A stretch of 64,000 bases of DNA from Candidatus Poribacteria bacterium (GTDB lineage Bacteria; Poribacteria; WGA-4E; WGA-3G), in contig JAGFCA010000020.1 of assembly GCA_022394755.1 (NCBI GenBank), forward strand, positions 1-64,000, read 5' to 3'. Position 1 is the stretch's first letter; each line of letters begins with the position of its first letter. Below the pieces are notes generated by a model. The model saw only the letters and a list, made by a program, of their open reading frames with translations. It was not told the origin of the DNA and made no database searches. Both the position numbers and the translations under genes were made by a program. Below, one piece after another: positions 1-64,000 of the stretch.

Positions 1-416
1 TTTTTCAAGTCGGTTTTTAAGAATAGGCTTTTGAAATAGCCTATAAACCCAGTTGGAGAGAAGGTTTATGAGTGATTGGACTATACGAGTAAAATTTTCA
101 AAACTTGAAAAACTTGAAAGATTCCACCTGTTTTGTACCAAAGATATTCCGTTTTGAGGATGATCTATTGTGCGATGATCTTTATTTTTTCTCATTATTC
201 TGTTCCAACAAGAGTTTGTTAAATTAGTAATTATATACAATAACGATATGATATTATATAATTATAATTCTGTGTTGACAAGTGATTTTGCTTGATAGTT
301 ATAAGTTAGTTGAACTTTGACTAAATATTCTTCATTTTAATTTAAATTATTTGAAGATACGGTTAATTTGGATTTAAAACCATAGATTTTGTGATCTTAA
401 GCCTATAGGGGTGTAT

Positions 417-1340
417 CTGAATCGCGGATTACACAGATTGCGCAGATTGCGCGGATAAGAGGGTTATTGGGTGATCAGTGGTTTAGTGAATGGATGTTAT
501 ATTTTTGATTTTATTCACCTTTCACCATACGAATCAACGGAATTAATACCATTTAGTCAGTCCCCGGCTTCAAGTATTAACATTAAAGTATTCTCTCCCT
601 GTTAAATTAGTGTGTATTACAGACAGATATACAACTATCCTTTCCACCTTTCAACTCATAGTGCTACTTTTTCTATAAACATTGCGTCCCTACAGGACTC
701 ATATATTGTGTAGGATCGTTTTCTATAAACATTTCGCCCCGCTGGGGCTTTCGTAAATACAAGGAGTTGGGAATCGGAGATATTTCCAATAAACTGCAGA
801 ATTCTAAATTTGTGCTAATAGAGCGGTGAATCAACGGCGTCTACCGGGTATTGACCGATATTTTCTGAATCGCGGATTACACGGATTACACGGATTTCGC
901 GGATAAGAGGGTTATTGGGTGATCAGTGGTTTAGTGGGTGGATGTGGTGTCTCGGTATTTTTTACGGTTTTCGCCCTCGAATCAGAATCACGGATCAGAA
1001 TCAGGAATCAGAATCAGGAATCAGAATGAACGGTATGAACGCCTGTAGTCATTCCCCGTGTATGAACGCCTTTAGTCATTCTCCTGAGTTTATTCAGTGT
1101 ATATCAATTTCTCTACACACCTGTCATCTCTCCGATGTTTTCGGAAAAACAAGGAGTTGGGATTCGGAGATCCCTCCTACAAAGAGCAGAATTCTTAAAT
1201 TGACGTTAATAGAGCGGTTAGAAACGGCGTCTACCGGGTATTGACCGATATTTTCTGAATCGCGGATTACACGGATTTCGCAGATTGCGCGGATAAGAGG
1301 GTTATTGGGTGATCAATGGTTTAGTGAATGGATGTTATAT
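417..1340. repeat. Tandem mosaic repeat region, three related units
   Basis: Bases 1-1523 hold no gene I can support. A block beginning CTGAATCGCGGATTACAC and running on through GGGTTATTGGGTGATCA occurs at about 417-525, 864-950 and 1254-1340. In the last two copies the similarity extends upstream for about 100 bases more, starting ACAAGGAGTTGGGA at about 760 and 1151. Both include the shared string CTACCGGGTATTGACCGATA. Between them lie REP-like hairpins (for example GCCCCGCTGGGGC near 738) and decayed pieces of a GAATCAACGG / CATTCCCC element. The unit period is roughly 390-450 bp. No transposase or coding signal is present, so this looks like accumulated non-coding mobile repeats. Confidence 0.75.
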
Positions 1341-1523
1341 TTTGGATTTTATTCACCTTTCGTCCCGCTGGTTTTTTTATTTTACTTGTGAATTCTCTGA
1401 ATGCTTATATGCGGTAAAGCACGAATACTGTCAATCAAAGAATTTCCACAAATCCAGTGCGGTTAGGAAACTGTTCCTACCTGTCTGAGAAATAACAATA
1501 TTCTCTTAAGAAGTGGAAATATC

Positions 1524-2099
1524 CTAAAAGGGTAGGTACATCATCATAAGTTGCATGACGATGCCGGATATGAGTGAGACTGTGAGGTTGTCGTCTATTC
1601 GGAGCGGTAATATTTCCACAACTGTTGCTACAAATGCCCCGACAATACCAATAATCGGATTTAACCAGATAAGACTTATTGAGGCACAAACAAGAAGACA
1701 AGCACCACTTCCTTCCAAACTCTTATTTCCAATGAGTTTTGTTCGTCCCCACTTTATTCCTACTAAAGCGGCAACTGCATCTCCCAGAACAACAAAAAGA
1801 ATACATACGATTGCAATATTTTTCTGAAAGAAGAGGATACATAAAAATGTACTGAGTATATAGAAGGTGGCACCAGTGAGCGCGCCTTTTTGTTCATGTG
1901 TACGTAGGATGGATTTGAAATAGCGAAAAAATAGATTCCTGAATCCTTCTGAAACCCACTTTAGGAATTCGATAAATAAGGCTGTAGCGGTTAAACTCCC
2001 CACAATTATCAGCATCACAGGTTTGTCTAAAGTAATGTAAAGTAGGGGTATGAATAATCCAGATAAATGGGTTGTTTTCCTGAGTAATTCAGTAATCAT
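1524..2099 (-). CDS. Diacylglycerol/polyprenol kinase-like CTP-dependent membrane kinase (SEC59/DGPK family)
   Basis: A 191-residue integral membrane protein with about six hydrophobic segments. The region GDAVAALVG, followed by K, then GNKSLEGS (about residues 110-130), is the signature of the dolichol kinase / phytol kinase / bacterial polyprenol kinase-like family. These enzymes phosphorylate a lipid alcohol using CTP. The length matches the short bacterial members. The gene stands alone between repeat regions. The exact lipid substrate cannot be read from the sequence; the family call is firm and the substrate open. Confidence 0.85.
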   Translation of the reverse strand: MITELLRKTTHLSGLFIPLLYITLDKPVMLIIVGSLTATALFIEFLKWVSEGFRNLFFRYFKSILRTHEQKGALTGATFYILSTFLCILFFQKNIAIVCILFVVLGDAVAALVGIKWGRTKLIGNKSLEGSGACLLVCASISLIWLNPIIGIVGAFVATVVEILPLRIDDNLTVSLISGIVMQLMMMYLPF

Positions 2100-2554
2100 G
2101 AACGGTTGTCCTAGAATCTGATTCTTGATAGATTATCGCAGTTTTTGACGATGAATACAAGTGAAATAAAATTCCATGTATTTGACATAGAAATTACACA
2201 TTTTTGTTACATTTTAGAATTAGAATATTGTCATTACTTGATAATATTGAAATTACTATAGTTTGGACAGTTTTAGGTAATACACCTTTCGCCCCGCGAA
2301 TCAACGGTATGAACGCCTTAGGGCGTTCCCCGGGGCTTGATGCTTTGGTTAGGATGGTGTTTCTACACACCTTCCGCCCCGGTGGGGCTATGTTATATTT
2401 CATCATTATTTACTTTTCTCAGAGTTGGATTTACGAAATAACGTAGTAAAAAACTACAAACACTTTGAAGATGGGTGGAGGAACACTCAGAAATTGTCCA
2501 AAGAAAATTAAAATTAAAATGGATATAAAATTGTTGAAATATATGAGAGGAAGC
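2100..2554. repeat. Intergenic region with composite ACTATAGTTTGGACAG / REP-like repeat
   Basis: This 455-bp gap separates the divergent kinase and receptor genes. At 2255-2299 it carries ACTATAGTTTGGACAG followed by TTTTAGGTAATACACC and CTTTCGCCCCGCG, the same composite seen at 8505 and, decayed, at 54352. At about 2300-2340 a GAATCAACGGTATGAACGCC element ends in a CCCCGGGGC hairpin. At about 2360-2393 another REP-like unit (TTTCTACACACC, then GCCCCGGTGGGGC) follows. No further gene is visible. Confidence 0.65.
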
Positions 2555-5407
2555 ATGAAAGTGCTTTCTATGTTGCTGTTGCTTGGGTTAGGGTTGATAA
2601 TTGCTTTTATTGCTGTTGCTCAAACTGGTGAAGGGATTGTCGAAATTACGGGTTTTGTAATAGATGGTGAGACGGAACTTCCAATACCAGATGTAATAAT
2701 CAAAATTGTAGAAACGGATATTTCAGCTAAGAGTGATGAAAACGGAGAGTTTTCTATAAAACTACCTGCAGACACGTATTCTGTGCAGGTTTCTGCACCG
2801 TTCTACAATACATTCATACTTACTGATTATAAGGTGCCAGTTGAAGGAAATACAGAAGAATTAAGGGTAGTTCTTGAACCGCAAGTTGTGAAATTAGATT
2901 CTATCAATATGAAGGTTCGATTAAGCCAATCTGGAGAACGTGGTTTACTTGAGAGACGGATGCGGAGTTCACGTATTGCGGACAGTATTAGTACGGAGGA
3001 GATAAGCAAATTACCTGATTCATCTGCAGCGCAAGCCATCAAACGTGTGACAGGAGTGAGTATTGTTGGTGGCAAGTATGTGTTTGTACGAGGATTGGGA
3101 GAACGTTATAGCAATACGCTTCTGAACAATGTTGAGATACCGAGTCCTGAACCGAATCGTAGGGTTGTTCCGATGGATATTTTTCCAGCAAGTTTATTGG
3201 CAAGTCTACAAACTGTAAAGACCTTCACACCTGATCAACCGGGAGGATTTGCTGGTGGTTCTGTTCAGGTATTTACGAAAGATTTTCCTGAAGCATTGAT
3301 GATGTCTCTTTCTCTATCCACGGGATATAATACTCAAACCACTGGGGTGGACGGATTGACGTATCCTGGGGGTAGTTTAGATTTCTTAGGTTTTGACGAC
3401 GGCACACGTGAATTACCTGAGTTGATAGTAAACAAAGCAGATGAAATTCCGATTCGTGAACGTGGTCGTTTTTCCAAGTTCGGATTTACACCTACAGAGA
3501 TCCAGGAGTTTGGTCGTGAATTTTCAAATGTATGGACTCCTGAACGGCAATCCATTCCGATTAATCAAGGTTATAAATTTAGTCTTGGTAATAGCAGCAA
3601 ATTATTTGGTAAAGAATTCGGTTACCTCGGTGTCATTTCTTACGGGAATAGTCATTCCTACAATACCCAAGTCCGTAAAGCCTTCCGAATAGGATTAAAC
3701 GAGACGCTTTCGCCAGTTACAGACTATGCGATTGAAGAGAGTGGTAATGAAGTGGATTGGGGGAGTGTCTTAAATGTGAGTTTGCGTTTTTCACCCAAAC
3801 ACTTGATAAGTTTGCGTACACTTACAACCCATGCTGCAGAAGATCAGACGCGTACATGGGAAGGATTTAATTCTGATAGGAATACGGATTTACGAAGTAC
3901 ACGACTCCAATATGTTGAACGTCAACTATTTTCTGGACAATTAGCAGGTAATCATGGATTTAATTTTGGTGAACCGGCACAGACGGATACATCAGTAGAA
4001 GATGACTCTGAATCTGTTGACATAATAGAGGAAAGATCGGATTTATCTATGGAGTGGCGTTTGACTTATTCCCGTGCTGCCCGAGATGAACCTGATACTC
4101 GAGAAACAATCTATGAGGATATAGGGGATGGAACATATACCTTCAGAGATGTTACGCATAGTGGTAGTCGTTTTTTCTTTGATCTTGAAGATGATGAATA
4201 TAATGCCCGTGTAGATTTTTCGATGCCAGTTAAGAAGAGCGGAATGGTTAAATTGGGAGGTTTGGTTCGTGATAGAGCTCGAACATTTGATGCCCGTCGT
4301 TTCAGATTCTTACCATCAGATAATGTAGATTCGAAAGTTGATTTGTCATCTTCACCGGAAACGCTTTTTAAATCCGATAATATTGTTCCTCGTGTATTTG
4401 AGTTAAGAGAGTCTACTCTTGCTACAGATAATTATCTTGCTAACCATAATGTATATTCAGGTTACTTTATGTTTGATGTGCCATTTGGTTTAAAATGGCA
4501 TTTGATGACAGGATTAAGGTTAGAATCTTCGAATCAGGTTGTAACCACATACGATCCGTTTTCACCAGTGTTGAAACCTATTTTGTCGGATTTAGAAACC
4601 CTTGATCTCCTCCCTGGTCTGAACCTTATCTACCGTTTGACAGAACGTATGAATTTGCGTTTTGCTGTTTCTCGTACAGTAACGCGTCCAGATTTTCGTG
4701 AACTTGCTCCATTTGAATTTACGGATTTTGTTGGAGGAAGAACGATATTGGGAAATCCTAATTTGGAAAGGACTCTGATTAACAATTACGATTTACGATG
4801 GGAGGTATTTCCGAATACAGGTGGTGGTGTGTTTGCTATCAGTGCGTTTTATAAACGATTTCAAAACCCGATTGAACAGATCATACAACCGCAAGCTGAA
4901 GTACGTATAACCTACGAAAATGCTGAAGCTGCCAACAATTATGGAATAGAAATTGAAGCGCGTCAGAATTTGAGCATTATCTCCCCCAATTTGAGGGCGT
5001 TTTCAATCAATACAAACGCGGCCTTTATTTCTTCCAGAGTTGTACTTCCTGATGATGTAGGTGTTCAGACCTCCTCAGAACGTGCGTTGCAGGGACAGTG
5101 TCCATATATTATAAATTTGTCAATAGGATATGACAACCCAAACTGGGATCTATCAAGTTCGGTTGCTTATAATATCTATGGGCGTAGACTTTCTGATGTG
5201 GGAAATCACGGTGCACCTGATGTATTTGAACAACCCCGTGGAGAATTGGATTTTAGCTTCAGTCGAGGAGTCGCAGGAGCGTATAAATTTAGTTTTTCAG
5301 CCAAGAATTTACTTGATCCGGAGGTTGCATTCAAACAAGGTGATGAGTCATCGGTAAGTTATAAAATGGGTAGATCTTTCTCATTTGGAATCAGTTATGA
5401 CCTATAA
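2555..5407 (+). CDS. TonB-dependent receptor with N-terminal carboxypeptidase-regulatory-like domain
   Basis: A 950-residue outer-membrane receptor. Order: signal peptide (residues 1-24), a carboxypeptidase-regulatory-like beta-sandwich (about 28-110, beginning VEITGFVIDGE), a plug domain (about 120-250, with VRGLGERYSN near residue 178), and a long beta-barrel ending in an aromatic-rich strand (FSFGISYDL). The ATG at 2555 is chosen because GAGAGGAAGC sits just upstream and a clean signal peptide follows. An in-frame TTG at 2465 and ATGs at 2471 and 2519 would only extend the basic N-terminus. The next three genes run the same way, ending in a TonB gene, so this receptor is probably energised by that TonB. 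The substrate is unknown. Confidence 0.93.
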   Translation: MKVLSMLLLLGLGLIIAFIAVAQTGEGIVEITGFVIDGETELPIPDVIIKIVETDISAKSDENGEFSIKLPADTYSVQVSAPFYNTFILTDYKVPVEGNTEELRVVLEPQVVKLDSINMKVRLSQSGERGLLERRMRSSRIADSISTEEISKLPDSSAAQAIKRVTGVSIVGGKYVFVRGLGERYSNTLLNNVEIPSPEPNRRVVPMDIFPASLLASLQTVKTFTPDQPGGFAGGSVQVFTKDFPEALMMSLSLSTGYNTQTTGVDGLTYPGGSLDFLGFDDGTRELPELIVNKADEIPIRERGRFSKFGFTPTEIQEFGREFSNVWTPERQSIPINQGYKFSLGNSSKLFGKEFGYLGVISYGNSHSYNTQVRKAFRIGLNETLSPVTDYAIEESGNEVDWGSVLNVSLRFSPKHLISLRTLTTHAAEDQTRTWEGFNSDRNTDLRSTRLQYVERQLFSGQLAGNHGFNFGEPAQTDTSVEDDSESVDIIEERSDLSMEWRLTYSRAARDEPDTRETIYEDIGDGTYTFRDVTHSGSRFFFDLEDDEYNARVDFSMPVKKSGMVKLGGLVRDRARTFDARRFRFLPSDNVDSKVDLSSSPETLFKSDNIVPRVFELRESTLATDNYLANHNVYSGYFMFDVPFGLKWHLMTGLRLESSNQVVTTYDPFSPVLKPILSDLETLDLLPGLNLIYRLTERMNLRFAVSRTVTRPDFRELAPFEFTDFVGGRTILGNPNLERTLINNYDLRWEVFPNTGGGVFAISAFYKRFQNPIEQIIQPQAEVRITYENAEAANNYGIEIEARQNLSIISPNLRAFSINTNAAFISSRVVLPDDVGVQTSSERALQGQCPYIINLSIGYDNPNWDLSSSVAYNIYGRRLSDVGNHGAPDVFEQPRGELDFSFSRGVAGAYKFSFSAKNLLDPEVAFKQGDESSVSYKMGRSFSFGISYDL

Positions 5408-5546
5408 ATTATGGTTGATAAATGCATTGTATAGTTGAAAACAGAGTAAAAAATCGTTAATAAAAAGTCAAAACCTTGTCAGTTTTTTGTCACATTTGAT
5501 AGGTATTATATAGTCAGATAGTAACAGATGGAGTTTCGGAACAGTA

Positions 5547-6893
5547 ATGTCAAAAATAGTATTTAACCAGAGATCAGATTTTAAGTTGAATAGATATAAA
5601 TGGTCTTATCGATTGATGGTTTTTATCGGAATCGGGTTATCCTTATTTGTTTTTGGATGCGGTAGTGATGAAGATGATAATCCTAAATCGATTACAGAAG
5701 ATACTCTAATTGATGACGAAAATATAGTACTCCTTCAAGGTGAGTTAACGGAAGATACGACACTTACCTCCGATTATAATTATCTATTACGTGGTGCTGT
5801 TTTTGTGATAGACGGGGTTACGCTGACAATAGAACCGGGAGTTACTATATATGGAGAGCAAGCACAAAATGGAACGTTAATCATCAATCAAGGTGGGAAG
5901 ATAATGGCAGAAGGTACAGCGGATGCTCCCATCGTGATGACGAGTGATGCTTTCATTGGATTCCGTGGTCGTGGACAATGGGGAGGTCTGATAATTAACG
6001 GAAAAGCGCCAACAAATCAAGGTGTTACCTATGGCGAGGGGGATACAGGGACATTCGGTGGGACAGATCCTAACGATAGTAGTGGTGTTTTACGGTATGT
6101 TCGTATTGAATACGCTGGTATTGAATTCAGTCCGGATAACGAATTAAACGGTATTGCCTTACAAGGTGTTGGATCCGGCACAGTTATTGAATATGTGCAG
6201 GTGCACATGAATCAAGATGATGGTATTGAGATGTATGGTGGAACAGTAAACCTGAAATATATACTTATCACAGGTGCTCGTGATGATTCGTTTGACTGGA
6301 CAGATGGTTGGACAGGTAAAGGACAATTTTGGGTTGTGCAGCAGTATGGAGATGATGCGGATAACGGGTTTGAAAATGACAATAGTAGTAAGAATAATGA
6401 GGCAACACCGCGTTCAGCTCCAACGATCTATAATGCGACATTGGTAGGCGATCCTACTGATGGAAAGAAGAGTGATAATGGCATGTTGATTCGTGAAGGC
6501 GCAGCAGGAATGTATGCTAACTTCATTGTTACTGGGTTTAAGAAAGTTGGACTTGATATTAACAATGCTTCCACACATAAGCAAGCGAACGACGGTAATT
6601 TGGTTGTTAAGAACAGCATTTTCTTTGAAAATGGAAAAGCTAACTTTGGTGATGAAAAGGATGATGATGGATTTGATGAAGCTGCATGGGTAAAGGGTTA
6701 TGACAACTATGAGATAGACCCAAAGCTCACAGATGCCTTCAACAAAGACAATCCTAATTTTACCTCTGGTGCTACTGGTATAACCGTGGCTTCCCCACCG
6801 TCAGATGATTTCTTTGAAGCTGTTAATTTTATTGGAGGTGTGAGTCCTTTAAATAATTGGACTCAAGGTTGGACTACAAGTGATCGGAACTAA
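5547..6893 (+). CDS. Beta-helix-type lipoprotein, partner of the Ton receptor
   Basis: A 448-residue probable lipoprotein. An N-terminal basic stretch and hydrophobic segment end in a lipobox-like VFGC with Cys38, followed by an acidic linker. The body shows right-handed parallel beta-helix character: short rungs such as VTLTIEPGVTIYG, GTLIINQGGKIMAEG and RGQWGGLIINGKAP, and Asp/Asn-rich turns. From memory, this protein type often follows receptors carrying the VRGLGERYS plug motif, so it may be a surface-exposed ligand-binding partner. It lies 140 bp after the receptor, and the next gene overlaps its 3' end by 14 bp. A specific ligand cannot be named. Confidence 0.8.
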   Translation: MSKIVFNQRSDFKLNRYKWSYRLMVFIGIGLSLFVFGCGSDEDDNPKSITEDTLIDDENIVLLQGELTEDTTLTSDYNYLLRGAVFVIDGVTLTIEPGVTIYGEQAQNGTLIINQGGKIMAEGTADAPIVMTSDAFIGFRGRGQWGGLIINGKAPTNQGVTYGEGDTGTFGGTDPNDSSGVLRYVRIEYAGIEFSPDNELNGIALQGVGSGTVIEYVQVHMNQDDGIEMYGGTVNLKYILITGARDDSFDWTDGWTGKGQFWVVQQYGDDADNGFENDNSSKNNEATPRSAPTIYNATLVGDPTDGKKSDNGMLIREGAAGMYANFIVTGFKKVGLDINNASTHKQANDGNLVVKNSIFFENGKANFGDEKDDDGFDEAAWVKGYDNYEIDPKLTDAFNKDNPNFTSGATGITVASPPSDDFFEAVNFIGGVSPLNNWTQGWTTSDRN

Positions 6894-7404
6894 AAAGTGT
6901 AGTACTACAATCTCTGCTGGTTGTTACATCTCTTACACTGCGACTGCAGTTGTACTGTTTAGCATTGGTATGATGTCGTGTCAACAACCAGTATGGGAAA
7001 GCGGACTCGACTCGCCAGATCAACTCGGTCTGGCAGTCGTAGACGCACTTAATACCAAAGATATTATAAAACTGAATGGGTGTAGGGTACTTCAAGCAGA
7101 ATATGTGTCTTGGATATATCCTGCATTTCCAAAGAGTGGTTTTCCCCCTAATTATGCTTGGGCAAATTTAAATAAGAAGTGTAATGTTGGGATGAGAAGA
7201 TGGATTGATCGGTTCGGTGGTCTCAACTTGAGTTTTGTGGAAATGCGTTTTGATAAGCCAACGCAAATGTATGAAGGTTTTGAGCTATTACGTGGAACAG
7301 TCTTGAGACTAAGAAATGCAACTGGGCAGGAATTAGATTTGAAGATTCTCGGTTCTGTTGTAAAGAAGAATGACCGATATAAACTACTAAGTTATGATGA
7401 TTAA
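6880..7404 (+). CDS. Small hypothetical lipoprotein in the Ton locus
   Basis: A 174-residue protein starting at GTG 6880, inside the end of the upstream gene (14-bp overlap), which suggests translational coupling. No in-frame ATG exists before the lipobox-like sequence GMMSC (Cys at about residue 34), so the GTG start is required to give an export signal. The mature part begins QQPVWESGLDSP and has a mixed alpha/beta look, with several Cys and Trp residues. I do not recognise a named family. Position between the beta-helix lipoprotein and TonB suggests an envelope role in the same uptake system; this is inference only. Confidence 0.65.
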   Translation: MIGTKKCSTTISAGCYISYTATAVVLFSIGMMSCQQPVWESGLDSPDQLGLAVVDALNTKDIIKLNGCRVLQAEYVSWIYPAFPKSGFPPNYAWANLNKKCNVGMRRWIDRFGGLNLSFVEMRFDKPTQMYEGFELLRGTVLRLRNATGQELDLKILGSVVKKNDRYKLLSYDD

Positions 7405-7491
7405 TCTAAGTAGAATTTAGATACGAAAAGAAAATAGGAATAAACCAAACATAAGTCGTATACATAAACCAAATCATGGAGGAAATTTTTA

Positions 7492-8499
7492 ATGAGTTAT
7501 ATTTTATCCAAAAGCATGGATAAGAAACGTAGGAGAAAGCGAGTAAGGGAAATGGCGACAAATAGAACAGGACATAAAGCGCCAAATGTAGCTAAAAGAA
7601 TGGAATCTCCAAACACTGCTGAAGTGACACTTACTCTGGCAGATTTACAACGTCAAAATCGACAGGCAACTCAGGAGTGGAAGGTAAAAGCCAGAAAATT
7701 TTCTTTTAGTTTGGCAGTGGGTCTCCATGCAATTGCCATTATTGCTTTTGGTATTTGGTTTATTCAGAAGACAGTCTTACAGATGAATGAAGATAAAGTT
7801 GAAGGAATTGTCGTTCAGGAATCTCAACCACAGAATAAACGTGTTATTACACCACGGAAGGCACAGAAAGTGGTAAAACCGAAGGCTGTTAAAGTTGTTG
7901 CCCCTCAGAGAACAGCAATTGTTACCAGTGCTAACCTTAAGGCATCTCCAACAGATTTCACTATCCCCATGGCAGAGATATTAACTGAAACCCCGAAAGA
8001 ATTTATGGCATTGGGGTATGAAACCGATATGCAGGTACAATCACGACAGATAGAGATTGTTTCTACTGTTCCAAAATTTGAGATGCCTAAATTTGATAAT
8101 ACTGCATTATCAATGAATATGGATATGGGGAATAGTTTAGCGGTAATGGATTTTGATGTATCAGAGAATCTTGGATTGGCAGCGACAGATTTTGGGGAAG
8201 CGAAACAGACCTTCTCAGAATTCCTTAGTCTTGTCAGGGAACGTATAAAAGAGTTTCAACGTTTTCCACCGAGTGTAAGTAAATTAGAAGAGGGATCAAC
8301 TGCGACGATTCGATTTACACTTTATAAGGATGGAACGATTCGTGATCCGATAGTTTTAACCTCATCAGGTTCACGGGTATTGGATAACGCGGCGTTGTCG
8401 GCAATCCAAAATGCTGAGCCGTATCCTCCATTTCCAGATAGTCATTTGGCGAATAGTATAAGATTAGAACTACCTGTTATTTTTCAACAGTTGAACTAA
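7492..8499 (+). CDS. tonB: Energy transducer TonB
   Basis: A 335-residue TonB-like protein. A long cytoplasmic N-terminus of about 70 mostly charged residues precedes one transmembrane segment (about 71-91, FSLAVGLHAIAIIAFGIWF). A periplasmic linker rich in Lys, Pro and Val follows, then a C-terminal TonB domain (about 245-335) with FPPSVSKLEEGSTATIRFTL, DGTIRDPIVLTSSGS and LDNAALSAIQNAEPYPPFP. Its ATG has a strong GGAGGA site nine bases upstream. It closes the receptor / lipoprotein gene cluster. No ExbB or ExbD genes lie in the window, so the motor must be encoded elsewhere. Confidence 0.88.
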   Translation: MSYILSKSMDKKRRRKRVREMATNRTGHKAPNVAKRMESPNTAEVTLTLADLQRQNRQATQEWKVKARKFSFSLAVGLHAIAIIAFGIWFIQKTVLQMNEDKVEGIVVQESQPQNKRVITPRKAQKVVKPKAVKVVAPQRTAIVTSANLKASPTDFTIPMAEILTETPKEFMALGYETDMQVQSRQIEIVSTVPKFEMPKFDNTALSMNMDMGNSLAVMDFDVSENLGLAATDFGEAKQTFSEFLSLVRERIKEFQRFPPSVSKLEEGSTATIRFTLYKDGTIRDPIVLTSSGSRVLDNAALSAIQNAEPYPPFPDSHLANSIRLELPVIFQQLN

Positions 8500-9130
8500 A
8501 TTGTACTATAGTTTGGACAGTTTTTAGGTGATACACCTTTCGCCCCTTTGGATTTATCTTGGGTAAGGGTAGTGTTTCTACACACCTTTCGCCCCTCTGG
8601 GGCTTCTGTTATTTGAATCTGGGTTTTCTACACACCTTTCGCCCCTCTGGGGCTTTTATCTTGGGTAAGGGTAGTGTTTCTACAGCGTATCTCATAAATA
8701 CGAATCGTTCGTTTTTACAACTTATCTCATAAATACGGATCGAGCGTTTTTATTTAATTCCTCTTTCGTGGGACGGGTTTCCCAGTCCGTTGGATCAATA
8801 TATAATGCATGGTAAGATCCAAGAATCTTCCAAATATTTGATTTCTGAGATAGGGTCTACACACCTTTCGCCTCTCTGTCGCTTTTATCTTGGGTAAGGG
8901 TAGTGTTTCTACACACCTTTCGTTCCTCTGTGGTTTCTGTTATCTGAATCTGTGCCTTTCTACACATCTTTCGTTCCTCTGTGGATTCTGTTATTTGAAT
9001 CTGTGCCTTTCTACACATCTTTCGTCCCTCTGTTGCTTTTATCTTGGGTAAGGGTAGCGTTTCTACACACCTTTCGTCCGTCTGGGGCTGTTATCTTCTA
9101 TGAAAATATGAAAGTTAAAGTTGGATATAA
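8500..9130 (+). repeat. Tandem array of about 51-bp REP-like units
   Basis: From about 8524 to 9100 a unit beginning TTTCTACACACCTTTCGCCC, with a short hairpin (CCCCTCTGGGG in the best copies), recurs at about 8574, 8624, 8851, 8905, 8956, 9007 and 9059, with a variant first copy at 8524. Two tail types are interspersed: one ends TTATCTTGGGTAAGGGTAGTG-like, the other CTGTTATTTGAATCTG-like. The array starts with ACTATAGTTTGGACAG at 8505-8520, directly after tonB. Copies further downstream are more decayed. It is non-coding; the open frame at 8952-9173 only translates repeats. Confidence 0.8.
8685..8855. mobile_element. MITE-like 171-bp insertion within the repeat array
   Basis: This stretch interrupts the array. 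The host string TCTACA is present on both sides (8679-8684 and 8856-8861), as a target duplication would be. Its ends are imperfect inverted repeats: TATCTCATAAAT at the left and ATTTCTGAGATA at the right. Inside are two copies of a roughly 31-bp unit (TATCTCATAAATACG, ATCG, CGTTTTTA), a GACGGGTTTCCCAGTCCGT palindrome, and a TTGGATC / GATCCAA inverted pair. It has no coding capacity. Confidence 0.5.
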
Positions 9131-9134
9131 TACC

Positions 9135-9167
9135 AATCCAATAAATTCTATTGGATTAATTTTTTTT
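9135..9167 (+). terminator. Rho-independent terminator-like hairpin
   Basis: AATCCAATA (9135-9143), loop AATTC, then TATTGGATT (9149-9157) form a perfect 9-bp stem, followed by AATTTTTTTT. It lies after the repeat array and before the promoter of the next operon, so it would end transcripts running from the tonB region. The stem is AT-rich, so strength is uncertain. Confidence 0.6.
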
Positions 9168-9236
9168 GCATGATCACTTCATCGAAAAAAGGATATTGTC
9201 TGATACTGGAACGATTTTTACCTATTCATAATTCCC

Positions 9237-9266
9237 TTGACACTATCAATAGATACTCAATATAAT
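9237..9266 (+). promoter_or_regulatory. Sigma70-type promoter for the UPF0261-PhyH operon
   Basis: TTGACA (9237-9242), 18-bp spacer, TATAAT (9261-9266). Both boxes are consensus. Transcription would begin about 30 bases before the ATG at 9305, which is preceded by GGAGG at 9290. Confidence 0.75.
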
Positions 9267-9304
9267 TTTGAAAAATCAAACGTGGTTAGTGGAGGATTCA
9301 GTCA

Positions 9305-10513
9305 ATGGCAAAAACAGTATATATCGTTGGAACGATGGACACAAAGGGAATAGAATTTGGATTTATAAAAGCACAAATTGAAGCCAGTGGTGTCTCAACA
9401 TGTGTTGTGAATACAGGTATTTTAGGGGACCCAGAGTTAACACCAGATGTTTCGGCTGATGAGGTTGCCCAAGCAGGGAATTCCTCCTTACAGGCTTTAC
9501 GTGACGATGGAGATCGTGGTAACAGTGTAACTGTAATGGCACAAGGTGCAGCGACATTAATTGCCGAAAGACATGCTGCAGGTGAAGTTGACGGTATTAT
9601 ATCCCTTGGAGGTTCAGCGGGAACAACCATTGGAACTACAGCAATGCAGGCATTACCTGTCGGTGTTCCAAAACTGATGGTATCCACCTTAGCATCTGGA
9701 GATACGAGTCCGTATGTTCAATCTAAAGATATCTGTATGATGTATTCTGTTGTTGATATTGCAGGAATTAATCGTCTTTCCCGTCAAATACTTGCTAATG
9801 CTGCGGGAGCTATCGTAGGGATGGTAAATGCTAATGTAGCTGAAGCGGTAGATGACAAACCTCTTATTGCTGCTACTATGTTTGGTGTAACTACCCCTTG
9901 TGTTACAAAAGCGCGCGAAATACTGGAATCTGCTGGTTATGAGGTCCTCGTGTTTCACGCCACAGGGACGGGTGGACGTGCTATGGAAGACCTTGTTAGG
10001 GGTGGCTTCCTTGCAGGTGTGTTGGATGTGACCACAACAGAGCTTGCAGATGAATTGGTTGGTGGAATCCTGAGTGCTGGACCTGATCGATTGGAAGCTG
10101 CTGGACAGGCAGGTTTACCACAAGTTGTTGCCCCGGGTGCATTGGATATGGTGAATTTCGGTCCGCCGGATACAGTTCCTGATAAGTTTGACAACCGACA
10201 GTTTTATCAACATAATCCAACGGTAACCCTCATGCGTACTACTGCTGAAGAAACAGCAGAATTAGGAAAAATCATGGCGGATAAACTCAACGAAGCCACA
10301 GGACCCACTACAGTGCTGATACCTACCCAAGGTGTATCAGCAATAGATAAAACTGATCAACCTTTTGATTCCCCTGAGGCACGGGATGCATGGCGAGAGA
10401 ATTTGAAAGGGAATATCGGTGGGAATGTTACTGTAATCGAGATGGATGCACATATCAATGATGATGAATTTGCAATTAAACTTGCAGAAACTCTGCTGGA
10501 GAAATTGAAATAA
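9305..10513 (+). CDS. Tm-1-like ATP-binding domain protein (UPF0261)
   Basis: A 402-residue cytoplasmic protein of the UPF0261 / Tm-1-like family. It starts with the typical strand KTVYIVGTMDTKG and has the Gly-rich stretch IISLGGSAGTTIG (about residues 98-110), KLMVSTLASGDTSPYV, and the second-half strand FHATGTGGRAMEDLV. The family binds ATP through its N-terminal domain. The reaction in bacteria is not settled, to my knowledge. It has its own promoter and a GGAGG site, and is followed ten bases later by a dioxygenase gene, so the two likely act on the same metabolite. Length is normal for the family. Confidence 0.9.
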   Translation: MAKTVYIVGTMDTKGIEFGFIKAQIEASGVSTCVVNTGILGDPELTPDVSADEVAQAGNSSLQALRDDGDRGNSVTVMAQGAATLIAERHAAGEVDGIISLGGSAGTTIGTTAMQALPVGVPKLMVSTLASGDTSPYVQSKDICMMYSVVDIAGINRLSRQILANAAGAIVGMVNANVAEAVDDKPLIAATMFGVTTPCVTKAREILESAGYEVLVFHATGTGGRAMEDLVRGGFLAGVLDVTTTELADELVGGILSAGPDRLEAAGQAGLPQVVAPGALDMVNFGPPDTVPDKFDNRQFYQHNPTVTLMRTTAEETAELGKIMADKLNEATGPTTVLIPTQGVSAIDKTDQPFDSPEARDAWRENLKGNIGGNVTVIEMDAHINDDEFAIKLAETLLEKLK

Positions 10514-10523
10514 GTGAGATATT

Positions 10524-11414
10524 ATGTCTAATAACTATAAAACACTAACAGAAACAGAGATAGACCATTTCATTAAGAAGGGTCATATTGTACTTAAAGA
10601 GTGCTTTTCAAGGGATTTGGCTGCGGAATGGCGTGAGTTTGCATTCAAACGTCTTGGGTACGATCCTAATGATCCGACAACATGGGAAGAACCGCGTGTG
10701 CATCTTCCATCCATGAACAGTATCCCAATACGTGAAATTGCACCAAGAGCATGGGACGCAATTTGTGATCTACTCGGTGGAGAAGATAGAATAGCGAATA
10801 CAGAACCCGCTTGGGGAGATGGATTTATTATCAACTTCGCTTTAGGTGCTGATGCAGAATGGCAACCTCCAGAATCACTTCTTTCTGGTTGGCATAAGGA
10901 TGGAGATTTCTTTCGTCATTTCTTAGATAGTCCAGAACAGGGATTACTTACGATAATCGTTTGGTCTGATATTGAACCGAAGAGTGGTGGTACGTTTGTT
11001 GCTTGTGATTCTGTTCAGCATGTTGCACAGCATCTGTATTCGCATCCTGAAGGATTGTTACCGGGGGAAGGATTTGGTCAGTTGATTGGGAAGTGTAAGG
11101 ACTTTGTAGAGATGACAGGTCGTGCAGGAGATGTTGTTCTCTTACATCCCTTTATATTACATTCTGCGTCTCAGAATCCATCAGGACGTGCCCGTTTTAT
11201 TACAAATCCACCTGTATCCTTAAAAGAACCGATGAATTTCAATCGTGCAAATCCTGATGATTTCTCTCCAATAGAATTGGGTGTTTTACATGGGTTGGGA
11301 AAAGATAGATTGGATTTTCAACCGACAGCACCGAGGGAACGTTTAGTTCCAGAACGTGTAAAACGTCAACAGAAGATGATGGAAGAACAGAAGAAACGTC
11401 TTGGAATGAATTAA
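10524..11414 (+). CDS. Phytanoyl-CoA dioxygenase (PhyH) family oxygenase
   Basis: A 296-residue Fe(II)/2-oxoglutarate-dependent oxygenase of the PhyH family. The metal-binding HxD is seen in GWHKDGDFF (about residue 128), and the distal His with the 2-oxoglutarate-binding Arg in LHSASQNPSGRARF (about 212-225). The N-terminus begins with the family-typical EIDHFIKKGHIVLKECFS. It lies ten bases after the UPF0261 gene, so the two form an operon. Family members hydroxylate very varied substrates, so none is proposed. It ends only nine bases from the convergent selenoprotein gene. Confidence 0.88.
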   Translation: MSNNYKTLTETEIDHFIKKGHIVLKECFSRDLAAEWREFAFKRLGYDPNDPTTWEEPRVHLPSMNSIPIREIAPRAWDAICDLLGGEDRIANTEPAWGDGFIINFALGADAEWQPPESLLSGWHKDGDFFRHFLDSPEQGLLTIIVWSDIEPKSGGTFVACDSVQHVAQHLYSHPEGLLPGEGFGQLIGKCKDFVEMTGRAGDVVLLHPFILHSASQNPSGRARFITNPPVSLKEPMNFNRANPDDFSPIELGVLHGLGKDRLDFQPTAPRERLVPERVKRQQKMMEEQKKRLGMN

Positions 11415-11422
11415 TTTTTAGG

Positions 11423-12499
11423 TTAGGGATTCTTTTCAGCGTCTAATTGCCTTTTTTGCCATCCGTAATCAACATTCCCAGTATAGAATTTATCTGGATG
11501 TTCAACAGCCCATATCTGCTTGTGTATAATCCAGTTTTTCGGATCAAGAGCTAAAGCTTTCCGCCATTCAACGATTGCTTCAGACTTTTTTCCTATCTCT
11601 AACAAAAGAATACCTAACTTGAACCGTGCATTTGCCTCAACGATGTTCGGACTTTGAGATTTATCAGTAGGTGTAATGTTTTGGAGAAGCGTAGTGTTAT
11701 AGGTAGGATCATATAACCATTTTTCAAGCATCTCAACCGTCTCTTTATTATCTACATTAATATTGAAAGGCGGTTTAACTAAGCGTCCCACCTCATCAAT
11801 CATAATGCCGTAAGGAATTGCCTTAAGATTGTACATACTTCCCAACACATTTTCAGCATCAACGAGAGTAACGAATTCTGCGGATGCCTTATCATGCCAC
11901 GGTTTTACGACTGACGCACCCTGTGCATCAATTGCAATTGAGACAATGTTAATCTTTTCACTGTGTTTCTCATAGAATTTCTGCCATCCAGGCAGTTGTT
12001 CACGACATCCTCACCAAGAACCCCATATATACAGAAGCGTTTTCTTTCCACGAAAATCTTGTAGGCGTACAGGTATATCATTCAGATTTGGTAATGTAAA
12101 ACTCGTTGCAAGTTGTCTCGGCTGTATGATCTCTATTTTGTCCTTTGAATATCTATATATCCCATATCCGAAAGGTTTGGTGATCTGTTCAAGTTTCGTG
12201 TAATTCTCGCCATCAACATGAAACACATCTGTATTCAATTGTAATGGGACACACAATTCAGAATCTCCTGTTCCGCATATTACCAGCATATTCTGCTCTT
12301 CTTCGGATTTTACAGTTAATCCGAGTTTTTGACAGATTGGGTTTAATGGCACTAACCATTGCTTATCTTTCAAGATAGGAGGAGAAGAGAATTCGATTAC
12401 CTGATTATCAATTGAGATTATTAACTTTCTCATAGATTCAGCATTACTTATTAGACTGATAGATATAATCAGTATAGAAGGGAGAATCAACTTTCTCAT
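11423..12499 (-). CDS. Thioredoxin/TlpA-like selenoprotein with Cu-amine-oxidase-N-like and TPR-like regions
   Basis: One 358-codon frame with an internal TGA at 12013-12011 (codon 163), read here as selenocysteine. Upstream: signal peptide (about 1-21), a copper-amine-oxidase N-terminal-like domain (about 25-120; IEFSSPPILKDKQWLVPL), then the redoxin start FTLPNLNDIPVRLQDFRGK. The active site reads LLYIWGSW, U, GCREQLPGWQKF, where TlpA/ResA proteins have a W-C-x-x-C-R-E-x-L-P pattern. The spacing is one residue short (U-G-C instead of C-x-x-C). After the stop the frame stays open through a redoxin fold and a helical TPR-like tail (EAIVEWRKALALDPKNW). A hairpin follows the UGA. The ATG overlaps the cytochrome stop (ATGA). 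The alternative is a nonsense mutation in a Cys gene; the conserved flanks argue against it. Confidence 0.8.
11981..11995 (-). promoter_or_regulatory. Putative bacterial SECIS hairpin of the thioredoxin-like selenoprotein
   Basis: On the minus strand CTGCC, loop TGGAT, GGCAG form a perfect 5-bp stem. Its loop starts about 23 nt after the first base of the UGA. An outer GAA/TTC pairing extends it past an internal loop. Bacterial SECIS elements are short stem-loops just after the UGA with G-containing apical loops that bind SelB. Position and shape fit. Confidence 0.6.
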
Positions 12500-12864
12500 A
12501 GAGTTTTTTTCTTACGGTGTTTCGCGTCGTATACTAAGAATTGTATAATCTTTTCAGCTGTTTTCGGATTAAGTCCAGATCCGGGTTTCCGTCTCATCTT
12601 GTGAACATACTCTCTCCATTCTTCTGGAGGGAAAGACGAATTTATGGGACGCGCGACGGTATGACAACGACTGCATTTGTTGGTAAAAAGTTGGTATAGA
12701 GATTGCATCTCCTCTGGATAGGCAGAAACGTCAATAAAATTAGGACCGTCATCAGCTGGAAATGATTTTGGTGCAGTTTGAGGAGCACGTATTGAAAAAT
12801 ACATCCCAATTGCAACCAACAGGATAACACCAACCACTGTAATCCAAACAATTGCTTGCTGCAT
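12496..12864 (-). CDS. Membrane-anchored monohaem c-type cytochrome
   Basis: A 122-residue protein with an N-terminal transmembrane anchor (about residues 5-26, VWITVVGVILLVAIGMYF) and one haem c motif, CSRCH (about residue 64). The helix after it, FPPEEWREYVHKMRRKPG, supplies Met and is followed by SGLNPKTAEKIIQFL, typical of small class I-like cytochromes. Its stop codon overlaps the start of the selenoprotein gene (ATGA), so the two are translationally coupled. An exported redox pair is likely: the cytochrome could hand electrons to or from the thioredoxin-like protein, or both could serve cytochrome maturation. The exact partner is inference. Confidence 0.8.
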   Translation of the reverse strand: MQQAIVWITVVGVILLVAIGMYFSIRAPQTAPKSFPADDGPNFIDVSAYPEEMQSLYQLFTNKCSRCHTVARPINSSFPPEEWREYVHKMRRKPGSGLNPKTAEKIIQFLVYDAKHRKKKTL

Positions 12865-12895
12865 TTTGGTAAATCCTGAATGGATGATTCTGGTC

Positions 12896-14740
12896 TTAGA
12901 TTATCTCTTTTACCTTCTGTATAATTGGATTAGTGCTAAGACCGTAAAGATCCAACAATTCTTCAGGTTTACCGGATCTTGGTATCCCGTTGACAGCAAG
13001 TTTGTGGACAGAGATTCCTTTTGTAGCGACGGCATCTAAAACAGCATCCCCTAAACCACCTTCAGGATAATGATCTTCGATAGTTATGAGGGTATTGTTT
13101 GTAGCTTCTGCTGCATTAATGAGTGTTTCTGAATCTAAAGGCTTAATACTATAAAGGTCTATGAGCCTAACATGAATACCATCTGATTTAAGTGTTTCGT
13201 ATGCCTTCAAAGCTTCGTGAAGCGTCACACCAGCAGTTACAATTGTAACTTTGTCATCAGAACTTTCACGGAGAACTTTGGATCCACCGATGGGAAATTT
13301 CTCGTCAGCATCATATAGAATTGTTGTTTTGGGACGTGAGGTACGTATATATACAATGCCTTCGTGCTCTGCAGCTGCGGCAACAAGCCGTTCAGCGGAA
13401 ACTGCATCACTTGGATATAACACGACTGCTTCTGGGATTGCCCTGAACATGGCTATATCTTCCAGACCCATTTGTGATGGTCCATCTTCGCCGATCGAAA
13501 CGCCACAATGTGAACCAGCATATTTTATATTTGCTTGTGAAATAGCAGACATGCGTATCTGGTCATAAGCCCGTGATAGGAAAGCGGCAAATGTAGAGAC
13601 AAAAGGAATTTTCCCTCGTTTTGCTAATCCTATACCTGCTCCAACTAAGTTCTGTTCAGCGATGAACATCTCAAAAAATCTATCAGGATGTAGATTCATA
13701 AACTGTTCGGCATAGGTAGAATTCTTCGTATCGCCATCTAATGCGACAACATTTGGGTTAGCGGTACCGAGTTTCGCAAGACCTGTACCGTAACCGCCGC
13801 GTGTTGCTACTTCATCATCCGAACTATAGTCAGGAGGTTCAATTTCTACAGGTTTTACATTACCATTTTGTATGTTTATCTGATTTGGTGAGGGAATTTG
13901 TGTTGGAATATCTGAATGTAATGGTCCAAGTTCAGCTAAAGCCTTGTCCAGTTGTTCACCTTTTTCAACTGCTTTACCGTGCCAGTTATCTTCATCGGCA
14001 AGAAAGGAAACGCCTTTCCCTTTATGTGTCTTTGCCACAATCATTGTAGGTTTATCAGTTGATGCGTCGGCTTTATCCAAAGCGGATAATATCTCATCAT
14101 AATCATGTCCATCAATTCCAATACTTTGCCAACCAAAGGCTTCAAACCTTTTACAATATGTATCAATATCAAATGCATACATAGTTCGTTGACTCTGTCC
14201 GAGTGCGTTTACATCAACAATTCCAATGAGGTTGTTTAATTTATAATGTGAAGCCAATGCTGCAGCTTCCCATACCCCACCTTCCGCAGTTTCACCGTCA
14301 CCGAGAAGAACGAATACCCGATAATCCAACTTATCCAGATATTTTCCGTTGAGTGCCATTCCTAACCCGAGGGATAGACCTTGCCCTAATGATCCTGTGG
14401 CAACTTCAGTCCAATCAAAACGGGGTGTAGGGTGTCCTTCAAGAATGCTGTCAATCTGTCTGAGTGTAAGTAGATCTTCAGTTGGAATGATACCTGCTTC
14501 AGCGTATGCAGCATATAAGAGGGGTGCGGCATGTCCTTTAGATAAAATGAACCTATCGTTGTTCGGGTTTTGAGCGTTGCTTGTATCATACCGCATTGCA
14601 TGGAAAAAAATGGCAGAAACAATATCCGCTGCCGATAAGCATGTTGTTGGGTGTCCCGATCCTGCTTCCGAAGTAGAGAGAATGGAGTGGATTCGTAGGT
14701 TAGTAGCTCTCTTTTTAAGATGATTTTTCAAAGTATCCAC
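12896..14740 (-). CDS. tkt: Transketolase
   Basis: A 614-residue thiamine-diphosphate enzyme that transfers two-carbon ketol units in the pentose phosphate pathway. N-terminal ThDP-binding half: SEAGSGHPTTCLSAADIV, SKGHAAPLLYAAYAEAG and the GDGETAEGGVWEAA motif (about residue 145). Pyrimidine-binding half: AEQNLVGAGIGLAKRGKIPFV and GEDGPSQMGLEDIAMFR. The C-terminal transketolase domain begins about residue 485. It is shorter than the roughly 660-residue E. coli type and matches the compact single-chain form. It starts 29 bases after the acidic TPR-like gene, so the two may be co-transcribed. Call certain. Confidence 0.95.
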   Translation of the reverse strand: MDTLKNHLKKRATNLRIHSILSTSEAGSGHPTTCLSAADIVSAIFFHAMRYDTSNAQNPNNDRFILSKGHAAPLLYAAYAEAGIIPTEDLLTLRQIDSILEGHPTPRFDWTEVATGSLGQGLSLGLGMALNGKYLDKLDYRVFVLLGDGETAEGGVWEAAALASHYKLNNLIGIVDVNALGQSQRTMYAFDIDTYCKRFEAFGWQSIGIDGHDYDEILSALDKADASTDKPTMIVAKTHKGKGVSFLADEDNWHGKAVEKGEQLDKALAELGPLHSDIPTQIPSPNQINIQNGNVKPVEIEPPDYSSDDEVATRGGYGTGLAKLGTANPNVVALDGDTKNSTYAEQFMNLHPDRFFEMFIAEQNLVGAGIGLAKRGKIPFVSTFAAFLSRAYDQIRMSAISQANIKYAGSHCGVSIGEDGPSQMGLEDIAMFRAIPEAVVLYPSDAVSAERLVAAAAEHEGIVYIRTSRPKTTILYDADEKFPIGGSKVLRESSDDKVTIVTAGVTLHEALKAYETLKSDGIHVRLIDLYSIKPLDSETLINAAEATNNTLITIEDHYPEGGLGDAVLDAVATKGISVHKLAVNGIPRSGKPEELLDLYGLSTNPIIQKVKEII

Positions 14741-14768
14741 TATTTTCGATTATCCTTTCAAATTATGA

Positions 14769-15344
14769 TTATTTTGTTTTTAAGCTATCAGCGCGTCGTT
14801 GTGCTGCGATAATAAGGTAGTGTTCTTTACAGGTATTAACCAGTGTTTCAAAACCTTTAATTGCCTTACTGATGTCCTGTGTTTTCACGTATGCTTCTGA
14901 TTGCCAATACAAAGATTTTGCTAATATTTCGTTGTTTTCCATTAACTCCTTTTTCTTTCCTTTTTTCTCCGCCTTAATTACCTTAGTGAATTGTTCAATG
15001 GCATATTCATAATTCTTGTCTTCGTAGTAGGCTCTAATAGCATCTGCATAATCAAAATTATCAGCTTCTTGATCGGTAAACTCAGGTACAACAATCGGTT
15101 CAACAAAAACAGGGGAATCGTCATCGAAATCATGTTCATCAAGATATGTTGGTTCATCATCTTCATCGGGTTCTGCATCTTGATAAGCAGGTGTATCAGG
15201 ACTGTCGTCTTCATCAGTCTCATCTACTCCGATCGGATCAAATTCTTCATCCTCAATAAATTCAACTTTGTTATTATCATCGTCATCATATTCTTCAATT
15301 TCTTCTTCATCAAAGTCATCGTTTTCATCAATTTTGAATTCCAT
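14769..15344 (-). CDS. Acidic protein with C-terminal TPR-like helices
   Basis: A 191-residue protein in two parts. Residues 1-95 are almost all Asp and Glu with few hydrophobics (low-complexity, probably disordered). Residues 95-191 form amphipathic helices (YADAIRAYYEDKNYEYAIEQ, AKSLYWQSEAYVKTQDISKA) like two or three tetratricopeptide repeats. GGAG lies six bases before the ATG. No signal peptide, so it is cytoplasmic. I do not recognise a named family. The acidic tail could bind basic proteins or metal ions; this is speculation. Confidence 0.7.
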   Translation of the reverse strand: MEFKIDENDDFDEEEIEEYDDDDNNKVEFIEDEEFDPIGVDETDEDDSPDTPAYQDAEPDEDDEPTYLDEHDFDDDSPVFVEPIVVPEFTDQEADNFDYADAIRAYYEDKNYEYAIEQFTKVIKAEKKGKKKELMENNEILAKSLYWQSEAYVKTQDISKAIKGFETLVNTCKEHYLIIAAQRRADSLKTK

Positions 15345-15443
15345 CTCATTCTCCTGAATATAGTGTGTTTACCTATAAACTATCTGAAAACATCTATCTA
15401 AGATCTTCATTTTGGTTTATTTTGTTGATAGGTATATCAAAAT

Positions 15444-15473
15444 ATCTTAACAGTTTTTGGGTGATTAAGTCAA
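15444..15473 (-). promoter_or_regulatory. Sigma70-type promoter upstream of the acidic TPR-like gene
   Basis: On the minus strand TTGACT (15473-15468), 18-bp spacer, TAAGAT (15449-15444), about 100 bases before the ATG at 15344. It would drive the acidic protein and probably the transketolase. Confidence 0.5.
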
Positions 15474-15604
15474 GGAAAACCCTTTTTTGATAGTATGTAA
15501 ATTATATGTCATAGTAGGTGCTTTTTCCTATGTCTGAATAGTGGATTACACGAATTACGCGGTTACACCATGGACAGAGAACGGATTCCTATAAAAATGT
15601 CGAT

Positions 15605-16858
15605 TTATTGGGTTCTTAAGGCATCAATTGGTGAAATCTTTGAAGCTTTTATTGCAGGATATAGCCCGAAGATAATAGCGATAAAAACGGATATACTAAC
15701 AGAAACTAACATCCATTGTATTGAAATCACAATTGGCCAGTACGGAACGACTTTTACGATTTTGACAGCGATTAGTGAGCATGCATATCCTGTCTCGATA
15801 CCGAGTAGTATACCTAATATACCACCGATGCTACACATTACAAGAGTTTCAATCAGAAATTGGAAGAGGATATCGCTCTGTTTTGCGCCAACCGCTCTAC
15901 GTAAACCAATTTCTCGTGTGCGTCTGCTTACAGATACGAGCATCATGTTCATTATTCCTACACTTCCAACAAATAACGAGAATGCTGCTATACCGGTAAG
16001 CATAATCTTTATGATTCGACTGATTTTATCAAGTCTTTCCACCGCTTGATTGGCGAAACTAATATCAAAAAAATTGTCTTTATTTCGATGTCGTCTTCTA
16101 AGAACGTCCTTTGTTTCTGCAACGGCTTTCTGAATAGAATTTGAATCCACAGCAGTAATGTTTAGAAAATTAACATGGTTTTTTCCTGTAAATCTGTCTT
16201 GTGCTGTTGTTAATGGGATGAATACGATATTGTCCCAACTAAATCCGTATTGAAGACTTCTTCCGCGTTTACCCATGACTCCGACTATGGTAAATCGGAC
16301 GGGTTTTCCGCTTCGAATTGAAAGTTTAATCTCTTTTCCTAACGGGTTTTGACTTCCAAAGAGTTCTGTTGTAACTTCTGTTCCGATTACACAAACCATT
16401 CTATGATCATAGAATTCCTCTTCTGAGAAGAAGCGTCCTTGTTGAATTTCCCACTTCATAGCTATTGGAAAGTTAGAATTAACTCCATCATATTCTACCC
16501 ATTTGGTTGCTCCATCATCGGTTTTCGCGAATAAATCACCAGAGATACTCGGAATAACAAACTCAACAGAAGGACATTGAGCCTCTATTGCTAAGACATC
16601 ATCATATCTCAAGTATTCGCTACTACGATTTGGAATTGCTCTATTTCCAATCCAAAGCCAAGGATTTCGTCTAACAATAAAATCTCCTCCATATTTATCG
16701 AATTCTTGCGTGACAATAACTTTTGCTCCATCACCGATAGCGAGCATTGCTAAGACAGCACCAACACCGATGATAAGTCCTATTATTGTTAGAATTGATT
16801 GTAATTTTTCTTGTAGAATGGAGGAGATTCCGGTAGAAATCCCTTCGTAAAATTGCAT
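15605..16858 (-). CDS. MacB/FtsX-type ABC transporter permease
   Basis: A 417-residue inner-membrane permease of the MacB type. One N-terminal transmembrane helix (about residues 20-42, LTIIGLIIGVGAVLAMLAIG) is followed by a periplasmic MacB-like domain (about 45-270), then three C-terminal FtsX helices beginning LTGIAAFSLFVGSVGIMNMM and including RTREIGLRRAVGAKQSDIL. The start has an AGGGAG site. No partner ATPase of the MacB type lies beside it; the ABC genes upstream are a different class. It is a clear paralogue of the permease at 32500-33774 (both have a QEGRF-SEE stretch and KRHRNRDDFF or its variant). Confidence 0.88.
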   Translation of the reverse strand: MQFYEGISTGISSILQEKLQSILTIIGLIIGVGAVLAMLAIGDGAKVIVTQEFDKYGGDFIVRRNPWLWIGNRAIPNRSSEYLRYDDVLAIEAQCPSVEFVIPSISGDLFAKTDDGATKWVEYDGVNSNFPIAMKWEIQQGRFFSEEEFYDHRMVCVIGTEVTTELFGSQNPLGKEIKLSIRSGKPVRFTIVGVMGKRGRSLQYGFSWDNIVFIPLTTAQDRFTGKNHVNFLNITAVDSNSIQKAVAETKDVLRRRHRNKDNFFDISFANQAVERLDKISRIIKIMLTGIAAFSLFVGSVGIMNMMLVSVSRRTREIGLRRAVGAKQSDILFQFLIETLVMCSIGGILGILLGIETGYACSLIAVKIVKVVPYWPIVISIQWMLVSVSISVFIAIIFGLYPAIKASKISPIDALRTQ

Positions 16859-16911
16859 TTCTTTGCTCCCTGTAATAGAAATTTATACCAATTTTACTTG
16901 CGTTAATAGGT

Positions 16912-16930
16912 CACAAACTAACAGTTTGTG
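16912..16930. repeat. Small perfect palindrome
   Basis: CACAAACT, loop AAC, AGTTTGTG: an 8-bp perfect stem in the gap between the permease and the ABC exporter pair. No T-run follows on either strand, so it is more like a REP-type repeat than a terminator. The same gap ends in CAAACTCACGTTAAA (17030-17044), a string found again at 20995 and 63943. Confidence 0.5.
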
Positions 16931-17039
16931 CTACAAAAGAAATGTATATCTAATAGGTCAACGCCTGTTTGGTAATTATAGTGTCTGTTTTTATTTTTAT
17001 TTTCGTTCTACCCCAACCTGCGGGATTGTCAAACTCACG

Positions 17040-18890
17040 TTAAACATACCATTGTGCTTGTGCATTAAAGAACTGTGCATAGAGTCCATCATTTGCAAGT
17101 AAGGTCTCGTGGTTTCCGTCTTCAATGATTTTTCCATTGTCAATTACAATGATCCGATCACAAGAACGAACAGAAGATAAACGGTGTGAAATTAACACCG
17201 ATGTACGTCCTGCACTTCTTTCAATGAATCGTTCATAAACTGCTTGTTCGGCTAATGGATCGAGTGCAGCAGTTGGTTCGTCAAGAACGACTAACCATGG
17301 TTTTTCCCGCATAAAACTCCGAGCAGTTGCGAGACGTTGCCATTCACCTCCGGAAAGGTCACGTCCCCCAAAGGTAGGACCTAAGATTGTTTCATAGCCT
17401 TGAGTAAGGGTATCAACCACTGAAGTTGCACCACCAGCGAGCGCTGCAACTTCCATCCTTTCAGGATTTTTTAAATCTCCGTAAATGATATTTTCCCGTG
17501 CAGTGAGGTGATACTGCATAAAGTCTTGGAAGACAGCACTGCAATATGTAGCCCATTCTCTATTATTTTCGTCATTTATTGGCAAGTCTCCAATACGAAT
17601 TGTACCTATTTGTGGACGGTACAGACCTAAGAGTATACGTGCTAAGGTGGTTTTACCTGCCCCGTTAGGTCCCACGAATGCCACCCTTTCACCTTGTTTC
17701 AAAGTAAGGTTTACATGACTCAACACCGGTATTTGTGTATTTGGATAGGAGAACGATATATTTTCTAACTGGATGTTGGGAAGACTCTGTGTATCTATCT
17801 GATGGAAATATTGATAATCCTCTGCCGATTGTTCGTTCTTTATATTTGTGTGGGTTGACCCTTCATCCCGATCTAAGAATGCGTACAAATTACCTGACAA
17901 ACGTCGCATCTCACTTCCTATTACTTGAAAATAGCCAACAGTACTGTTCCAAATACCGTCTAATTGAACGAGTGCAGCGGCAGCAGCAATATATGTTCCA
18001 ACAGTTAACCCACCTCGAAACACCTTCAGTAGTAATAACATAAGTGAACAAGCGTATAACAAGCCGCGTCCAATATCGATTACAATATGTACCGAAAATT
18101 TACGCCGTTCAATAGCGTGTTGTTCTTTTATGAGTTTCTGCCACAAATTTCGCCAACGTTCTATCCATAAATCTTGTGCTTGGTATAATCTGATTTCCTT
18201 TCCAGCACCGCGATCCGTTAGAATTCCTGCTAATGCATCTCGTTCCCGTCGTTGTGGTGTCTGTTCAACATCTAAATTGTAAGCATTAGCAGCGAAACGT
18301 GAACCACTCCACCAAGAAGCGGTACCAGTTAACGTAGGAAGTAGTGCCAAGAGAGGATGGTAACGCCAGAGTACAATACCAAGGGCAACAACACTGATGA
18401 TTTGTTGAATGCTATCAACAATCCACCATGCGATTTCATCAAGTTCATCACCCGACATTGACCGTGCTCTTTCCACTGCATTTTGAAAATCTCCTGTCTG
18501 TAGCTCAGTCAATTCTATTGCATTGGCTTTCTGAACGATTTTCTCAGTGATCCATATTTCTATGTTTTCTGTCATATCAAGGCGAAGTGGCTCTCGTAAT
18601 TGGTCAACAAGTGTCCTAAAGACTTGTAAACCAAGTAAAGCCATTAACCATGGCACTACTTGTTGCCACCAACTTGTATCTCCTATAGCAGCGGTAATTG
18701 AATTTACTAAGCGTTCTGTTATGAAGAACTCCATAGCAGGGAGCGCCCCAAGCGATAATGTAAGAAACATCATACCTATGAGTGAGAGTGAGCCGCTTTT
18801 CCAAATAATTGCAAAAGTTCGACCGTAAGCAAGTAAGGCTTCCTTGATTGCTGAACTCCACCTTTTTATTTTGTTTTTAATATTTTGCAT
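17040..18890 (-). CDS. ABC exporter half-transporter (permease-ATPase fusion), second subunit
   Basis: A 616-residue fusion of a six-helix export permease (about residues 20-320) with an ATPase domain. Walker A is GPNGAGKTT, the signature DLSGGEWQRLATARS, Walker B PWLVVLDEPTAALD and the H-loop LISHRLSS. ATG 18890 is preferred, with AAAGGAAAA upstream; an in-frame TTG at 18920 would overlap the previous gene. The C-terminus (GLYAQFFNAQAQWYV) nearly repeats that of the upstream gene, so the two are paralogues that most likely form a heterodimer. In this subunit, as in the other, catalytic residues look intact. The exported substrate is unknown. Confidence 0.9.
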   Translation of the reverse strand: MQNIKNKIKRWSSAIKEALLAYGRTFAIIWKSGSLSLIGMMFLTLSLGALPAMEFFITERLVNSITAAIGDTSWWQQVVPWLMALLGLQVFRTLVDQLREPLRLDMTENIEIWITEKIVQKANAIELTELQTGDFQNAVERARSMSGDELDEIAWWIVDSIQQIISVVALGIVLWRYHPLLALLPTLTGTASWWSGSRFAANAYNLDVEQTPQRRERDALAGILTDRGAGKEIRLYQAQDLWIERWRNLWQKLIKEQHAIERRKFSVHIVIDIGRGLLYACSLMLLLLKVFRGGLTVGTYIAAAAALVQLDGIWNSTVGYFQVIGSEMRRLSGNLYAFLDRDEGSTHTNIKNEQSAEDYQYFHQIDTQSLPNIQLENISFSYPNTQIPVLSHVNLTLKQGERVAFVGPNGAGKTTLARILLGLYRPQIGTIRIGDLPINDENNREWATYCSAVFQDFMQYHLTARENIIYGDLKNPERMEVAALAGGATSVVDTLTQGYETILGPTFGGRDLSGGEWQRLATARSFMREKPWLVVLDEPTAALDPLAEQAVYERFIERSAGRTSVLISHRLSSVRSCDRIIVIDNGKIIEDGNHETLLANDGLYAQFFNAQAQWYV

Positions 18891-18907
18891 GGGTAGAAAT
18901 TTTCCTT

Positions 18908-20749
18908 TTATTGGTACCAATGTGCTTGTGCATTAAAGAATTGAGCATAAAGACCTGCTTTCGCGAGGAGTACATCATGTGTGCCATCTTCAACAATACA
19001 CCCAGCATCCAATACCAAGATCCGATCTGCAAGTCGTGCAGATCCAATTCGATGAGAAATCAGAAACGTCATTCGTCCATCTGCCAGTTCAACAAAACGT
19101 TTGTAGAGTTCAACCTCAGCTTGTGGGTCTAAAGCGGCAGTCGGTTCATCGAGAACGAGTATTTGTGGGTTTCGCACCAATGCACGCGCAAGCGCGATTT
19201 TCTGCCATTCTCCCCCAGATAACTCGACCCCTTCACCTTCTTCACCGAGTGAGGGGTCTAAAAATGTATCTAAACCGAGTGGGAAGGTTTGGAAACGTTC
19301 CCCAATGCCCACTGCGTTGATCACATCCATAAGTGCTTGATCAGGTATAGTGAAATTTGGAGGTCCGGGAAGCAATTCTTCACGTACAGGTCTCCTAAAT
19401 CGAGCAAAATCTTGAAATACTGCGCTACAGTTAATTGCTATCTGCTCCGGATCGATTGATTGTAAATTTTTACCATCGTATGAGATTGTACCAGCATCAG
19501 GCTGATATAATCCGAGCAGTAGTTTTATGAGTGTAGATTTTCCTGCTCCGTTAACACCAACGATACTAACGACTTCTCCCGGAGGGACATGGAGATTTAT
19601 ATCTTTCAAAATATCTTCGTTTGTTTCAGAGTATCTGAAACGCAGATTTTGAATCTCTAATCCTTTATTAAGAGGTTGTGGGAACTTCTCTGTACCAAGC
19701 TCAATGTAATCACTTTCAGCACGTTTTAAGAAAAAGTTTAAATCCCGAAGTAGTGGTAAATCATCAAGTATACGTTGTATTTGTCTAAGTAATCCTTCCA
19801 GATTTCCTTGAAATGTTGCTGCTGCACCGGTAAGTACGACGTAGTCTCCCAGTGTTAACTGACCGTCTACAATCCGTGCTGCAAGAATAGTTATTGCTAT
19901 GGCATAGGCAACGATTTCTGCAATTGTTGTAGTAACCGATGCTTTTGCTTCTTTCCAAATCATGGCAAGAGATTCCTTTCGCCATTTTTTATGGTTTTCT
20001 CTCCAACGTCCAAATAGTCTATCAAAGAGTCCATACAGTCGTACTTCCTGTCCAGAGGACGTACCGAGTAAGAGACCGATCATATAATCCATCATACGTC
20101 GAACAGGTGTCGCTTGGTAATCATAGGCATATCTATCTCCAGCAGTTTTAACTTTGAACCAAGCAGAAGGGATTGCGGGTACCACAACTACAAGGACGAG
20201 TAGCGGATCTGCTATCCATAGAAGTACACCATACCCTACAAGTGTTACACAAACCTGACCGATTTCTGTTATGAATCGTAAAATGTTTGTTAAACGATGC
20301 CCCATAGCCTGTTTAGCCCTTTGTATCAAGTCGTACGTCTTGGGTTGATCAAAAACCGAGAATTTAATACGGGTTGCGGCTTCAAGTAGAGACTGCTGTT
20401 GGTGTATGCTAATTAGATTCTGCATTTTCCATCGCAAGTATCCATCGTAAGTTCCTGTTACATTTCTGACAGTTGCCAAAAGAACTAATGCAATTATCCA
20501 AGGGGCAGCAATTTCTAAACTTGGGTCAATGTCCTTAGCGATAATACCAGAAATTAGATTTACTAATTCTCTACTCGCCCAGAGAATTCCAACAGGGATA
20601 CACCCATGAAACAGTGTTAGAAGTGCTTGTAAAATTGCACCGAATGGACTCACTTTCCAGGCGACGAAGAAAAACTGCCGTAAAGTTTTTATTGCTGAGG
20701 GGTGATGTTCTGATACTGTGTTAACAGCGTCAGAGTTTTGAGTGTCCAT
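18908..20749 (-). CDS. ABC exporter half-transporter (permease-ATPase fusion), first subunit
   Basis: A 613-residue ABC exporter. The membrane domain spans about residues 30-330, with helices such as WIIALVLLATVRNVTG and LVVVVPAIPSAW. The ATPase has Walker A GVNGAGKST, signature VELSGGEWQKIALARA, Walker B PQILVLDEPTAALD and H-loop LISHRIGS. It is followed 17 bases later by its paralogue, and both together make a typical heterodimeric exporter operon. Nearby genes give no clear hint of cargo; the next operon upstream encodes WD40 proteins. Confidence 0.9.
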   Translation of the reverse strand: MDTQNSDAVNTVSEHHPSAIKTLRQFFFVAWKVSPFGAILQALLTLFHGCIPVGILWASRELVNLISGIIAKDIDPSLEIAAPWIIALVLLATVRNVTGTYDGYLRWKMQNLISIHQQQSLLEAATRIKFSVFDQPKTYDLIQRAKQAMGHRLTNILRFITEIGQVCVTLVGYGVLLWIADPLLVLVVVVPAIPSAWFKVKTAGDRYAYDYQATPVRRMMDYMIGLLLGTSSGQEVRLYGLFDRLFGRWRENHKKWRKESLAMIWKEAKASVTTTIAEIVAYAIAITILAARIVDGQLTLGDYVVLTGAAATFQGNLEGLLRQIQRILDDLPLLRDLNFFLKRAESDYIELGTEKFPQPLNKGLEIQNLRFRYSETNEDILKDINLHVPPGEVVSIVGVNGAGKSTLIKLLLGLYQPDAGTISYDGKNLQSIDPEQIAINCSAVFQDFARFRRPVREELLPGPPNFTIPDQALMDVINAVGIGERFQTFPLGLDTFLDPSLGEEGEGVELSGGEWQKIALARALVRNPQILVLDEPTAALDPQAEVELYKRFVELADGRMTFLISHRIGSARLADRILVLDAGCIVEDGTHDVLLAKAGLYAQFFNAQAHWYQ

Positions 20750-21518
20750 GTATGTTTACACTTTTAATCCTTTGTATAGCTGTGTCATATAGAAACAACT
20801 AACTTAAGCTTTATGTAAGCGAAATGAAGTTTTATTCCTTTAAATACTGTCTTCAAGGCAGCATATAAGAAATTAGAGTGAACAAATTAGTTATGTGTAG
20901 AAAGGGATTTGGAATCCTCGTCTACGAGGAACTTAGGGTTTAAATTGACACACTATGGCAGATGCTTATCCTCTATACCTAATATTGCTAATGCCAAACT
21001 CACGTAACAGGTAGGCACAAATAAGGTATAGACTAAAGATAGAATATCTTAAGTCAATTTAAACGGGAATTTAGAATGGGGGAGTAAAATTGGAATTAGA
21101 GAATCATCTGTAAAGTTTCTGTCAACTTCATAATGTAGGTAGGATGTTCTAAGTAGGTTTATTTACGTTCAAATAGTCCGTGCTTCAATTTCTTTGCGAT
21201 ATTTACCGAATAGGTTTCGCGTTTTACTAAGTAAATACCAATTGCGAAGGTTTGGTTAAGAGAATTCAAAATTTCAAGAAAGAATAATTAAATATCTTTA
21301 CACCCTTAACACAATATCGGATGCACTTTTATGATTGTTAGGATACACTATAATATTAATTTTGTCAAATTTAGCCAAAAGATTCATCTAACCACATCGC
21401 CCATCACACCAATTGGGGCATGACTATCGGGACGTGACATCACAGGACTTGTGAAAGATATAGACAACACAAAAATAAAAATGAGAATGCAAAACGTGTT
21501 ACGACTCTAAAGTACTCC
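20750..21518. other. Gene-free AT-rich gap with small palindromes
   Basis: No ORF with a believable start is seen in these 769 bases. Visible elements are a palindrome TCCTCGT, CT, ACGAGGA at 20915-20930; a CAAACTCACGTAA string at 20995-21007; and otherwise AT-rich sequence. The region probably carries the promoter of the ABC exporter operon, but no convincing box pair was found. Confidence 0.5.
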
Positions 21519-23537
21519 TTATGTGTTTTTTAGATATGGTTTCAAATCCCATAGTAGGATAGTGTGATCAAAACTACCACTAGCCAAGATAGTGCTATCC
21601 GGTGAAAACGCAAGACATTGAATATCTGTCGGATGTCCCAGAAAAGTGGCTATGTTTTCACCGGTACGAATGTCAAACAACCGAACAGGAACTTTTTCTA
21701 AACCCGGCTGCCAAACTTCACCGTAAGCTAAATACTGACCACAAGGCGAAAACGTTATAGGATCTACTTTAGCGGAAGTTGTGTCTATTGTCACGTGTGT
21801 TTCACACTGCTCAATATCCCACACAAGCAACCTGTTAAAAGATAAATATCCCGCAATTAAATTTCCACAGGGAGAAAAAACTTTGGGTATAAAATCTGGG
21901 AACTCACAGAGTTCTTCACCGCTTATCACGTCCCACAGAATCCTTGTTTCGTCCCAATCTATGCTGAGAAGGCGTGTGCCATTCGGACTGAATCTCACGA
22001 AGGTGATCCAATTTGTATGTTTCCCTCTGAATATGTGTCGCATCTGTCCACTTGCGACATCCCATACATACACTGCACCATTTTCAGGTTCATTTTCATT
22101 CCAACACTCACTATCCTTTTCCGTTCCATTTCCACATGCAAGTAGTTGCGTGGCGGGGGCGTATGCCATTGCATGTCGATTAGGCAATGATCCAGGTATC
22201 GTGAGTTCGGCTATCGGTTCACTTTTTCCGATTTCCCACAGATTCAAGATGTTGCCCGAATAGTCAGATTCTCCTGGAGGAAACCCAGTTGCATAATACT
22301 TACCAGTCATTGTGTCCGAATAAACAGCAACAATATGACAACGCGGTTCTGTAACTATATGTTGTGGACGATGGGTTGTAACATCCCATAAGATGACTCC
22401 CCCAAATTGTCGATAACCTGCACAAAGCGTGTTTCCATCAGGTGAGAATACCAACGAATGTAGATCGCCAATTTCCCACGGCAGGACCGCGAGAGACTCT
22501 GTCCCTCGCACGGTCTTAGCATGGACTTCAAAATCACTTTGGAAGGCAAGATGTGTGCCGTTGGAAAAGTGGATAGGATAAATTTCTGCGTCACAATAAT
22601 TCATTTCATGAAAAGTATATAACGTTTTTGGTTCACATGCGACATCCCACATAGTAACTGTAGTTTGATCATGGGAGATTCCGGTTGCCCGAAGAGTGCT
22701 ATCATCTATAAAGGAAATGTCCATGTAATAGTCACCGTAGGATGCATACGTTTGATTTATCTGCCAAGTGGAAGTCTCCCAGACTTGAACAGTCCCCTTC
22801 ACACCGCCAGCAGCAAGGAACTGACCGCACGGTGAAAAACTGAGCGAGTGCACACCTTCAGGATATCCTGTTAGACGAATGATACGTTCACCGACCGTTA
22901 TATCCCATACGCTGATAAAATCAGACCAATGTGAAGATGCGAAGAGGCGATCGTCCGGTGAAAACGCGAGGGCACCGCTAAAATCCCAAAAGAACCGATT
23001 GTCAGGCCAGTCATCTATGCTGCATAACTCAATTTCTTCAGAAGGCAATTCCAGCGATGTATGTACTTTACCAGTTAACGACTCGTAGATGTCAACGATA
23101 ACGCTTCCATCTCGACTCACAGCCAGCCATTGCCCTGATGGAGAAAAACAGAGGCTACAAATTCCGCTTAAATAAATTTGAGATGGATCGTCCTTGAGCC
23201 TGGTTGGATATGCCATGACAGCGATACGTTTCTGTCTTTGTATATCCCATATCTTAATAACCTCCTTCCCATCTTTTTCACTGCTTTTTAATGCTAACCA
23301 GGGTTGTCCTGAACAGAGAGCAATGCAGCGTACCATGCCTCGTTGCGTTTCAAATAACGTAACGGGCAAGCGTGTGTTGAGGTTATACAACCACACGCCT
23401 ATCCCAGTACCAGCTGCCAAGAATGTTCCATCTGGAGAAACTGCTAAATCACATACGATACCCTGCCCAAAACGGGCAAATGCACCCTGTGGCAGTTCCC
23501 AAGTAGTGAAATTGTTTTTATTCATAATTATACTCAT
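21519..23537 (-). CDS. WD40-repeat beta-propeller protein (cytoplasmic)
   Basis: A 672-residue protein of about a dozen WD40 blades, with repeated cores such as LAFSPDSTILASGSFDHTI, LSFSPCGQFLAAGG and endings VWDI or LWDL. The long repeat count suggests two propellers. ATG 23537 is chosen because it overlaps the stop of a 30-codon leader ORF as TGATG; an in-frame ATG at 23525 is a near alternative. There is no signal peptide in this frame. It is homologous along its length to the next WD40 gene (WELPQGAFARFGQG against VSLPEGVFARLGRG). Such proteins act as binding scaffolds; the partner is unknown. Confidence 0.85.
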   Translation of the reverse strand: MSIIMNKNNFTTWELPQGAFARFGQGIVCDLAVSPDGTFLAAGTGIGVWLYNLNTRLPVTLFETQRGMVRCIALCSGQPWLALKSSEKDGKEVIKIWDIQRQKRIAVMAYPTRLKDDPSQIYLSGICSLCFSPSGQWLAVSRDGSVIVDIYESLTGKVHTSLELPSEEIELCSIDDWPDNRFFWDFSGALAFSPDDRLFASSHWSDFISVWDITVGERIIRLTGYPEGVHSLSFSPCGQFLAAGGVKGTVQVWETSTWQINQTYASYGDYYMDISFIDDSTLRATGISHDQTTVTMWDVACEPKTLYTFHEMNYCDAEIYPIHFSNGTHLAFQSDFEVHAKTVRGTESLAVLPWEIGDLHSLVFSPDGNTLCAGYRQFGGVILWDVTTHRPQHIVTEPRCHIVAVYSDTMTGKYYATGFPPGESDYSGNILNLWEIGKSEPIAELTIPGSLPNRHAMAYAPATQLLACGNGTEKDSECWNENEPENGAVYVWDVASGQMRHIFRGKHTNWITFVRFSPNGTRLLSIDWDETRILWDVISGEELCEFPDFIPKVFSPCGNLIAGYLSFNRLLVWDIEQCETHVTIDTTSAKVDPITFSPCGQYLAYGEVWQPGLEKVPVRLFDIRTGENIATFLGHPTDIQCLAFSPDSTILASGSFDHTILLWDLKPYLKNT

Positions 23538-23629
23538 CAAAAGCGACAGCATAAGAAACCACAAACCATAAAGGTTATTAGAATAGTGTCTACGAGATTC
23601 GGTTGATTCAAAACTTTTTTCAAATACAT
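23537..23629 (-). CDS. Leader ORF copied from a signal-peptide gene
   Basis: A 30-codon ORF beginning MYLKKVLNQPNLV, preceded by AAAGGAG. Its start and Shine-Dalgarno region match those of the Cys-rich secreted protein at 26481 almost base for base, but after about 13 codons the sequences diverge and the frame stops at TGA, which overlaps the WD40 start (TGATG). It may be a truncated signal peptide left by a duplication, now serving to couple translation into the WD40 gene. Whether the peptide is made is unknown. Confidence 0.5.
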   Translation of the reverse strand: MYLKKVLNQPNLVDTILITFMVCGFLCCRF

Positions 23630-23734
23630 TAAAATACTCCTTTATTTTATACCACATCGGACATTTGATTTGAAATGCCATACACACGTAGATGTCTGGC
23701 TTTCGTGTTTATTCCAAAACACATTCTATGTTCC
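23586..23734 (-). repeat. Duplicated leader, copy A
   Basis: About 150 bases, from the upstream region through the first codons, match 26438-26585 at high identity by eye. Shared items: the string TTCAAATCAAATG, the TATAAA-like AT box before AAAGGAG, the leader start ATGTATTTGAAAAAAG, and an inverted repeat GTGTTT-N6-AAACAC at 23705-23722. Copy A drives the WD40 gene. Confidence 0.8.
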
Positions 23735-23815
23735 GCCAGCAAAATCTGAAAAGCAATCAGAAAAGGACAATAGAAAAAAGAGAAGAACAAGAAAACTCTA
23801 TTTCAAAAAGTATAC

Positions 23816-25903
23816 CTATCTGTTTTTCAAGTAAGGTTTCATATCCCATAGTAGGACAGTACCATCATAACTGCCACTTGCTAAGATAGTGCTATCCGGT
23901 GAAAAGGAAAGACACTGAATATCTGTGGTGTGCCCCAGAAAAGTGGCGATATTTTCACCTGTTGCAACTTCCCATATACACATAGGAACTTTATCCCAAC
24001 CCTCAATCCACCACGCCCCACCCGCTAAATACCGTCCACACGGAGAGAATGCCAAGACATACATATTATTACATTCCAAAGGTAAAGATAATCTCAGGCA
24101 GAGCCTACGACATTTAAGATCCCATAATATAATCTCTTTACGTCCGTAGGCCATATACCGTCCGCATGGAGAATATGCAAATGCAGGTGCTTCTTGATCG
24201 GGGATCGTGGAAATGAGCTCTTGCTGTGCAATGTCCCACAACAGAATCTCTTCATATCCACAAGCCAAAAAACGACCACATGGAGAAAAACCCCGAAAAT
24301 CCGTTGCTTCATCAGAAGGAAAGTCATCTATCCTTTCGCCATGTTCTACATCCCACAACTGGATGTGTAAACCACAATTCGATTGGCTTACGAGCATTTG
24401 CCCATCCGAGCTGAACTCCAGTGCTACAATCCAATCCGAGTCATCTTCTTCCCGATCTTCATCAAGCGTGTGGGTAAACTCACGGATTTTAACTCCACTT
24501 TGTACATCCCACACACTCAAAGTGCCATCACTATCAGCACAGGCGAGTTTATCTCCAGTAATGGTAAGAGCAGGACGTGTTGACTTATAAGCATGCCTGA
24601 TCTCTTTAGCAAGCAGGCTTGTGCCACTATTACTACCACTCCCATTAATTGTCCAGAGCATGACATTACCTTTGTTGACACTTACAACATAAAATTCCCC
24701 ATTAGATGCATATACAAACTGATTTTTTCCGATTCCTGATACCATTTCGACCGCAGGACGGGGTTGTTTATTAGCAACATCCCATAGGATAACCCCTTCC
24801 TGTTTATAATCAGCTGCTAACATTTTCCCATCTTGTGAAAATATAACTGATTCAGGGAACGAAATAGGTGAATGAACAAGTTGACGCTTGTATGGATTAT
24901 CAAAAGTCCATACGTTGATGAATTCATGTCGGCACTCATAAGCTAACCGTGAACCTTTCGAAAATTCTACTGTACTGCCCCAATCATCAATATCAGAATA
25001 TTCTATTGTATTGCCCCAAACTTCATCGGTATAAAGTTGTTCCCCACTATCCAAGTTACGAACAGAGACTGTAACAGGATCTGTATCATCATAGGTCATT
25101 ATTACAGCACAGAGAGTACCGTCCGGAGAATAAGATGAAAAAATGCGACACTGGGAACCAAAATCTGAATAAGTACGAACTGGATCCCAAGTTCCAACTT
25201 TCCAGATTTGCACTGTGCTGTCTTCACTACTGGAAGCAAGGAATTGTCCACACGGGGAAAAACAGAGGTTAGTAATATTATCTGTATGTCCCGTAATAGA
25301 GGCAATTTGCTCTTTGCTCTCTACATTCCATACGACTATAATCTCAACATCACTATCTATGTTGACACGTCCCGTAGACACTATTAGATGGCTATCTGGA
25401 GAAAAGACAATAGGTCTAAAGAACCCACCTTTTTCAGTTTCAGTAGTGAATTGCACAAGCTGTGTGCCTGTTTCTGGATTCCAGACTTCAACAGAAGAGG
25501 AACGAACAGAGGCAGAAGCAAGGTAGCTGTTGTCAGGCGAAAAAGTTAAGCCTGAAATATAAGATTCCGTTTCCATCTGTGCTATACACACACCACGTTG
25601 CACATCCCACACCTTTAAGTTATTGTCTGAGTTGCTTGCAGCTAACCATTTTCCATTATCTGAGAAGGTAACTTTCCCAATCATGCCGCGTTCTGATTCC
25701 CATAACGCAATAGGGGATAGCGTCATCAAGTCATATAACCATATCCCTACCCAAGTTCCTATAGCAATATACTTGCTGTTGGGGGAGAACGCTATATCAG
25801 GCAAACACCCTCTTCCTAATCGAGCAAACACCCCTTCTGGTAATGAAACTCTTATAGGAATGTTCCTGTGTTCTGCGAAAATTGAGCCAGTTTCCAGTTT
25901 CAT
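23816..25903 (-). CDS. WD40-repeat beta-propeller protein, paralogue
   Basis: A 695-residue relative of the WD40 gene downstream, again with a dozen or more blades (LSFSPDSTILASGSYDGTV, LCFSPCGQFLASSSEDST) and the same N-terminal blade FARLGRGCLPDIAFSP. It begins MKLETGSIFAEHR, without signal peptide or membrane helix. Blades near residues 380-500 are more divergent, which suggests a specialised face. Tandem duplication within the locus is the simplest origin. The gap to the next WD40 gene (23630-23815) is filled by the copied leader, so this pair is transcribed separately or from two promoters. Confidence 0.88.
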   Translation of the reverse strand: MKLETGSIFAEHRNIPIRVSLPEGVFARLGRGCLPDIAFSPNSKYIAIGTWVGIWLYDLMTLSPIALWESERGMIGKVTFSDNGKWLAASNSDNNLKVWDVQRGVCIAQMETESYISGLTFSPDNSYLASASVRSSSVEVWNPETGTQLVQFTTETEKGGFFRPIVFSPDSHLIVSTGRVNIDSDVEIIVVWNVESKEQIASITGHTDNITNLCFSPCGQFLASSSEDSTVQIWKVGTWDPVRTYSDFGSQCRIFSSYSPDGTLCAVIMTYDDTDPVTVSVRNLDSGEQLYTDEVWGNTIEYSDIDDWGSTVEFSKGSRLAYECRHEFINVWTFDNPYKRQLVHSPISFPESVIFSQDGKMLAADYKQEGVILWDVANKQPRPAVEMVSGIGKNQFVYASNGEFYVVSVNKGNVMLWTINGSGSNSGTSLLAKEIRHAYKSTRPALTITGDKLACADSDGTLSVWDVQSGVKIREFTHTLDEDREEDDSDWIVALEFSSDGQMLVSQSNCGLHIQLWDVEHGERIDDFPSDEATDFRGFSPCGRFLACGYEEILLWDIAQQELISTIPDQEAPAFAYSPCGRYMAYGRKEIILWDLKCRRLCLRLSLPLECNNMYVLAFSPCGRYLAGGAWWIEGWDKVPMCIWEVATGENIATFLGHTTDIQCLSFSPDSTILASGSYDGTVLLWDMKPYLKNR

Positions 25904-26097
25904 AATCTTTGCCGTTTTCTAAGTTTGAATTGCAATTGAATGTTCAATAGGTACTATGGTGAATTTTGGGATTAATTAGACACTATTGGATAGTCCGAAA
26001 GATCTCCGATTCCCGACTATCAGCGTGCTCATCCGAGATTCGGAGATCAATTGGACTGAAGATGTGCCAACTTTCTTGATGTTCACTATAGTTACTC

Positions 26098-26481
26098 TTA
26101 ACCAGCACCGCAACCATTGCACTGTGTAGCACCTTGGCACCAGCGATCACCTGCTTTTATGCATGTCTTATGGCAACCGTTGCCTCCTTTACATCCATCT
26201 GTACAACGGAACTGTGTTTTTCTTTGACATTTCTTACACTTCTTTCTAGGTGTAGCATAACCAGGGCATTTTGTTTTTCCACAATTGTGATTACAACGAT
26301 TTTCATCGTATTGGTCATCACCACCAACCTGTGCAAGCCATGCTTCTACATCACCACCAGTGACAATTTCCACATTAAATCCATCAAAAGCGAAAGCATA
26401 AACAAAACCCGCACCAAACAGAAGCGCTATCATTACAGTGCCTACCAGATTCGGTTGATTCAAAACTTTTTTCAAATACAT
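26098..26481 (-). CDS. Small secreted Cys-rich protein
   Basis: A 127-residue protein. ATG 26481 is chosen because AAAGGTG precedes it and the product begins with a signal peptide (MYLKKVLNQPNLVGTVMIA, then LLFGAGFVYAFA). The open frame can be extended 19 codons upstream, but without a ribosome site. The mature C-terminal 75 residues hold 12 Cys, several in CxxxC-like or CxxC spacing (CNHNCGKTKC, CKKC, CQGATQC, CNGC), with many Lys and Gly. A disulfide-bonded or zinc-binding module is likely. I do not recognise the family. The leader is duplicated upstream of a WD40 gene. Confidence 0.65.
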   Translation of the reverse strand: MYLKKVLNQPNLVGTVMIALLFGAGFVYAFAFDGFNVEIVTGGDVEAWLAQVGGDDQYDENRCNHNCGKTKCPGYATPRKKCKKCQRKTQFRCTDGCKGGNGCHKTCIKAGDRWCQGATQCNGCGAG

Positions 26482-26585
26482 TAAATACACCTTTATTTTA
26501 TGCCGCATTGGGCATTTGATTTGAAATGTCATACACACAGAAGCGTCTGGCTTACGTGTTTATTTCAAAACACATTCTATGTTCC
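26438..26585 (-). repeat. Duplicated leader, copy B
   Basis: Partner of 23586-23734. It spans the promoter region, ribosome site and first codons of the Cys-rich gene. Here the frame continues into a complete signal peptide, which suggests that this is the original copy. It includes the inverted repeat GTGTTT-N6-AAACAC at 26556-26573. Confidence 0.8.
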
Positions 26586-26613
26586 CCGATGGGGAATTCT
26601 ATGTAATGGTCTA

Positions 26614-26955
26614 TTAGCCGCCACAACCACATCCACCTTCGTCCGCATCTTCACTTTGCGGTGTAGGGGAATCTGTTTCGTTTTTTTCAGGTGTACCTGA
26701 AGGTTGCACCTGTTGTGAGTTATCAACACTTTGCGATGCATCGGATTTAGATGTTCCACAACATCCGCCAGCAGTTTCAGACGAAGTTTCACCTTCAACT
26801 GTGGAGGCACCACAACATCCCATGGCAGATGCTTCTACAACTTCCTGCGTCTGGGTTTCTGTGGCAGGTGCTTGCTGCTGAAGAAAAAAGAGGACACCAA
26901 AGCCACTGAGTATCGCTATGAAGACTATGATGTCTAAATATAATTTCCGTTTCAT
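26614..26955 (-). CDS. Small membrane-anchored protein with GCCG motifs
   Basis: A 113-residue protein. ATG 26955 has AGGA nine bases upstream; the frame is open further but lacks a site. One N-terminal transmembrane helix (about residues 4-24, LYLDIIVFIAILSGFGVLFF) is followed by a low-complexity Ser/Thr/Gln/Glu region carrying MGCCGAST, GGCCGTSK and a C-terminal GGCGCGG. Three evenly placed Cys clusters suggest metal binding or lipid or thiol modification. No family is recognised. It lies 132 bases upstream of the Cys-rich secreted gene in the same direction, so both may belong to one envelope function. Confidence 0.55.
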   Translation of the reverse strand: MKRKLYLDIIVFIAILSGFGVLFFLQQQAPATETQTQEVVEASAMGCCGASTVEGETSSETAGGCCGTSKSDASQSVDNSQQVQPSGTPEKNETDSPTPQSEDADEGGCGCGG

Positions 26956-27021
26956 GTGAAATTTCCTATCGTTTGTAACACCGTGTGAAGGGTGTCGATG
27001 GGGTTTCATTTTATGAGGTTA

Positions 27022-27049
27022 AGTATACCACACTTTGTTAAAATACCAA
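27022..27049 (-). promoter_or_regulatory. Promoter of the GCCG-motif gene
   Basis: Minus strand TTGGTA (27049-27044), 16-bp spacer, TATACT (27027-27022), about 65 bases before the ATG at 26955. The leader between them includes an ACACC / GGTGT inverted pair. Confidence 0.45.
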
Positions 27050-27334
27050 ATTGACATGCATTGAAAAGTTTACGATGCAACAACAAAAGCCCACAACGAG
27101 GCAAAGCCGACGTGCGGGTGCGAAAATATCGCAGATTAATCTCTCCAACAAGAAGTTATGGCGTATAAATATTAACGAATAAATCGGGGATGGGTGGTGG
27201 TAGTTAACTTATTGTTAAAACGATCCACACAAGCATTGCGTACACATATATCTTGATCAGATGATAGATATCTGGTGCGTTTATTTTAATTAGCAATTTG
27301 ACTTGTCGGTTTCCTAAATCAAAGACGATAATGT
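27050..27334. other. Divergent intergenic region with a GC-rich structured patch
   Basis: Between the divergent GCCG-motif gene and the sulfatase. At about 27083-27117 a GC-richer patch stands out from AT-rich surroundings and can fold as nested stems (CCCAC with GTGCGGG, and GGC-AAA-GCC inside). No gene is seen. It may be a decayed repeat or a small RNA; I cannot tell. Confidence 0.3.
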
Positions 27335-27363
27335 TTGAAGACTATGTATATGTTATGTATAAT
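27335..27363 (+). promoter_or_regulatory. Sigma70-type promoter of the sulfatase-mobA unit
   Basis: TTGAAG (27335-27340), 17-bp spacer, TATAAT (27358-27363), about 70 bases before the sulfatase ATG. Confidence 0.65.
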
Positions 27364-27431
27364 GTTCAATATTACAATCATAAACTAAATAAACTGTACT
27401 TATGATGAACATCATGCTGGAGTAATTATAT

Positions 27432-28820
27432 ATGAGTCGAAAAACAGATAGACCTAACGTTCTTTTTATAATGTCTGACCAACATAGATACGACTATGTA
27501 GAAACACATGAAAATACCCCTGAAGCTTTAAACACACCAAACCTACGTAGATTAACTGAGATGGGGGTGACTTTTCCGAATTGTACGACGAATGCTCCAG
27601 TATGTGCGCCATCACGAATAGGATTGGCATCTGGGATACAACCTTCACGGTTAGGATCTCTTGACAATGGTAGTTTTCTTCCGTCTACTGTACCGACCTA
27701 TTATCAACAACTCCGTGACAACGGCTACCGTGTAGGTTGTGTCGGTAAACTTGATCTTGCCAAACCAGATGGTTATAACGGTCGTTTCGGTGATCGTCCC
27801 CGTGCCTACAGTTGGGGATTCACTCATCCAGAGGAGTGTGAAGGCAAGATGCATGCGGGTAGTTCCGCAGAACCTATTGGTCCATATACACACTATCTTG
27901 AGGAGAAAGGGTTATTAGAAACATTCTATCGAGATTATCGTAATCGAGCAAAAAATGGATGGATAAAGGGAGGATCCCCTGATTCTGCCCTTCCTACAGA
28001 AGATTTTGAGGATACCTATATCGGTAGAAGTGCGACAGATTTTATTAAGAATATACCTGATGATTTTCCGTGGCACTTATTTGTTAGTTTCGTCGGTCCA
28101 CACGATCCATTTGATCCACCTACAGAATACGGGGACAAGTATCGTGATGCCGATATGCCAGATCCTATAATTGATAATATGAATGGTAAACCTGAATGGG
28201 TACAGAAGCGCACTGTCAATTTGACTCCCGAAGAGATTGTTATTACGCGACGTCAGTATTGTGCAGCAACAGAACTAATTGATGATCAGATAGGTATGAT
28301 GCTGAAGGCACTTGAAGAACGAGGTGAACTTGATAATACCTACATAATTTATTCAAGTGATCACGGTGAAATGCTTGGTGATCATGGTTTATATACAAAG
28401 AGTGTAGCATACGAAGCATCTCTTCGTGTCCCATTAATCGTAGCGGGACCTGGTATAGAAGGAAATCGAATTTCACACGAATTAGTTGAGCTTATTGATA
28501 TGAACCCTACAATCTGTGATTTCGCAGATGTCCCTGTTCTGGACGATATTGACGGTCTTTCTATTGCCCCAGTGGTACGAGGTGAAAGTGAAAACCATCG
28601 TAGCGAGACAGTAAGTAAGCTTCGTAAATTTAGTTGTATTCGGACGGATACCCATAAATTAATTGAAGACAGTGATGGGTTCATTGAATTATACAATCTT
28701 GTTGAAGATCCAGATGAATTGAACAATATCGCTGATACAGAACAACAATTAGTTAGAGATTTGCAAACCCGGATGGAAAGTCGATTTGGACCGAACCTTG
28801 TAGATAAAAACACGCAATAG
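27432..28820 (+). CDS. Sulfatase (arylsulfatase / choline-sulfatase type)
   Basis: A 462-residue type I sulfatase that hydrolyses sulfate esters. It starts RPNVLFIMSDQHRYDY, where the Asp contributes to the calcium site. The formylglycine motif is CAPSR with Cys58, the form matured by FGE or anSME enzymes. Further family elements: GKLDL (about residue 118), SFVGPHDPFDPP (about 218) and SSDHGEMLGDHGLYTKS (about 308), which gives metal-binding Asp and His. No signal peptide, so it is cytoplasmic unless exported otherwise. The mobA gene follows 20 bases later. The natural substrate cannot be named; sulfated sponge or algal polysaccharides or small esters are possible. Confidence 0.92.
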   Translation: MSRKTDRPNVLFIMSDQHRYDYVETHENTPEALNTPNLRRLTEMGVTFPNCTTNAPVCAPSRIGLASGIQPSRLGSLDNGSFLPSTVPTYYQQLRDNGYRVGCVGKLDLAKPDGYNGRFGDRPRAYSWGFTHPEECEGKMHAGSSAEPIGPYTHYLEEKGLLETFYRDYRNRAKNGWIKGGSPDSALPTEDFEDTYIGRSATDFIKNIPDDFPWHLFVSFVGPHDPFDPPTEYGDKYRDADMPDPIIDNMNGKPEWVQKRTVNLTPEEIVITRRQYCAATELIDDQIGMMLKALEERGELDNTYIIYSSDHGEMLGDHGLYTKSVAYEASLRVPLIVAGPGIEGNRISHELVELIDMNPTICDFADVPVLDDIDGLSIAPVVRGESENHRSETVSKLRKFSCIRTDTHKLIEDSDGFIELYNLVEDPDELNNIADTEQQLVRDLQTRMESRFGPNLVDKNTQ

Positions 28821-28839
28821 TCATTGTTTAATCTATCCT

Positions 28840-29502
28840 ATGCATAAAAATAATCAGATGGTAACAGGTGTGATATTAGCGGGTGGTAAAAGCAAACGGA
28901 TGGGAGAAAATAAGGCTTTTCTTCATCTTGGGGAAAACACCATTATAGGACATATAATTGGATGTTTACAACCTATAGTAGATGAGCTTTTATTAATAAC
29001 AAATAGTCCTGATGAATATGCACATCTCAATATTAGAATGTATAGTGATATTGTGGCAAATACAGGGGCATTAGGAGGTATACACACCGGGTTAACTCAT
29101 GCTTCCCATGATACAGTTGTATGTGTTGGTTGTGATAGTCCGTTTCTTAATTCTGATTTATTAAAACATCTTTTATCCGTTTTAGGAGAATATGACGCTG
29201 TAATTCCCTATACTACCGACCTCCCAGACTATAAGAAGATTAATAAGAAAAAGGATATGAGTATTATATACCAAACATTGTGTGCTGCGTATTCTAAGAA
29301 GTGTTTACCGATTATTGAAGAGATGTTTGATGAATCCGATTATAGAGTTCATGCACTTAGAGAACGGATCAATAGCTTGATACTATCCCCTAAAGAATGG
29401 CAGCCTTGTGACCCTGAAGGTCTTTCATTTATTAATATCAATACACCTGAAGATTATATAAGAGCTAAAGAAATGTATAATAACGATATCAGTCTTGGAT
29501 AG
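28840..29502 (+). CDS. mobA: Molybdenum cofactor guanylyltransferase-like protein
   Basis: A 220-residue nucleotidyltransferase. The N-terminal VTGVILAGGKSKRMGENKAF is the classic LAGG-x(3)-RMG-x-dK nucleotide-binding loop. Then come DIVANTGALGGIHTGL and the metal-binding VCVGCDSPFLNSDLL, and the C-terminal FININTPEDY that is typical of MobA. MobA adds GMP to molybdopterin. ATG 28840 or 28858 could be the start; neither has a strong ribosome site. Short spacing suggests co-transcription with the sulfatase, although no functional link is obvious. Confidence 0.85.
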   Translation: MHKNNQMVTGVILAGGKSKRMGENKAFLHLGENTIIGHIIGCLQPIVDELLLITNSPDEYAHLNIRMYSDIVANTGALGGIHTGLTHASHDTVVCVGCDSPFLNSDLLKHLLSVLGEYDAVIPYTTDLPDYKKINKKKDMSIIYQTLCAAYSKKCLPIIEEMFDESDYRVHALRERINSLILSPKEWQPCDPEGLSFININTPEDYIRAKEMYNNDISLG

Positions 29503-29620
29503 ACTTACGGGCTGCCTATATAATTCCAAGATTGGATCTGAATTACATTTAATCTCACCTTATTAGTATAATCTTCTCGTATCTACTTTCCCTATAAAAA
29601 ACTCATTCTCCTTTCAATAA

Positions 29621-29635
29621 TTGCATTTTATGCAA
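29621..29635. promoter_or_regulatory. Palindrome upstream of the sigma factor gene
   Basis: TTGCAT-TTT-ATGCAA, a perfect 6-bp inverted repeat 59 bases before the ATG at 29694. It could be a regulator site or part of an autoregulated ECF promoter; no experimental consensus can be matched. Confidence 0.35.
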
Positions 29636-29693
29636 CCATTTTATATTTAAATGTATCTGTATATCATAAGAGGATTCCATGTAGGAGATAATT

Positions 29694-32465
29694 ATGAAAA
29701 ATGACGACGCTATACTCATTCAACAAATTCTAAGTGGAAACCAAGATGCATTTACGAATTTAGTGAGAAACTACCAAAAGCAGATACATGCTTATGCATG
29801 GCGGATGGTGGGGGATTTCCATCTCGCAGAGGAAATAACACAGGATACTTTTCTTCAGGTTTATACAAAACTTGATACACTTAGAGAGCCGAACCGATTT
29901 GCTGCATGGTTACAAGCAATTGTTGAGAATTGTTGTTATGCCTATTATAGAAAAACACACCCTCCCATTACATCAATTGAATCTATATCTGAAGGGGAAA
30001 TAGAAAGATTGTACTATAAACGGTATCTTGATAAACAGAGGGAAGTTAAGGCAACAGAAAAACGGCATAAGGTTGTGAAAAATCTACTCAAAAAATTACC
30101 AGCAAATGAACAGACTGTGATAACACTTCACTATCTTGGGGAAATGCGTTGTGAGGATATTAGCGATTTCTTAAATGTTCCGTTGAATACAATTAAAAGT
30201 AGACTACACCGGGCAAGAAAGCGATTAAAGAAAGAGGAAGAGATGGTACGGAAAACATTAGGTGGTTTTGAACTTCCAGAGAATCTTACGGAGGATATTA
30301 TGCAGTGGATACAGATGAATGAACCGGGAGTAGCAGCTTCAGTAGGTACGTTAGCTATCACATCAAATAGAACACTTTATGCTGTTATGGGTTATAAGGA
30401 CATTTATAAATTACCATCAACTGAAAATGAGTGGCAACTTGTTAACACAGATTTACTACAACAAGAGACACACGGGGGTATACCTATTGCCGAACACAAT
30501 GGAGCTCTATATATTATTCCATCTGATGAATTATTCGCATCTACCGATGAAGGTAAGACTTGGAATTCTGTTGGTCCTTGTCCAAATGGGTTTGTAAGAG
30601 AGTTGTTAATCGCTGAGGATATATTCTATCTCTCCCTCAATCAAGGTGTTTATCAATCAGTTGATGGTGGGTCTTCGTGGATTGATATCAATAAAGGCTT
30701 AGAAAAACGCTTGACAGGTAATTCTGAAATCAGGTTGTTACGAATATCTCAAGATACGCTGTTTGCAACATCCTATTCTAACCTCTATCGTTTTATAGGT
30801 GGGACATGGGAACAGATCTTGTTACCAATAGATGTTCCTGTTCATGTATGTTCTTTGGAGGTGTCTCATAACCATATCTATGTCGCAGTTTCGGTAGATA
30901 TTTTTGGCACAGATGGAATAATGGGGAACAACAGTGAAGACTATCATGACTTTACTAAAAATTCTTGGTGGGTCTTACGATCATCGGATAATGGTGATTC
31001 ATGGGAAGATATTACACCGTCTGATACTACGAATTTAATGAGATCATTACCTACTATAAAACTGCTTGCCTATGGAGAAACACTCTTGTTGGTTTGCGAG
31101 GATGAAGGTGTGGTGGTTCGTTCAGTTGACTATGGCAACACTTGGAATTCTGTTAAATCATCCGGTATAACACCTAAGAAGTTTAGTGTGAACTCTGCTG
31201 TAGCAATAGATGAAAACACGTTCTATACAGGCGGTATAACAGGTATTCACCGTTCATTAGATGGAGGGAAAACTTGGCACAGATTCAATTCAAGAATTGA
31301 ATGTAGAGTTGATAGCTTAGTCAGTTTTGAGTCCAACGTAGATTCACAAATTCAGGAATCACTTTATGCCATAGTTGCGGGGAGTGTTGTTAAATCAATA
31401 GATGGCGGTAGTTCATGGACAACAGTTGAGATTGAATTGGATAAGTATACTATTGAAATTCCCCAACGTTTCTTATTGAAATATGCAGATGATACGCCAC
31501 AGATTGTACAAATTTCAGTAGTCAATGGTGTTTTGTATGCTAAAGGAATAAGGCGAAATTGTGAGACCATATATTATCATTTAAATCCTGATAAAGATGC
31601 TTTAGTGCCTATTGAAGGGATGCCAACTTTAAACTCGTCTAAGTTGATGTGGTACGTTTTTGGTCAAGCTACATTTCCATTCAATAGTCATCGCTTGTCC
31701 GGACAAGGTATTTTACTCACTTTCACTTCAACTCCTGAATCTGACCATAAACCATTAACATTAGAAGTGATACAAGAGAATCCAGAGTACGGAGCTGAAT
31801 GCTTTTTGAAACAGTTGGAGCAAATTCAGGGAAATCATCAACTTTCATACGAATTTATACTCGAAGGATTATACGGTGGCTTTGCTGTTTCTGGTGAAAC
31901 GTACTTCATGGAATACAATTACAAACTCTTTAGGTGGAAACCTGGTGATGAAGACTGGTTTGATACAAAAATAGAAGAAACTTGCCAACTCTCAAGAAAA
32001 AACATTACACGAAGTATTAAACTTGCCACATCTGGTGAGACTGTATATGTCGGCAAACGGGATGGACATCTTCTACAATCCCTTGATGGTGGTGATAGTT
32101 GGAACAACATTACAGGCAATTTACCACAAGTGGATTTACACTATAAACAGATTGTTTTTAAGGGGTCAACCGTTTATGTTGTGACTGATAAAGGTGTTTT
32201 TAATTCAGATGATGGTATTGTTTGGCATTCACTCACTGATAGAGAAGAGACAAGTTCAATAATTGAGTCTATAGATACAATAGAGGATACATTATATGGT
32301 GCAAATGAGAAAGGGATTTTTCATTTGGATACGGAGAACGGTATTTGGGTACAGATTGTACCTGAAATTCCGGATACTATAACCAACTTGGTTGTTGAAA
32401 GGGATGCTTTTTCCGTTGGAACAGAGAGAAGCGGCGTGCTTCGCATCAAACGCACTGAATCATGA
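29694..32465 (+). CDS. ECF sigma factor fused to an Asp-box (BNR-like) propeller
   Basis: A 923-residue fusion. Residues about 1-185 are a complete ECF sigma factor: sigma2 (FTNLVRNYQKQIHAYAWRMV, AEEITQDTFLQVYTKL) and sigma4 (LPANEQTVITLHYLGEMRCE, LNVPLNTIKSRLHRARKRLK). Residues about 225-923 form a propeller with at least seven S-x-D-x-G-x-(T/S)-W Asp-box motifs (STDEGKTW, SVDGGSSW, SSDNGDSW, SVDYGNTW, SLDGGKTW, SIDGGSSW, SLDGGDSW). No transmembrane helix lies between, so the whole protein is cytoplasmic. GGAG stands nine bases before the ATG. A MacB-like permease follows 34 bases later. The propeller could act as a sensor or built-in regulator; that is inference. Confidence 0.92.
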   Translation: MKNDDAILIQQILSGNQDAFTNLVRNYQKQIHAYAWRMVGDFHLAEEITQDTFLQVYTKLDTLREPNRFAAWLQAIVENCCYAYYRKTHPPITSIESISEGEIERLYYKRYLDKQREVKATEKRHKVVKNLLKKLPANEQTVITLHYLGEMRCEDISDFLNVPLNTIKSRLHRARKRLKKEEEMVRKTLGGFELPENLTEDIMQWIQMNEPGVAASVGTLAITSNRTLYAVMGYKDIYKLPSTENEWQLVNTDLLQQETHGGIPIAEHNGALYIIPSDELFASTDEGKTWNSVGPCPNGFVRELLIAEDIFYLSLNQGVYQSVDGGSSWIDINKGLEKRLTGNSEIRLLRISQDTLFATSYSNLYRFIGGTWEQILLPIDVPVHVCSLEVSHNHIYVAVSVDIFGTDGIMGNNSEDYHDFTKNSWWVLRSSDNGDSWEDITPSDTTNLMRSLPTIKLLAYGETLLLVCEDEGVVVRSVDYGNTWNSVKSSGITPKKFSVNSAVAIDENTFYTGGITGIHRSLDGGKTWHRFNSRIECRVDSLVSFESNVDSQIQESLYAIVAGSVVKSIDGGSSWTTVEIELDKYTIEIPQRFLLKYADDTPQIVQISVVNGVLYAKGIRRNCETIYYHLNPDKDALVPIEGMPTLNSSKLMWYVFGQATFPFNSHRLSGQGILLTFTSTPESDHKPLTLEVIQENPEYGAECFLKQLEQIQGNHQLSYEFILEGLYGGFAVSGETYFMEYNYKLFRWKPGDEDWFDTKIEETCQLSRKNITRSIKLATSGETVYVGKRDGHLLQSLDGGDSWNNITGNLPQVDLHYKQIVFKGSTVYVVTDKGVFNSDDGIVWHSLTDREETSSIIESIDTIEDTLYGANEKGIFHLDTENGIWVQIVPEIPDTITNLVVERDAFSVGTERSGVLRIKRTES

Positions 32466-32499
32466 TTTCTGTAATCTTTATCTAATCTGACAATTCAGC

Positions 32500-33774
32500 A
32501 TGCGGATTATTAATTGTATCTCTATTGCATTCTCATTAATCATTGTCAATAAATTACGTTCCTTATTAACAATAATGGGTATTATCATTGGTGTGGCATC
32601 TGTGTTAGCGATGGTCGCAGTTGGGAATGGGGCAAAGACTATAGTACTTGAAGAAGCGCGTAAACAAGGTGGTGTAAACCAATTCACCATGTATTGTATT
32701 AACATCAAGAAAGTCGGGGATGTTTGGGTTACGAATCGTACCAATGAGTATTTTAAGTATGAGGATGTATTGGCTATTGAAGCGGAATGTCCTTCTGTGA
32801 CACTAACAGTTCCACGGATTCCTGCCTGGGGTAATGTCCTTGTACAAGCACATGGGGGTTCAGAAGTACGTACAAGCTATAATGGTGTGAATGCTACTTA
32901 CTCAGAAGCAATGGACTGGGATATTCAAGAAGGTAGATTTTTATCGGAGGAAGATATTGAAAAAGCAGCGAGAGTTTGTGTCCTCGGTGCGGAGATTGCA
33001 TCGGATCTATTTGGCAGTGCATCTCCTATTGGTAGGGAGATAAAGATCGCCAGAGGACCAGGTAATAATCGAGAGAAGGAAAGGTTAACAGTTATCGGAT
33101 CAATGGCACCACGTAAGAGGTATCTTAGATTTGGATTTAGTTTAGATGCCCAGATCTTCATCCCAATAACAACGACTCAGATACGATTCACCGGTACTGA
33201 TAAGATTCAGATGTTGTCCATACAGACTAAAGATATTTCAGATTTACCACGAGCAATGGAGGAGGCAAAAGCATCAATAAGAAAACGACATCGGAACAGG
33301 GATGACTTTTTTGTAATTTGGGATATGAAGTCGGGGATGAGGCAACTTAATAAGATCAGCACAGTTTTAAAAATTGCATTGGGGAGTATTGCAGGTTTTT
33401 CACTACTTGTTGGCGGTATTGGTATAATGAATATAATGTTAGTTTCTGTTACAGAACGAACACGCGAAATTGGATTAAGAAAGGCTGTTGGTGCCAAACA
33501 CACAGATATACTTATGCAGTTTCTAATAGAAGCAGTTATGATGTGTATGAGTGGTGGAATACTTGGAATTCTGTTTAGTTTATTATTTAGTAAAGGTGCA
33601 GCATACCTTGCGGTTAAGATTGTCAAGATTGTTCCCTACTGGCCAGCAACTATTTCAATACAATGGGTATTGGTATCTATTGTATTTTCATCTATAATAG
33701 GGGTAGTCTTTGGATTGTATCCAGCAATAAAAGCCTCATTATTATCACCTATTGAAGCATTACATACCGAATGA
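32500..33774 (+). CDS. MacB/FtsX-type ABC transporter permease
   Basis: A 424-residue permease. N-terminal helix (about residues 25-46, LLTIMGIIIGVASVLAMVAV), periplasmic MacB-like domain, and three C-terminal FtsX helices (SIAGFSLLVGGIGIMNIMLV, SGGILGILFSLLFSKG, and one near the end) with RTREIGLRKAVGAKHTDIL between. It lies 34 bases after the sigma-propeller gene, so they are an operon. No ATPase gene is near. It is a paralogue of 15605-16858. MacB-type permeases power efflux or signal across the envelope through a mechanical relay. The link to a sigma factor suggests an envelope-sensing or efflux unit. Confidence 0.88.
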   Translation: MRIINCISIAFSLIIVNKLRSLLTIMGIIIGVASVLAMVAVGNGAKTIVLEEARKQGGVNQFTMYCINIKKVGDVWVTNRTNEYFKYEDVLAIEAECPSVTLTVPRIPAWGNVLVQAHGGSEVRTSYNGVNATYSEAMDWDIQEGRFLSEEDIEKAARVCVLGAEIASDLFGSASPIGREIKIARGPGNNREKERLTVIGSMAPRKRYLRFGFSLDAQIFIPITTTQIRFTGTDKIQMLSIQTKDISDLPRAMEEAKASIRKRHRNRDDFFVIWDMKSGMRQLNKISTVLKIALGSIAGFSLLVGGIGIMNIMLVSVTERTREIGLRKAVGAKHTDILMQFLIEAVMMCMSGGILGILFSLLFSKGAAYLAVKIVKIVPYWPATISIQWVLVSIVFSSIIGVVFGLYPAIKASLLSPIEALHTE

Positions 33775-33802
33775 CGCAGTTAGGGTTAATATATGTGTAG
33801 AA

Positions 33803-36100
33803 TCAATAATTCAGTTTGTATAATAACTTCACATTTCTACCTGATTCTGGAATAATTGACTTGATTCTTGATAAATGGTCGTAGTAGGTGGTATTCAATA
33901 GATTTTCTATTTCAAAGACAAGCAAATTTTCTAACTGCCAAAATGGCAATATTACATAAAAACCTGCATCATGGACAATATATGAATCTGTTGGTGTTTC
34001 AAACTCTCCAAGTCGATTTTGACTTGCTGAGAAGCGGGTTGTTATATGAATGTTGAAAGGTGATAAGTTGTAATTTATAGCAACTTTTCCATTTAAAGGT
34101 GGAATTCTATCTAATGGTAAGCCTGATTCTTCATATTCACCTATAACGTAGCTCGTATCAGCGTGTATATTTAATTGTGGTAATAGATTTGCGTCAAACT
34201 GAATTTCAAAGCCATTCATTTGAACGTCAGTACCGGAGTATTGGTAAATCCACAACCATCCAGCAGATCCACTTCCCCATTCTTTCAAACCCGTATTTGT
34301 TGGAATTAGATATCCATTAATATAATTCTGATATAAAGCTAATTTCAGTTTTATGTAACTATTTGAGAATTCAGTGAAAATTTCGCCACCGGATCCGTTT
34401 TCAGATTCTAATTCAGCATTGCCAATTTCGTATGAATAAACTGCCAAATGAGGACCATCAGAGAAGAGTTCTTCTATACCGGGAGCCCGAAACGTCTTCA
34501 TAATTGTAACACCGATATCTAAATTATTCAGTAAATCGTAAATTCCAGAGACACCCATTGATAACCCGCCAAAATCTGTGCGTTTAACTGTTCCTGCTCG
34601 AATAACAATCCCAGGATTGAATGGTTCAGCTCGTCTAATGTCATAACGTAGTGAGCCTTGTAGTGTGAAGCGATCAATTTCGGTTTGATTCATGTAAAAC
34701 CCGGCTAAAGCGTATTCCCGTGTGTGTGGTGTCCAATAAAATCCACCTGTGGCATGATCACGAAATTCACCCCAGAGTCCAGCCACCATATTCTCAAATA
34801 GGTATGCCGTAGCAGTGAAGTTGTATGTAAGAACACCGAATTCAACACCAAGAGAACCGTTTGATTCAATTTCTTGATGTATATACTGTGTATATGAACT
34901 CTGAATTTTTAAAGATTTCATCCAATCATGATTTAGATTTAACTCCATATGCGTATCATAACGATGTCGATTAATTGAAACATCAACACCATCAATATGT
35001 CCTTCAGGAGAACCGGGCACACCGTATTCAGAATTGTATTGTCCTGCGGATGTTCCTATATATCCCCAAGGTCTAACAACGGATATTCCAGTAGTATAGT
35101 TTAGGTTTGAGAGTTGTGTGTTTTTAAGAATCCCGAGTGGTGTATGTGTATCCGATGCAGAACGACGGTTCCAGTCTATACTTGCAACCAAATTGCCAAG
35201 TGGTTGCATAAGTCGTGTGGTTGTTGTGAGACCAGAATTTACAGATTCCCCCTGCACCATCATTTTCATAGTTGTGTGTACGGGTATGAAATTGGGTATA
35301 CTGTTATTTCTTATATTAATAACGCCGCCTAAAGTACTTGAACCATATAGTAGGGATGCTGGACCTCGTGTAATTTCAATTCCTTCAGCAGAGGTAGGAT
35401 CTATTGCTACAGCGTGATCAGCACTTGAAGCGGATTTATCCCCTGTGCGTTCTCCATTTTCCAGGATAAGAAGTCTGTCTCCTCCCAATCCTCTAATGAC
35501 AGGTCTGGAGACAGCACGTCCCATTGTTCTTTGAGAGATGCCAGCTTCTTTTGATAAAGTCTGTCCAATTGTCATTCCTATTTTTTTATCAATATCTGTT
35601 TCATTCAGTAGAATATCTGAGGTCTTCTTATATTGATAGTACGGAATTATTGAATCGTATACATTAATTGTTTTCAGAAGCAGAATTTGACTTTTTAGTT
35701 CAATCTGCAGATAAGGAGTTGATGTATTAACTTTTACATTTTGTTCAAGTGTGTCATATTTTTCTTTTGTAAATTGAAGAGTGTATTCACCTTTTGTCAA
35801 TCCTAAGAACTGGAACTGTCCTTCAGAATCTGTGTATACAGTCTGGTCTTTTCCAATGATCTGTATTTTTACATAAGCCACACGTGTGCGACTCTGGATA
35901 TCTATTACTTCACCTTGTAGCTGAAAATCTTTTACCTGATTATTTTCCGCATCTATACTCCCCAAAATACTACAAAAGCTAACCGTTAATAAAAAAATAT
36001 TGGTGTACTTATGTAGCACACCAATATTTGAAAACATACAGCGACATATAGAATTTATAGTCTTTGTAGTTAGAAATTCAGGTATTGTAATCACTTTCAA
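33803..36100 (-). CDS. TonB-dependent receptor, ZnuD-like
   Basis: A 765-residue outer-membrane receptor. A carboxypeptidase-regulatory-like domain (about residues 60-140, FQLQGEVIDIQSRTRVAYVK) precedes a plug with IRGLGGDRLLILENGERTGD, SASSADHAVAIDPTSAEGIE and ITRGPASLLYGSSTLGGVIN, typical of zinc-type receptors. A barrel ends in VKLLYKLNY. The TTG at 36100 overlaps the stop of the upstream lipoprotein gene (TTGA) and has AAGG before it; an ATG at 36037 is an alternative. The N-terminal coding region contains a strong terminator-like hairpin. Metal specificity is inferred from plug similarity and from His-rich neighbours. Confidence 0.88.
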   Translation of the reverse strand: MKVITIPEFLTTKTINSICRCMFSNIGVLHKYTNIFLLTVSFCSILGSIDAENNQVKDFQLQGEVIDIQSRTRVAYVKIQIIGKDQTVYTDSEGQFQFLGLTKGEYTLQFTKEKYDTLEQNVKVNTSTPYLQIELKSQILLLKTINVYDSIIPYYQYKKTSDILLNETDIDKKIGMTIGQTLSKEAGISQRTMGRAVSRPVIRGLGGDRLLILENGERTGDKSASSADHAVAIDPTSAEGIEITRGPASLLYGSSTLGGVINIRNNSIPNFIPVHTTMKMMVQGESVNSGLTTTTRLMQPLGNLVASIDWNRRSASDTHTPLGILKNTQLSNLNYTTGISVVRPWGYIGTSAGQYNSEYGVPGSPEGHIDGVDVSINRHRYDTHMELNLNHDWMKSLKIQSSYTQYIHQEIESNGSLGVEFGVLTYNFTATAYLFENMVAGLWGEFRDHATGGFYWTPHTREYALAGFYMNQTEIDRFTLQGSLRYDIRRAEPFNPGIVIRAGTVKRTDFGGLSMGVSGIYDLLNNLDIGVTIMKTFRAPGIEELFSDGPHLAVYSYEIGNAELESENGSGGEIFTEFSNSYIKLKLALYQNYINGYLIPTNTGLKEWGSGSAGWLWIYQYSGTDVQMNGFEIQFDANLLPQLNIHADTSYVIGEYEESGLPLDRIPPLNGKVAINYNLSPFNIHITTRFSASQNRLGEFETPTDSYIVHDAGFYVILPFWQLENLLVFEIENLLNTTYYDHLSRIKSIIPESGRNVKLLYKLNY
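35991..36028 (-). terminator. Terminator-like hairpin inside the receptor start region
   Basis: On the minus strand AATATTGGTGT (36028-36018) pairs with ACACCAATATT (36006-35996), an 11-bp stem extended by G-U, C-G and T-A pairs around a short loop, and a run of T follows directly. It lies 70-110 bases into the receptor frame, in the signal peptide region. In structure it is a rho-independent terminator or attenuator. Confidence 0.6.
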
Positions 36101-36663
36101 TTAACCTTGACCGGAATTAATAGAGCAGCCGAGAAGTCTGCATGACCACCATGTAAAAGCTGAAGCTTTATTTCTGTAGAGCCTTGGTTCAAACCAATAA
36201 CTTCAAAACTGTAAAGTCCATGTTCGTCATGTTCTTCATCTTCATCATGATCTTCATCTTCATCAGACAAGTGAATCTCAATGATGTTTGAATCATATTC
36301 TGTTAAAGACAATGACAAAGCATCATCTTCATCTTCCTCATGCTCATCATCATGTTCTTCATGTTGTATTTCTTCTTTATGATCATTAAGAAACACTACC
36401 TCTACGACAATTTCCTCTCCAGCGGAAACAGTGAGACCGCCGGTATGATTCCCTTGAAATTGTTCATAGACATCAACTTCGTCCACTTTAAGGACAAATC
36501 CATCAGCATCAACATGTTCTGATTCTTCTTCGTCATGTTCATCTACAATCGGATTACTATCTTCACCACAAGCAACCATAAAAGACATTGCCGCGATAAT
36601 TGCGACTAAAAGTAAATGAGTAAGGGTAACAGAAAAAACGCGGTCAAAAAACTTCGAATTCAT
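36097..36663 (-). CDS. His/Asp/Glu-rich lipoprotein, probable metal binder
   Basis: A 188-residue lipoprotein. ATG 36663 has TTTGGAG upstream; the signal peptide ends in a lipobox MVAC with Cys32. Acidic, His-rich clusters follow (DEHDEEESEHVDADG, HEEHDDEHEEDEDD, DEDEDHDEDEEHDEHG), set into a beta-rich domain ending LLIPVKVN. Such clusters bind zinc or other divalent cations. The gene overlaps the ZnuD-like receptor (stop TGA and TTG start share bases), so the two products are coupled. A periplasm-side metal relay to or from the receptor is likely. Confidence 0.82.
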   Translation of the reverse strand: MNSKFFDRVFSVTLTHLLLVAIIAAMSFMVACGEDSNPIVDEHDEEESEHVDADGFVLKVDEVDVYEQFQGNHTGGLTVSAGEEIVVEVVFLNDHKEEIQHEEHDDEHEEDEDDALSLSLTEYDSNIIEIHLSDEDEDHDEDEEHDEHGLYSFEVIGLNQGSTEIKLQLLHGGHADFSAALLIPVKVN

Positions 36664-37147
36664 TATATTATTCTCCAAATATTATATATAAATCTATAAA
36701 TTATAGTGGTTCCAGAATGTATCTATGAGTAAGTAGATTGTTAAATATAGAACATTAATTGTTGGAACCGATTAGATATACCAATCCTAATGAGATTTGA
36801 CAAGAAAATGAAACGGCAGAGTGATTTAGCAAAGTCCCTTACACCACTGTTGATGTGAATTACACCAGAGTGTGTGGATTCATTGTCATACCGTATCTAT
36901 CTTAGCTAATCTTTAGAAAATCTCAACTATATAAGAATTGGAATTCTAAAGTTCTAATCATCAAATAGTAAGTCTATATGTTCTGTCCGATGGACATTTC
37001 AAACTAAACTTACATAATTCCTTAAGTAAAAATGTCGGTAATCCTCATTTTCCCATACCTGGTAGGTGCGGTTTCTAACCACCCTGATTCTTTATCTAAA
37101 ATTACCGAATTAAAAAATAATCTTCATCATCTTTTTTAGGAATATAA
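36664..37147. other. Gap in the metal locus with a decayed repeat
   Basis: These 484 bases have no credible gene. At about 37061-37080 a GGTAGGTGCGGTTTCTAACC string recurs in decayed form near 1458 (GTGCGGTTAGGAAAC). A clear Zur-type box was looked for and not found. Confidence 0.4.
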
Positions 37148-37471
37148 TTATGAGATTGAAATGGAGAATATAGGAGGAGCTCTACAATGTGTGTTGGACT
37201 GAAGACGAATTGGATGGATATCAACTTTATGCTGCGAAATAGGTACATAGCAAAAAGAGGGAGGGACTATTGAAAACGTGTTTACTTCAATAGTGTTATT
37301 ATTCTGTGTGAACATACACGCAGAACAGTCTTTATGTAAATGTATTGTTTCAGCATGGTCATCATGACTATCATCGTGAGTGTGTAAGAGATGTGAAAAA
37401 CCTAAAAGGACAGAATAAATTAATAAAACACAAACGATTAAGTATTTGGACCAACCAATATTATGAAACAA
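37148..37471 (-). CDS. Small His-rich membrane or exported protein
   Basis: A 107-residue protein starting at TTG 37471 with AGGG upstream. An N-terminal hydrophobic helix (about residues 8-28, YLIVCVLLIYSVLLGF) precedes HTHDDSHDDHAETIHLHKDC and SACMF. The His-Asp stretch and C-x-x-C pair resemble small proteins found beside zinc or copper uptake systems. It is in the same direction as the lipoprotein and ZnuD-like receptor, 484 bases upstream. Metal sensing or periplasmic buffering is the likely role. The start is not certain. Confidence 0.6.
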   Translation of the reverse strand: MFHNIGWSKYLIVCVLLIYSVLLGFSHLLHTHDDSHDDHAETIHLHKDCSACMFTQNNNTIEVNTFSIVPPSFCYVPISQHKVDIHPIRLQSNTHCRAPPIFSISIS

Positions 37472-37538
37472 AGTCTTACCCTAATAGATATCCAAGTATA
37501 ATATTGTCAGTTTCCATATTAGACCGACATTCTATATA

Positions 37539-39443
37539 CTATTTTGAAATTACCGTTTGCAATTGAGGCAATTCAGGATAATTTCCTCTTGCATTACGCC
37601 ATGCCAGTATGCCTTCAATAATCATCCACGCTTGTAATGATTCTACTACGATTCCGAATCCAAATAATAGATAATTCCCATTTGCTAACCATCCGGTCTC
37701 TGGAGCAAACATTTGGTGTAACATTGCCCAAGCGGGCATAATGAGCATGACAACCATCGGTAGGAATGCAAACCATATTGGTTTATTACGTCTGATCAGA
37801 TAAAAGACAATAACCATAAATGCCAATCCAGCCAATAATTGATTTGTTGCCCCGAATAACGGCCAGAGGGTTAATCCACCACTTCCAGGTCCTTTTGCTC
37901 CTTGTAGTAATGCGACTGCTGCTGCAATGAGTAAGGCGAAGCCAGTGGCAATATAACGATTAGTTAATGGTTTGATGTTTGCTGTTGTAGCAATTTCATG
38001 AATTACATAACGTTGCAACCGTGTTGCAGTATCAAGAGTTGTTGCTGCGAAACTTGCGACAAGTACTGCCATAATTGCGATACCCATTTTTAGAGGTATT
38101 CCAAGAGATGTCAGAAAATTTCCACCACCGTCAACAAAAGCACTCACTTTTTCTTTGAGTCCATGACTACCCCAACTGCCAACTACTTCTGTTGTCCCGT
38201 CAGCTTTTGTGACTGTAGAAGTGGTAGCGTACCGTGTTCTCCATGCATCTTGTTGGGTTACTGCTTCAGTACTTCCTGCCTTGAGGATTGGTTGAAAGGT
38301 GTATCCTGCAGCACTATTTGGATCTGGAGTACGGTCAAATACCCCCATCCCAATTCCTGCACAACATGCAATTATGACGACAACTGCCAATCCTCCCTCA
38401 AGTAGCATTGCACCGTAACCGACATACTGTGCATCCCCTTCGGAGGCAATCTGTTTGCTTGAAGTACCGGAACTAACCATGCAGTGGAAACCACTGACCG
38501 CCCCACATGCAATTGTTATGAAAAGGAACGGCCAAATTGGAGGAGCATCTGCAGGAATATCGGAAGCTACAGCGGGTGCTGAGGAGAATAAATTTGCTTG
38601 ACCTGTAAACCCTGCAACGGCTAAACCGAGTACAAGTAGTACTAATGCTAAGACTAATTCATGGCTATTTATGAAATCTCGAGGTTGGAGGAGGGTCCAC
38701 ACGGGAAGTACTGATGCAATAAAGCAGTATACAAAAAGTACTAATGTCCATATCACTACAACGTTTAGGTAAGTTTGTCCAAGTAGAGGGATACCGAACC
38801 AAGCTCCAATGTCAATTGGAATGATGTATGCTCCAACTGCCATGGCAACATACATTATGCCGAGTGCAATGATAGATGGTATGAGAATGTTTCCACCCCT
38901 ACGATATATCCAAACTCCTATGATGATTGCGAGCGGTATTTCAACCCAGACAGAAAGGACTGATTCAGGATAATATGAAAAGATGAGGGCAATGACCAAT
39001 CCGAAGATTGCGAGTACAATGGTCAACCCCATAAAGAGTACAATGAGAAATAGAAACTTAGCGCGAGGACCGATCATCCTGCCGGCAACTTCACCGACAC
39101 TTTGTCCTCGATTACGGAGGGAAACAACGAGCGCACCAAAATCATGAACTGCGCCAATAAAAACCGAACCGATTACCACCCAAAGGAGTGCGGGTAACCA
39201 TCCCCAAAAGACAGCAATTGCTGGACCAACGATTGGTCCAGTTCCTGCTATACTGGTGAAATGATGTCCGAAAATGACTTCCTTTTTTGTAGGCACATAA
39301 TCAACATCATCTTTTAATTCTTGACTTGGAACTTTTGCTTGTGGGTCTAACCCAAAAATCTTTCTTGCAAGCCACTTACCGTAGGTATGATAGGCAACGA
39401 TGAAGCCGACAAAACTTAATACGGCTATAAAAAGTGTACTCAT
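37539..39443 (-). CDS. cstA: CstA family peptide/pyruvate transporter
   Basis: A 634-residue membrane protein with many hydrophobic segments. The N-terminal motif FGHHFTSIAGTGPIVGPAIA is the CstA hallmark, followed by SVFIGAVHDFGALVVSLRNR and SGFHCMVSSGTSSKQIASE. The family takes up peptides or pyruvate during carbon starvation. It lies 50 bases after xylose isomerase and may be read from the same promoter. Length fits the family. Confidence 0.93.
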   Translation of the reverse strand: MSTLFIAVLSFVGFIVAYHTYGKWLARKIFGLDPQAKVPSQELKDDVDYVPTKKEVIFGHHFTSIAGTGPIVGPAIAVFWGWLPALLWVVIGSVFIGAVHDFGALVVSLRNRGQSVGEVAGRMIGPRAKFLFLIVLFMGLTIVLAIFGLVIALIFSYYPESVLSVWVEIPLAIIIGVWIYRRGGNILIPSIIALGIMYVAMAVGAYIIPIDIGAWFGIPLLGQTYLNVVVIWTLVLFVYCFIASVLPVWTLLQPRDFINSHELVLALVLLVLGLAVAGFTGQANLFSSAPAVASDIPADAPPIWPFLFITIACGAVSGFHCMVSSGTSSKQIASEGDAQYVGYGAMLLEGGLAVVVIIACCAGIGMGVFDRTPDPNSAAGYTFQPILKAGSTEAVTQQDAWRTRYATTSTVTKADGTTEVVGSWGSHGLKEKVSAFVDGGGNFLTSLGIPLKMGIAIMAVLVASFAATTLDTATRLQRYVIHEIATTANIKPLTNRYIATGFALLIAAAVALLQGAKGPGSGGLTLWPLFGATNQLLAGLAFMVIVFYLIRRNKPIWFAFLPMVVMLIMPAWAMLHQMFAPETGWLANGNYLLFGFGIVVESLQAWMIIEGILAWRNARGNYPELPQLQTVISK

Positions 39444-39493
39444 AGGGGATATTCCAACTATTCAATCCTGTATAGTGGATACCATTTATAGAG

Positions 39494-40663
39494 TTATCTG
39501 ACGCCGGTTAAAACCTCAAATGTAAGTTGATCTAACTTTTCATACCCAAGACCTACTTGAGCGATTTTATCTGGTTGGAAGTCGATATTTCTTAGTTTCG
39601 AAGTATTTTCTGCACTATAGTTTGCCATGATAGATTCCAGTTCAGGATCTCTTGAGCGTAGTTCAGAGATTATCCCTTGGATTTCAGCGTCATCATTGAA
39701 ACGTTGTGCTTTTTCTTTTAGAATGAGATAACTCCGCATACAACCAGCAGCGAAATCCCAAACACCTTGTTCATCTTCTGTACGGTAGGCATGTGCGTCA
39801 AAATGTCTGTTTCCGTCCCAGTTGACATCCTCAAGGAATTTTACGAGGAAGAAAGCGGATTTAATGTTCTCCGATCCGAAACGAAGGTCTTGGTCAAAAC
39901 GACTCATTTTCTGATCATTGAGGTCAATGTGGAAAAGTTTACCTGACTCATAGGCTTGTGCCACACCATGTAAGAAACTCAAACCCGCCATTGTTTCATG
40001 AGCAAATTCAGGGTTAACACCTACCATTTCAGGATGTTCAAGAGTTTCAATGAAATGAAGCATATGACCAGTAGTAGGTAAATATATATCCCCACGAGGT
40101 TCGTTGGGTTTTGCTTCTAATGCGAATTTCAGATCATACCCTTGGTCTTTTACATAATGTGTAAAATAGTTCATCGCTTCACGGTTCCATTTAACTGTAT
40201 CGGGACCGTCTTTAGCAGCATCAACTTCAGCACCTTCGCGACCACCCCAAAACACATAAACCGATGCTCCGAGTTCAACACCAAGATCAATAGCGTTTAA
40301 CGTTTTCTGTATAGCAAAAGCTCTAACTTTAGGATTGTTAGAAGTGAAGGCTCCATCTTTAAAAATTGGATGGTAGAATAGGTTAGTAGTAGCCATTGGA
40401 ACTTTCATTCCATGGTCATTTAGTGCCTTTTTGAATTCACTTACAATCTTGTCTCGTTCTGCAGCAGTGGCGTCAAATGGCACAAGGTCATTATCGTGTA
40501 AGTTAACACCGTATGCTCCTAATTCACTTAACTTTTGAACACTATAGGTAGGCTTTAAGGTAGGTCTAACAACATCTCCGAAAGGATCTCTGCCGGGGTT
40601 TCCAACTGTCCATAACCCGAAGGTAAATTTATGCTCAGGTTTGGGCAGATACTGATCTGACAT
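39494..40663 (-). CDS. xylA: Xylose isomerase (class I)
   Basis: A 389-residue TIM-barrel enzyme interconverting xylose and xylulose (also glucose and fructose). Signatures: [15 protein letters not shown] at the N-terminus, [14 protein letters not shown] with catalytic His (about residue 56), [10 protein letters not shown] (about 138), [11 protein letters not shown] with metal-binding Glu, [23 protein letters not shown] and [11 protein letters not shown]. Length fits the shorter actinobacterial-type class. AGGAG lies before the ATG, and a good sigma70 promoter lies upstream. Confidence 0.95.
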
Positions 40664-40695
40664 GCATTATCTCCTAAATGAAATCTCTTTGCTAA

Positions 40696-40725
40696 ATTAT
40701 AACATAACTAAACCCAATATTGCAA
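40696..40725 (-). promoter_or_regulatory. Sigma70-type promoter of xylA
   Basis: Minus strand TTGCAA (40725-40720), 18-bp spacer, TATAAT (40701-40696), about 33 bases before the start. It probably drives xylA and cstA. Confidence 0.65.
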
Positions 40726-40862
40726 CTATTTAAGCTATGTATGGCTTAGGAATTCTACCATTGCAACAAGAAATTATCAGGTTTAGGTAAGACAATGTAT
40801 GAAGTTTTTGAAATAATTTATTGGGGGTGTAATCCTCTGAATTAGATAAGGGTCAAGACAAA

Positions 40863-42188
40863 TCATGAACCAAGGTGATTATCGATCTGTTTGAGGACAG
40901 TCTCATAATCTGCTTCTAATTCATGGGGTAAATTCAGATAAGTGGGTGGTGGTTGGTTTGAAATTACATTATGGTATCCAACTTTGAAGTCAGGAAATTT
41001 GAGTCCGTTTGCTGTGGAAATAACGATGACTCTATCATCAGGTTGTATCTGTTTCCGTTCAACCATCTTGATTAAAACAGCCAATGCAACACCAGTATGT
41101 GGACAGTTGAATAAACCAGTTCTATCAGCTCTTGCTGCGGCATCGGCTAATTCTTCTTCAGTTGCCTGATCAACAATACCATCGAACTCTTTCAATATTC
41201 GTATTGCTCGATGGATAGAGACAGGATTGCCAATTTGTATAGCAGTTGCTTGGGTGGATTGTGCAGTGATTGCCTTAAATTCAGTAAAATCTGTTTGATA
41301 ACTCCTGTAAAGTGGATTTGCCCGTTCTGCTTGTGCACAAGCTATTCTTGGAAGTTTATCAATAATTCCTAATTCACGCATCATAAGAAAACCTAATCCG
41401 AGAGCAGAGACGTTACCGAGATTTCCACCGGGTATAATTATCCAATCTGGGATCTTCCAATTAAACTGTTGTAGGATTTCCATGCTAATTGTTTTTTGAC
41501 CTTCTATTCTCAATGAGTTGATAGAATTAGCAAGATAAAATTCTTTCCTTGCAGCGAGTTTTTGTACGATAGCCATACATCCATCAAAATCAGTTTCAAG
41601 AGAGAGAGTCAGGGCACCATTAGCAATTGGCTGGATAAGTTGTTCCCGTGTGACTTTTTCTTTCGGAAGAAGGATAATTGCGGGTATCCCTGCAGCGGAA
41701 GCATAAGCTGCTAATGAAGCGGATGTATCGCCAGTTGATGCACACATGACAGCGCGTATGTCACCTGACTCTCTCATAATCTGGTTTACCATAGAAACTA
41801 AAACAGTCATCCCAAGATCCTTGAATGAACCAGTGTGGCTGTTTCCACACTGCTTAATCCACAAGTCAGTAAGCCCGAGTTGATCCCCGAACCGTTCTGC
41901 CCAAAATAGATTTGTTCCACCTTCATACATTGAGATGATATTCTCATTATCTATAATAGGACAAACGAGTTCTTTTTTTCCCCAGACACCACTTCCATAG
42001 GGATATTCTGTCCGCATATAACGTTGTTCGAAGAGGGTTTTCCAATCTTCTGGACTTCGTTGTTTTAATGCATCCATGTTGTGTTTGACTTGTAAAAGTC
42101 CGTCACAATTCTTACAACGATATATAATTTCGTTGAGTGGATAGGTGCATCCTAATTCACACTCAAACCATGCATCGTAATTCATCAT
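40863..42188 (-). CDS. thrC: Threonine synthase
   Basis: A 441-residue PLP enzyme making threonine from O-phosphohomoserine. The N-terminus has a CELGCTYP and CKNC zinc-ribbon-like start. The PLP lysine is in HTGSFKDLGMTV (about residue 117), followed by MCASTGDTSASLAAYASAAG and the PLP phosphate loop IPGGNLGNVSALG. ATG 42188 overlaps the stop of scpB as ATGA. This places it at the end of an operon with chromosome-segregation genes. Confidence 0.95.
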   Translation of the reverse strand: MMNYDAWFECELGCTYPLNEIIYRCKNCDGLLQVKHNMDALKQRSPEDWKTLFEQRYMRTEYPYGSGVWGKKELVCPIIDNENIISMYEGGTNLFWAERFGDQLGLTDLWIKQCGNSHTGSFKDLGMTVLVSMVNQIMRESGDIRAVMCASTGDTSASLAAYASAAGIPAIILLPKEKVTREQLIQPIANGALTLSLETDFDGCMAIVQKLAARKEFYLANSINSLRIEGQKTISMEILQQFNWKIPDWIIIPGGNLGNVSALGLGFLMMRELGIIDKLPRIACAQAERANPLYRSYQTDFTEFKAITAQSTQATAIQIGNPVSIHRAIRILKEFDGIVDQATEEELADAAARADRTGLFNCPHTGVALAVLIKMVERKQIQPDDRVIVISTANGLKFPDFKVGYHNVISNQPPPTYLNLPHELEADYETVLKQIDNHLGS

Positions 42189-42817
42189 TCTAATTCCTCT
42201 TGAACTGCGTTTATACTCTCAATGTTATTGGCAGATGGAAGAAGTTGCTCTATTTCCTCAAGTGATGGCAATTCAGACTTATCTTTCAATCCAAATTGTT
42301 GAAGGAATGTATCTGTTGTAGAGAACAATAATGAGCGTCCAGCCCCCTCTTTCCTACCAGATACACATACAAGATCTTTTTCAACGAGTGCATTAATCAC
42401 ACTATCACTATTAACCCCTCGTATATTAGCAACATCGGACCGTGTGATGGGTTGTTTATATGCAACAATAGCGAGGGTCTCAAGTGCTGAAGGAGAAAGT
42501 GTCACACGCACTTGTTGTATATAAAACTTCCGTATCCAATCGGAATACTCAGGCTTTGAACAAATTTGAAAGCCGTTAGCAATTTCAATCAAATGGAAAC
42601 TTCTGTCCATTTCTTGATATTCATACTGTAACTTTGTAAGTGCTTTCCGTATATCCCGTATATTTGTATTCGGAATGGCATGTTGAAACTGTTTTAATGT
42701 TATTGGTTCACTTGCAGCAAACAGTATGGCTTCCAATATAGATTTAAGAGTCTCAATTTTCTCTGAATCGTGTTTGGATGTTTGTTCTTCAGAATCTTGT
42801 AATACTTCGGTTTCCAT
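42185..42817 (-). CDS. scpB: Segregation and condensation protein B
   Basis: A 210-residue protein with the winged-helix ScpB signature: LKSILEAILFAASEPITLKQ, LETLAIVAYKQPITRSDVAN (about residues 115-135) and RGVNSDSVINALVEKDLV. It forms the ScpAB part of the SMC condensin. The gene lies 14 bases after scpA and overlaps thrC, so the three are co-transcribed. Confidence 0.93.
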   Translation of the reverse strand: METEVLQDSEEQTSKHDSEKIETLKSILEAILFAASEPITLKQFQHAIPNTNIRDIRKALTKLQYEYQEMDRSFHLIEIANGFQICSKPEYSDWIRKFYIQQVRVTLSPSALETLAIVAYKQPITRSDVANIRGVNSDSVINALVEKDLVCVSGRKEGAGRSLLFSTTDTFLQQFGLKDKSELPSLEEIEQLLPSANNIESINAVQEELE

Positions 42818-42831
42818 AACAATCCCTGTTT

Positions 42832-43629
42832 TTATGAAGTTGTGGTGGAATCTTCTTTATCCATCGCCTTCACTATGTAAATACTTTCAAACAAGCCAGT
42901 TTGTACTGTGACGATTTTTCCTACTCGTATGAGTTCTAATACAGCCAAGAATGTAACAATGAGGTTAATCTTTCCAGAAGTGTATGGAAATAGTTCTTCA
43001 AAGAGCAGTTGATCTGAAGATTCTAATTGGTTTTCAATGAAAGATATTTTTTCTTCAACCGTAAAAGTCTCCTCTTCGATTGTATGTATTTCCTCATCAG
43101 GTTCATCATGTGAGATTTGGTCATTTATATTTTTGAATGCTGTAAGTAGATCAAAGAGAGTTGCTTTAATCTCATAGGTACGCGTTTCTTGAAGTTCACT
43201 ATGAATGTTAGAACTTCTGTTGAAAATAGATGTACGTCGTTCAGCATATACATCTAACACCTGTGCAGCTTCTTTATATCGTTTGTATTCCAGTAGTTGT
43301 TGTACAAGCTGTTCTTGGTTTCCAATAGGATTGTCTGGGATAGGGACAACTTGTGGTAGAATGCTCTGTGATTTAATATGTAATAAAGTCGCTGCCATCA
43401 CCAAGAAATCAGATGCAACGTCTAAATCTAACTGTTCCATTAGATTGACATATTCCAAATATCGATCAGTTATTTGAGCGATTTGGATGTCATATATATC
43501 CATTTCCTCTGATTTAATCAGATGAAGCAGCAGATCAAGCGGTCCCTCAAACACATCAAGCTTGACAGAATAGATCGGATGTTGAACTGTATTAGTAGTA
43601 GGTGAATCTGTTATGGCTGTATTGTTCAT
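42832..43629 (-). CDS. scpA: Segregation and condensation protein A
   Basis: A 265-residue kleisin. The N-terminus YSVKLDVFEGPLDLLLHLIK and IAQITDRYLEYVNLMEQLDL is diagnostic; the C-terminal winged helix (VTFLAVLELIRVGKIVTVQ) binds the SMC head. It bridges the two SMC heads with ScpB. It is followed by scpB after 14 bases. Confidence 0.94.
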   Translation of the reverse strand: MNNTAITDSPTTNTVQHPIYSVKLDVFEGPLDLLLHLIKSEEMDIYDIQIAQITDRYLEYVNLMEQLDLDVASDFLVMAATLLHIKSQSILPQVVPIPDNPIGNQEQLVQQLLEYKRYKEAAQVLDVYAERRTSIFNRSSNIHSELQETRTYEIKATLFDLLTAFKNINDQISHDEPDEEIHTIEEETFTVEEKISFIENQLESSDQLLFEELFPYTSGKINLIVTFLAVLELIRVGKIVTVQTGLFESIYIVKAMDKEDSTTTS

Positions 43630-43650
43630 TCTTTTTTGATTTAGAATTAC

Positions 43651-44331
43651 TTAGAAAACACCGATAATTTTCCCAAGACCGTTATTGATAGCATAGCTAA
43701 TTTCAGCAATTAATTGAAGAGGGTTGTATACATTGAGAATTGACGGGACAAACAGTAAGAGCATTAAAATTGGCATGCCGTAAGGAGCAAGCTTAGAAAA
43801 TTCCCGTGATGCGCGTTCAGGCAATAAACCATTAACAACGCTAAATCCATCTAATGGGAAGAGTGGAAGCATGTTGAATATAGCCAGAAATACACTTATC
43901 AATGCAGATCTTCTTAAAAAGATAAGGATCGCTACATTAGTTTTTGGTTCAATAGAAATAAACCCAACTAAGAATTCATACAATAGAATGATGTAGAAGA
44001 TTACAATAGTTAACAGGATATTCATCACTGGTCCTGCAGCAGCAATGAGCATGATATCGAATCTCGGATTTTTGAGGTTATATGGATTAACTGGAACAGG
44101 TTTTGCCCAACCGAAAAATCCTCCACCAAATAATGACCCAATTAGTGGTAGAAACAGGGTGCCAATAGGATCTATATGTACTGCGGGGTTCAAGGACATA
44201 CGTCCTTCATCGCGTGCTGTTGAATCCCCCAACATATTTGCTGATTTTGCATGCCCCCACTCATGAAAAGTTAGGAGTATAATGAATTGGGTTACAGTTA
44301 GGATTGCATAGTATATTCGTTCTGGTGACAT
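43651..44331 (-). CDS. Site-2 protease family membrane metallopeptidase (M50)
   Basis: A 226-residue membrane peptidase. The zinc site HEWGH (about residues 24-28) is in the first membrane segment; the second-site motif NMLPLFPLDG (about residue 156) completes it. It is the small M50B type without a PDZ domain. It is placed just upstream of scpA, as in many bacterial genomes. Substrates are unknown; members cleave membrane-bound regulators within the bilayer. Confidence 0.92.
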   Translation of the reverse strand: MSPERIYYAILTVTQFIILLTFHEWGHAKSANMLGDSTARDEGRMSLNPAVHIDPIGTLFLPLIGSLFGGGFFGWAKPVPVNPYNLKNPRFDIMLIAAAGPVMNILLTIVIFYIILLYEFLVGFISIEPKTNVAILIFLRRSALISVFLAIFNMLPLFPLDGFSVVNGLLPERASREFSKLAPYGMPILMLLLFVPSILNVYNPLQLIAEISYAINNGLGKIIGVF

Positions 44332-44385
44332 AATTAATTATAATAGATTCGGTAATAACGAGTATTATTTTGTGTATATCGTTTG

Positions 44386-45843
44386 TTATTGATCTCTTTT
44401 GTTAATGTAGTATGTATATGCTTCTGACTTAGAGCTAATGATGCCATCCAATTGCTTTGAGAAAATATTTTTGAGTATAGAATCAAAGTTCTTACCTGGT
44501 TTTTCACCCCATTGTATTAAGTCATTTCCATTAATTATAGGTTGTATATATCTCAAGTTTAATAAATATTCTTTTATATTTTCCTGCTGTACCCTTGATT
44601 GATTATGATAAGATAAACTTAGCACCAATGCCTCAAGAGGATATGTCTTTAATATTCGATATATTTCACTTGTTGGTACGGTATCATTTAATGAATTTAA
44701 TACAGAATACAGACTCTGAAACATAGCAATAGGCGATATAATTTTATATAAAACACCTTGTTCATAGATAAATGTTTTCTTTTTTTCTTTGTCAATTATA
44801 CACCATTTACCGTTGTAATGTTCCATTGATGTATTCTGTGATAAATCAACCCCTATATCATTTAGATGTGATTGTTTAAGTTCGCTTGTAGAGATTTTAG
44901 GTAAATTTCGGTTTTTAGCTTCAGCAATCTTCTCAAGTTTATATCCTAATACTAATCTAAAACATAGATATTCTAAAATATATGCGGGTATCCCTTCATT
45001 ATCTTGTATACCAAATAGTGTCATCCAAAGAATTATGTTTGAACTGATATTATCCTTTTCAATATACTCTGATGACCAAGAAATTGCCTGTTGTGCTAAC
45101 TGAAAATCTTCTGCAAAAGAGGGAGGGATCTTCCAATGCGGTGATATGGCAGTAAAAATACCGGTATTGACAAGTTCATTGAGTATTTGAGGTGCGGTAG
45201 ATTCGAGTAGAACTCTATCTATTTCATTCCGTATACGTTCACCACTGATTTCTTTTATATATTGTAAAGCATCCTTAATTCGATTGTAATCAGATTCAGT
45301 TATATTAAAATTATAGCGGACAGCATATCTAAATGCTCGAAAAATACGTGTTGGATCATCGGTATAACTCTTTTCGTGAAGTACTTGTATTGTGCCGCTA
45401 TTTAGATCCTCAATTCCGCCTACCTTGTCAATTACAGTTCCAAAATTGGGTGTATCAATGTGCATTGCCAATGCATTGATGGTAAAATCTCTTCTATATA
45501 AATCATCTGTAATTGAACCAGGAACTACCTTAGGTAACGTTCCAGCTTTATTATACGTTTCGCAGCGTGCAGTGACAAAATCGACTTTAGGTTTGTCAGG
45601 ATTTTCTGGTGTAACACATGCAGTGCCAAATTGTTGATAGACCTGTATTTTTCCTTTCCACTGCCTATACATTTCCGTAGCTAATTGGATTCCATCACCA
45701 ACAACAACAATATCAATATCAAGGTTTTCTCTTTTTAAGATCAGATCTCGTACCGATCCACCTACGAGATAAGCATTCTCGCCAGCTACATCCCCAATTT
45801 CATGTAAAGTTGTAGAGAGTGGTTCTGGGATATGTAGTTCCAT
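44386..45843 (-). CDS. cca: CCA tRNA nucleotidyltransferase / poly(A) polymerase family
   Basis: A 485-residue class II nucleotidyltransferase. The catalytic head is AYLVGGSVRDLILKRENLDI followed by DIVVVGDG; RRDFTINALAMHID (about 113-126) and DPTRIFRAFRYAVRYNFNI (about 161-180) are the next family motifs, followed by ERIRNEIDRVL. It adds or repairs the tRNA 3' CCA. The helical C-terminal part is long and poorly conserved. Poly(A) polymerase activity cannot be excluded from the sequence. Confidence 0.9.
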   Translation of the reverse strand: MELHIPEPLSTTLHEIGDVAGENAYLVGGSVRDLILKRENLDIDIVVVGDGIQLATEMYRQWKGKIQVYQQFGTACVTPENPDKPKVDFVTARCETYNKAGTLPKVVPGSITDDLYRRDFTINALAMHIDTPNFGTVIDKVGGIEDLNSGTIQVLHEKSYTDDPTRIFRAFRYAVRYNFNITESDYNRIKDALQYIKEISGERIRNEIDRVLLESTAPQILNELVNTGIFTAISPHWKIPPSFAEDFQLAQQAISWSSEYIEKDNISSNIILWMTLFGIQDNEGIPAYILEYLCFRLVLGYKLEKIAEAKNRNLPKISTSELKQSHLNDIGVDLSQNTSMEHYNGKWCIIDKEKKKTFIYEQGVLYKIISPIAMFQSLYSVLNSLNDTVPTSEIYRILKTYPLEALVLSLSYHNQSRVQQENIKEYLLNLRYIQPIINGNDLIQWGEKPGKNFDSILKNIFSKQLDGIISSKSEAYTYYINKRDQ

Positions 45844-45901
45844 TTTACCTGAATGAGGTGTTGATAGTAATACTATAAGATGGAATTTATACTATATTCG
45901 G

Positions 45902-46582
45902 TTATAGGAAAGCAAAAACTCTGGTTGGTGCCCCCGAACTACGAGCAAGTTTTAGTGGTGCGATCACTACTTGAAAATGAGTGGGTAATTGGCTTAAGTT
46001 ACACAGGTCTTCAACATGAGGTATCCCAGCTCCAAGAAAGACGAGGTGTGCTGGGGGTAGACCATCATGGAGAGGAGGATGACCAGCAACAGCATCAATA
46101 CTACATGCATCAGTACCGATAACCTTAATACCTTTTTCCACAAGTAATTCAGCTGCATCCTCACTGAAACCGATCCATTCTCGGTTGAAGTTATCTTGAT
46201 AGACGTATCTATCCATTCCTGTACGCATAAAGACGATAGTATCTTTAGGAATATCAGTATTTTCTGTTATCCAATCATGAATATCAGCTGCGGTTACAGA
46301 GTCATTCGGTTTTTTTATCGTAGAAAAGTCCATCAATATTGCCGATCCATATAGTTTTTCTTGTGGTATTTCTGCGACCGTGTAACCATCTGGATACATC
46401 AGGCAAGGAGTGTCTATATGTGTTGAGCAATGTCCAGACATATCAACCCGACTTTCAAAGTAACCGTCTTTTTCTAATGTTGCTTGGTCATAGATATGCA
46501 CAGGGTCTATAGGTAGTTCTCTCGGACTGTTTTCGTCAACTATATAAGATAAATCTAATATATTTTGTAAGGCAAAAGTCAT
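45902..46582 (-). CDS. Cyclase family protein (metal-dependent hydrolase)
   Basis: A 226-residue cytoplasmic protein of the cyclase / kynurenine formamidase-like family. The metal motif H-x-x-T-H-x-D-x-P appears as HCSTHIDTP (about residues 51-59), with Ser where Gly is usual. Also seen: FMRTGMDRY (about 118), GTDACSIDA and HVEDLCNLSQL. Family members hydrolyse amides or dehydrate polyketides. It is upstream of cca in the same direction, 58 bases away. Substrate unknown. Confidence 0.88.
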   Translation of the reverse strand: MTFALQNILDLSYIVDENSPRELPIDPVHIYDQATLEKDGYFESRVDMSGHCSTHIDTPCLMYPDGYTVAEIPQEKLYGSAILMDFSTIKKPNDSVTAADIHDWITENTDIPKDTIVFMRTGMDRYVYQDNFNREWIGFSEDAAELLVEKGIKVIGTDACSIDAVAGHPPLHDGLPPAHLVFLGAGIPHVEDLCNLSQLPTHFQVVIAPLKLARSSGAPTRVFAFL

Positions 46583-46618
46583 CTCTTATTTCTCTCTTTT
46601 TTCACCAAAGATGTAAAC

Positions 46619-46648
46619 AGTATAGCATATATTGCCCGATGAATACAA
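46619..46648 (-). promoter_or_regulatory. Promoter of the cyclase gene
   Basis: Minus strand TTGTAT (46648-46643), 18-bp spacer, TATACT (46624-46619), about 37 bases before the ATG at 46582. Confidence 0.55.
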
Positions 46649-46690
46649 GCAGATTGACATACCTGTTAGACAGTATAAACAGAAAATGAT

Positions 46691-46720
46691 TTGACAAATA
46701 TCTATCTGTTTAGGTAAAAT
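46691..46720 (+). promoter_or_regulatory. Promoter of the 46751 gene
   Basis: TTGACA (46691-46696), 18-bp spacer, TAAAAT (46715-46720). The ATG at 46751 follows a strong AGGAGGAAG site. Together with 46619-46648 it forms a divergent promoter pair. Confidence 0.6.
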
Positions 46721-46750
46721 TGGTTATACGATTATTGGTAGGAGGAAGAA

Positions 46751-47140
46751 ATGGCAAACGAAAACGAAGTGAATGAAAACGCAGAAGTAATAAATGGGAA
46801 CACTCCTCAGAGCGGGATTGTTTTTAATGTACAGCAAGTTCAGTCAATAGATATTACTAATAGTTTTAACCATGTTAAAACCGAAAATGGATGGGTAATT
46901 CAGATCCTTGAATCTGGAAAATTATCTATTAATTTTATTACAAGTATGAGAAAGACTGAAACTACTGTAATGGCGGGAGATTACATAGAACGTGATGGTG
47001 ATGACATTATTCTCTATAAACACCAAACGGAGGATGTATATCGGCAACAACGTAGTCCATCCTCGCTTTCACGTTCTCGTGATGAATTATTAGCCAGTGA
47101 AACTGCTATAAAACCGGTGGAAATACAGGGTCAATCGTAA
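46751..47140 (+). CDS. Hypothetical small cytoplasmic protein
   Basis: A 129-residue protein with a strong ribosome site and promoter, so it is very likely expressed. N-terminal 25 residues are Asn/Glu-rich; the middle (FNVQQVQSIDITNSFNHVKT) and following strands look beta-rich; the C-terminus is Ser/Arg-rich. No signal peptide or membrane helix. I do not recognise a family. Gene spacing to the next gene is 283 bases, so it is probably monocistronic. Confidence 0.6.
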   Translation: MANENEVNENAEVINGNTPQSGIVFNVQQVQSIDITNSFNHVKTENGWVIQILESGKLSINFITSMRKTETTVMAGDYIERDGDDIILYKHQTEDVYRQQRSPSSLSRSRDELLASETAIKPVEIQGQS

Positions 47141-47423
47141 TTCATTGTTCATATATAAAATAGAGTTTATCGGATAGTCTGAGAGTTAAAAGTTTTGACA
47201 TTCTATCCTTTTATTTTACTATTCTTGTGGGAAGTTTAAGTTAACAGGTAATTTAGGTAAGTAACCGGTAACATAGATTTGATTGCAACCTTAATGTTAT
47301 AGCCAATTATCTTCTAACTATACTTGGTTATAATACCGATTTGGAACAGATACACTGCAATAGGAGGAGTGAATCATTTTAAATCGCATATATAAGCTTA
47401 TTTCCAGTCTGAAAGGTGGAACG

Positions 47424-47873
47424 ATGGTTCCAACATCGGTAATTCTGAGTCCCGAAAGTTATGAGACAGTTGTTGCCGAAATTCTAAAATCACCTAAAGG
47501 TCATAGTCCGGATAGTTCCAAAGCAGAAAATCAACTTGCCTTGCCTCCCTTATCTGTTCGATCTGAAGATACAGATATCGTTGTAGTTAAAGAATTGGTC
47601 CCTAATCCTTGTCCGATCTGTCACCATCAGCTTAAATTTCTCAGAGAGATGATAGAACGTTTTGAACAAGAAGGTTCAAACATTATAAGGTGTCCTTTAG
47701 GTCACCGTTATTCTGGAATGATGAAGGTCTACCATCTCAATATCATTCGTGGAACTGAAAATGGTGGTAAGAATGATATAACTGAATGTCCATCCTGTAG
47801 TAGTAACAGAATTCAGTCCTTAGGTCCTTCTGAGATGTTTTGCTTAGATTGTGATTGGGATAGCGGTTGGTAG
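47424..47873 (+). CDS. Zinc-ribbon protein of unknown function
   Basis: A 149-residue cytoplasmic protein with two Cys pairs of zinc-ribbon type: CPIC (about residue 55) with CPLGH (about 83), and CPSC (about 120) with CLDC (about 139). The C-terminus ends CDWDSGW. ATG 47424 has AAAGGTGGA before it. A stronger AGGAGG (47362-47367) sits eight bases before an in-frame ATT at 47376, which would add 16 residues if used as start. The family is not recognised. Confidence 0.65.
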   Translation: MVPTSVILSPESYETVVAEILKSPKGHSPDSSKAENQLALPPLSVRSEDTDIVVVKELVPNPCPICHHQLKFLREMIERFEQEGSNIIRCPLGHRYSGMMKVYHLNIIRGTENGGKNDITECPSCSSNRIQSLGPSEMFCLDCDWDSGW

Positions 47874-48007
47874 GATTGATAAGTGTAATGTAATTTAATA
47901 ATTACTAAACACTAACTATATAGGATCTGATCTATCAACCTCACAGAGTTCCGTGCAACTCCGATTTGACACCCTTTAAATCAGGGGACGCTCACAAGGA
48001 ATACCTT

Positions 48008-49570
48008 ATGAAATATAGATATAAATTATCTACTATTGTATTTTTACTCCTCATTGTCACAATAAGCACCGCACCTACACAAACAACTTTAACTGCTGAA
48101 GATATTGCTGAAAAAGCATTAGCAGCAACTGTATACTTGGAAATGAAGGATAACAGTGGTAATACCTTAGGTATTGGTAGCGGATTCTTTGTCAAGCCAA
48201 ACCTAATTGTTACTAACTACCACGTCATTGAAGGTGCTGCAAAAGGCACTGCAAAGTTAGTTGGTAAATACACCAGATACAATATTGAAGGCGTTACAGC
48301 ATCGGACAAAACTAATGATCTCGCACTTCTAAAGGTATCTGCTTACGGTATCAAACCACTTTCTCTTGGTAACAGTTACGAAGTAAAGATTGGTTCTACG
48401 GCTTACGTTGCTGGCAATCCGAAAGGTTTTGAGGGTACGTTTTCGGATGGTATGATTAGTAGTCGTCGCGACAAATACACAAGAGAACGTCTGCAGATGA
48501 CTGCACCGATTTCACCGGGGAGCAGTGGCGGTCCCGTGCTGAACAAAAAGGGTGAAGTTATTGGAGTTTCCGTTGCAATTCATCGTGCTTTGGATGCACA
48601 AAATCTCAATTTTGCTATTCCATCAAAATATCTCAAGAAACTGCTGACGCAGACAAAGATAGCAAAACCTTTATTGCAAAGAGAAGATATTATATCTGCC
48701 AATACTCGCCTACAATGGGGTAATGTTAAGTACAATTTAGGCGATTATGTGGGTGCCATAACTGACTATACAATGGCTATCCGGCTTAAATCTGATTATG
48801 TCGGTGCATATTACAATCGGGGAAATGCGAAGGCTTACTTGGAACAATACTTTGGTGCTATCGCTGATTTTGACATTGCCATCCGGCTAAATCCTGATTT
48901 TACCGATGCCTACATCAGTCGGGGAATGGCAAAAGGTAAGTTGGGACAATACTTTGCTGCGATATCTGATTATGACATTGCTATCCGACTAAAACCTGAT
49001 TATGCCGGTGCATACTACAATCGGGGAAATGCGAAGATTAACTTAGAACAATATTCTGCTGCTATCGCTGATTATAACATTGCGATTCGCCTTGAACCTA
49101 ATGATGCCGATGCATACATGAATCGGGGAAATGCAAAGCATGAGTTGGGACAATACTTTGCTGCAATATCTGATTTTGACATTGTTATCCGACTAAAACC
49201 TGATGATGCCTTGGTATACTATAATCGAGGACTTGCGAAGGATAAATTGGAACAATACTTTGCTGCGATATCTGATTATGACATTGCTATCCGACTAAAT
49301 CCAGATTTTACCCATGCCTACATCAGACGGGGAGTTACGAAGGCTTACTTGGAACAATACTTTGGTGCTATCGCTGATTATGATATTGCTATCCGATTAA
49401 AACCTGATTATGCCGGTGCATACTACAATCGGGGACTTGCGAAGTATTTTTTACGTCGGACACTTGAAGCAAAACGAGATACCCGCACTGCTATACAACT
49501 TGCGATAAAAGCGGGTGATGTAACTACCAAAACCCACGCCGAGGAACTACTGCGTATTCTCAATAAGTGA
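48008..49570 (+). CDS. Secreted trypsin-like serine protease with eight TPR repeats
   Basis: A 520-residue exported protein. ATG 48008 has AAGGA upstream and starts a signal peptide (about 1-26, YKLSTIVFLLLIVTISTAPT). The protease domain (about 30-215) holds the triad: His in VTNYHVIEG, Asp in TNDLALLKV and Ser in SPGSSGGPVLN. No PDZ domain follows; instead eight TPRs of 34 residues (about 225-500; typical YYNRGNAKAYLEQYFGAIAD). The repeats are very alike at DNA level, so their number may vary between strains. TPRs probably bind substrates or partners. Confidence 0.93.
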   Translation: MKYRYKLSTIVFLLLIVTISTAPTQTTLTAEDIAEKALAATVYLEMKDNSGNTLGIGSGFFVKPNLIVTNYHVIEGAAKGTAKLVGKYTRYNIEGVTASDKTNDLALLKVSAYGIKPLSLGNSYEVKIGSTAYVAGNPKGFEGTFSDGMISSRRDKYTRERLQMTAPISPGSSGGPVLNKKGEVIGVSVAIHRALDAQNLNFAIPSKYLKKLLTQTKIAKPLLQREDIISANTRLQWGNVKYNLGDYVGAITDYTMAIRLKSDYVGAYYNRGNAKAYLEQYFGAIADFDIAIRLNPDFTDAYISRGMAKGKLGQYFAAISDYDIAIRLKPDYAGAYYNRGNAKINLEQYSAAIADYNIAIRLEPNDADAYMNRGNAKHELGQYFAAISDFDIVIRLKPDDALVYYNRGLAKDKLEQYFAAISDYDIAIRLNPDFTHAYIRRGVTKAYLEQYFGAIADYDIAIRLKPDYAGAYYNRGLAKYFLRRTLEAKRDTRTAIQLAIKAGDVTTKTHAEELLRILNK

Positions 49571-49733
49571 TTAAAATAGTTTAAGTAACACTTAGTGACC
49601 ACCGTTCTGACAGTATTTTGAATTTGAGCGATGGATGAAGTGGACTAGTTAGGAAAATTGAGATTATTGGGCAGGAGTTCTTTGAATATCGTGTGGTAGT
49701 TTGCCCGTGAGTGCTAAGATTTCGTGATTGTAG

Positions 49734-49768
49734 TATGTAAGCATCTGACATTATCAGATGCTTACATA
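49734..49768. terminator. 15-bp perfect palindrome between convergent genes
   Basis: TATGTAAGCATCTGA, loop CATTA, TCAGATGCTTACATA: no mismatch. It lies between the ends of the convergent protease and groEL genes, where a bidirectional terminator is expected. No U-run follows on either strand, so intrinsic termination is not certain. Confidence 0.5.
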
Positions 49769-49802
49769 TCTGAGTAGGATGGATCTAATATTTAATTTGT
49801 TA

Positions 49803-51437
49803 TCACATGTGGCCATGTCCAGCATGAGGATCCATATCAGGAAGTTCGGGCGGTTCCTCAATTTCAGTAATTAGAGTTTCTGTCGTTAATAGCAATCCTG
49901 CAATACTTGAAGCATTTTGTAGTGCGGATCGTACCACTTTGGTTGGATCAATTACACCATCTTCCATCAGGTCTCCATATTCCTCTGATGCAGCATTGAA
50001 TCCATAATTGCCTTCACCCTTTTCAACATTTGAAAGGATAATAGCACCTTCTAATCCTGCATTTTCAGCAATTGCCTTGATGGGTGAACGTAGCGCTTCT
50101 CTAACGATAGTTCGTCCAGTATCTTGATCACCATCTAATTCCAAATTGTCAATTCCAGAAATAGAACGTAGTAAAGCGGTTCCACCACCAGCAACGATAC
50201 CTTCTTCAATAGCGGCACGTGTAGCGGACAGTGCATCCTCACATCGTGCTTTTCGTTCTTTCATTTCTATTTCAGTAGCAGCGCCAACATTGACAACAGC
50301 AACACCCCCAGCTAATTTAGCGAGGCGTTCTTCAAGTTTTTCTCGGTCATAATCAGAGGTAGTTTCTTCAATTTGTCGTCGAATCTGTGTGACTCGCCCA
50401 TCAATGTTATCTTTTACTCCGAATCCACCGACAATCGTTGTATTATCTTTATCAACTCTAACTCTACTTGCCGTGCCTAACATTCCTACGACGATATTTT
50501 CTAACCGTATACCTGTGTCTTCTGAAATTACCTGACCACCCGTTAATATTGCTATATCTTCTAACATTTCTTTACGGCGGTCTCCGAATCCAGGAGCTTT
50601 TACTGCAGCAACTTGTAGATTACCACGAAGCGCGTTAACAACTAATGTGGATAATGCTTCACTCTCAACATCTTCTGCAATAATCAATAAAGGTCTGGAA
50701 AGTTGCATAACCTTTTCCATAATTGGAACAAGGTCATTTACAGTAGAGATTTTATCAGTGTTAATGAGAATATATGGATTCTCAAATTCAACAACTTGAT
50801 CTTTTTGGTCAGTCACAAAATGTGGTGACAAGAAACCACGGTCAAACTGCATTCCTTCAACAATATCAACAGTAATCTCTGAGGTATTTCCTTCTTCTAT
50901 TGTAATTGCCCCATCGTTTCCAACTTTCTCAATTGCTTCAGCGATAATTGTGCCGATATTACTATCATTGGCAGGATCATTTGCAGCAATTGATGCTACT
51001 TGTAAAATTTCATCATGGGTATTTACATCTCGGCTTTGTGATGAGATTGCACCTAACGCTGCATTTACTGCTTTATCAATACCGATTTTTAGCTGCATTG
51101 GGTCTGCCCCAGCAGTGACATTCTTCAAACCTTCATGAAGAATTTCTTGACCTAAGACAGTTGCAGTAGTTGTTCCATCTCCAGCAACATCGTTTGTCTT
51201 AGTAGCGATAGATTCAAGTAATTGTGCCCCCATATTTTCATAGGGATCAGGTAGTTCAATTTCTTTTGCGACAGAAACACCATCACTGGTTACGACTGGT
51301 GCTCCGAAAGATTTTTGTATTACCACGTTTCTCCCACGTGGTCCGAGGGTTACTTTGACAGCATTTGCCAAAATATCTGCTCCGCGTTTTAAGGCAACCC
51401 TCGCCTCTTCATCAAAGATTATTTGTTTTGCGGTCAT
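49803..51437 (-). CDS. groEL: GroEL chaperonin
   Basis: A 544-residue 60-kDa chaperonin. It begins [20 protein letters not shown], with [26 protein letters not shown] (ATP site, about residues 85-98) and [13 protein letters not shown]-like [18 protein letters not shown] (about 400). The usual C-terminal Gly-Gly-Met tail is replaced by [12 protein letters not shown]. The ribosome site AAGGAGG is perfect. No groES lies next to it. A CIRCE element is not seen; a consensus sigma70 promoter is. Confidence 0.97.
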
Positions 51438-51498
51438 AAATAACCTCCTTCAAATATTAGTAAAATAACACTAAGTAATGTATGCTTTTGGTAGTTGT

Positions 51499-51527
51499 AT
51501 TATAGCATCTACTGAGCATAAAGTCAA
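51499..51527 (-). promoter_or_regulatory. Sigma70 promoter of groEL
   Basis: Minus strand TTGACT (51527-51522), 17-bp spacer, TATAAT (51504-51499). Very near consensus, in line with high expression. Confidence 0.75.
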
Positions 51528-51747
51528 GTATTATGTAATGTTACGACTGTAATGATATGTGCTATGGTAAGTATTAAAGAGTATGGTTTAACACCTTCTG
51601 CTGGTGTATAATGTATCTCTATAAGAGGTTTAGAAATTATAAATATGAATGAATTTTCTGTGTAATCACGCGTCATATTTCGTAGATACAGACCCTCTAA
51701 ATCCTCAAATTGAATTGTTACAATTGATAGGTGAGTACTTAAACGTA

Positions 51748-51783
51748 TTTGAGAACTCCATAACGTTTTATGGAATTCTCAAA
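51748..51783. repeat. Long palindrome upstream of groEL promoter
   Basis: TTTGAGAACTCCATAA, loop CGTT, TTATGGAATTCTCAAA: 15 of 16 pairs match. It lies 75 bases after the PhyH gene end and 220 bases before the groEL promoter. The whole gap 51438-51857 has no gene. No U-run follows, so it may be a terminator helper, a repeat or a protein-binding site. Confidence 0.5.
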
Positions 51784-51857
51784 ATATGACTGACTAATGA
51801 TTTACCACTGACTACTCAAAATGACTTGATTGAGCAATCAAGTCTTCTGGTTTGCAT

Positions 51858-52595
51858 TTATGATAATCCATCCCAATATTTCCACATATCTTCAGGAGTT
51901 TCAAATCTAATATCGTCTAAGTCCTTCCTGCGATAACGTGTGATTAGAGCGATTCTAACGTTACGTCCACAGTTTGGTCCTGCGGTATGGCTCATTTGGT
52001 GATGCCAAAAGCAGACGTCCCCAGCTTCACCAGTGAATTCATAACTTGGTCCAAGATCAAACGGAGCAACACCACCCGGTAGGCTATCAAGGTCATGGTG
52101 TCTAAAGTACTCAGCCCAGATTTTGTGGCTTCCTGGCCAGATCGTAAATCCACCGCCCTGTTTTTCTACTTTATCAATATAAACAGTAGCAGCAAGAGTA
52201 AATGCCCCGACAACACCTTTTGGAACCCCATTAGAAGGTGTATGGTATCCGTCTAAGTGTCCCATCGGTTGGCTCCACTCTCTGTCAGGATCAGGAAAAT
52301 TTATATGAGGTCCGGCACCGCCGTCTGGATGTAGTTTGCCTTCACCGACCATCTCTTCAGCCATAGTAAAGACGTCATTTCCATAGACTGTTCCTTTGAT
52401 GGCATCATCACCGCCTATTGGAGCCGTGCGATATCCTTTTTTAATCCAAGATTCAGGATCATTCCTATCTTCTTCAAGCGAATCCCAAACTTTATCCAAG
52501 GCAGCGTCAATCTGATTTTGTGTTAGTGCGCCGCGTACAACAAGATAACCATTTTCTTTAAAGAATTCTTTATCTGCATCAGTTAATAATGGCAT
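51858..52595 (-). CDS. Phytanoyl-CoA dioxygenase (PhyH) family oxygenase
   Basis: A 245-residue Fe(II)/2-oxoglutarate oxygenase. N-terminus DKEFFKENGYLVVRGALTQN is typical. Metal ligands: HxD in MGHLDGYHTP (about residue 114) and the distal His in HHQMSHTAGPN (about 207) with Arg in GRNVRIALITRYR. It is only distantly like the other PhyH protein in the window. The enolase-superfamily gene lies 17 bases upstream in the same direction, so the two form an operon and may act in one catabolic path. Confidence 0.9.
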   Translation of the reverse strand: MPLLTDADKEFFKENGYLVVRGALTQNQIDAALDKVWDSLEEDRNDPESWIKKGYRTAPIGGDDAIKGTVYGNDVFTMAEEMVGEGKLHPDGGAGPHINFPDPDREWSQPMGHLDGYHTPSNGVPKGVVGAFTLAATVYIDKVEKQGGGFTIWPGSHKIWAEYFRHHDLDSLPGGVAPFDLGPSYEFTGEAGDVCFWHHQMSHTAGPNCGRNVRIALITRYRRKDLDDIRFETPEDMWKYWDGLS

Positions 52596-52612
52596 AAGTG
52601 TAGATTCCTTTA

Positions 52613-53737
52613 TTATATATTGACTATGAAACCGTTTTCTTTGACGGCTTCTTGATAGGGTTCTTCATCAATACTCAATCCAAAACCAGGCAGGTTTGGC
52701 ACATTAATATATCCGTTTTGTATAGTATAAGCTGTATCGTCTATCCCTGGAGTTGTTGCATGATCCCATTCAACAAACTCAAACTTCTCTACTTTAGCTG
52801 CAAGATGTCCAGTAACAAAATTACCGTAATATCCACCATAATGGTGAGGTGCAGTTCCCACATTTACGGCGTCTAATTCCGGACCTAATTCTAACCATCG
52901 TGTAAATCCAGGGTGGAATATATCGTATTGTAGAATATCAACGATACCATCTTTCGCCCAATTGACTAAATGTGGTGACGCACTACCTTCTCCGTCGGCA
53001 ATTTTGGTTTTTATTCCCTCTGTATTTAACCATTCTCTTAAGAGAGTATATACCCGTGCATCCTCGTGAAATGCTTCCTCCATCCAATATACATTTGCCT
53101 CTGCTGTTTCTGCTAATATTAGTTTGGTGATATTTAGATTATATCCGTTGTTTGCATCAATAAGAATAGTAGCATCAGGTCCCACTGCTTCTCGTACAGC
53201 CTTGATGACATCTATATCCCTTTGGTTGCCTTTCTCCAAAGACATGTGCATAGCCCCGCGCCCAACCTTGATCTTATATGCATTATGTCCTCGAGCTTTT
53301 CCTTCAAGAGCCTCGGATGCAATCAGTGCAGCAGCTTCTTTGTTATCGTCTATGTGCAGGTCATCAATGTAGAGAGAGGTATCATAACAACGGACTTTAA
53401 AGTCGTTACTTTCATTGGATAACATTTCGTACACAGGTTTTTGTTTTAATCGTCCGACCAAATCCCACAAAGGGTATTCCATGAATTGGAAATCCTCTGA
53501 CACACCATTTTCAGGGTCGAATGCATCTGCTAATTCAAACCCGACTATGGTTTCGGCTCTATCCCGTGACATGGCGGAAAATCCTATACCAGAAACCCCA
53601 TCAGAAGTTGTTATTCTTGCAATTGGTGGCCTTACATGTAAACCATGTTCACCAAGCCGTGAGTTGCAACCTGCCTTACGGGGACGTTCACCTGTTAGGC
53701 GTGCCCATTCAATCCGATCAATCTTTACATTATCCAA
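52613..53737 (-). CDS. Enolase-superfamily enzyme (mandelate racemase / muconate lactonizing type)
   Basis: A 374-residue member. The KxK motif is in YKIKVGRGAM (about residue 158); metal ligands are Asp in TILIDANNGYNL (about 192), Glu in YWMEEAFHED (about 218) and Asp/Glu in KIADGEGSA (about 245); the other-face base is in PHHYGGYYGNF (about 297). This arrangement gives proton abstraction alpha to a carboxylate. Acid-sugar dehydratases are the commonest members; the substrate here is unknown. PhyH follows downstream. Confidence 0.9.
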   Translation of the reverse strand: MDNVKIDRIEWARLTGERPRKAGCNSRLGEHGLHVRPPIARITTSDGVSGIGFSAMSRDRAETIVGFELADAFDPENGVSEDFQFMEYPLWDLVGRLKQKPVYEMLSNESNDFKVRCYDTSLYIDDLHIDDNKEAAALIASEALEGKARGHNAYKIKVGRGAMHMSLEKGNQRDIDVIKAVREAVGPDATILIDANNGYNLNITKLILAETAEANVYWMEEAFHEDARVYTLLREWLNTEGIKTKIADGEGSASPHLVNWAKDGIVDILQYDIFHPGFTRWLELGPELDAVNVGTAPHHYGGYYGNFVTGHLAAKVEKFEFVEWDHATTPGIDDTAYTIQNGYINVPNLPGFGLSIDEEPYQEAVKENGFIVNI

Positions 53738-53804
53738 TTTTAGTCTCCTTATCGCTATAAAAAATTACGAAATACTATTAAGATACAAAGGTGTATTATT
53801 TTAG

Positions 53805-54314
53805 TTATATTTGTGTTTGAAGTAGTGCATAACTTTTTGGATCTAATTTCTCATAGTTCTCAATTTCAAATCGATTTCCATCAGCATCTTTTATGAGTAC
53901 ACGTCCATTTTCAAGAGTTACAATATCGTAACGTGTCCGCATACCGAATTCAACATCACCTTGAGAAGTTTCAACATTCCAATGTGTTACACCGTATTGT
54001 CCTTCAATAGAGTTTATTTTTGTTATTTTCGGCATAAAATACCGTTTCTGTAGTTCTTCAGCAAGTATCTCACGAGACTTAACAGTTAAATTTCGCATAT
54101 CCTCAATTATGCCGATTTCTACTCCTTCACTGTCAATAAGAACTATATACCTTGTTGTTTCACTTACCGGAAAACTCCGTATTGGCTCAACCTTAGAATG
54201 TGTATTTCCATCGGGCAACTGAATAACAAGCTCCCCAAAAGCATTTCGTTGTATGCTTATGGTATCAGCATCAAGAAACTTTAAGTCATCAGTAACTTTT
54301 ATTGCTTCCTGCAT
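53805..54314 (-). CDS. DUF1854-like protein linked to an ABC exporter
   Basis: A 169-residue cytoplasmic protein. The region GELVIQLPDGNTHSKVEPIR, SFPVSE-like and ILAEELQKRYFMPKITKI then GVTHWNVETSQGDVEF is what I recall of DUF1854. That family usually neighbours an ABC exporter, as here: the ABC gene lies about 208 bases upstream in the same direction. The domain may regulate the exporter. The gap between them carries a decayed REP composite. Confidence 0.7.
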   Translation of the reverse strand: MQEAIKVTDDLKFLDADTISIQRNAFGELVIQLPDGNTHSKVEPIRSFPVSETTRYIVLIDSEGVEIGIIEDMRNLTVKSREILAEELQKRYFMPKITKINSIEGQYGVTHWNVETSQGDVEFGMRTRYDIVTLENGRVLIKDADGNRFEIENYEKLDPKSYALLQTQI

Positions 54315-54351
54315 TTCCTAACTCCTAATGAAATTTCAGTATGATAATACT

Positions 54352-54452
54352 ACTATAGTTTGGACATTTTTTCTTGAACACACATTTCATCCCTCTGAAC
54401 TTGTGTCTTGAGGAGTATAATGTTTCTACACACATCCGCCCTTTGGGGCTTG
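54352..54452. repeat. Decayed composite repeat
   Basis: ACTATAGTTTGGACA at 54352-54366 followed by TTCATCCCTCTG and a second unit with TTTCTACACACATCCGCCC and GGGGC. Third copy of the composite present at 2255 and 8505. Confidence 0.6.
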
Positions 54453-54522
54453 CCTTTAGCGTCGTTTGAGTTTTTTCTAAAATTGGGTATGTGTGAGAAA
54501 CTTAGAGAAAATAAAAAACTAT

Positions 54523-56997
54523 CTACCAAGCACGTATCTTTGATAATTCAGTCTGCTTTTCACATAATCCAGCGTAAGTTCCACCTTGTGTAATAAGTTC
54601 TTCATGAGTACCAATTTCGTCTACTTCACCCTCTTTTAATACAACAAGACGGTCAGCATATTTAAGCGTAGAGAGTCTATGTGCTATGGCAAATACAGTT
54701 CTGCCCTGGACGAGTCTTTCTAATGCTTCCTGTATTTTCGATTCGGTTTCAGTATCAACAGAAGAAGTTGCTTCATCTAATATTAGGATACGTGGATTTT
54801 TTAAGATAGCACGTGCGATGGAAATCCGTTGGCGTTCACCACCGGAGACACGAGCACCTCGTTCACCGACCATGGTATCATATCCATCTGGTAATTTGAC
54901 GATAAAATCGTGAGCATTTGCTGCTTTAGCTGCTGCGATAATTTCAAATCTTGATGCTCCTGGTTTGGAATATCCAATATTCTCTGCTATTGTTCCCTCA
55001 AACAGGAAAGGATCTTGTAATACCACACCAACCTGTTGTCGTAGTGCCTTAATACGTATATCTTGACTATCGTGTCCATCTATAATAATAGAGCCTTGGT
55101 TCGGATCGTAGAACCGTGTTATCAGATTTATAAGTGTACTCTTACCTGCCCCACTATGTCCGACTAAACCTATCATTTCACCTGCATCAACTTCAAAGCT
55201 AATTCCATTCAATGCGTCCTTCTCGTTATCATAAGAAAAATGAACATCTCTAAATTCGATATCACCTTTGATGTTTGGTAATGCCACTGCATCTTGCTTA
55301 TCTGCCACACTTGGTGGAGTATCCAATATATCAAAAACCCTCTCTGCGGAAGTTCCTGCTCTGATGAACCTTTCATTCATTTGACAGAGTGTACGTACTG
55401 GTCCGAAGAATCGCATCATGTACGATTGGAACATAAACAATACTCCCAATGTGATGTCCCCTTGAAATATCTGCCATCCTCCAACCAACCAGATTATTAT
55501 AGATCCAGAATATGTAATAAATTCCATAATTGGACGGTATAGAGTCCCGAGTTTAGCAGCGTTCATTTCCCCATGAAAGACTTGGTGTGTCATGTCGCTA
55601 AACCGACTAATTTCATAACGTTCCCTTGCAAATGCTTTGACAACTCTAACACCCGGAATCGTGCTTGAGAGAATTGTACTAATATTGGCATATCTTTTCC
55701 ATAGAACACTATATACTTTACTCATTTTCTTACCAAAAAAGATGGTAAAAAATATGAGACAAGGGATTGGAATAAGAGTCCAAAATGCTAAACGCCAATT
55801 ATACGAGAACATAATAATACACATATAAATAAGAGTTAGTGAATCGCCGATGATATCTTGCAGACCATTTGATATAAAGTCTCTAAGTCGAGAAACATCG
55901 CTGGTGATTCTGGACATCAAGTTACCTGTATCCCGTTCCTGATAGAAATCGATTGAGAGGGCATTTAGATGTTCATAGGCTTCGTTTTGAAGCCGTCTTG
56001 TAACATTCTGTCCAACCCATGCCATCATATATCCGCGAACGGATGAGGTTACCAAAGAAAAAACATGAATGGAACCCATAAGGATTATAATACCAATCAG
56101 ATGTCCAAAGGAACCACCAGCAGGCATAGGACCAAACCAATTGCCTAACATGTCTACTGCGCCTTGAAGAGGTCCCCATGTGGTTTCAGGTAATACCCAA
56201 GTTTCTTTAGGTAATGATTGTTCTTTACTAATAGAAATTGCATTTGCTACTGGGGTTATAATATGATCAATTAACTGTTGACTTAGGATAGGTGTATACA
56301 AGGTGACAAACCTAATCACTAACATCAATAGTAAAGCGGGGATGATTACGTGTAGATAGGGAAATGAATACTTTAGGAGTCTGAATATTAGTTTTCTATT
56401 CTGTACACAGTTTACACAGATACCAGACCAACTCGGGATAGGCTGTCCGCATTTATCACACCGTGTCTTATCAGCTCCTGGTCTTGCGCCAGGACGGCGT
56501 CTACCACCATTTTTCTTATTACCATCAGGACCACTACCATTCTGTGATAGCTTATCTAATTCTGATACAGCGAGATTAAATTTCTGTGTATATTTCTTTG
56601 AATATCGGGCTACTTCAATTGCATTATCAGATGTGATAATTTTGAGAATATTGTTCCCATACATCTCAAGGATTTCAATATCTTCTATTGAATCTAATGA
56701 AACTTCCTTGAGGTTATGTCCAATAACTGTATTTTGATTAAAAACGATGATACGTTTTTCAGTAATTAATATCCAATCTTTTCCATATGTGCTGTCAAAA
56801 CGCAAATCGGTTGAAACAGCAACTTTTATTTCCTCCCCACTATCAAGTAGTTCATCAGCCTGTTTTTGAAGGAGTTCAGGCACTTCTTCTTTTGTATTTA
56901 ATGGATCATTACCATTTTTCTTGAAGCGTGGTTTCCCACCATAAGAGCCCATTCTCATCCGTGAAGATCGACCACGACCAGACATCGGATCGTGCAT
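54523..56997 (-). CDS. ABC exporter with N-terminal PH-like and zinc-ribbon regions
   Basis: An 824-residue exporter half. ATG 56997 is chosen (GGGGA eight bases upstream); a TTG six bases earlier is too near the site. N-terminal 25-150: a small PH-like/bPH domain (DWILITEKRIIVFNQNTVIG). Residues about 180-205: zinc ribbon CDKCGQPIPSWSGICVNC. Six-helix membrane domain (about 215-540). ATPase: Walker A GHSGAGKST, signature RVSGGERQRISIARA, Walker B PRILILDEATSSVD, H-loop IAHRLSTLK. The N-terminal extension is not usual for ABC exporters. It pairs with the DUF1854-like gene downstream. Confidence 0.92.
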   Translation of the reverse strand: MHDPMSGRGRSSRMRMGSYGGKPRFKKNGNDPLNTKEEVPELLQKQADELLDSGEEIKVAVSTDLRFDSTYGKDWILITEKRIIVFNQNTVIGHNLKEVSLDSIEDIEILEMYGNNILKIITSDNAIEVARYSKKYTQKFNLAVSELDKLSQNGSGPDGNKKNGGRRRPGARPGADKTRCDKCGQPIPSWSGICVNCVQNRKLIFRLLKYSFPYLHVIIPALLLMLVIRFVTLYTPILSQQLIDHIITPVANAISISKEQSLPKETWVLPETTWGPLQGAVDMLGNWFGPMPAGGSFGHLIGIIILMGSIHVFSLVTSSVRGYMMAWVGQNVTRRLQNEAYEHLNALSIDFYQERDTGNLMSRITSDVSRLRDFISNGLQDIIGDSLTLIYMCIIMFSYNWRLAFWTLIPIPCLIFFTIFFGKKMSKVYSVLWKRYANISTILSSTIPGVRVVKAFARERYEISRFSDMTHQVFHGEMNAAKLGTLYRPIMEFITYSGSIIIWLVGGWQIFQGDITLGVLFMFQSYMMRFFGPVRTLCQMNERFIRAGTSAERVFDILDTPPSVADKQDAVALPNIKGDIEFRDVHFSYDNEKDALNGISFEVDAGEMIGLVGHSGAGKSTLINLITRFYDPNQGSIIIDGHDSQDIRIKALRQQVGVVLQDPFLFEGTIAENIGYSKPGASRFEIIAAAKAANAHDFIVKLPDGYDTMVGERGARVSGGERQRISIARAILKNPRILILDEATSSVDTETESKIQEALERLVQGRTVFAIAHRLSTLKYADRLVVLKEGEVDEIGTHEELITQGGTYAGLCEKQTELSKIRAW

Positions 56998-57107
56998 AAA
57001 CAAATCCCCGTAATATAATATAAGGATATGTTCTATTTAACGAAATTTATTGTGATTGGTTGATTAAATCTTATATGGAAGGATAAGTGGGTTAACTTCG
57101 TAAGATG

Positions 57108-58730
57108 TCATAAGTCAAGGGAATTATTATTAGATGGAAGGTGTTGTAAAACAGGGATAACATAACTTCTGATCGAATACCCATCAACTACATCAGATTC
57201 GGAGCGTGGCTCTGGATTTGTACGGTGATCAAAAACAACATAATATCCTTCAGAAGCTCCTTCGGTTTTGAGATATGAAGCAAGTTGTCTCTTACCCGCA
57301 TCATATCTGGCATTTCCTCTCCATACCTTTGTTTCAACAATATATTTCCTTTGATTGTGAGTAATTAATAGATCAAGCCTACCGCGTCCTGTTTGGACTT
57401 CAATGTGCATGAATCCACCTACTAACTTAACAAATTGTTCAAGGTATGAAAGTAGTAGATGACGACCCACAGATTCTTGAGGAGTATCAGGCACTTCTAA
57501 TATCTTATATCCAGCCCGTGCAATAAAATCTCTGAAGTTATCCAATAACCTCATCATTTGGATATTTCCATCAGAAGTCAGGTAGTCAAGAAAACCGTTA
57601 TTTGTGTCCTCAGGGAGATATTGTTGCTCTAAACCGTTTACAGTGGGTTTAAATGTCTGCAATATAGTGTAGAGATAGATAGGGTTCGCAATTTCACACA
57701 TTCCATCTGTACTTCTCCGAATGACGCCATAAGTAGAAAGTTCACTAATCAGTTCATCCCTTAGGTTGAATGGAACACTATCGTCTGAAGCCATTATTTT
57801 CATCAAGATACTCTCAAATTTAGGATTTTTTCGGACATTAGATGTCAAATGTTCTATGTTGGTATTACTCTCATGAAGTATTTGTGAGTGCGCTTTTAAA
57901 AAGTGTTCAATTGAGATTGTTTCGGTTTTTGAGATTTCTAATTCTTCAGTAAGTATTTGTGCTATCCGATTCACTAAGAAAGGTTGTCCAGCAGTTTGTT
58001 TGTGAATAGATTCAATTACCATCGGGTCAAATTGTTGTCCTACCTCATGGGTATACTGCAGAAGGAGCTCGCGTACTTGTTCAATGTTAAAGTTTGGAAG
58101 GTAGAATTCATCTTGAACATTGAAAGGAGAAATTGAACGATCAAAATTGAGTTGTGTAATATTCTTTACACCAACAATTCCAACACTGTGTGGACATCTT
58201 TCAGTTGAATCAGATAAATATATCCTACGAAGTGAATGAAGGAATCCGGTCACAGCTTCTTCAGGAATACCATCAAATTCATCAATTATTAGAATGATTC
58301 TTTCTATATTATATTCCTTACGTATAATCTTTTCTAACCCCATAAAGAATCTTCTCATTGATATATGTTCCGTTAAGTCAGCGTCATCTATATAGGTCTG
58401 AAGTGAATTTGATATACGTTCATTTCGTAGTTGAAGAGCCTTCTCAATCTCATCATAAATATCTTGCAGAAGATGGGTATAAAAGATCGACTGATGAGAG
58501 TTATGATATTCTTCAAAGTTCAATTGTATAGTTAGATAAATTGATTCAGGATTAGCAAGTACTTCAAGGGCACGTAGAAAAAAGGTGGTTTTCCCAGTCT
58601 GGCGAGGTGCGAAAACGACAATATACCGTCCATCTTGAATACGACGAATGAAATCGTCAATTTCTTCAGTTCGAGTGACAATATAATTCCTATCTGGATG
58701 GACTGGTCCTTGTGTGCCAAAACGTCTCAA
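57108..58730 (-). CDS. AAA-type ATPase with C-terminal PD-(D/E)XK nuclease-like domain
   Basis: A 540-residue protein. Walker A is VVFAPRQTGKTTFF (about residue 37), Walker B ERIILIIDEFDG (about 150), followed by a sensor region and helical part (about 230-400). The C-terminal domain (about 420-530) has RGRLDLLIT and YIVETKVWRG, giving D and E-x-K of the PD-(D/E)XK fold. The architecture matches AAA-ATPase-like proteins of unknown role that are often multiplied in genomes. It may be a defence or mobile-element-related protein; no neighbour supports either. Confidence 0.85.
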   Translation of the reverse strand: MRRFGTQGPVHPDRNYIVTRTEEIDDFIRRIQDGRYIVVFAPRQTGKTTFFLRALEVLANPESIYLTIQLNFEEYHNSHQSIFYTHLLQDIYDEIEKALQLRNERISNSLQTYIDDADLTEHISMRRFFMGLEKIIRKEYNIERIILIIDEFDGIPEEAVTGFLHSLRRIYLSDSTERCPHSVGIVGVKNITQLNFDRSISPFNVQDEFYLPNFNIEQVRELLLQYTHEVGQQFDPMVIESIHKQTAGQPFLVNRIAQILTEELEISKTETISIEHFLKAHSQILHESNTNIEHLTSNVRKNPKFESILMKIMASDDSVPFNLRDELISELSTYGVIRRSTDGMCEIANPIYLYTILQTFKPTVNGLEQQYLPEDTNNGFLDYLTSDGNIQMMRLLDNFRDFIARAGYKILEVPDTPQESVGRHLLLSYLEQFVKLVGGFMHIEVQTGRGRLDLLITHNQRKYIVETKVWRGNARYDAGKRQLASYLKTEGASEGYYVVFDHRTNPEPRSESDVVDGYSIRSYVIPVLQHLPSNNNSLDL

Positions 58731-58827
58731 TTTTCTACCTCATTGTAAATATGCTTTCTTGTTTCTTCATAAGTCAGAATATCACACGAATTGTGTAAAG
58801 TCAATTTTGCCAATTCACTTGACCAGT

Positions 58828-60282
58828 TTAATCCATTGGGAACAATGGGCTACGAATATTTTTATAGTTAAAGTGTAAGGGGTTCACTGCAGTCAATCCG
58901 GGAGTGTCAACTTCAATGATTTTTCCTGCTATAGGTTCATAGGCAGCACGGTATGCTATTGCAGCCTTAACGACAATCATTTGCATTTTTTCAGGATCAA
59001 TACCGATACTGTATAACTGATGTAAACTGAACGGAGTTTGACGTTTGCTTGTTAATACAACTAAAGAATCTCCAACTGAAACAACTGCAGTCAAGCCTTG
59101 GTGATGATTTCTTTGTCCTCCATGTCTTGGTTCCGTTTCGATATAATGTCCATCATGGATAAGCCGAACCGTTCCTTGTATGGAAACAGGTTCACCGTGT
59201 TGTTTATCTGCTTTACCTCCAACACATAACGACACCTTTCTACCAACGCCTGCATGAATACAAGATTCTACACATTCTGGATCGCAGATAATAACAACGT
59301 AATTTGAAGCATTCTGTTTGACTAATTCAGTTAGAATAAAAGTGCTGTCTCCTGGTGAACCACCACCGATATTGTCCCCCATTTCGACCAAGATTATAGG
59401 ATGTTTATCACTCTTAAGCGCTTGTTTTACAGCGTTTTCGGCATCAGGAAGATTGAGAGTTAAGTTCTTATGCTCATTCCATAACAAATCTGCTAATCTG
59501 TCTGCTTCTTTCTGTGCACCCTTCATGTCATTATCTGTTACGACAACAAAAGATGGACCAACTTCGTATACATCAGCATAAGGATACCCAGCAGCACCAC
59601 TCCCTACAAGGATATGATCTTTAGTTTCAAGTTTTCTAATCTCATCTAATATTGGTTTCATAGGTTTGGCATCTGTATTTTGATAGAGGATATTTAAAAT
59701 CATAGGAGGTTTGGCAAGTGCTTGTGTAGGTGAAACCAAACCGTCAAGAATCTTAATCATCAGTTCCGTTGCTTGTATTCCCCGTTGGCGTTGATCTATG
59801 TGAGGATTCGTCTTGTATATGACAAGAGCAGTTGATTTATCTACCATTTGTTTTGAGACATTTGCGTGATGGTCAAGTGTTACGACAATCGGAATTGATT
59901 CACCGAAGCAATCACGAAGTCTCTTGAGTATTTCTCCATCTCCATCAGGATAACTTTCTACAACCAGGGCACCATGTAATGCTAAGAGAATTCCATTTAA
60001 ATTGTTTATGGATCTAAATTGATCTATTAGATAATCCGTAAGTTTCTCAAATGCTGAATCAGTTACCGGACCAGAAGGTGTTGCAGAAGCCATGAGTGTT
60101 GGATGCATGTTGTAGGTTTGAGATTCCATGCATTCAATGAATCCTCCCATTTCATGATGGGTATCTTTCCACTCATCAATAAGATTGTCGCCAATAGATT
60201 GAGAGAATGCATCAATACCAGTTTGTACGGAGCTAAATGTATTAGACTCATGCATTATCCCACCAATTGCAATTGTAGTCAT
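58828..60282 (-). CDS. M81 family metallopeptidase (MlrC / microcystinase C-like)
   Basis: A 484-residue cytoplasmic zinc-dependent hydrolase. Starts IGGIMHESNTFSSVQTG, with GILLALHGALVVESYPDGDG (about residue 100), VVTLDHHANVSKQMV (about 130), IYKTNPHIDQRQRG and LVEMGDNIGGGSPGDST (about 298). In the microcystin pathway MlrC cleaves linear peptides; the wider family probably processes small peptides or lactams. It is alone in direction beside the divergent HD gene. Confidence 0.92.
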   Translation of the reverse strand: MTTIAIGGIMHESNTFSSVQTGIDAFSQSIGDNLIDEWKDTHHEMGGFIECMESQTYNMHPTLMASATPSGPVTDSAFEKLTDYLIDQFRSINNLNGILLALHGALVVESYPDGDGEILKRLRDCFGESIPIVVTLDHHANVSKQMVDKSTALVIYKTNPHIDQRQRGIQATELMIKILDGLVSPTQALAKPPMILNILYQNTDAKPMKPILDEIRKLETKDHILVGSGAAGYPYADVYEVGPSFVVVTDNDMKGAQKEADRLADLLWNEHKNLTLNLPDAENAVKQALKSDKHPIILVEMGDNIGGGSPGDSTFILTELVKQNASNYVVIICDPECVESCIHAGVGRKVSLCVGGKADKQHGEPVSIQGTVRLIHDGHYIETEPRHGGQRNHHQGLTAVVSVGDSLVVLTSKRQTPFSLHQLYSIGIDPEKMQMIVVKAAIAYRAAYEPIAGKIIEVDTPGLTAVNPLHFNYKNIRSPLFPMD

Positions 60283-60379
60283 AATCTATCCTTTTAATTA
60301 CTCAGTTTTTGTGAAATAGGTATTGGTAAGAAACATAACAAGGTATTAAATTGATTATATATGTTTGTATAAAAAGATC

Positions 60380-60408
60380 TTGACCGAGTGCCTTAAATAG
60401 TGTATCAT
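60380..60408 (+). promoter_or_regulatory. Promoter of the HD-selD-pyrE group
   Basis: TTGACC (60380-60385), 17-bp spacer, TATCAT (60403-60408), 64 bases before the ATG at 60473 in the divergent gap. Confidence 0.55.
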
Positions 60409-60472
60409 TTAACACGCTAAAAATCCTCATTTTTCTAAGATACATTCTTCAGATTCTCTTTGTTTAATCAGG

Positions 60473-61120
60473 ATGGCAACACACTCTTTGGAATTGGCGA
60501 TATGTAGTATGACTGAAAAAGGAACTCGTAAGAATCGAATTGAGGAAGCGATTGAAGTCGCAGCGGTAGCCCACCACGGACAATTTCGGAAAGGAACTAA
60601 TACTCCATATATTACTCATCCCTATGCTGTAGGTCTTCTGTTAATGAATGCAGGATGTACAGAAGCAGTAGTTATTGCAGGTATTCTACACGACACTGTT
60701 GAGGATACAGATCTGACACTCTCAAGAATTCGAGAGGATTTTGGCGAAACTGTTGCAGATATAGTTGATGGTTGTTCAGAGAATAAGGGTCTTAAGTGGA
60801 GAGAACGTAAAACGGAATGTATTGAATCAATAAAGAAAGCAAGTATTGAGGTATGCATAGTCACATGTGCTGACAAGTTACATAACCTCCGAACTGTCAT
60901 ATCTGAGTATGATGTTATTGGTGATACTATATGGGAGCGGTTTCATGGAGGTTTGTCAGAGCAAGCGTGGTATTATAAGAACATTTTAGAAAGTTTACGG
61001 ATACAGATTCAAAGTAAGAAATATCAGCAGGATTGTGAAGATGTCAAAAGACAATTCAATCAGATATTTCAACAACTACACCAGGTAGTGACATATCTCT
61101 TTGATGGAGAAGATGGATGA
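60473..61120 (+). CDS. HD-domain hydrolase (SpoT/MESH1-like, putative alarmone hydrolase)
   Basis: A 215-residue cytoplasmic protein. HD motifs are placed as in ppGpp hydrolases: AAVAHHGQFRKG (His), TPYITHPYAVG, AGILHDTVEDTDLTL (His-Asp and Glu-Asp, about residue 79), and CADKLHNLRTVI (Asp, about 128). No synthetase domain follows, so it resembles single-domain (MESH1-type) hydrolases. Its stop overlaps the next start by four bases (ATGA). Confidence 0.85.
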   Translation: MATHSLELAICSMTEKGTRKNRIEEAIEVAAVAHHGQFRKGTNTPYITHPYAVGLLLMNAGCTEAVVIAGILHDTVEDTDLTLSRIREDFGETVADIVDGCSENKGLKWRERKTECIESIKKASIEVCIVTCADKLHNLRTVISEYDVIGDTIWERFHGGLSEQAWYYKNILESLRIQIQSKKYQQDCEDVKRQFNQIFQQLHQVVTYLFDGEDG

Positions 61121-62016
61121 AAATAGCTTATGCATTTCGACGATGTGCCCTATTTCCTTACAATGGTGGAGGGTTACCATCTGATTTAGATAATAGATTA
61201 CATTTTCTTAAGAAAACTAAAGAAATAGGGTTTGATGGAATTGAACTGCCATCAATGAGTCTTCCGGAAACAGAAATAGATGATTTAAGAAAACAGATTG
61301 AAGATTCAGGATTAACATGTGCAGCAGTCCGAGGTGGCGGGGGTGCGGCTTATCCACTAACTGCGTTAAAAAACAAACAAAACATGAAGAATGCTGTCGA
61401 TTTTGCATCTAAAATCGGAGCTAAAATTGTTAATTCCACTGTTACCACACCTCCAAAAGATCCAAACGGAAAAGGAACATATCGGGGTGAGCCTGTTTCT
61501 CAAGGTTCAAGTAGACATGCTGGAACATTAGACTATGAACGTACAGCAGATGCGATTTCAGAGGTTGCGATAATTGCTGCTGATAAAGATGTTTCTATCT
61601 CAATTGAAATTCATCAAAATTCAATTGTTGATAATAGTTGGTCAGCACTACATCTGCTTGAGTTAATTGATGCATCAAACGTTGGTATAAATCCGGATTT
61701 AGGGAATATCTATTGGACCTACGACATACCGGAGGAAACCTGTGAAGATGCTATTGTTGCATTAGCACAACATGTTAATTATTGGCATTGCAAGAGTCTT
61801 TATCGTGTACATATCCCTGATTTAGAAAAAGCGATTTATGTGCAAGTACCACTTCCTGATGGTGAAATTGATTACCGATTTGCTATATCTGCCTTGTATA
61901 ATGTTGATTTCGACGGTTATTTGGCAATTGAAGGTGTTCGGGATGGAGACCAATTTCATCAAGATGGACGAAGTGTAGCTTATGTGAAGTCCGTTATTAA
62001 AGACCTAAAAGGCTAA
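61117..62016 (+). CDS. Sugar phosphate isomerase/epimerase family TIM-barrel protein
   Basis: A 299-residue protein. Strands and metal-site motifs: EIGFDGIELPSMSLPE (Glu), SISIEIHQNSIVDN (Glu, about residue 168), VGINPDLGNIYW (Asp), YWHCKSLYRV (His) and GYLAIEGVRDGDQ (Glu). It is the xylose isomerase-like barrel, which includes isomerases, epimerases and endonuclease IV. ATG overlaps the HD gene stop. The true substrate is unknown. Confidence 0.88.
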   Translation: MKIAYAFRRCALFPYNGGGLPSDLDNRLHFLKKTKEIGFDGIELPSMSLPETEIDDLRKQIEDSGLTCAAVRGGGGAAYPLTALKNKQNMKNAVDFASKIGAKIVNSTVTTPPKDPNGKGTYRGEPVSQGSSRHAGTLDYERTADAISEVAIIAADKDVSISIEIHQNSIVDNSWSALHLLELIDASNVGINPDLGNIYWTYDIPEETCEDAIVALAQHVNYWHCKSLYRVHIPDLEKAIYVQVPLPDGEIDYRFAISALYNVDFDGYLAIEGVRDGDQFHQDGRSVAYVKSVIKDLKG

Positions 62017-62043
62017 ACTTTACAAGTATAACTTCCTAACTAT

Positions 62044-62065
62044 AATTGCTTTGAAAAAAGCAATT
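62044..62065 (+). terminator. Weak hairpin upstream of selD
   Basis: AATTGCTTT, loop GAAA, AAAGCAATT: a perfect 9-bp stem, followed by a T-poor TATTATAAAC. It could partly separate the isomerase from selD. Confidence 0.35.
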
Positions 62066-62096
62066 TATTATAAACGCACAAAAACAATCCTTTATT

Positions 62097-63143
62097 ATGA
62101 CAAACCAAAAGGTTCGATTAACTGCAACAGTAAAATGTGCTGGCTGAGCATCTAAGCTTGCTCCGGGAGAGCTTGAACATATCTTAGATAACTTGCCGAA
62201 ATCAACAGACCCAAATTTACTTGTAGGAACAGAGACATCTGATGATGCTGGTATCTATCGTCTTTCAGGTGATCTTGCATTAGTTAATACAGTAGATTAT
62301 TTCACACCTATAGTTGATGACCCCTATACATTTGGAGCTGTAGCAGCAACTAATTCCTTAAGCGATGTGTATAGTATGGGAGGTAAACCGAAAACAGCAT
62401 TAAATATTACCTGTTGGCCCAAAGCTGATCTCGAATTATCAATCCTCGGTGAAATCATCAAAGGGGGTGCGGATAAAGTCGTAGAATCAGGTGCTGTTCT
62501 TATCGGTGGACATACTGTAGATTCACCAGAATTGATGTATGGATTAGCAGTTACAGGGATCGTTCATCCTGAGAAATATATAAAAAACTATGGAGCACAA
62601 CCGGGAGATGTCTTAATACTAACGAAGAATCTTGGGGTCGGTATACTAACAACAGGGTTAAAATTTGACAAAATTAGCGATAAAATTTTACCTCAAGTTG
62701 TTGAATCTATGACAAGATTAAACGCTTCGGCTTCAGAGGTTATGTTGAAGTATAATGCCACCGCTTGTACAGATGTAACGGGGTATGGTCTACTTGGCCA
62801 TGGCTCTGAAATGGCATCAGGAAATGATATGGGTCTAATGATTAACAGTAAATCTGTTCCATTTTTCGCAGATGCTCCATCTCTTGTTGCACAAGATACA
62901 TACACCCAAGCGTATCTGGCAAATACGGCATTTCTATCTGATAAGGTGACATTTGAGTCAACAGTAACTGAAGAGATGCGGCATATTATGATGGAAGCAG
63001 AAACATCTGGCGGACTTCTTTTTGCTCTTCCTTCTCAGAATGCGGACTCTGCTATAGAAGAACTACATTCTGGTAATTGTCCAGAAGCGGCAATTATTGG
63101 AGAGGTAGTAAATTCTGATAGTGCTCACATTCAGGTGTATTAA
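62097..63143 (+). CDS. selD: Selenophosphate synthetase with catalytic selenocysteine
   Basis: A 348-codon frame with an in-frame TGA at 62145-62147 (codon 17). It starts MTNQKVRLTATVKCAG, U, ASKLAPGELEHIL, exactly the N-terminal catalytic loop of SelD, where Cys or Sec is found, followed by a conserved Lys (here three residues on). Further signatures: TSDDAGIY (metal), VNTVDYFTPIVDDPYTFG, NSLSDVYSMGG, IGGHTVDSPE and EAETSGGLLFALPS. The enzyme makes selenophosphate from selenide and ATP for selenocysteine and selenouridine. A gene call ignoring UGA would start at TTG 62193 and lose the catalytic loop. No strong ribosome site precedes the ATG. Confidence 0.93.
62154..62174 (+). promoter_or_regulatory. 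Putative bacterial SECIS hairpin of selD
   Basis: AAGCT (62154-62158) pairs with AGCTT (62170-62174); inside, after a bulged TG, CTC pairs with GAG around a CGG loop. The apex lies about 19 nt after the first base of the UGA. A 5' bulge with U and a G-containing apical loop match known bacterial SECIS features. Confidence 0.6.
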
Positions 63144-63165
63144 TCGGGTTAATTGGGGACACTTA

Positions 63166-63687
63166 ATGACAAAGTTGGAATTAGCAAAACAGCTTAAGTT
63201 AGTTTCTTATCTTACAGGAGAATTCACACTTCGTTCTGGAAATATAAGTAATTTCTATTGGGATAAATATCGTTTTGAAAGTAATCCAAACTTATTAAGA
63301 GAAATAGCCGACGCAATGATAAGTCTGCTACCAACATCTTTTGATGGATTAGCAGGTTTAGAGTTGGGAGGTATTCCACTTGCTACAGCTATATCTTTGC
63401 AAACCGGAGTTCCATGTTATTTTGTTCGTAAAGAAGCAAAAACCTATGGAACCTGTAATCTAATTGAAGGAGGCGTAGATAAGGAGAGTTCACTTGTTGT
63501 AATTGAAGATGTCATTACGACAGCTGGACAGGTGTGCACATCCGTTAGCCAAATTAGAGATGAGGGATACATAGTAGACCATGTAATTGCTGTAATTGAC
63601 AGACAATCGGGGGGTAGAGAAAAGATAGAGGGAATTGGATGTACATTTGCATCGGTCTTTACTCTTGCTGAACTTGAAACCGCATAA
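63166..63687 (+). CDS. pyrE: Orotate phosphoribosyltransferase
   Basis: A 173-residue enzyme of pyrimidine synthesis joining orotate to PRPP. ATG 63166 has TTGGGG upstream, 22 bases after selD; an upstream in-frame start would overlap selD. Signatures: TLRSGNISNFYWDKYRFES, GGIPLATAISLQTGVPC, FVRKEAKTYG and the PRPP loop VVIEDVITTAGQ (about residues 113-124). Confidence 0.94.
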   Translation: MTKLELAKQLKLVSYLTGEFTLRSGNISNFYWDKYRFESNPNLLREIADAMISLLPTSFDGLAGLELGGIPLATAISLQTGVPCYFVRKEAKTYGTCNLIEGGVDKESSLVVIEDVITTAGQVCTSVSQIRDEGYIVDHVIAVIDRQSGGREKIEGIGCTFASVFTLAELETA

Positions 63688-64000
63688 ACCTATAATAAAA
63701 TATATTTTTACAATAACAATTAACTAATACTATAATTAAACTAACGTGGGTTTAAACCTTAGTTTTTATATTCAGTGCGTTTAATGAGAAATAAGTAAAT
63801 ATTTCGGCGCTATTAGAAACAACACCTACTTGGTGTTAGAAATGAAAATTGCAGTATAAAAAAATTAATCTTCATAAAACCACACCTCACAAAGAGATAT
63901 GAGTATTACTTAAGGTAGAATGAAGTTACAACAACAATTACCCAACTCACGTTAAAATAAAAGACAACAGCACGTAAAACACTTAAGAAATTTGGAAATA
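63688..64000. other. Gene-free end of the window
   Basis: AT-rich. AAACTAA and TTAGTTT (63738-63765) around a GGTTTAAACC core could form a weak terminator after pyrE. AACACC-TACTT-GGTGTT near 63824 is another hairpin. CAACTCACGTTAAA recurs at 63943-63956. Confidence 0.4.

Follow-up and report, generated by a model that had tools for sequence, protein, structure and literature searches.

Selenoproteins that combine a Redoxin/TlpA-type domain (pfam00578, cd02966) with a Sec-Gly-Cys motif have been listed since 2008, when a 'Prx-like (UGC-containing)' type was described from GOS data with 46 sequences and 855 Cys homologues (PMC2398784). Two other lists name them: PMC9312934 has 'UGC-containing Prx-like protein', PMC13188914 'UGC-containing TlpA disulfide reductase family protein', with MDE0950781.1 as an example. 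In view of the 855 Cys homologues of the 2008 catalogue, which may be pfam00578 proteins in general, one should hesitate to call the wider family Sec-only. Closer to the protein reported here is NCBIfam NF041054.1 (WAxxUGC_long, 'ResA-like WAxxUGC motif-containing protein'), which was matched by all 43 diverse family members scanned (E <= 1e-20), almost end to end by two members from the Poribacteria phylum. The ResA/TlpA/StoA/DsbE thiol-disulfide oxidoreductases, finally, have the thioredoxin fold, a CxxC active site and a conserved proline past it; characteristic of ResA/TlpA is the reduction of disulfides in apocytochrome c or a copper chaperone, for which the window offers a neighbouring cytochrome gene.

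We analysed a window of 64,000 nucleotides from a Candidatus Poribacteria bacterium (assembly GCA_022394755.1, contig JAGFCA010000020.1), in which a minus-strand gene at 11423..12499 encodes a protein of this kind, 358 aa long when an in-frame UGA is read as Sec. The original prediction, that no described selenoprotein family matches it, is not supported, in view of the listed UGC-containing Prx-like/TlpA proteins and of NF041054, its best match. With the former it shares a pfam00578/TlpA-like domain carrying U-G-C, domain and motif being the features compared; a U-A-C variant, with Ala for Gly, can occur in Poribacterial copies. With NF041054 it shares the motif region, but members of the Poribacterial subfamily have WGSWU[GA]C in place of WAxxUGC, and the window's protein (P0001), a clear match, scored 141.6 bits against a cut-off of 300, which was exceeded in 0 of 85 genomes. 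Compared with ResA and its relatives, it keeps the fold, with a TM-score to ResA of up to 0.84, and the conserved proline, whereas the CxxC is replaced by UxC (here U-G-C) and a beta domain at the N-terminus and a TPR-like tail are added. It is therefore a well-supported selenoprotein in a new subfamily of a kind already catalogued; new are the subfamily in Poribacteria, its link with a gene for a c-type cytochrome and the evidence from covariation. A literature search for papers naming both Poribacteria and 'selenoprotein' found none, the search term being this word and not 'selenocysteine'. Reading frame, conservation, SECIS element, Sec machinery and predicted fold, all obtained by computation, make it highly probable that the gene encodes a genuine bacterial selenoprotein.

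Gene, domains and predicted fold

The frame runs from 12499 to 11423 on the minus strand, ends with TAA at 11425-11423 and has a TGA at 12013-12011 as its sole interruption; sequence and translation confirm the original description of two minus-strand open frames, in one frame, parted by this TGA alone. With table 11, ORFs are called at 12011-12499 and, from an internal GTG, at 11423-11848, so that annotation splits the gene in two, which the Sec reading mends. The TGA is codon 163 (12011..12013), and the read-through product carries U163 within IWGSW-U-GCREQLPGWQ. Residues 1-22 (12434..12499) form a probable N-terminal signal peptide or membrane anchor, read by eye from the hydrophobic MRKLILPSILIISISLISNAES and modelled with low confidence.

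A copper-amine-oxidase-N-like domain, a redoxin domain and a TPR-like tail had been proposed, and each was found by Pfam, in agreement with the model. Cu_amine_oxidN1 (PF07833) matches residues 30-100 (E 1.1e-6), within a domain at residues 27-125 (12125..12421, minus strand, as for the other domains) that is beta-rich in the model. AhpC-TSA and Redoxin match residues 129-242 (E 1.3e-14 and 5e-13), within a Redoxin/TlpA-ResA-like thioredoxin domain at residues 129-247 (11759..12115) that holds U163-G164-C165 and the conserved Pro229. TPR_2 matches residues 289-322 with E 8.8e-5, below its own gathering score, within a helical tail at residues 284-358 (11426..11650) ending in a KQIW...HPDKF...VDYGWQ signature.

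The AlphaFold model, built from a 43-sequence alignment with Sec modelled as Cys, reached a mean pLDDT of 91.5 and places the beta-rich part (27-125), the thioredoxin domain and the helical tail in this order, with an active-site helix (164-179) that starts directly after U163. The best matches among solved structures were the Geobacter thioredoxin 3kcm and ResA, with TM-scores up to 0.84 by target length, and the thioredoxin domain is confidently predicted as TlpA/ResA-like. Invariant over the 43 sequences are W159, W162, U163, C165, R166 and P229 and, in the tail, K327, Q328, W330, P335, F338, D344 and W347. Pfam, model and fold matches thus support what had been read from the sequence, namely that UGA encodes a Sec in a TlpA/ResA-like domain, at the first position of its active site, in a U-x-C motif one residue shorter than C-x-x-C.

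Catalysis and cellular location, as we infer them, would probably be those of an exported TlpA/ResA-like thiol-disulfide oxidoreductase with Sec163-Gly-Cys165 as its redox pair, and our best guess is a selenol-disulfide exchange of the ResA type, taking place in the periplasm. A substrate disulfide or an oxidised thiol is most likely attacked by the selenolate, which stands directly ahead of helix 164-179, and Cys165 would resolve the intermediate as an internal selenenylsulfide. Substrate or partner would probably be held by the beta domain at the N-terminus and by the TPR-like tail. A selenoprotein that is instead peroxidase-like, of the AhpC/TSA type, would leave the Sec claim untouched and change the mechanism; AhpC-TSA is indeed the top Pfam domain, and the type was named Prx-like in the 2008 catalogue (PMC2398784). 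We regard this as unlikely, though worth keeping in mind, as the top sequence and fold matches are TlpA/ResA-type thiol-disulfide oxidoreductases and the Sec-x-Cys pair occupies the position of the thioredoxin CxxC.

The UGA codon, its SECIS hairpin and the Sec machinery

By protein search a match was found in 61 of 85 Poribacteria genomes, and 59 of these 61 have a homologue with one in-frame TGA. The two remaining matches do not bear on the site: one (G038) is a 97-residue N-terminal fragment that ends before it, the other (G026) a 177-residue distant redoxin with 34% identity. Wherever a fetched locus had a clear homologue, TGA stood at the same position, in the motif W[AG]SW-U-[GAR]-C-R. 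A codon alignment of 59 distinct genes had TGA at the site in every gene and TAA, TAG or a sense codon in none; these genes were gathered by a motif that itself contains TGA, and the count free of this bias, from the protein search, gives the same picture. Such uniformity is beyond chance, and homologues with a stop or a random residue at the site, named beforehand as the pattern that would speak against Sec, are not what was found. In one Poribacteria MAG (L084, about 4107-5175) the gene appears frameshifted past the active site, and G035 shows two overlapping pieces; this is probably an assembly error.

Within the genus, pooled NG86 estimates of dN/dS were 0.20 before the UGA and 0.066 after it; both halves are under purifying selection. 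Synonymous divergence, measured in windows of eight codons, has a median of 0.68 and drops to its lowest values in the gene, 0.31-0.43, in the windows that start at codons 162-169, precisely the place required for a SECIS element. The copy in our window diverges faster than those of its genus mates (64.7% identity versus 78.1%), a gap that is far smaller for the neighbouring transketolase, PhyH and UPF0261 genes; its active-site motif and hairpin are intact.

The bSECIS hairpin (11981..11995, minus strand) begins 15 nt past the UGA, with arms CUGCC (11995-11991) and GGCAG (11985-11981) around the apical loop UGGAU (11990-11986). The bSECIS model asks for a loop of 3-9 nt, a stem of 4-16 bp, a G in the first two loop positions, a UGA-to-loop distance of 16-37 nt and an MFE <= -7.5 (PMC13188914). 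The hairpin agrees with it in all respects: its loop has 5 nt with G in second position, its stem 5 bp, the spacing is 20 nt, and the energy is -11.9 kcal/mol for the 46-nt stretch from the UGA. This stretch, of which the hairpin is the core, gave z -2.25, and when longer stretches were folded the z-score was not significant; the case for the hairpin is thus made by comparison and not by energy. Rfam found no element in the window, and covariation shows the SECIS instead.

None of the five stem pairs is broken in any of the 79 distinct sequences. At the first of these pairs C-G gives way to T-A through joint synonymous switches, Leu CTG to TTG and Gln CAG to CAA, and on a 59-sequence protein tree this coupled change occurred at least 4 separate times. 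The intermediate TTG/CAG, which makes a wobble pair, occurs in one Bacillales type; the mismatching CTG/CAA was seen in none of the 79 sequences. Within the loop, the Pro and Gly codons end in complementary bases in all 41 sequences whose Pro codon does not end in A, and a final A of the Pro codon can pair instead with the following U; for comparable codon pairs at other places of these genes, 182 of 479 cases were complementary. These counts come from related sequences and are not independent, although the same states recur in distant lineages.

The Sec machinery, whose presence in the genome had been set as a check, is complete: tRNA-Sec (selC, 78.5 bits) adjoins selB (373 bits) on contig C203, selA (607 bits) lies on contig C60, and selD is in the window itself (62097..63143, plus strand; TIGR00476, 361.2 bits), all over cut-off. 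Like our gene, selD contains an in-frame TGA (62145-62147, codon 17), and standard annotation would therefore truncate it; the motif around this UGA is KCAG-U-ASKL. SelB is over cut-off in 55 of the 59 UGA-bearing Poribacteria, the other four being MAGs 73-83% complete. As selB is over cut-off in 76 of 85 Poribacteria, so nearly all of them, the co-occurrence is weak evidence. The four MAGs without SelB over cut-off and the faster divergence of the window's copy are points against a selenoprotein. By the reading we prefer, SelB and Sec-tRNA would decode the UGA at codon 163, aided by the hairpin directly downstream.

The UGA might also be read as another amino acid, through a genome-wide code change or unprogrammed readthrough. 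Nothing specific favours this, and it appears very improbable, since TGA ends other genes in the window, such as the cytochrome gene discussed below (stop at 12498-12496), since the genome has the whole Sec machinery and the SECIS shows covariation, and since the codon stands where the motif has its first redox residue. A true stop, leaving a pseudogene or two separate proteins, would agree with table 11 ending there and with the faster evolution of the window's copy, and is still less credible against a UGA fixed in 59 of 59 genes and never TAA or TAG, a better conserved half after it, a redox motif that spans it and the SECIS covariation, so that, on selection and UGA conservation, we rejected both the pseudogene and the split gene.

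Relatives in other phyla and the cytochrome gene

In an alignment-based search, strong scores of about 150 bits or more came from Bacillales (about 31 matches), Armatimonadota (10 genomes) and KSB1 (one genome). All these strong matches bear the in-frame TGA, the position of which was checked in fetched loci, and among the strong matches in the Poribacteria, Bacillales, Armatimonadota and KSB1 groups searched there was no Cys version. Weaker matches, at about 90-110 bits, mostly lack the TGA and look like ordinary ResA-type proteins; the one that was read (L151) has WCPPC. In a sample of 399 genomes from across Bacillota, the genome already known was recovered, and the sole other match was a weak one with CxxC. 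No relative was found on plasmids by tblastn, nor in a scan of viral contigs with a pattern that demanded Cys codons and so was blind to the UGA form. As to the machinery, SelB is over cut-off in the Armatimonadia and Melghiribacillus carriers, and the KSB1 carrier gave no SelB match over cut-off. Conservation of the subfamily extends from Poribacteria to more distant relatives in three other phyla.

The Bacillales form is shorter, about 260 aa, with its UGA (L122-L136) and different neighbours, and apparently has no signal peptide, its start lacking a signal-like segment. The two Bacillales forms that were read (L122 and L123) end in an extra CGPxGC motif. Two copies were seen in G137, and a second, weaker UGA-bearing match each in G241, G283 and G405.

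In the window, a gene for a membrane-anchored monoheme c-type cytochrome-like protein with a CxxCH haem motif (CSRCH) lies upstream (12496..12864, minus strand) and shares 4 nt (ATGA) with the start of the selenoprotein gene. This overlap is common to Poribacteria, and by BLAST the gene is kept in 24 of the 29 Poribacteria loci examined; its product matched no Pfam family at E 0.001. Genes for a transketolase and a TPR protein lie farther upstream. The cytochrome gene is not adjacent in the distant lineages; the link is therefore lineage-specific, and the ResA-like role an inferred one. In Poribacteria the cytochrome would be the likely partner of the selenoprotein, which might, for example, keep the CxxCH thiols reduced for haem attachment; we propose this role, suggested by the neighbourhood only, as a tentative one.

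In its widest form, the proposal is an obligate-selenium U-x-C oxidoreductase family with a KQIW-type TPR tail, never Cys, patchily distributed in four or more phyla, with an exported form in Poribacteria and an apparently cytoplasmic one in Bacillales, and serving a dedicated c-type cytochrome in Poribacteria; we hold this whole picture to be possible, with more doubt than confidence. The locus adds a conserved selenoprotein to Poribacteria and, in a family where Cys seems unable to take the place of Sec, turns the advantage of Sec over Cys into a testable question.
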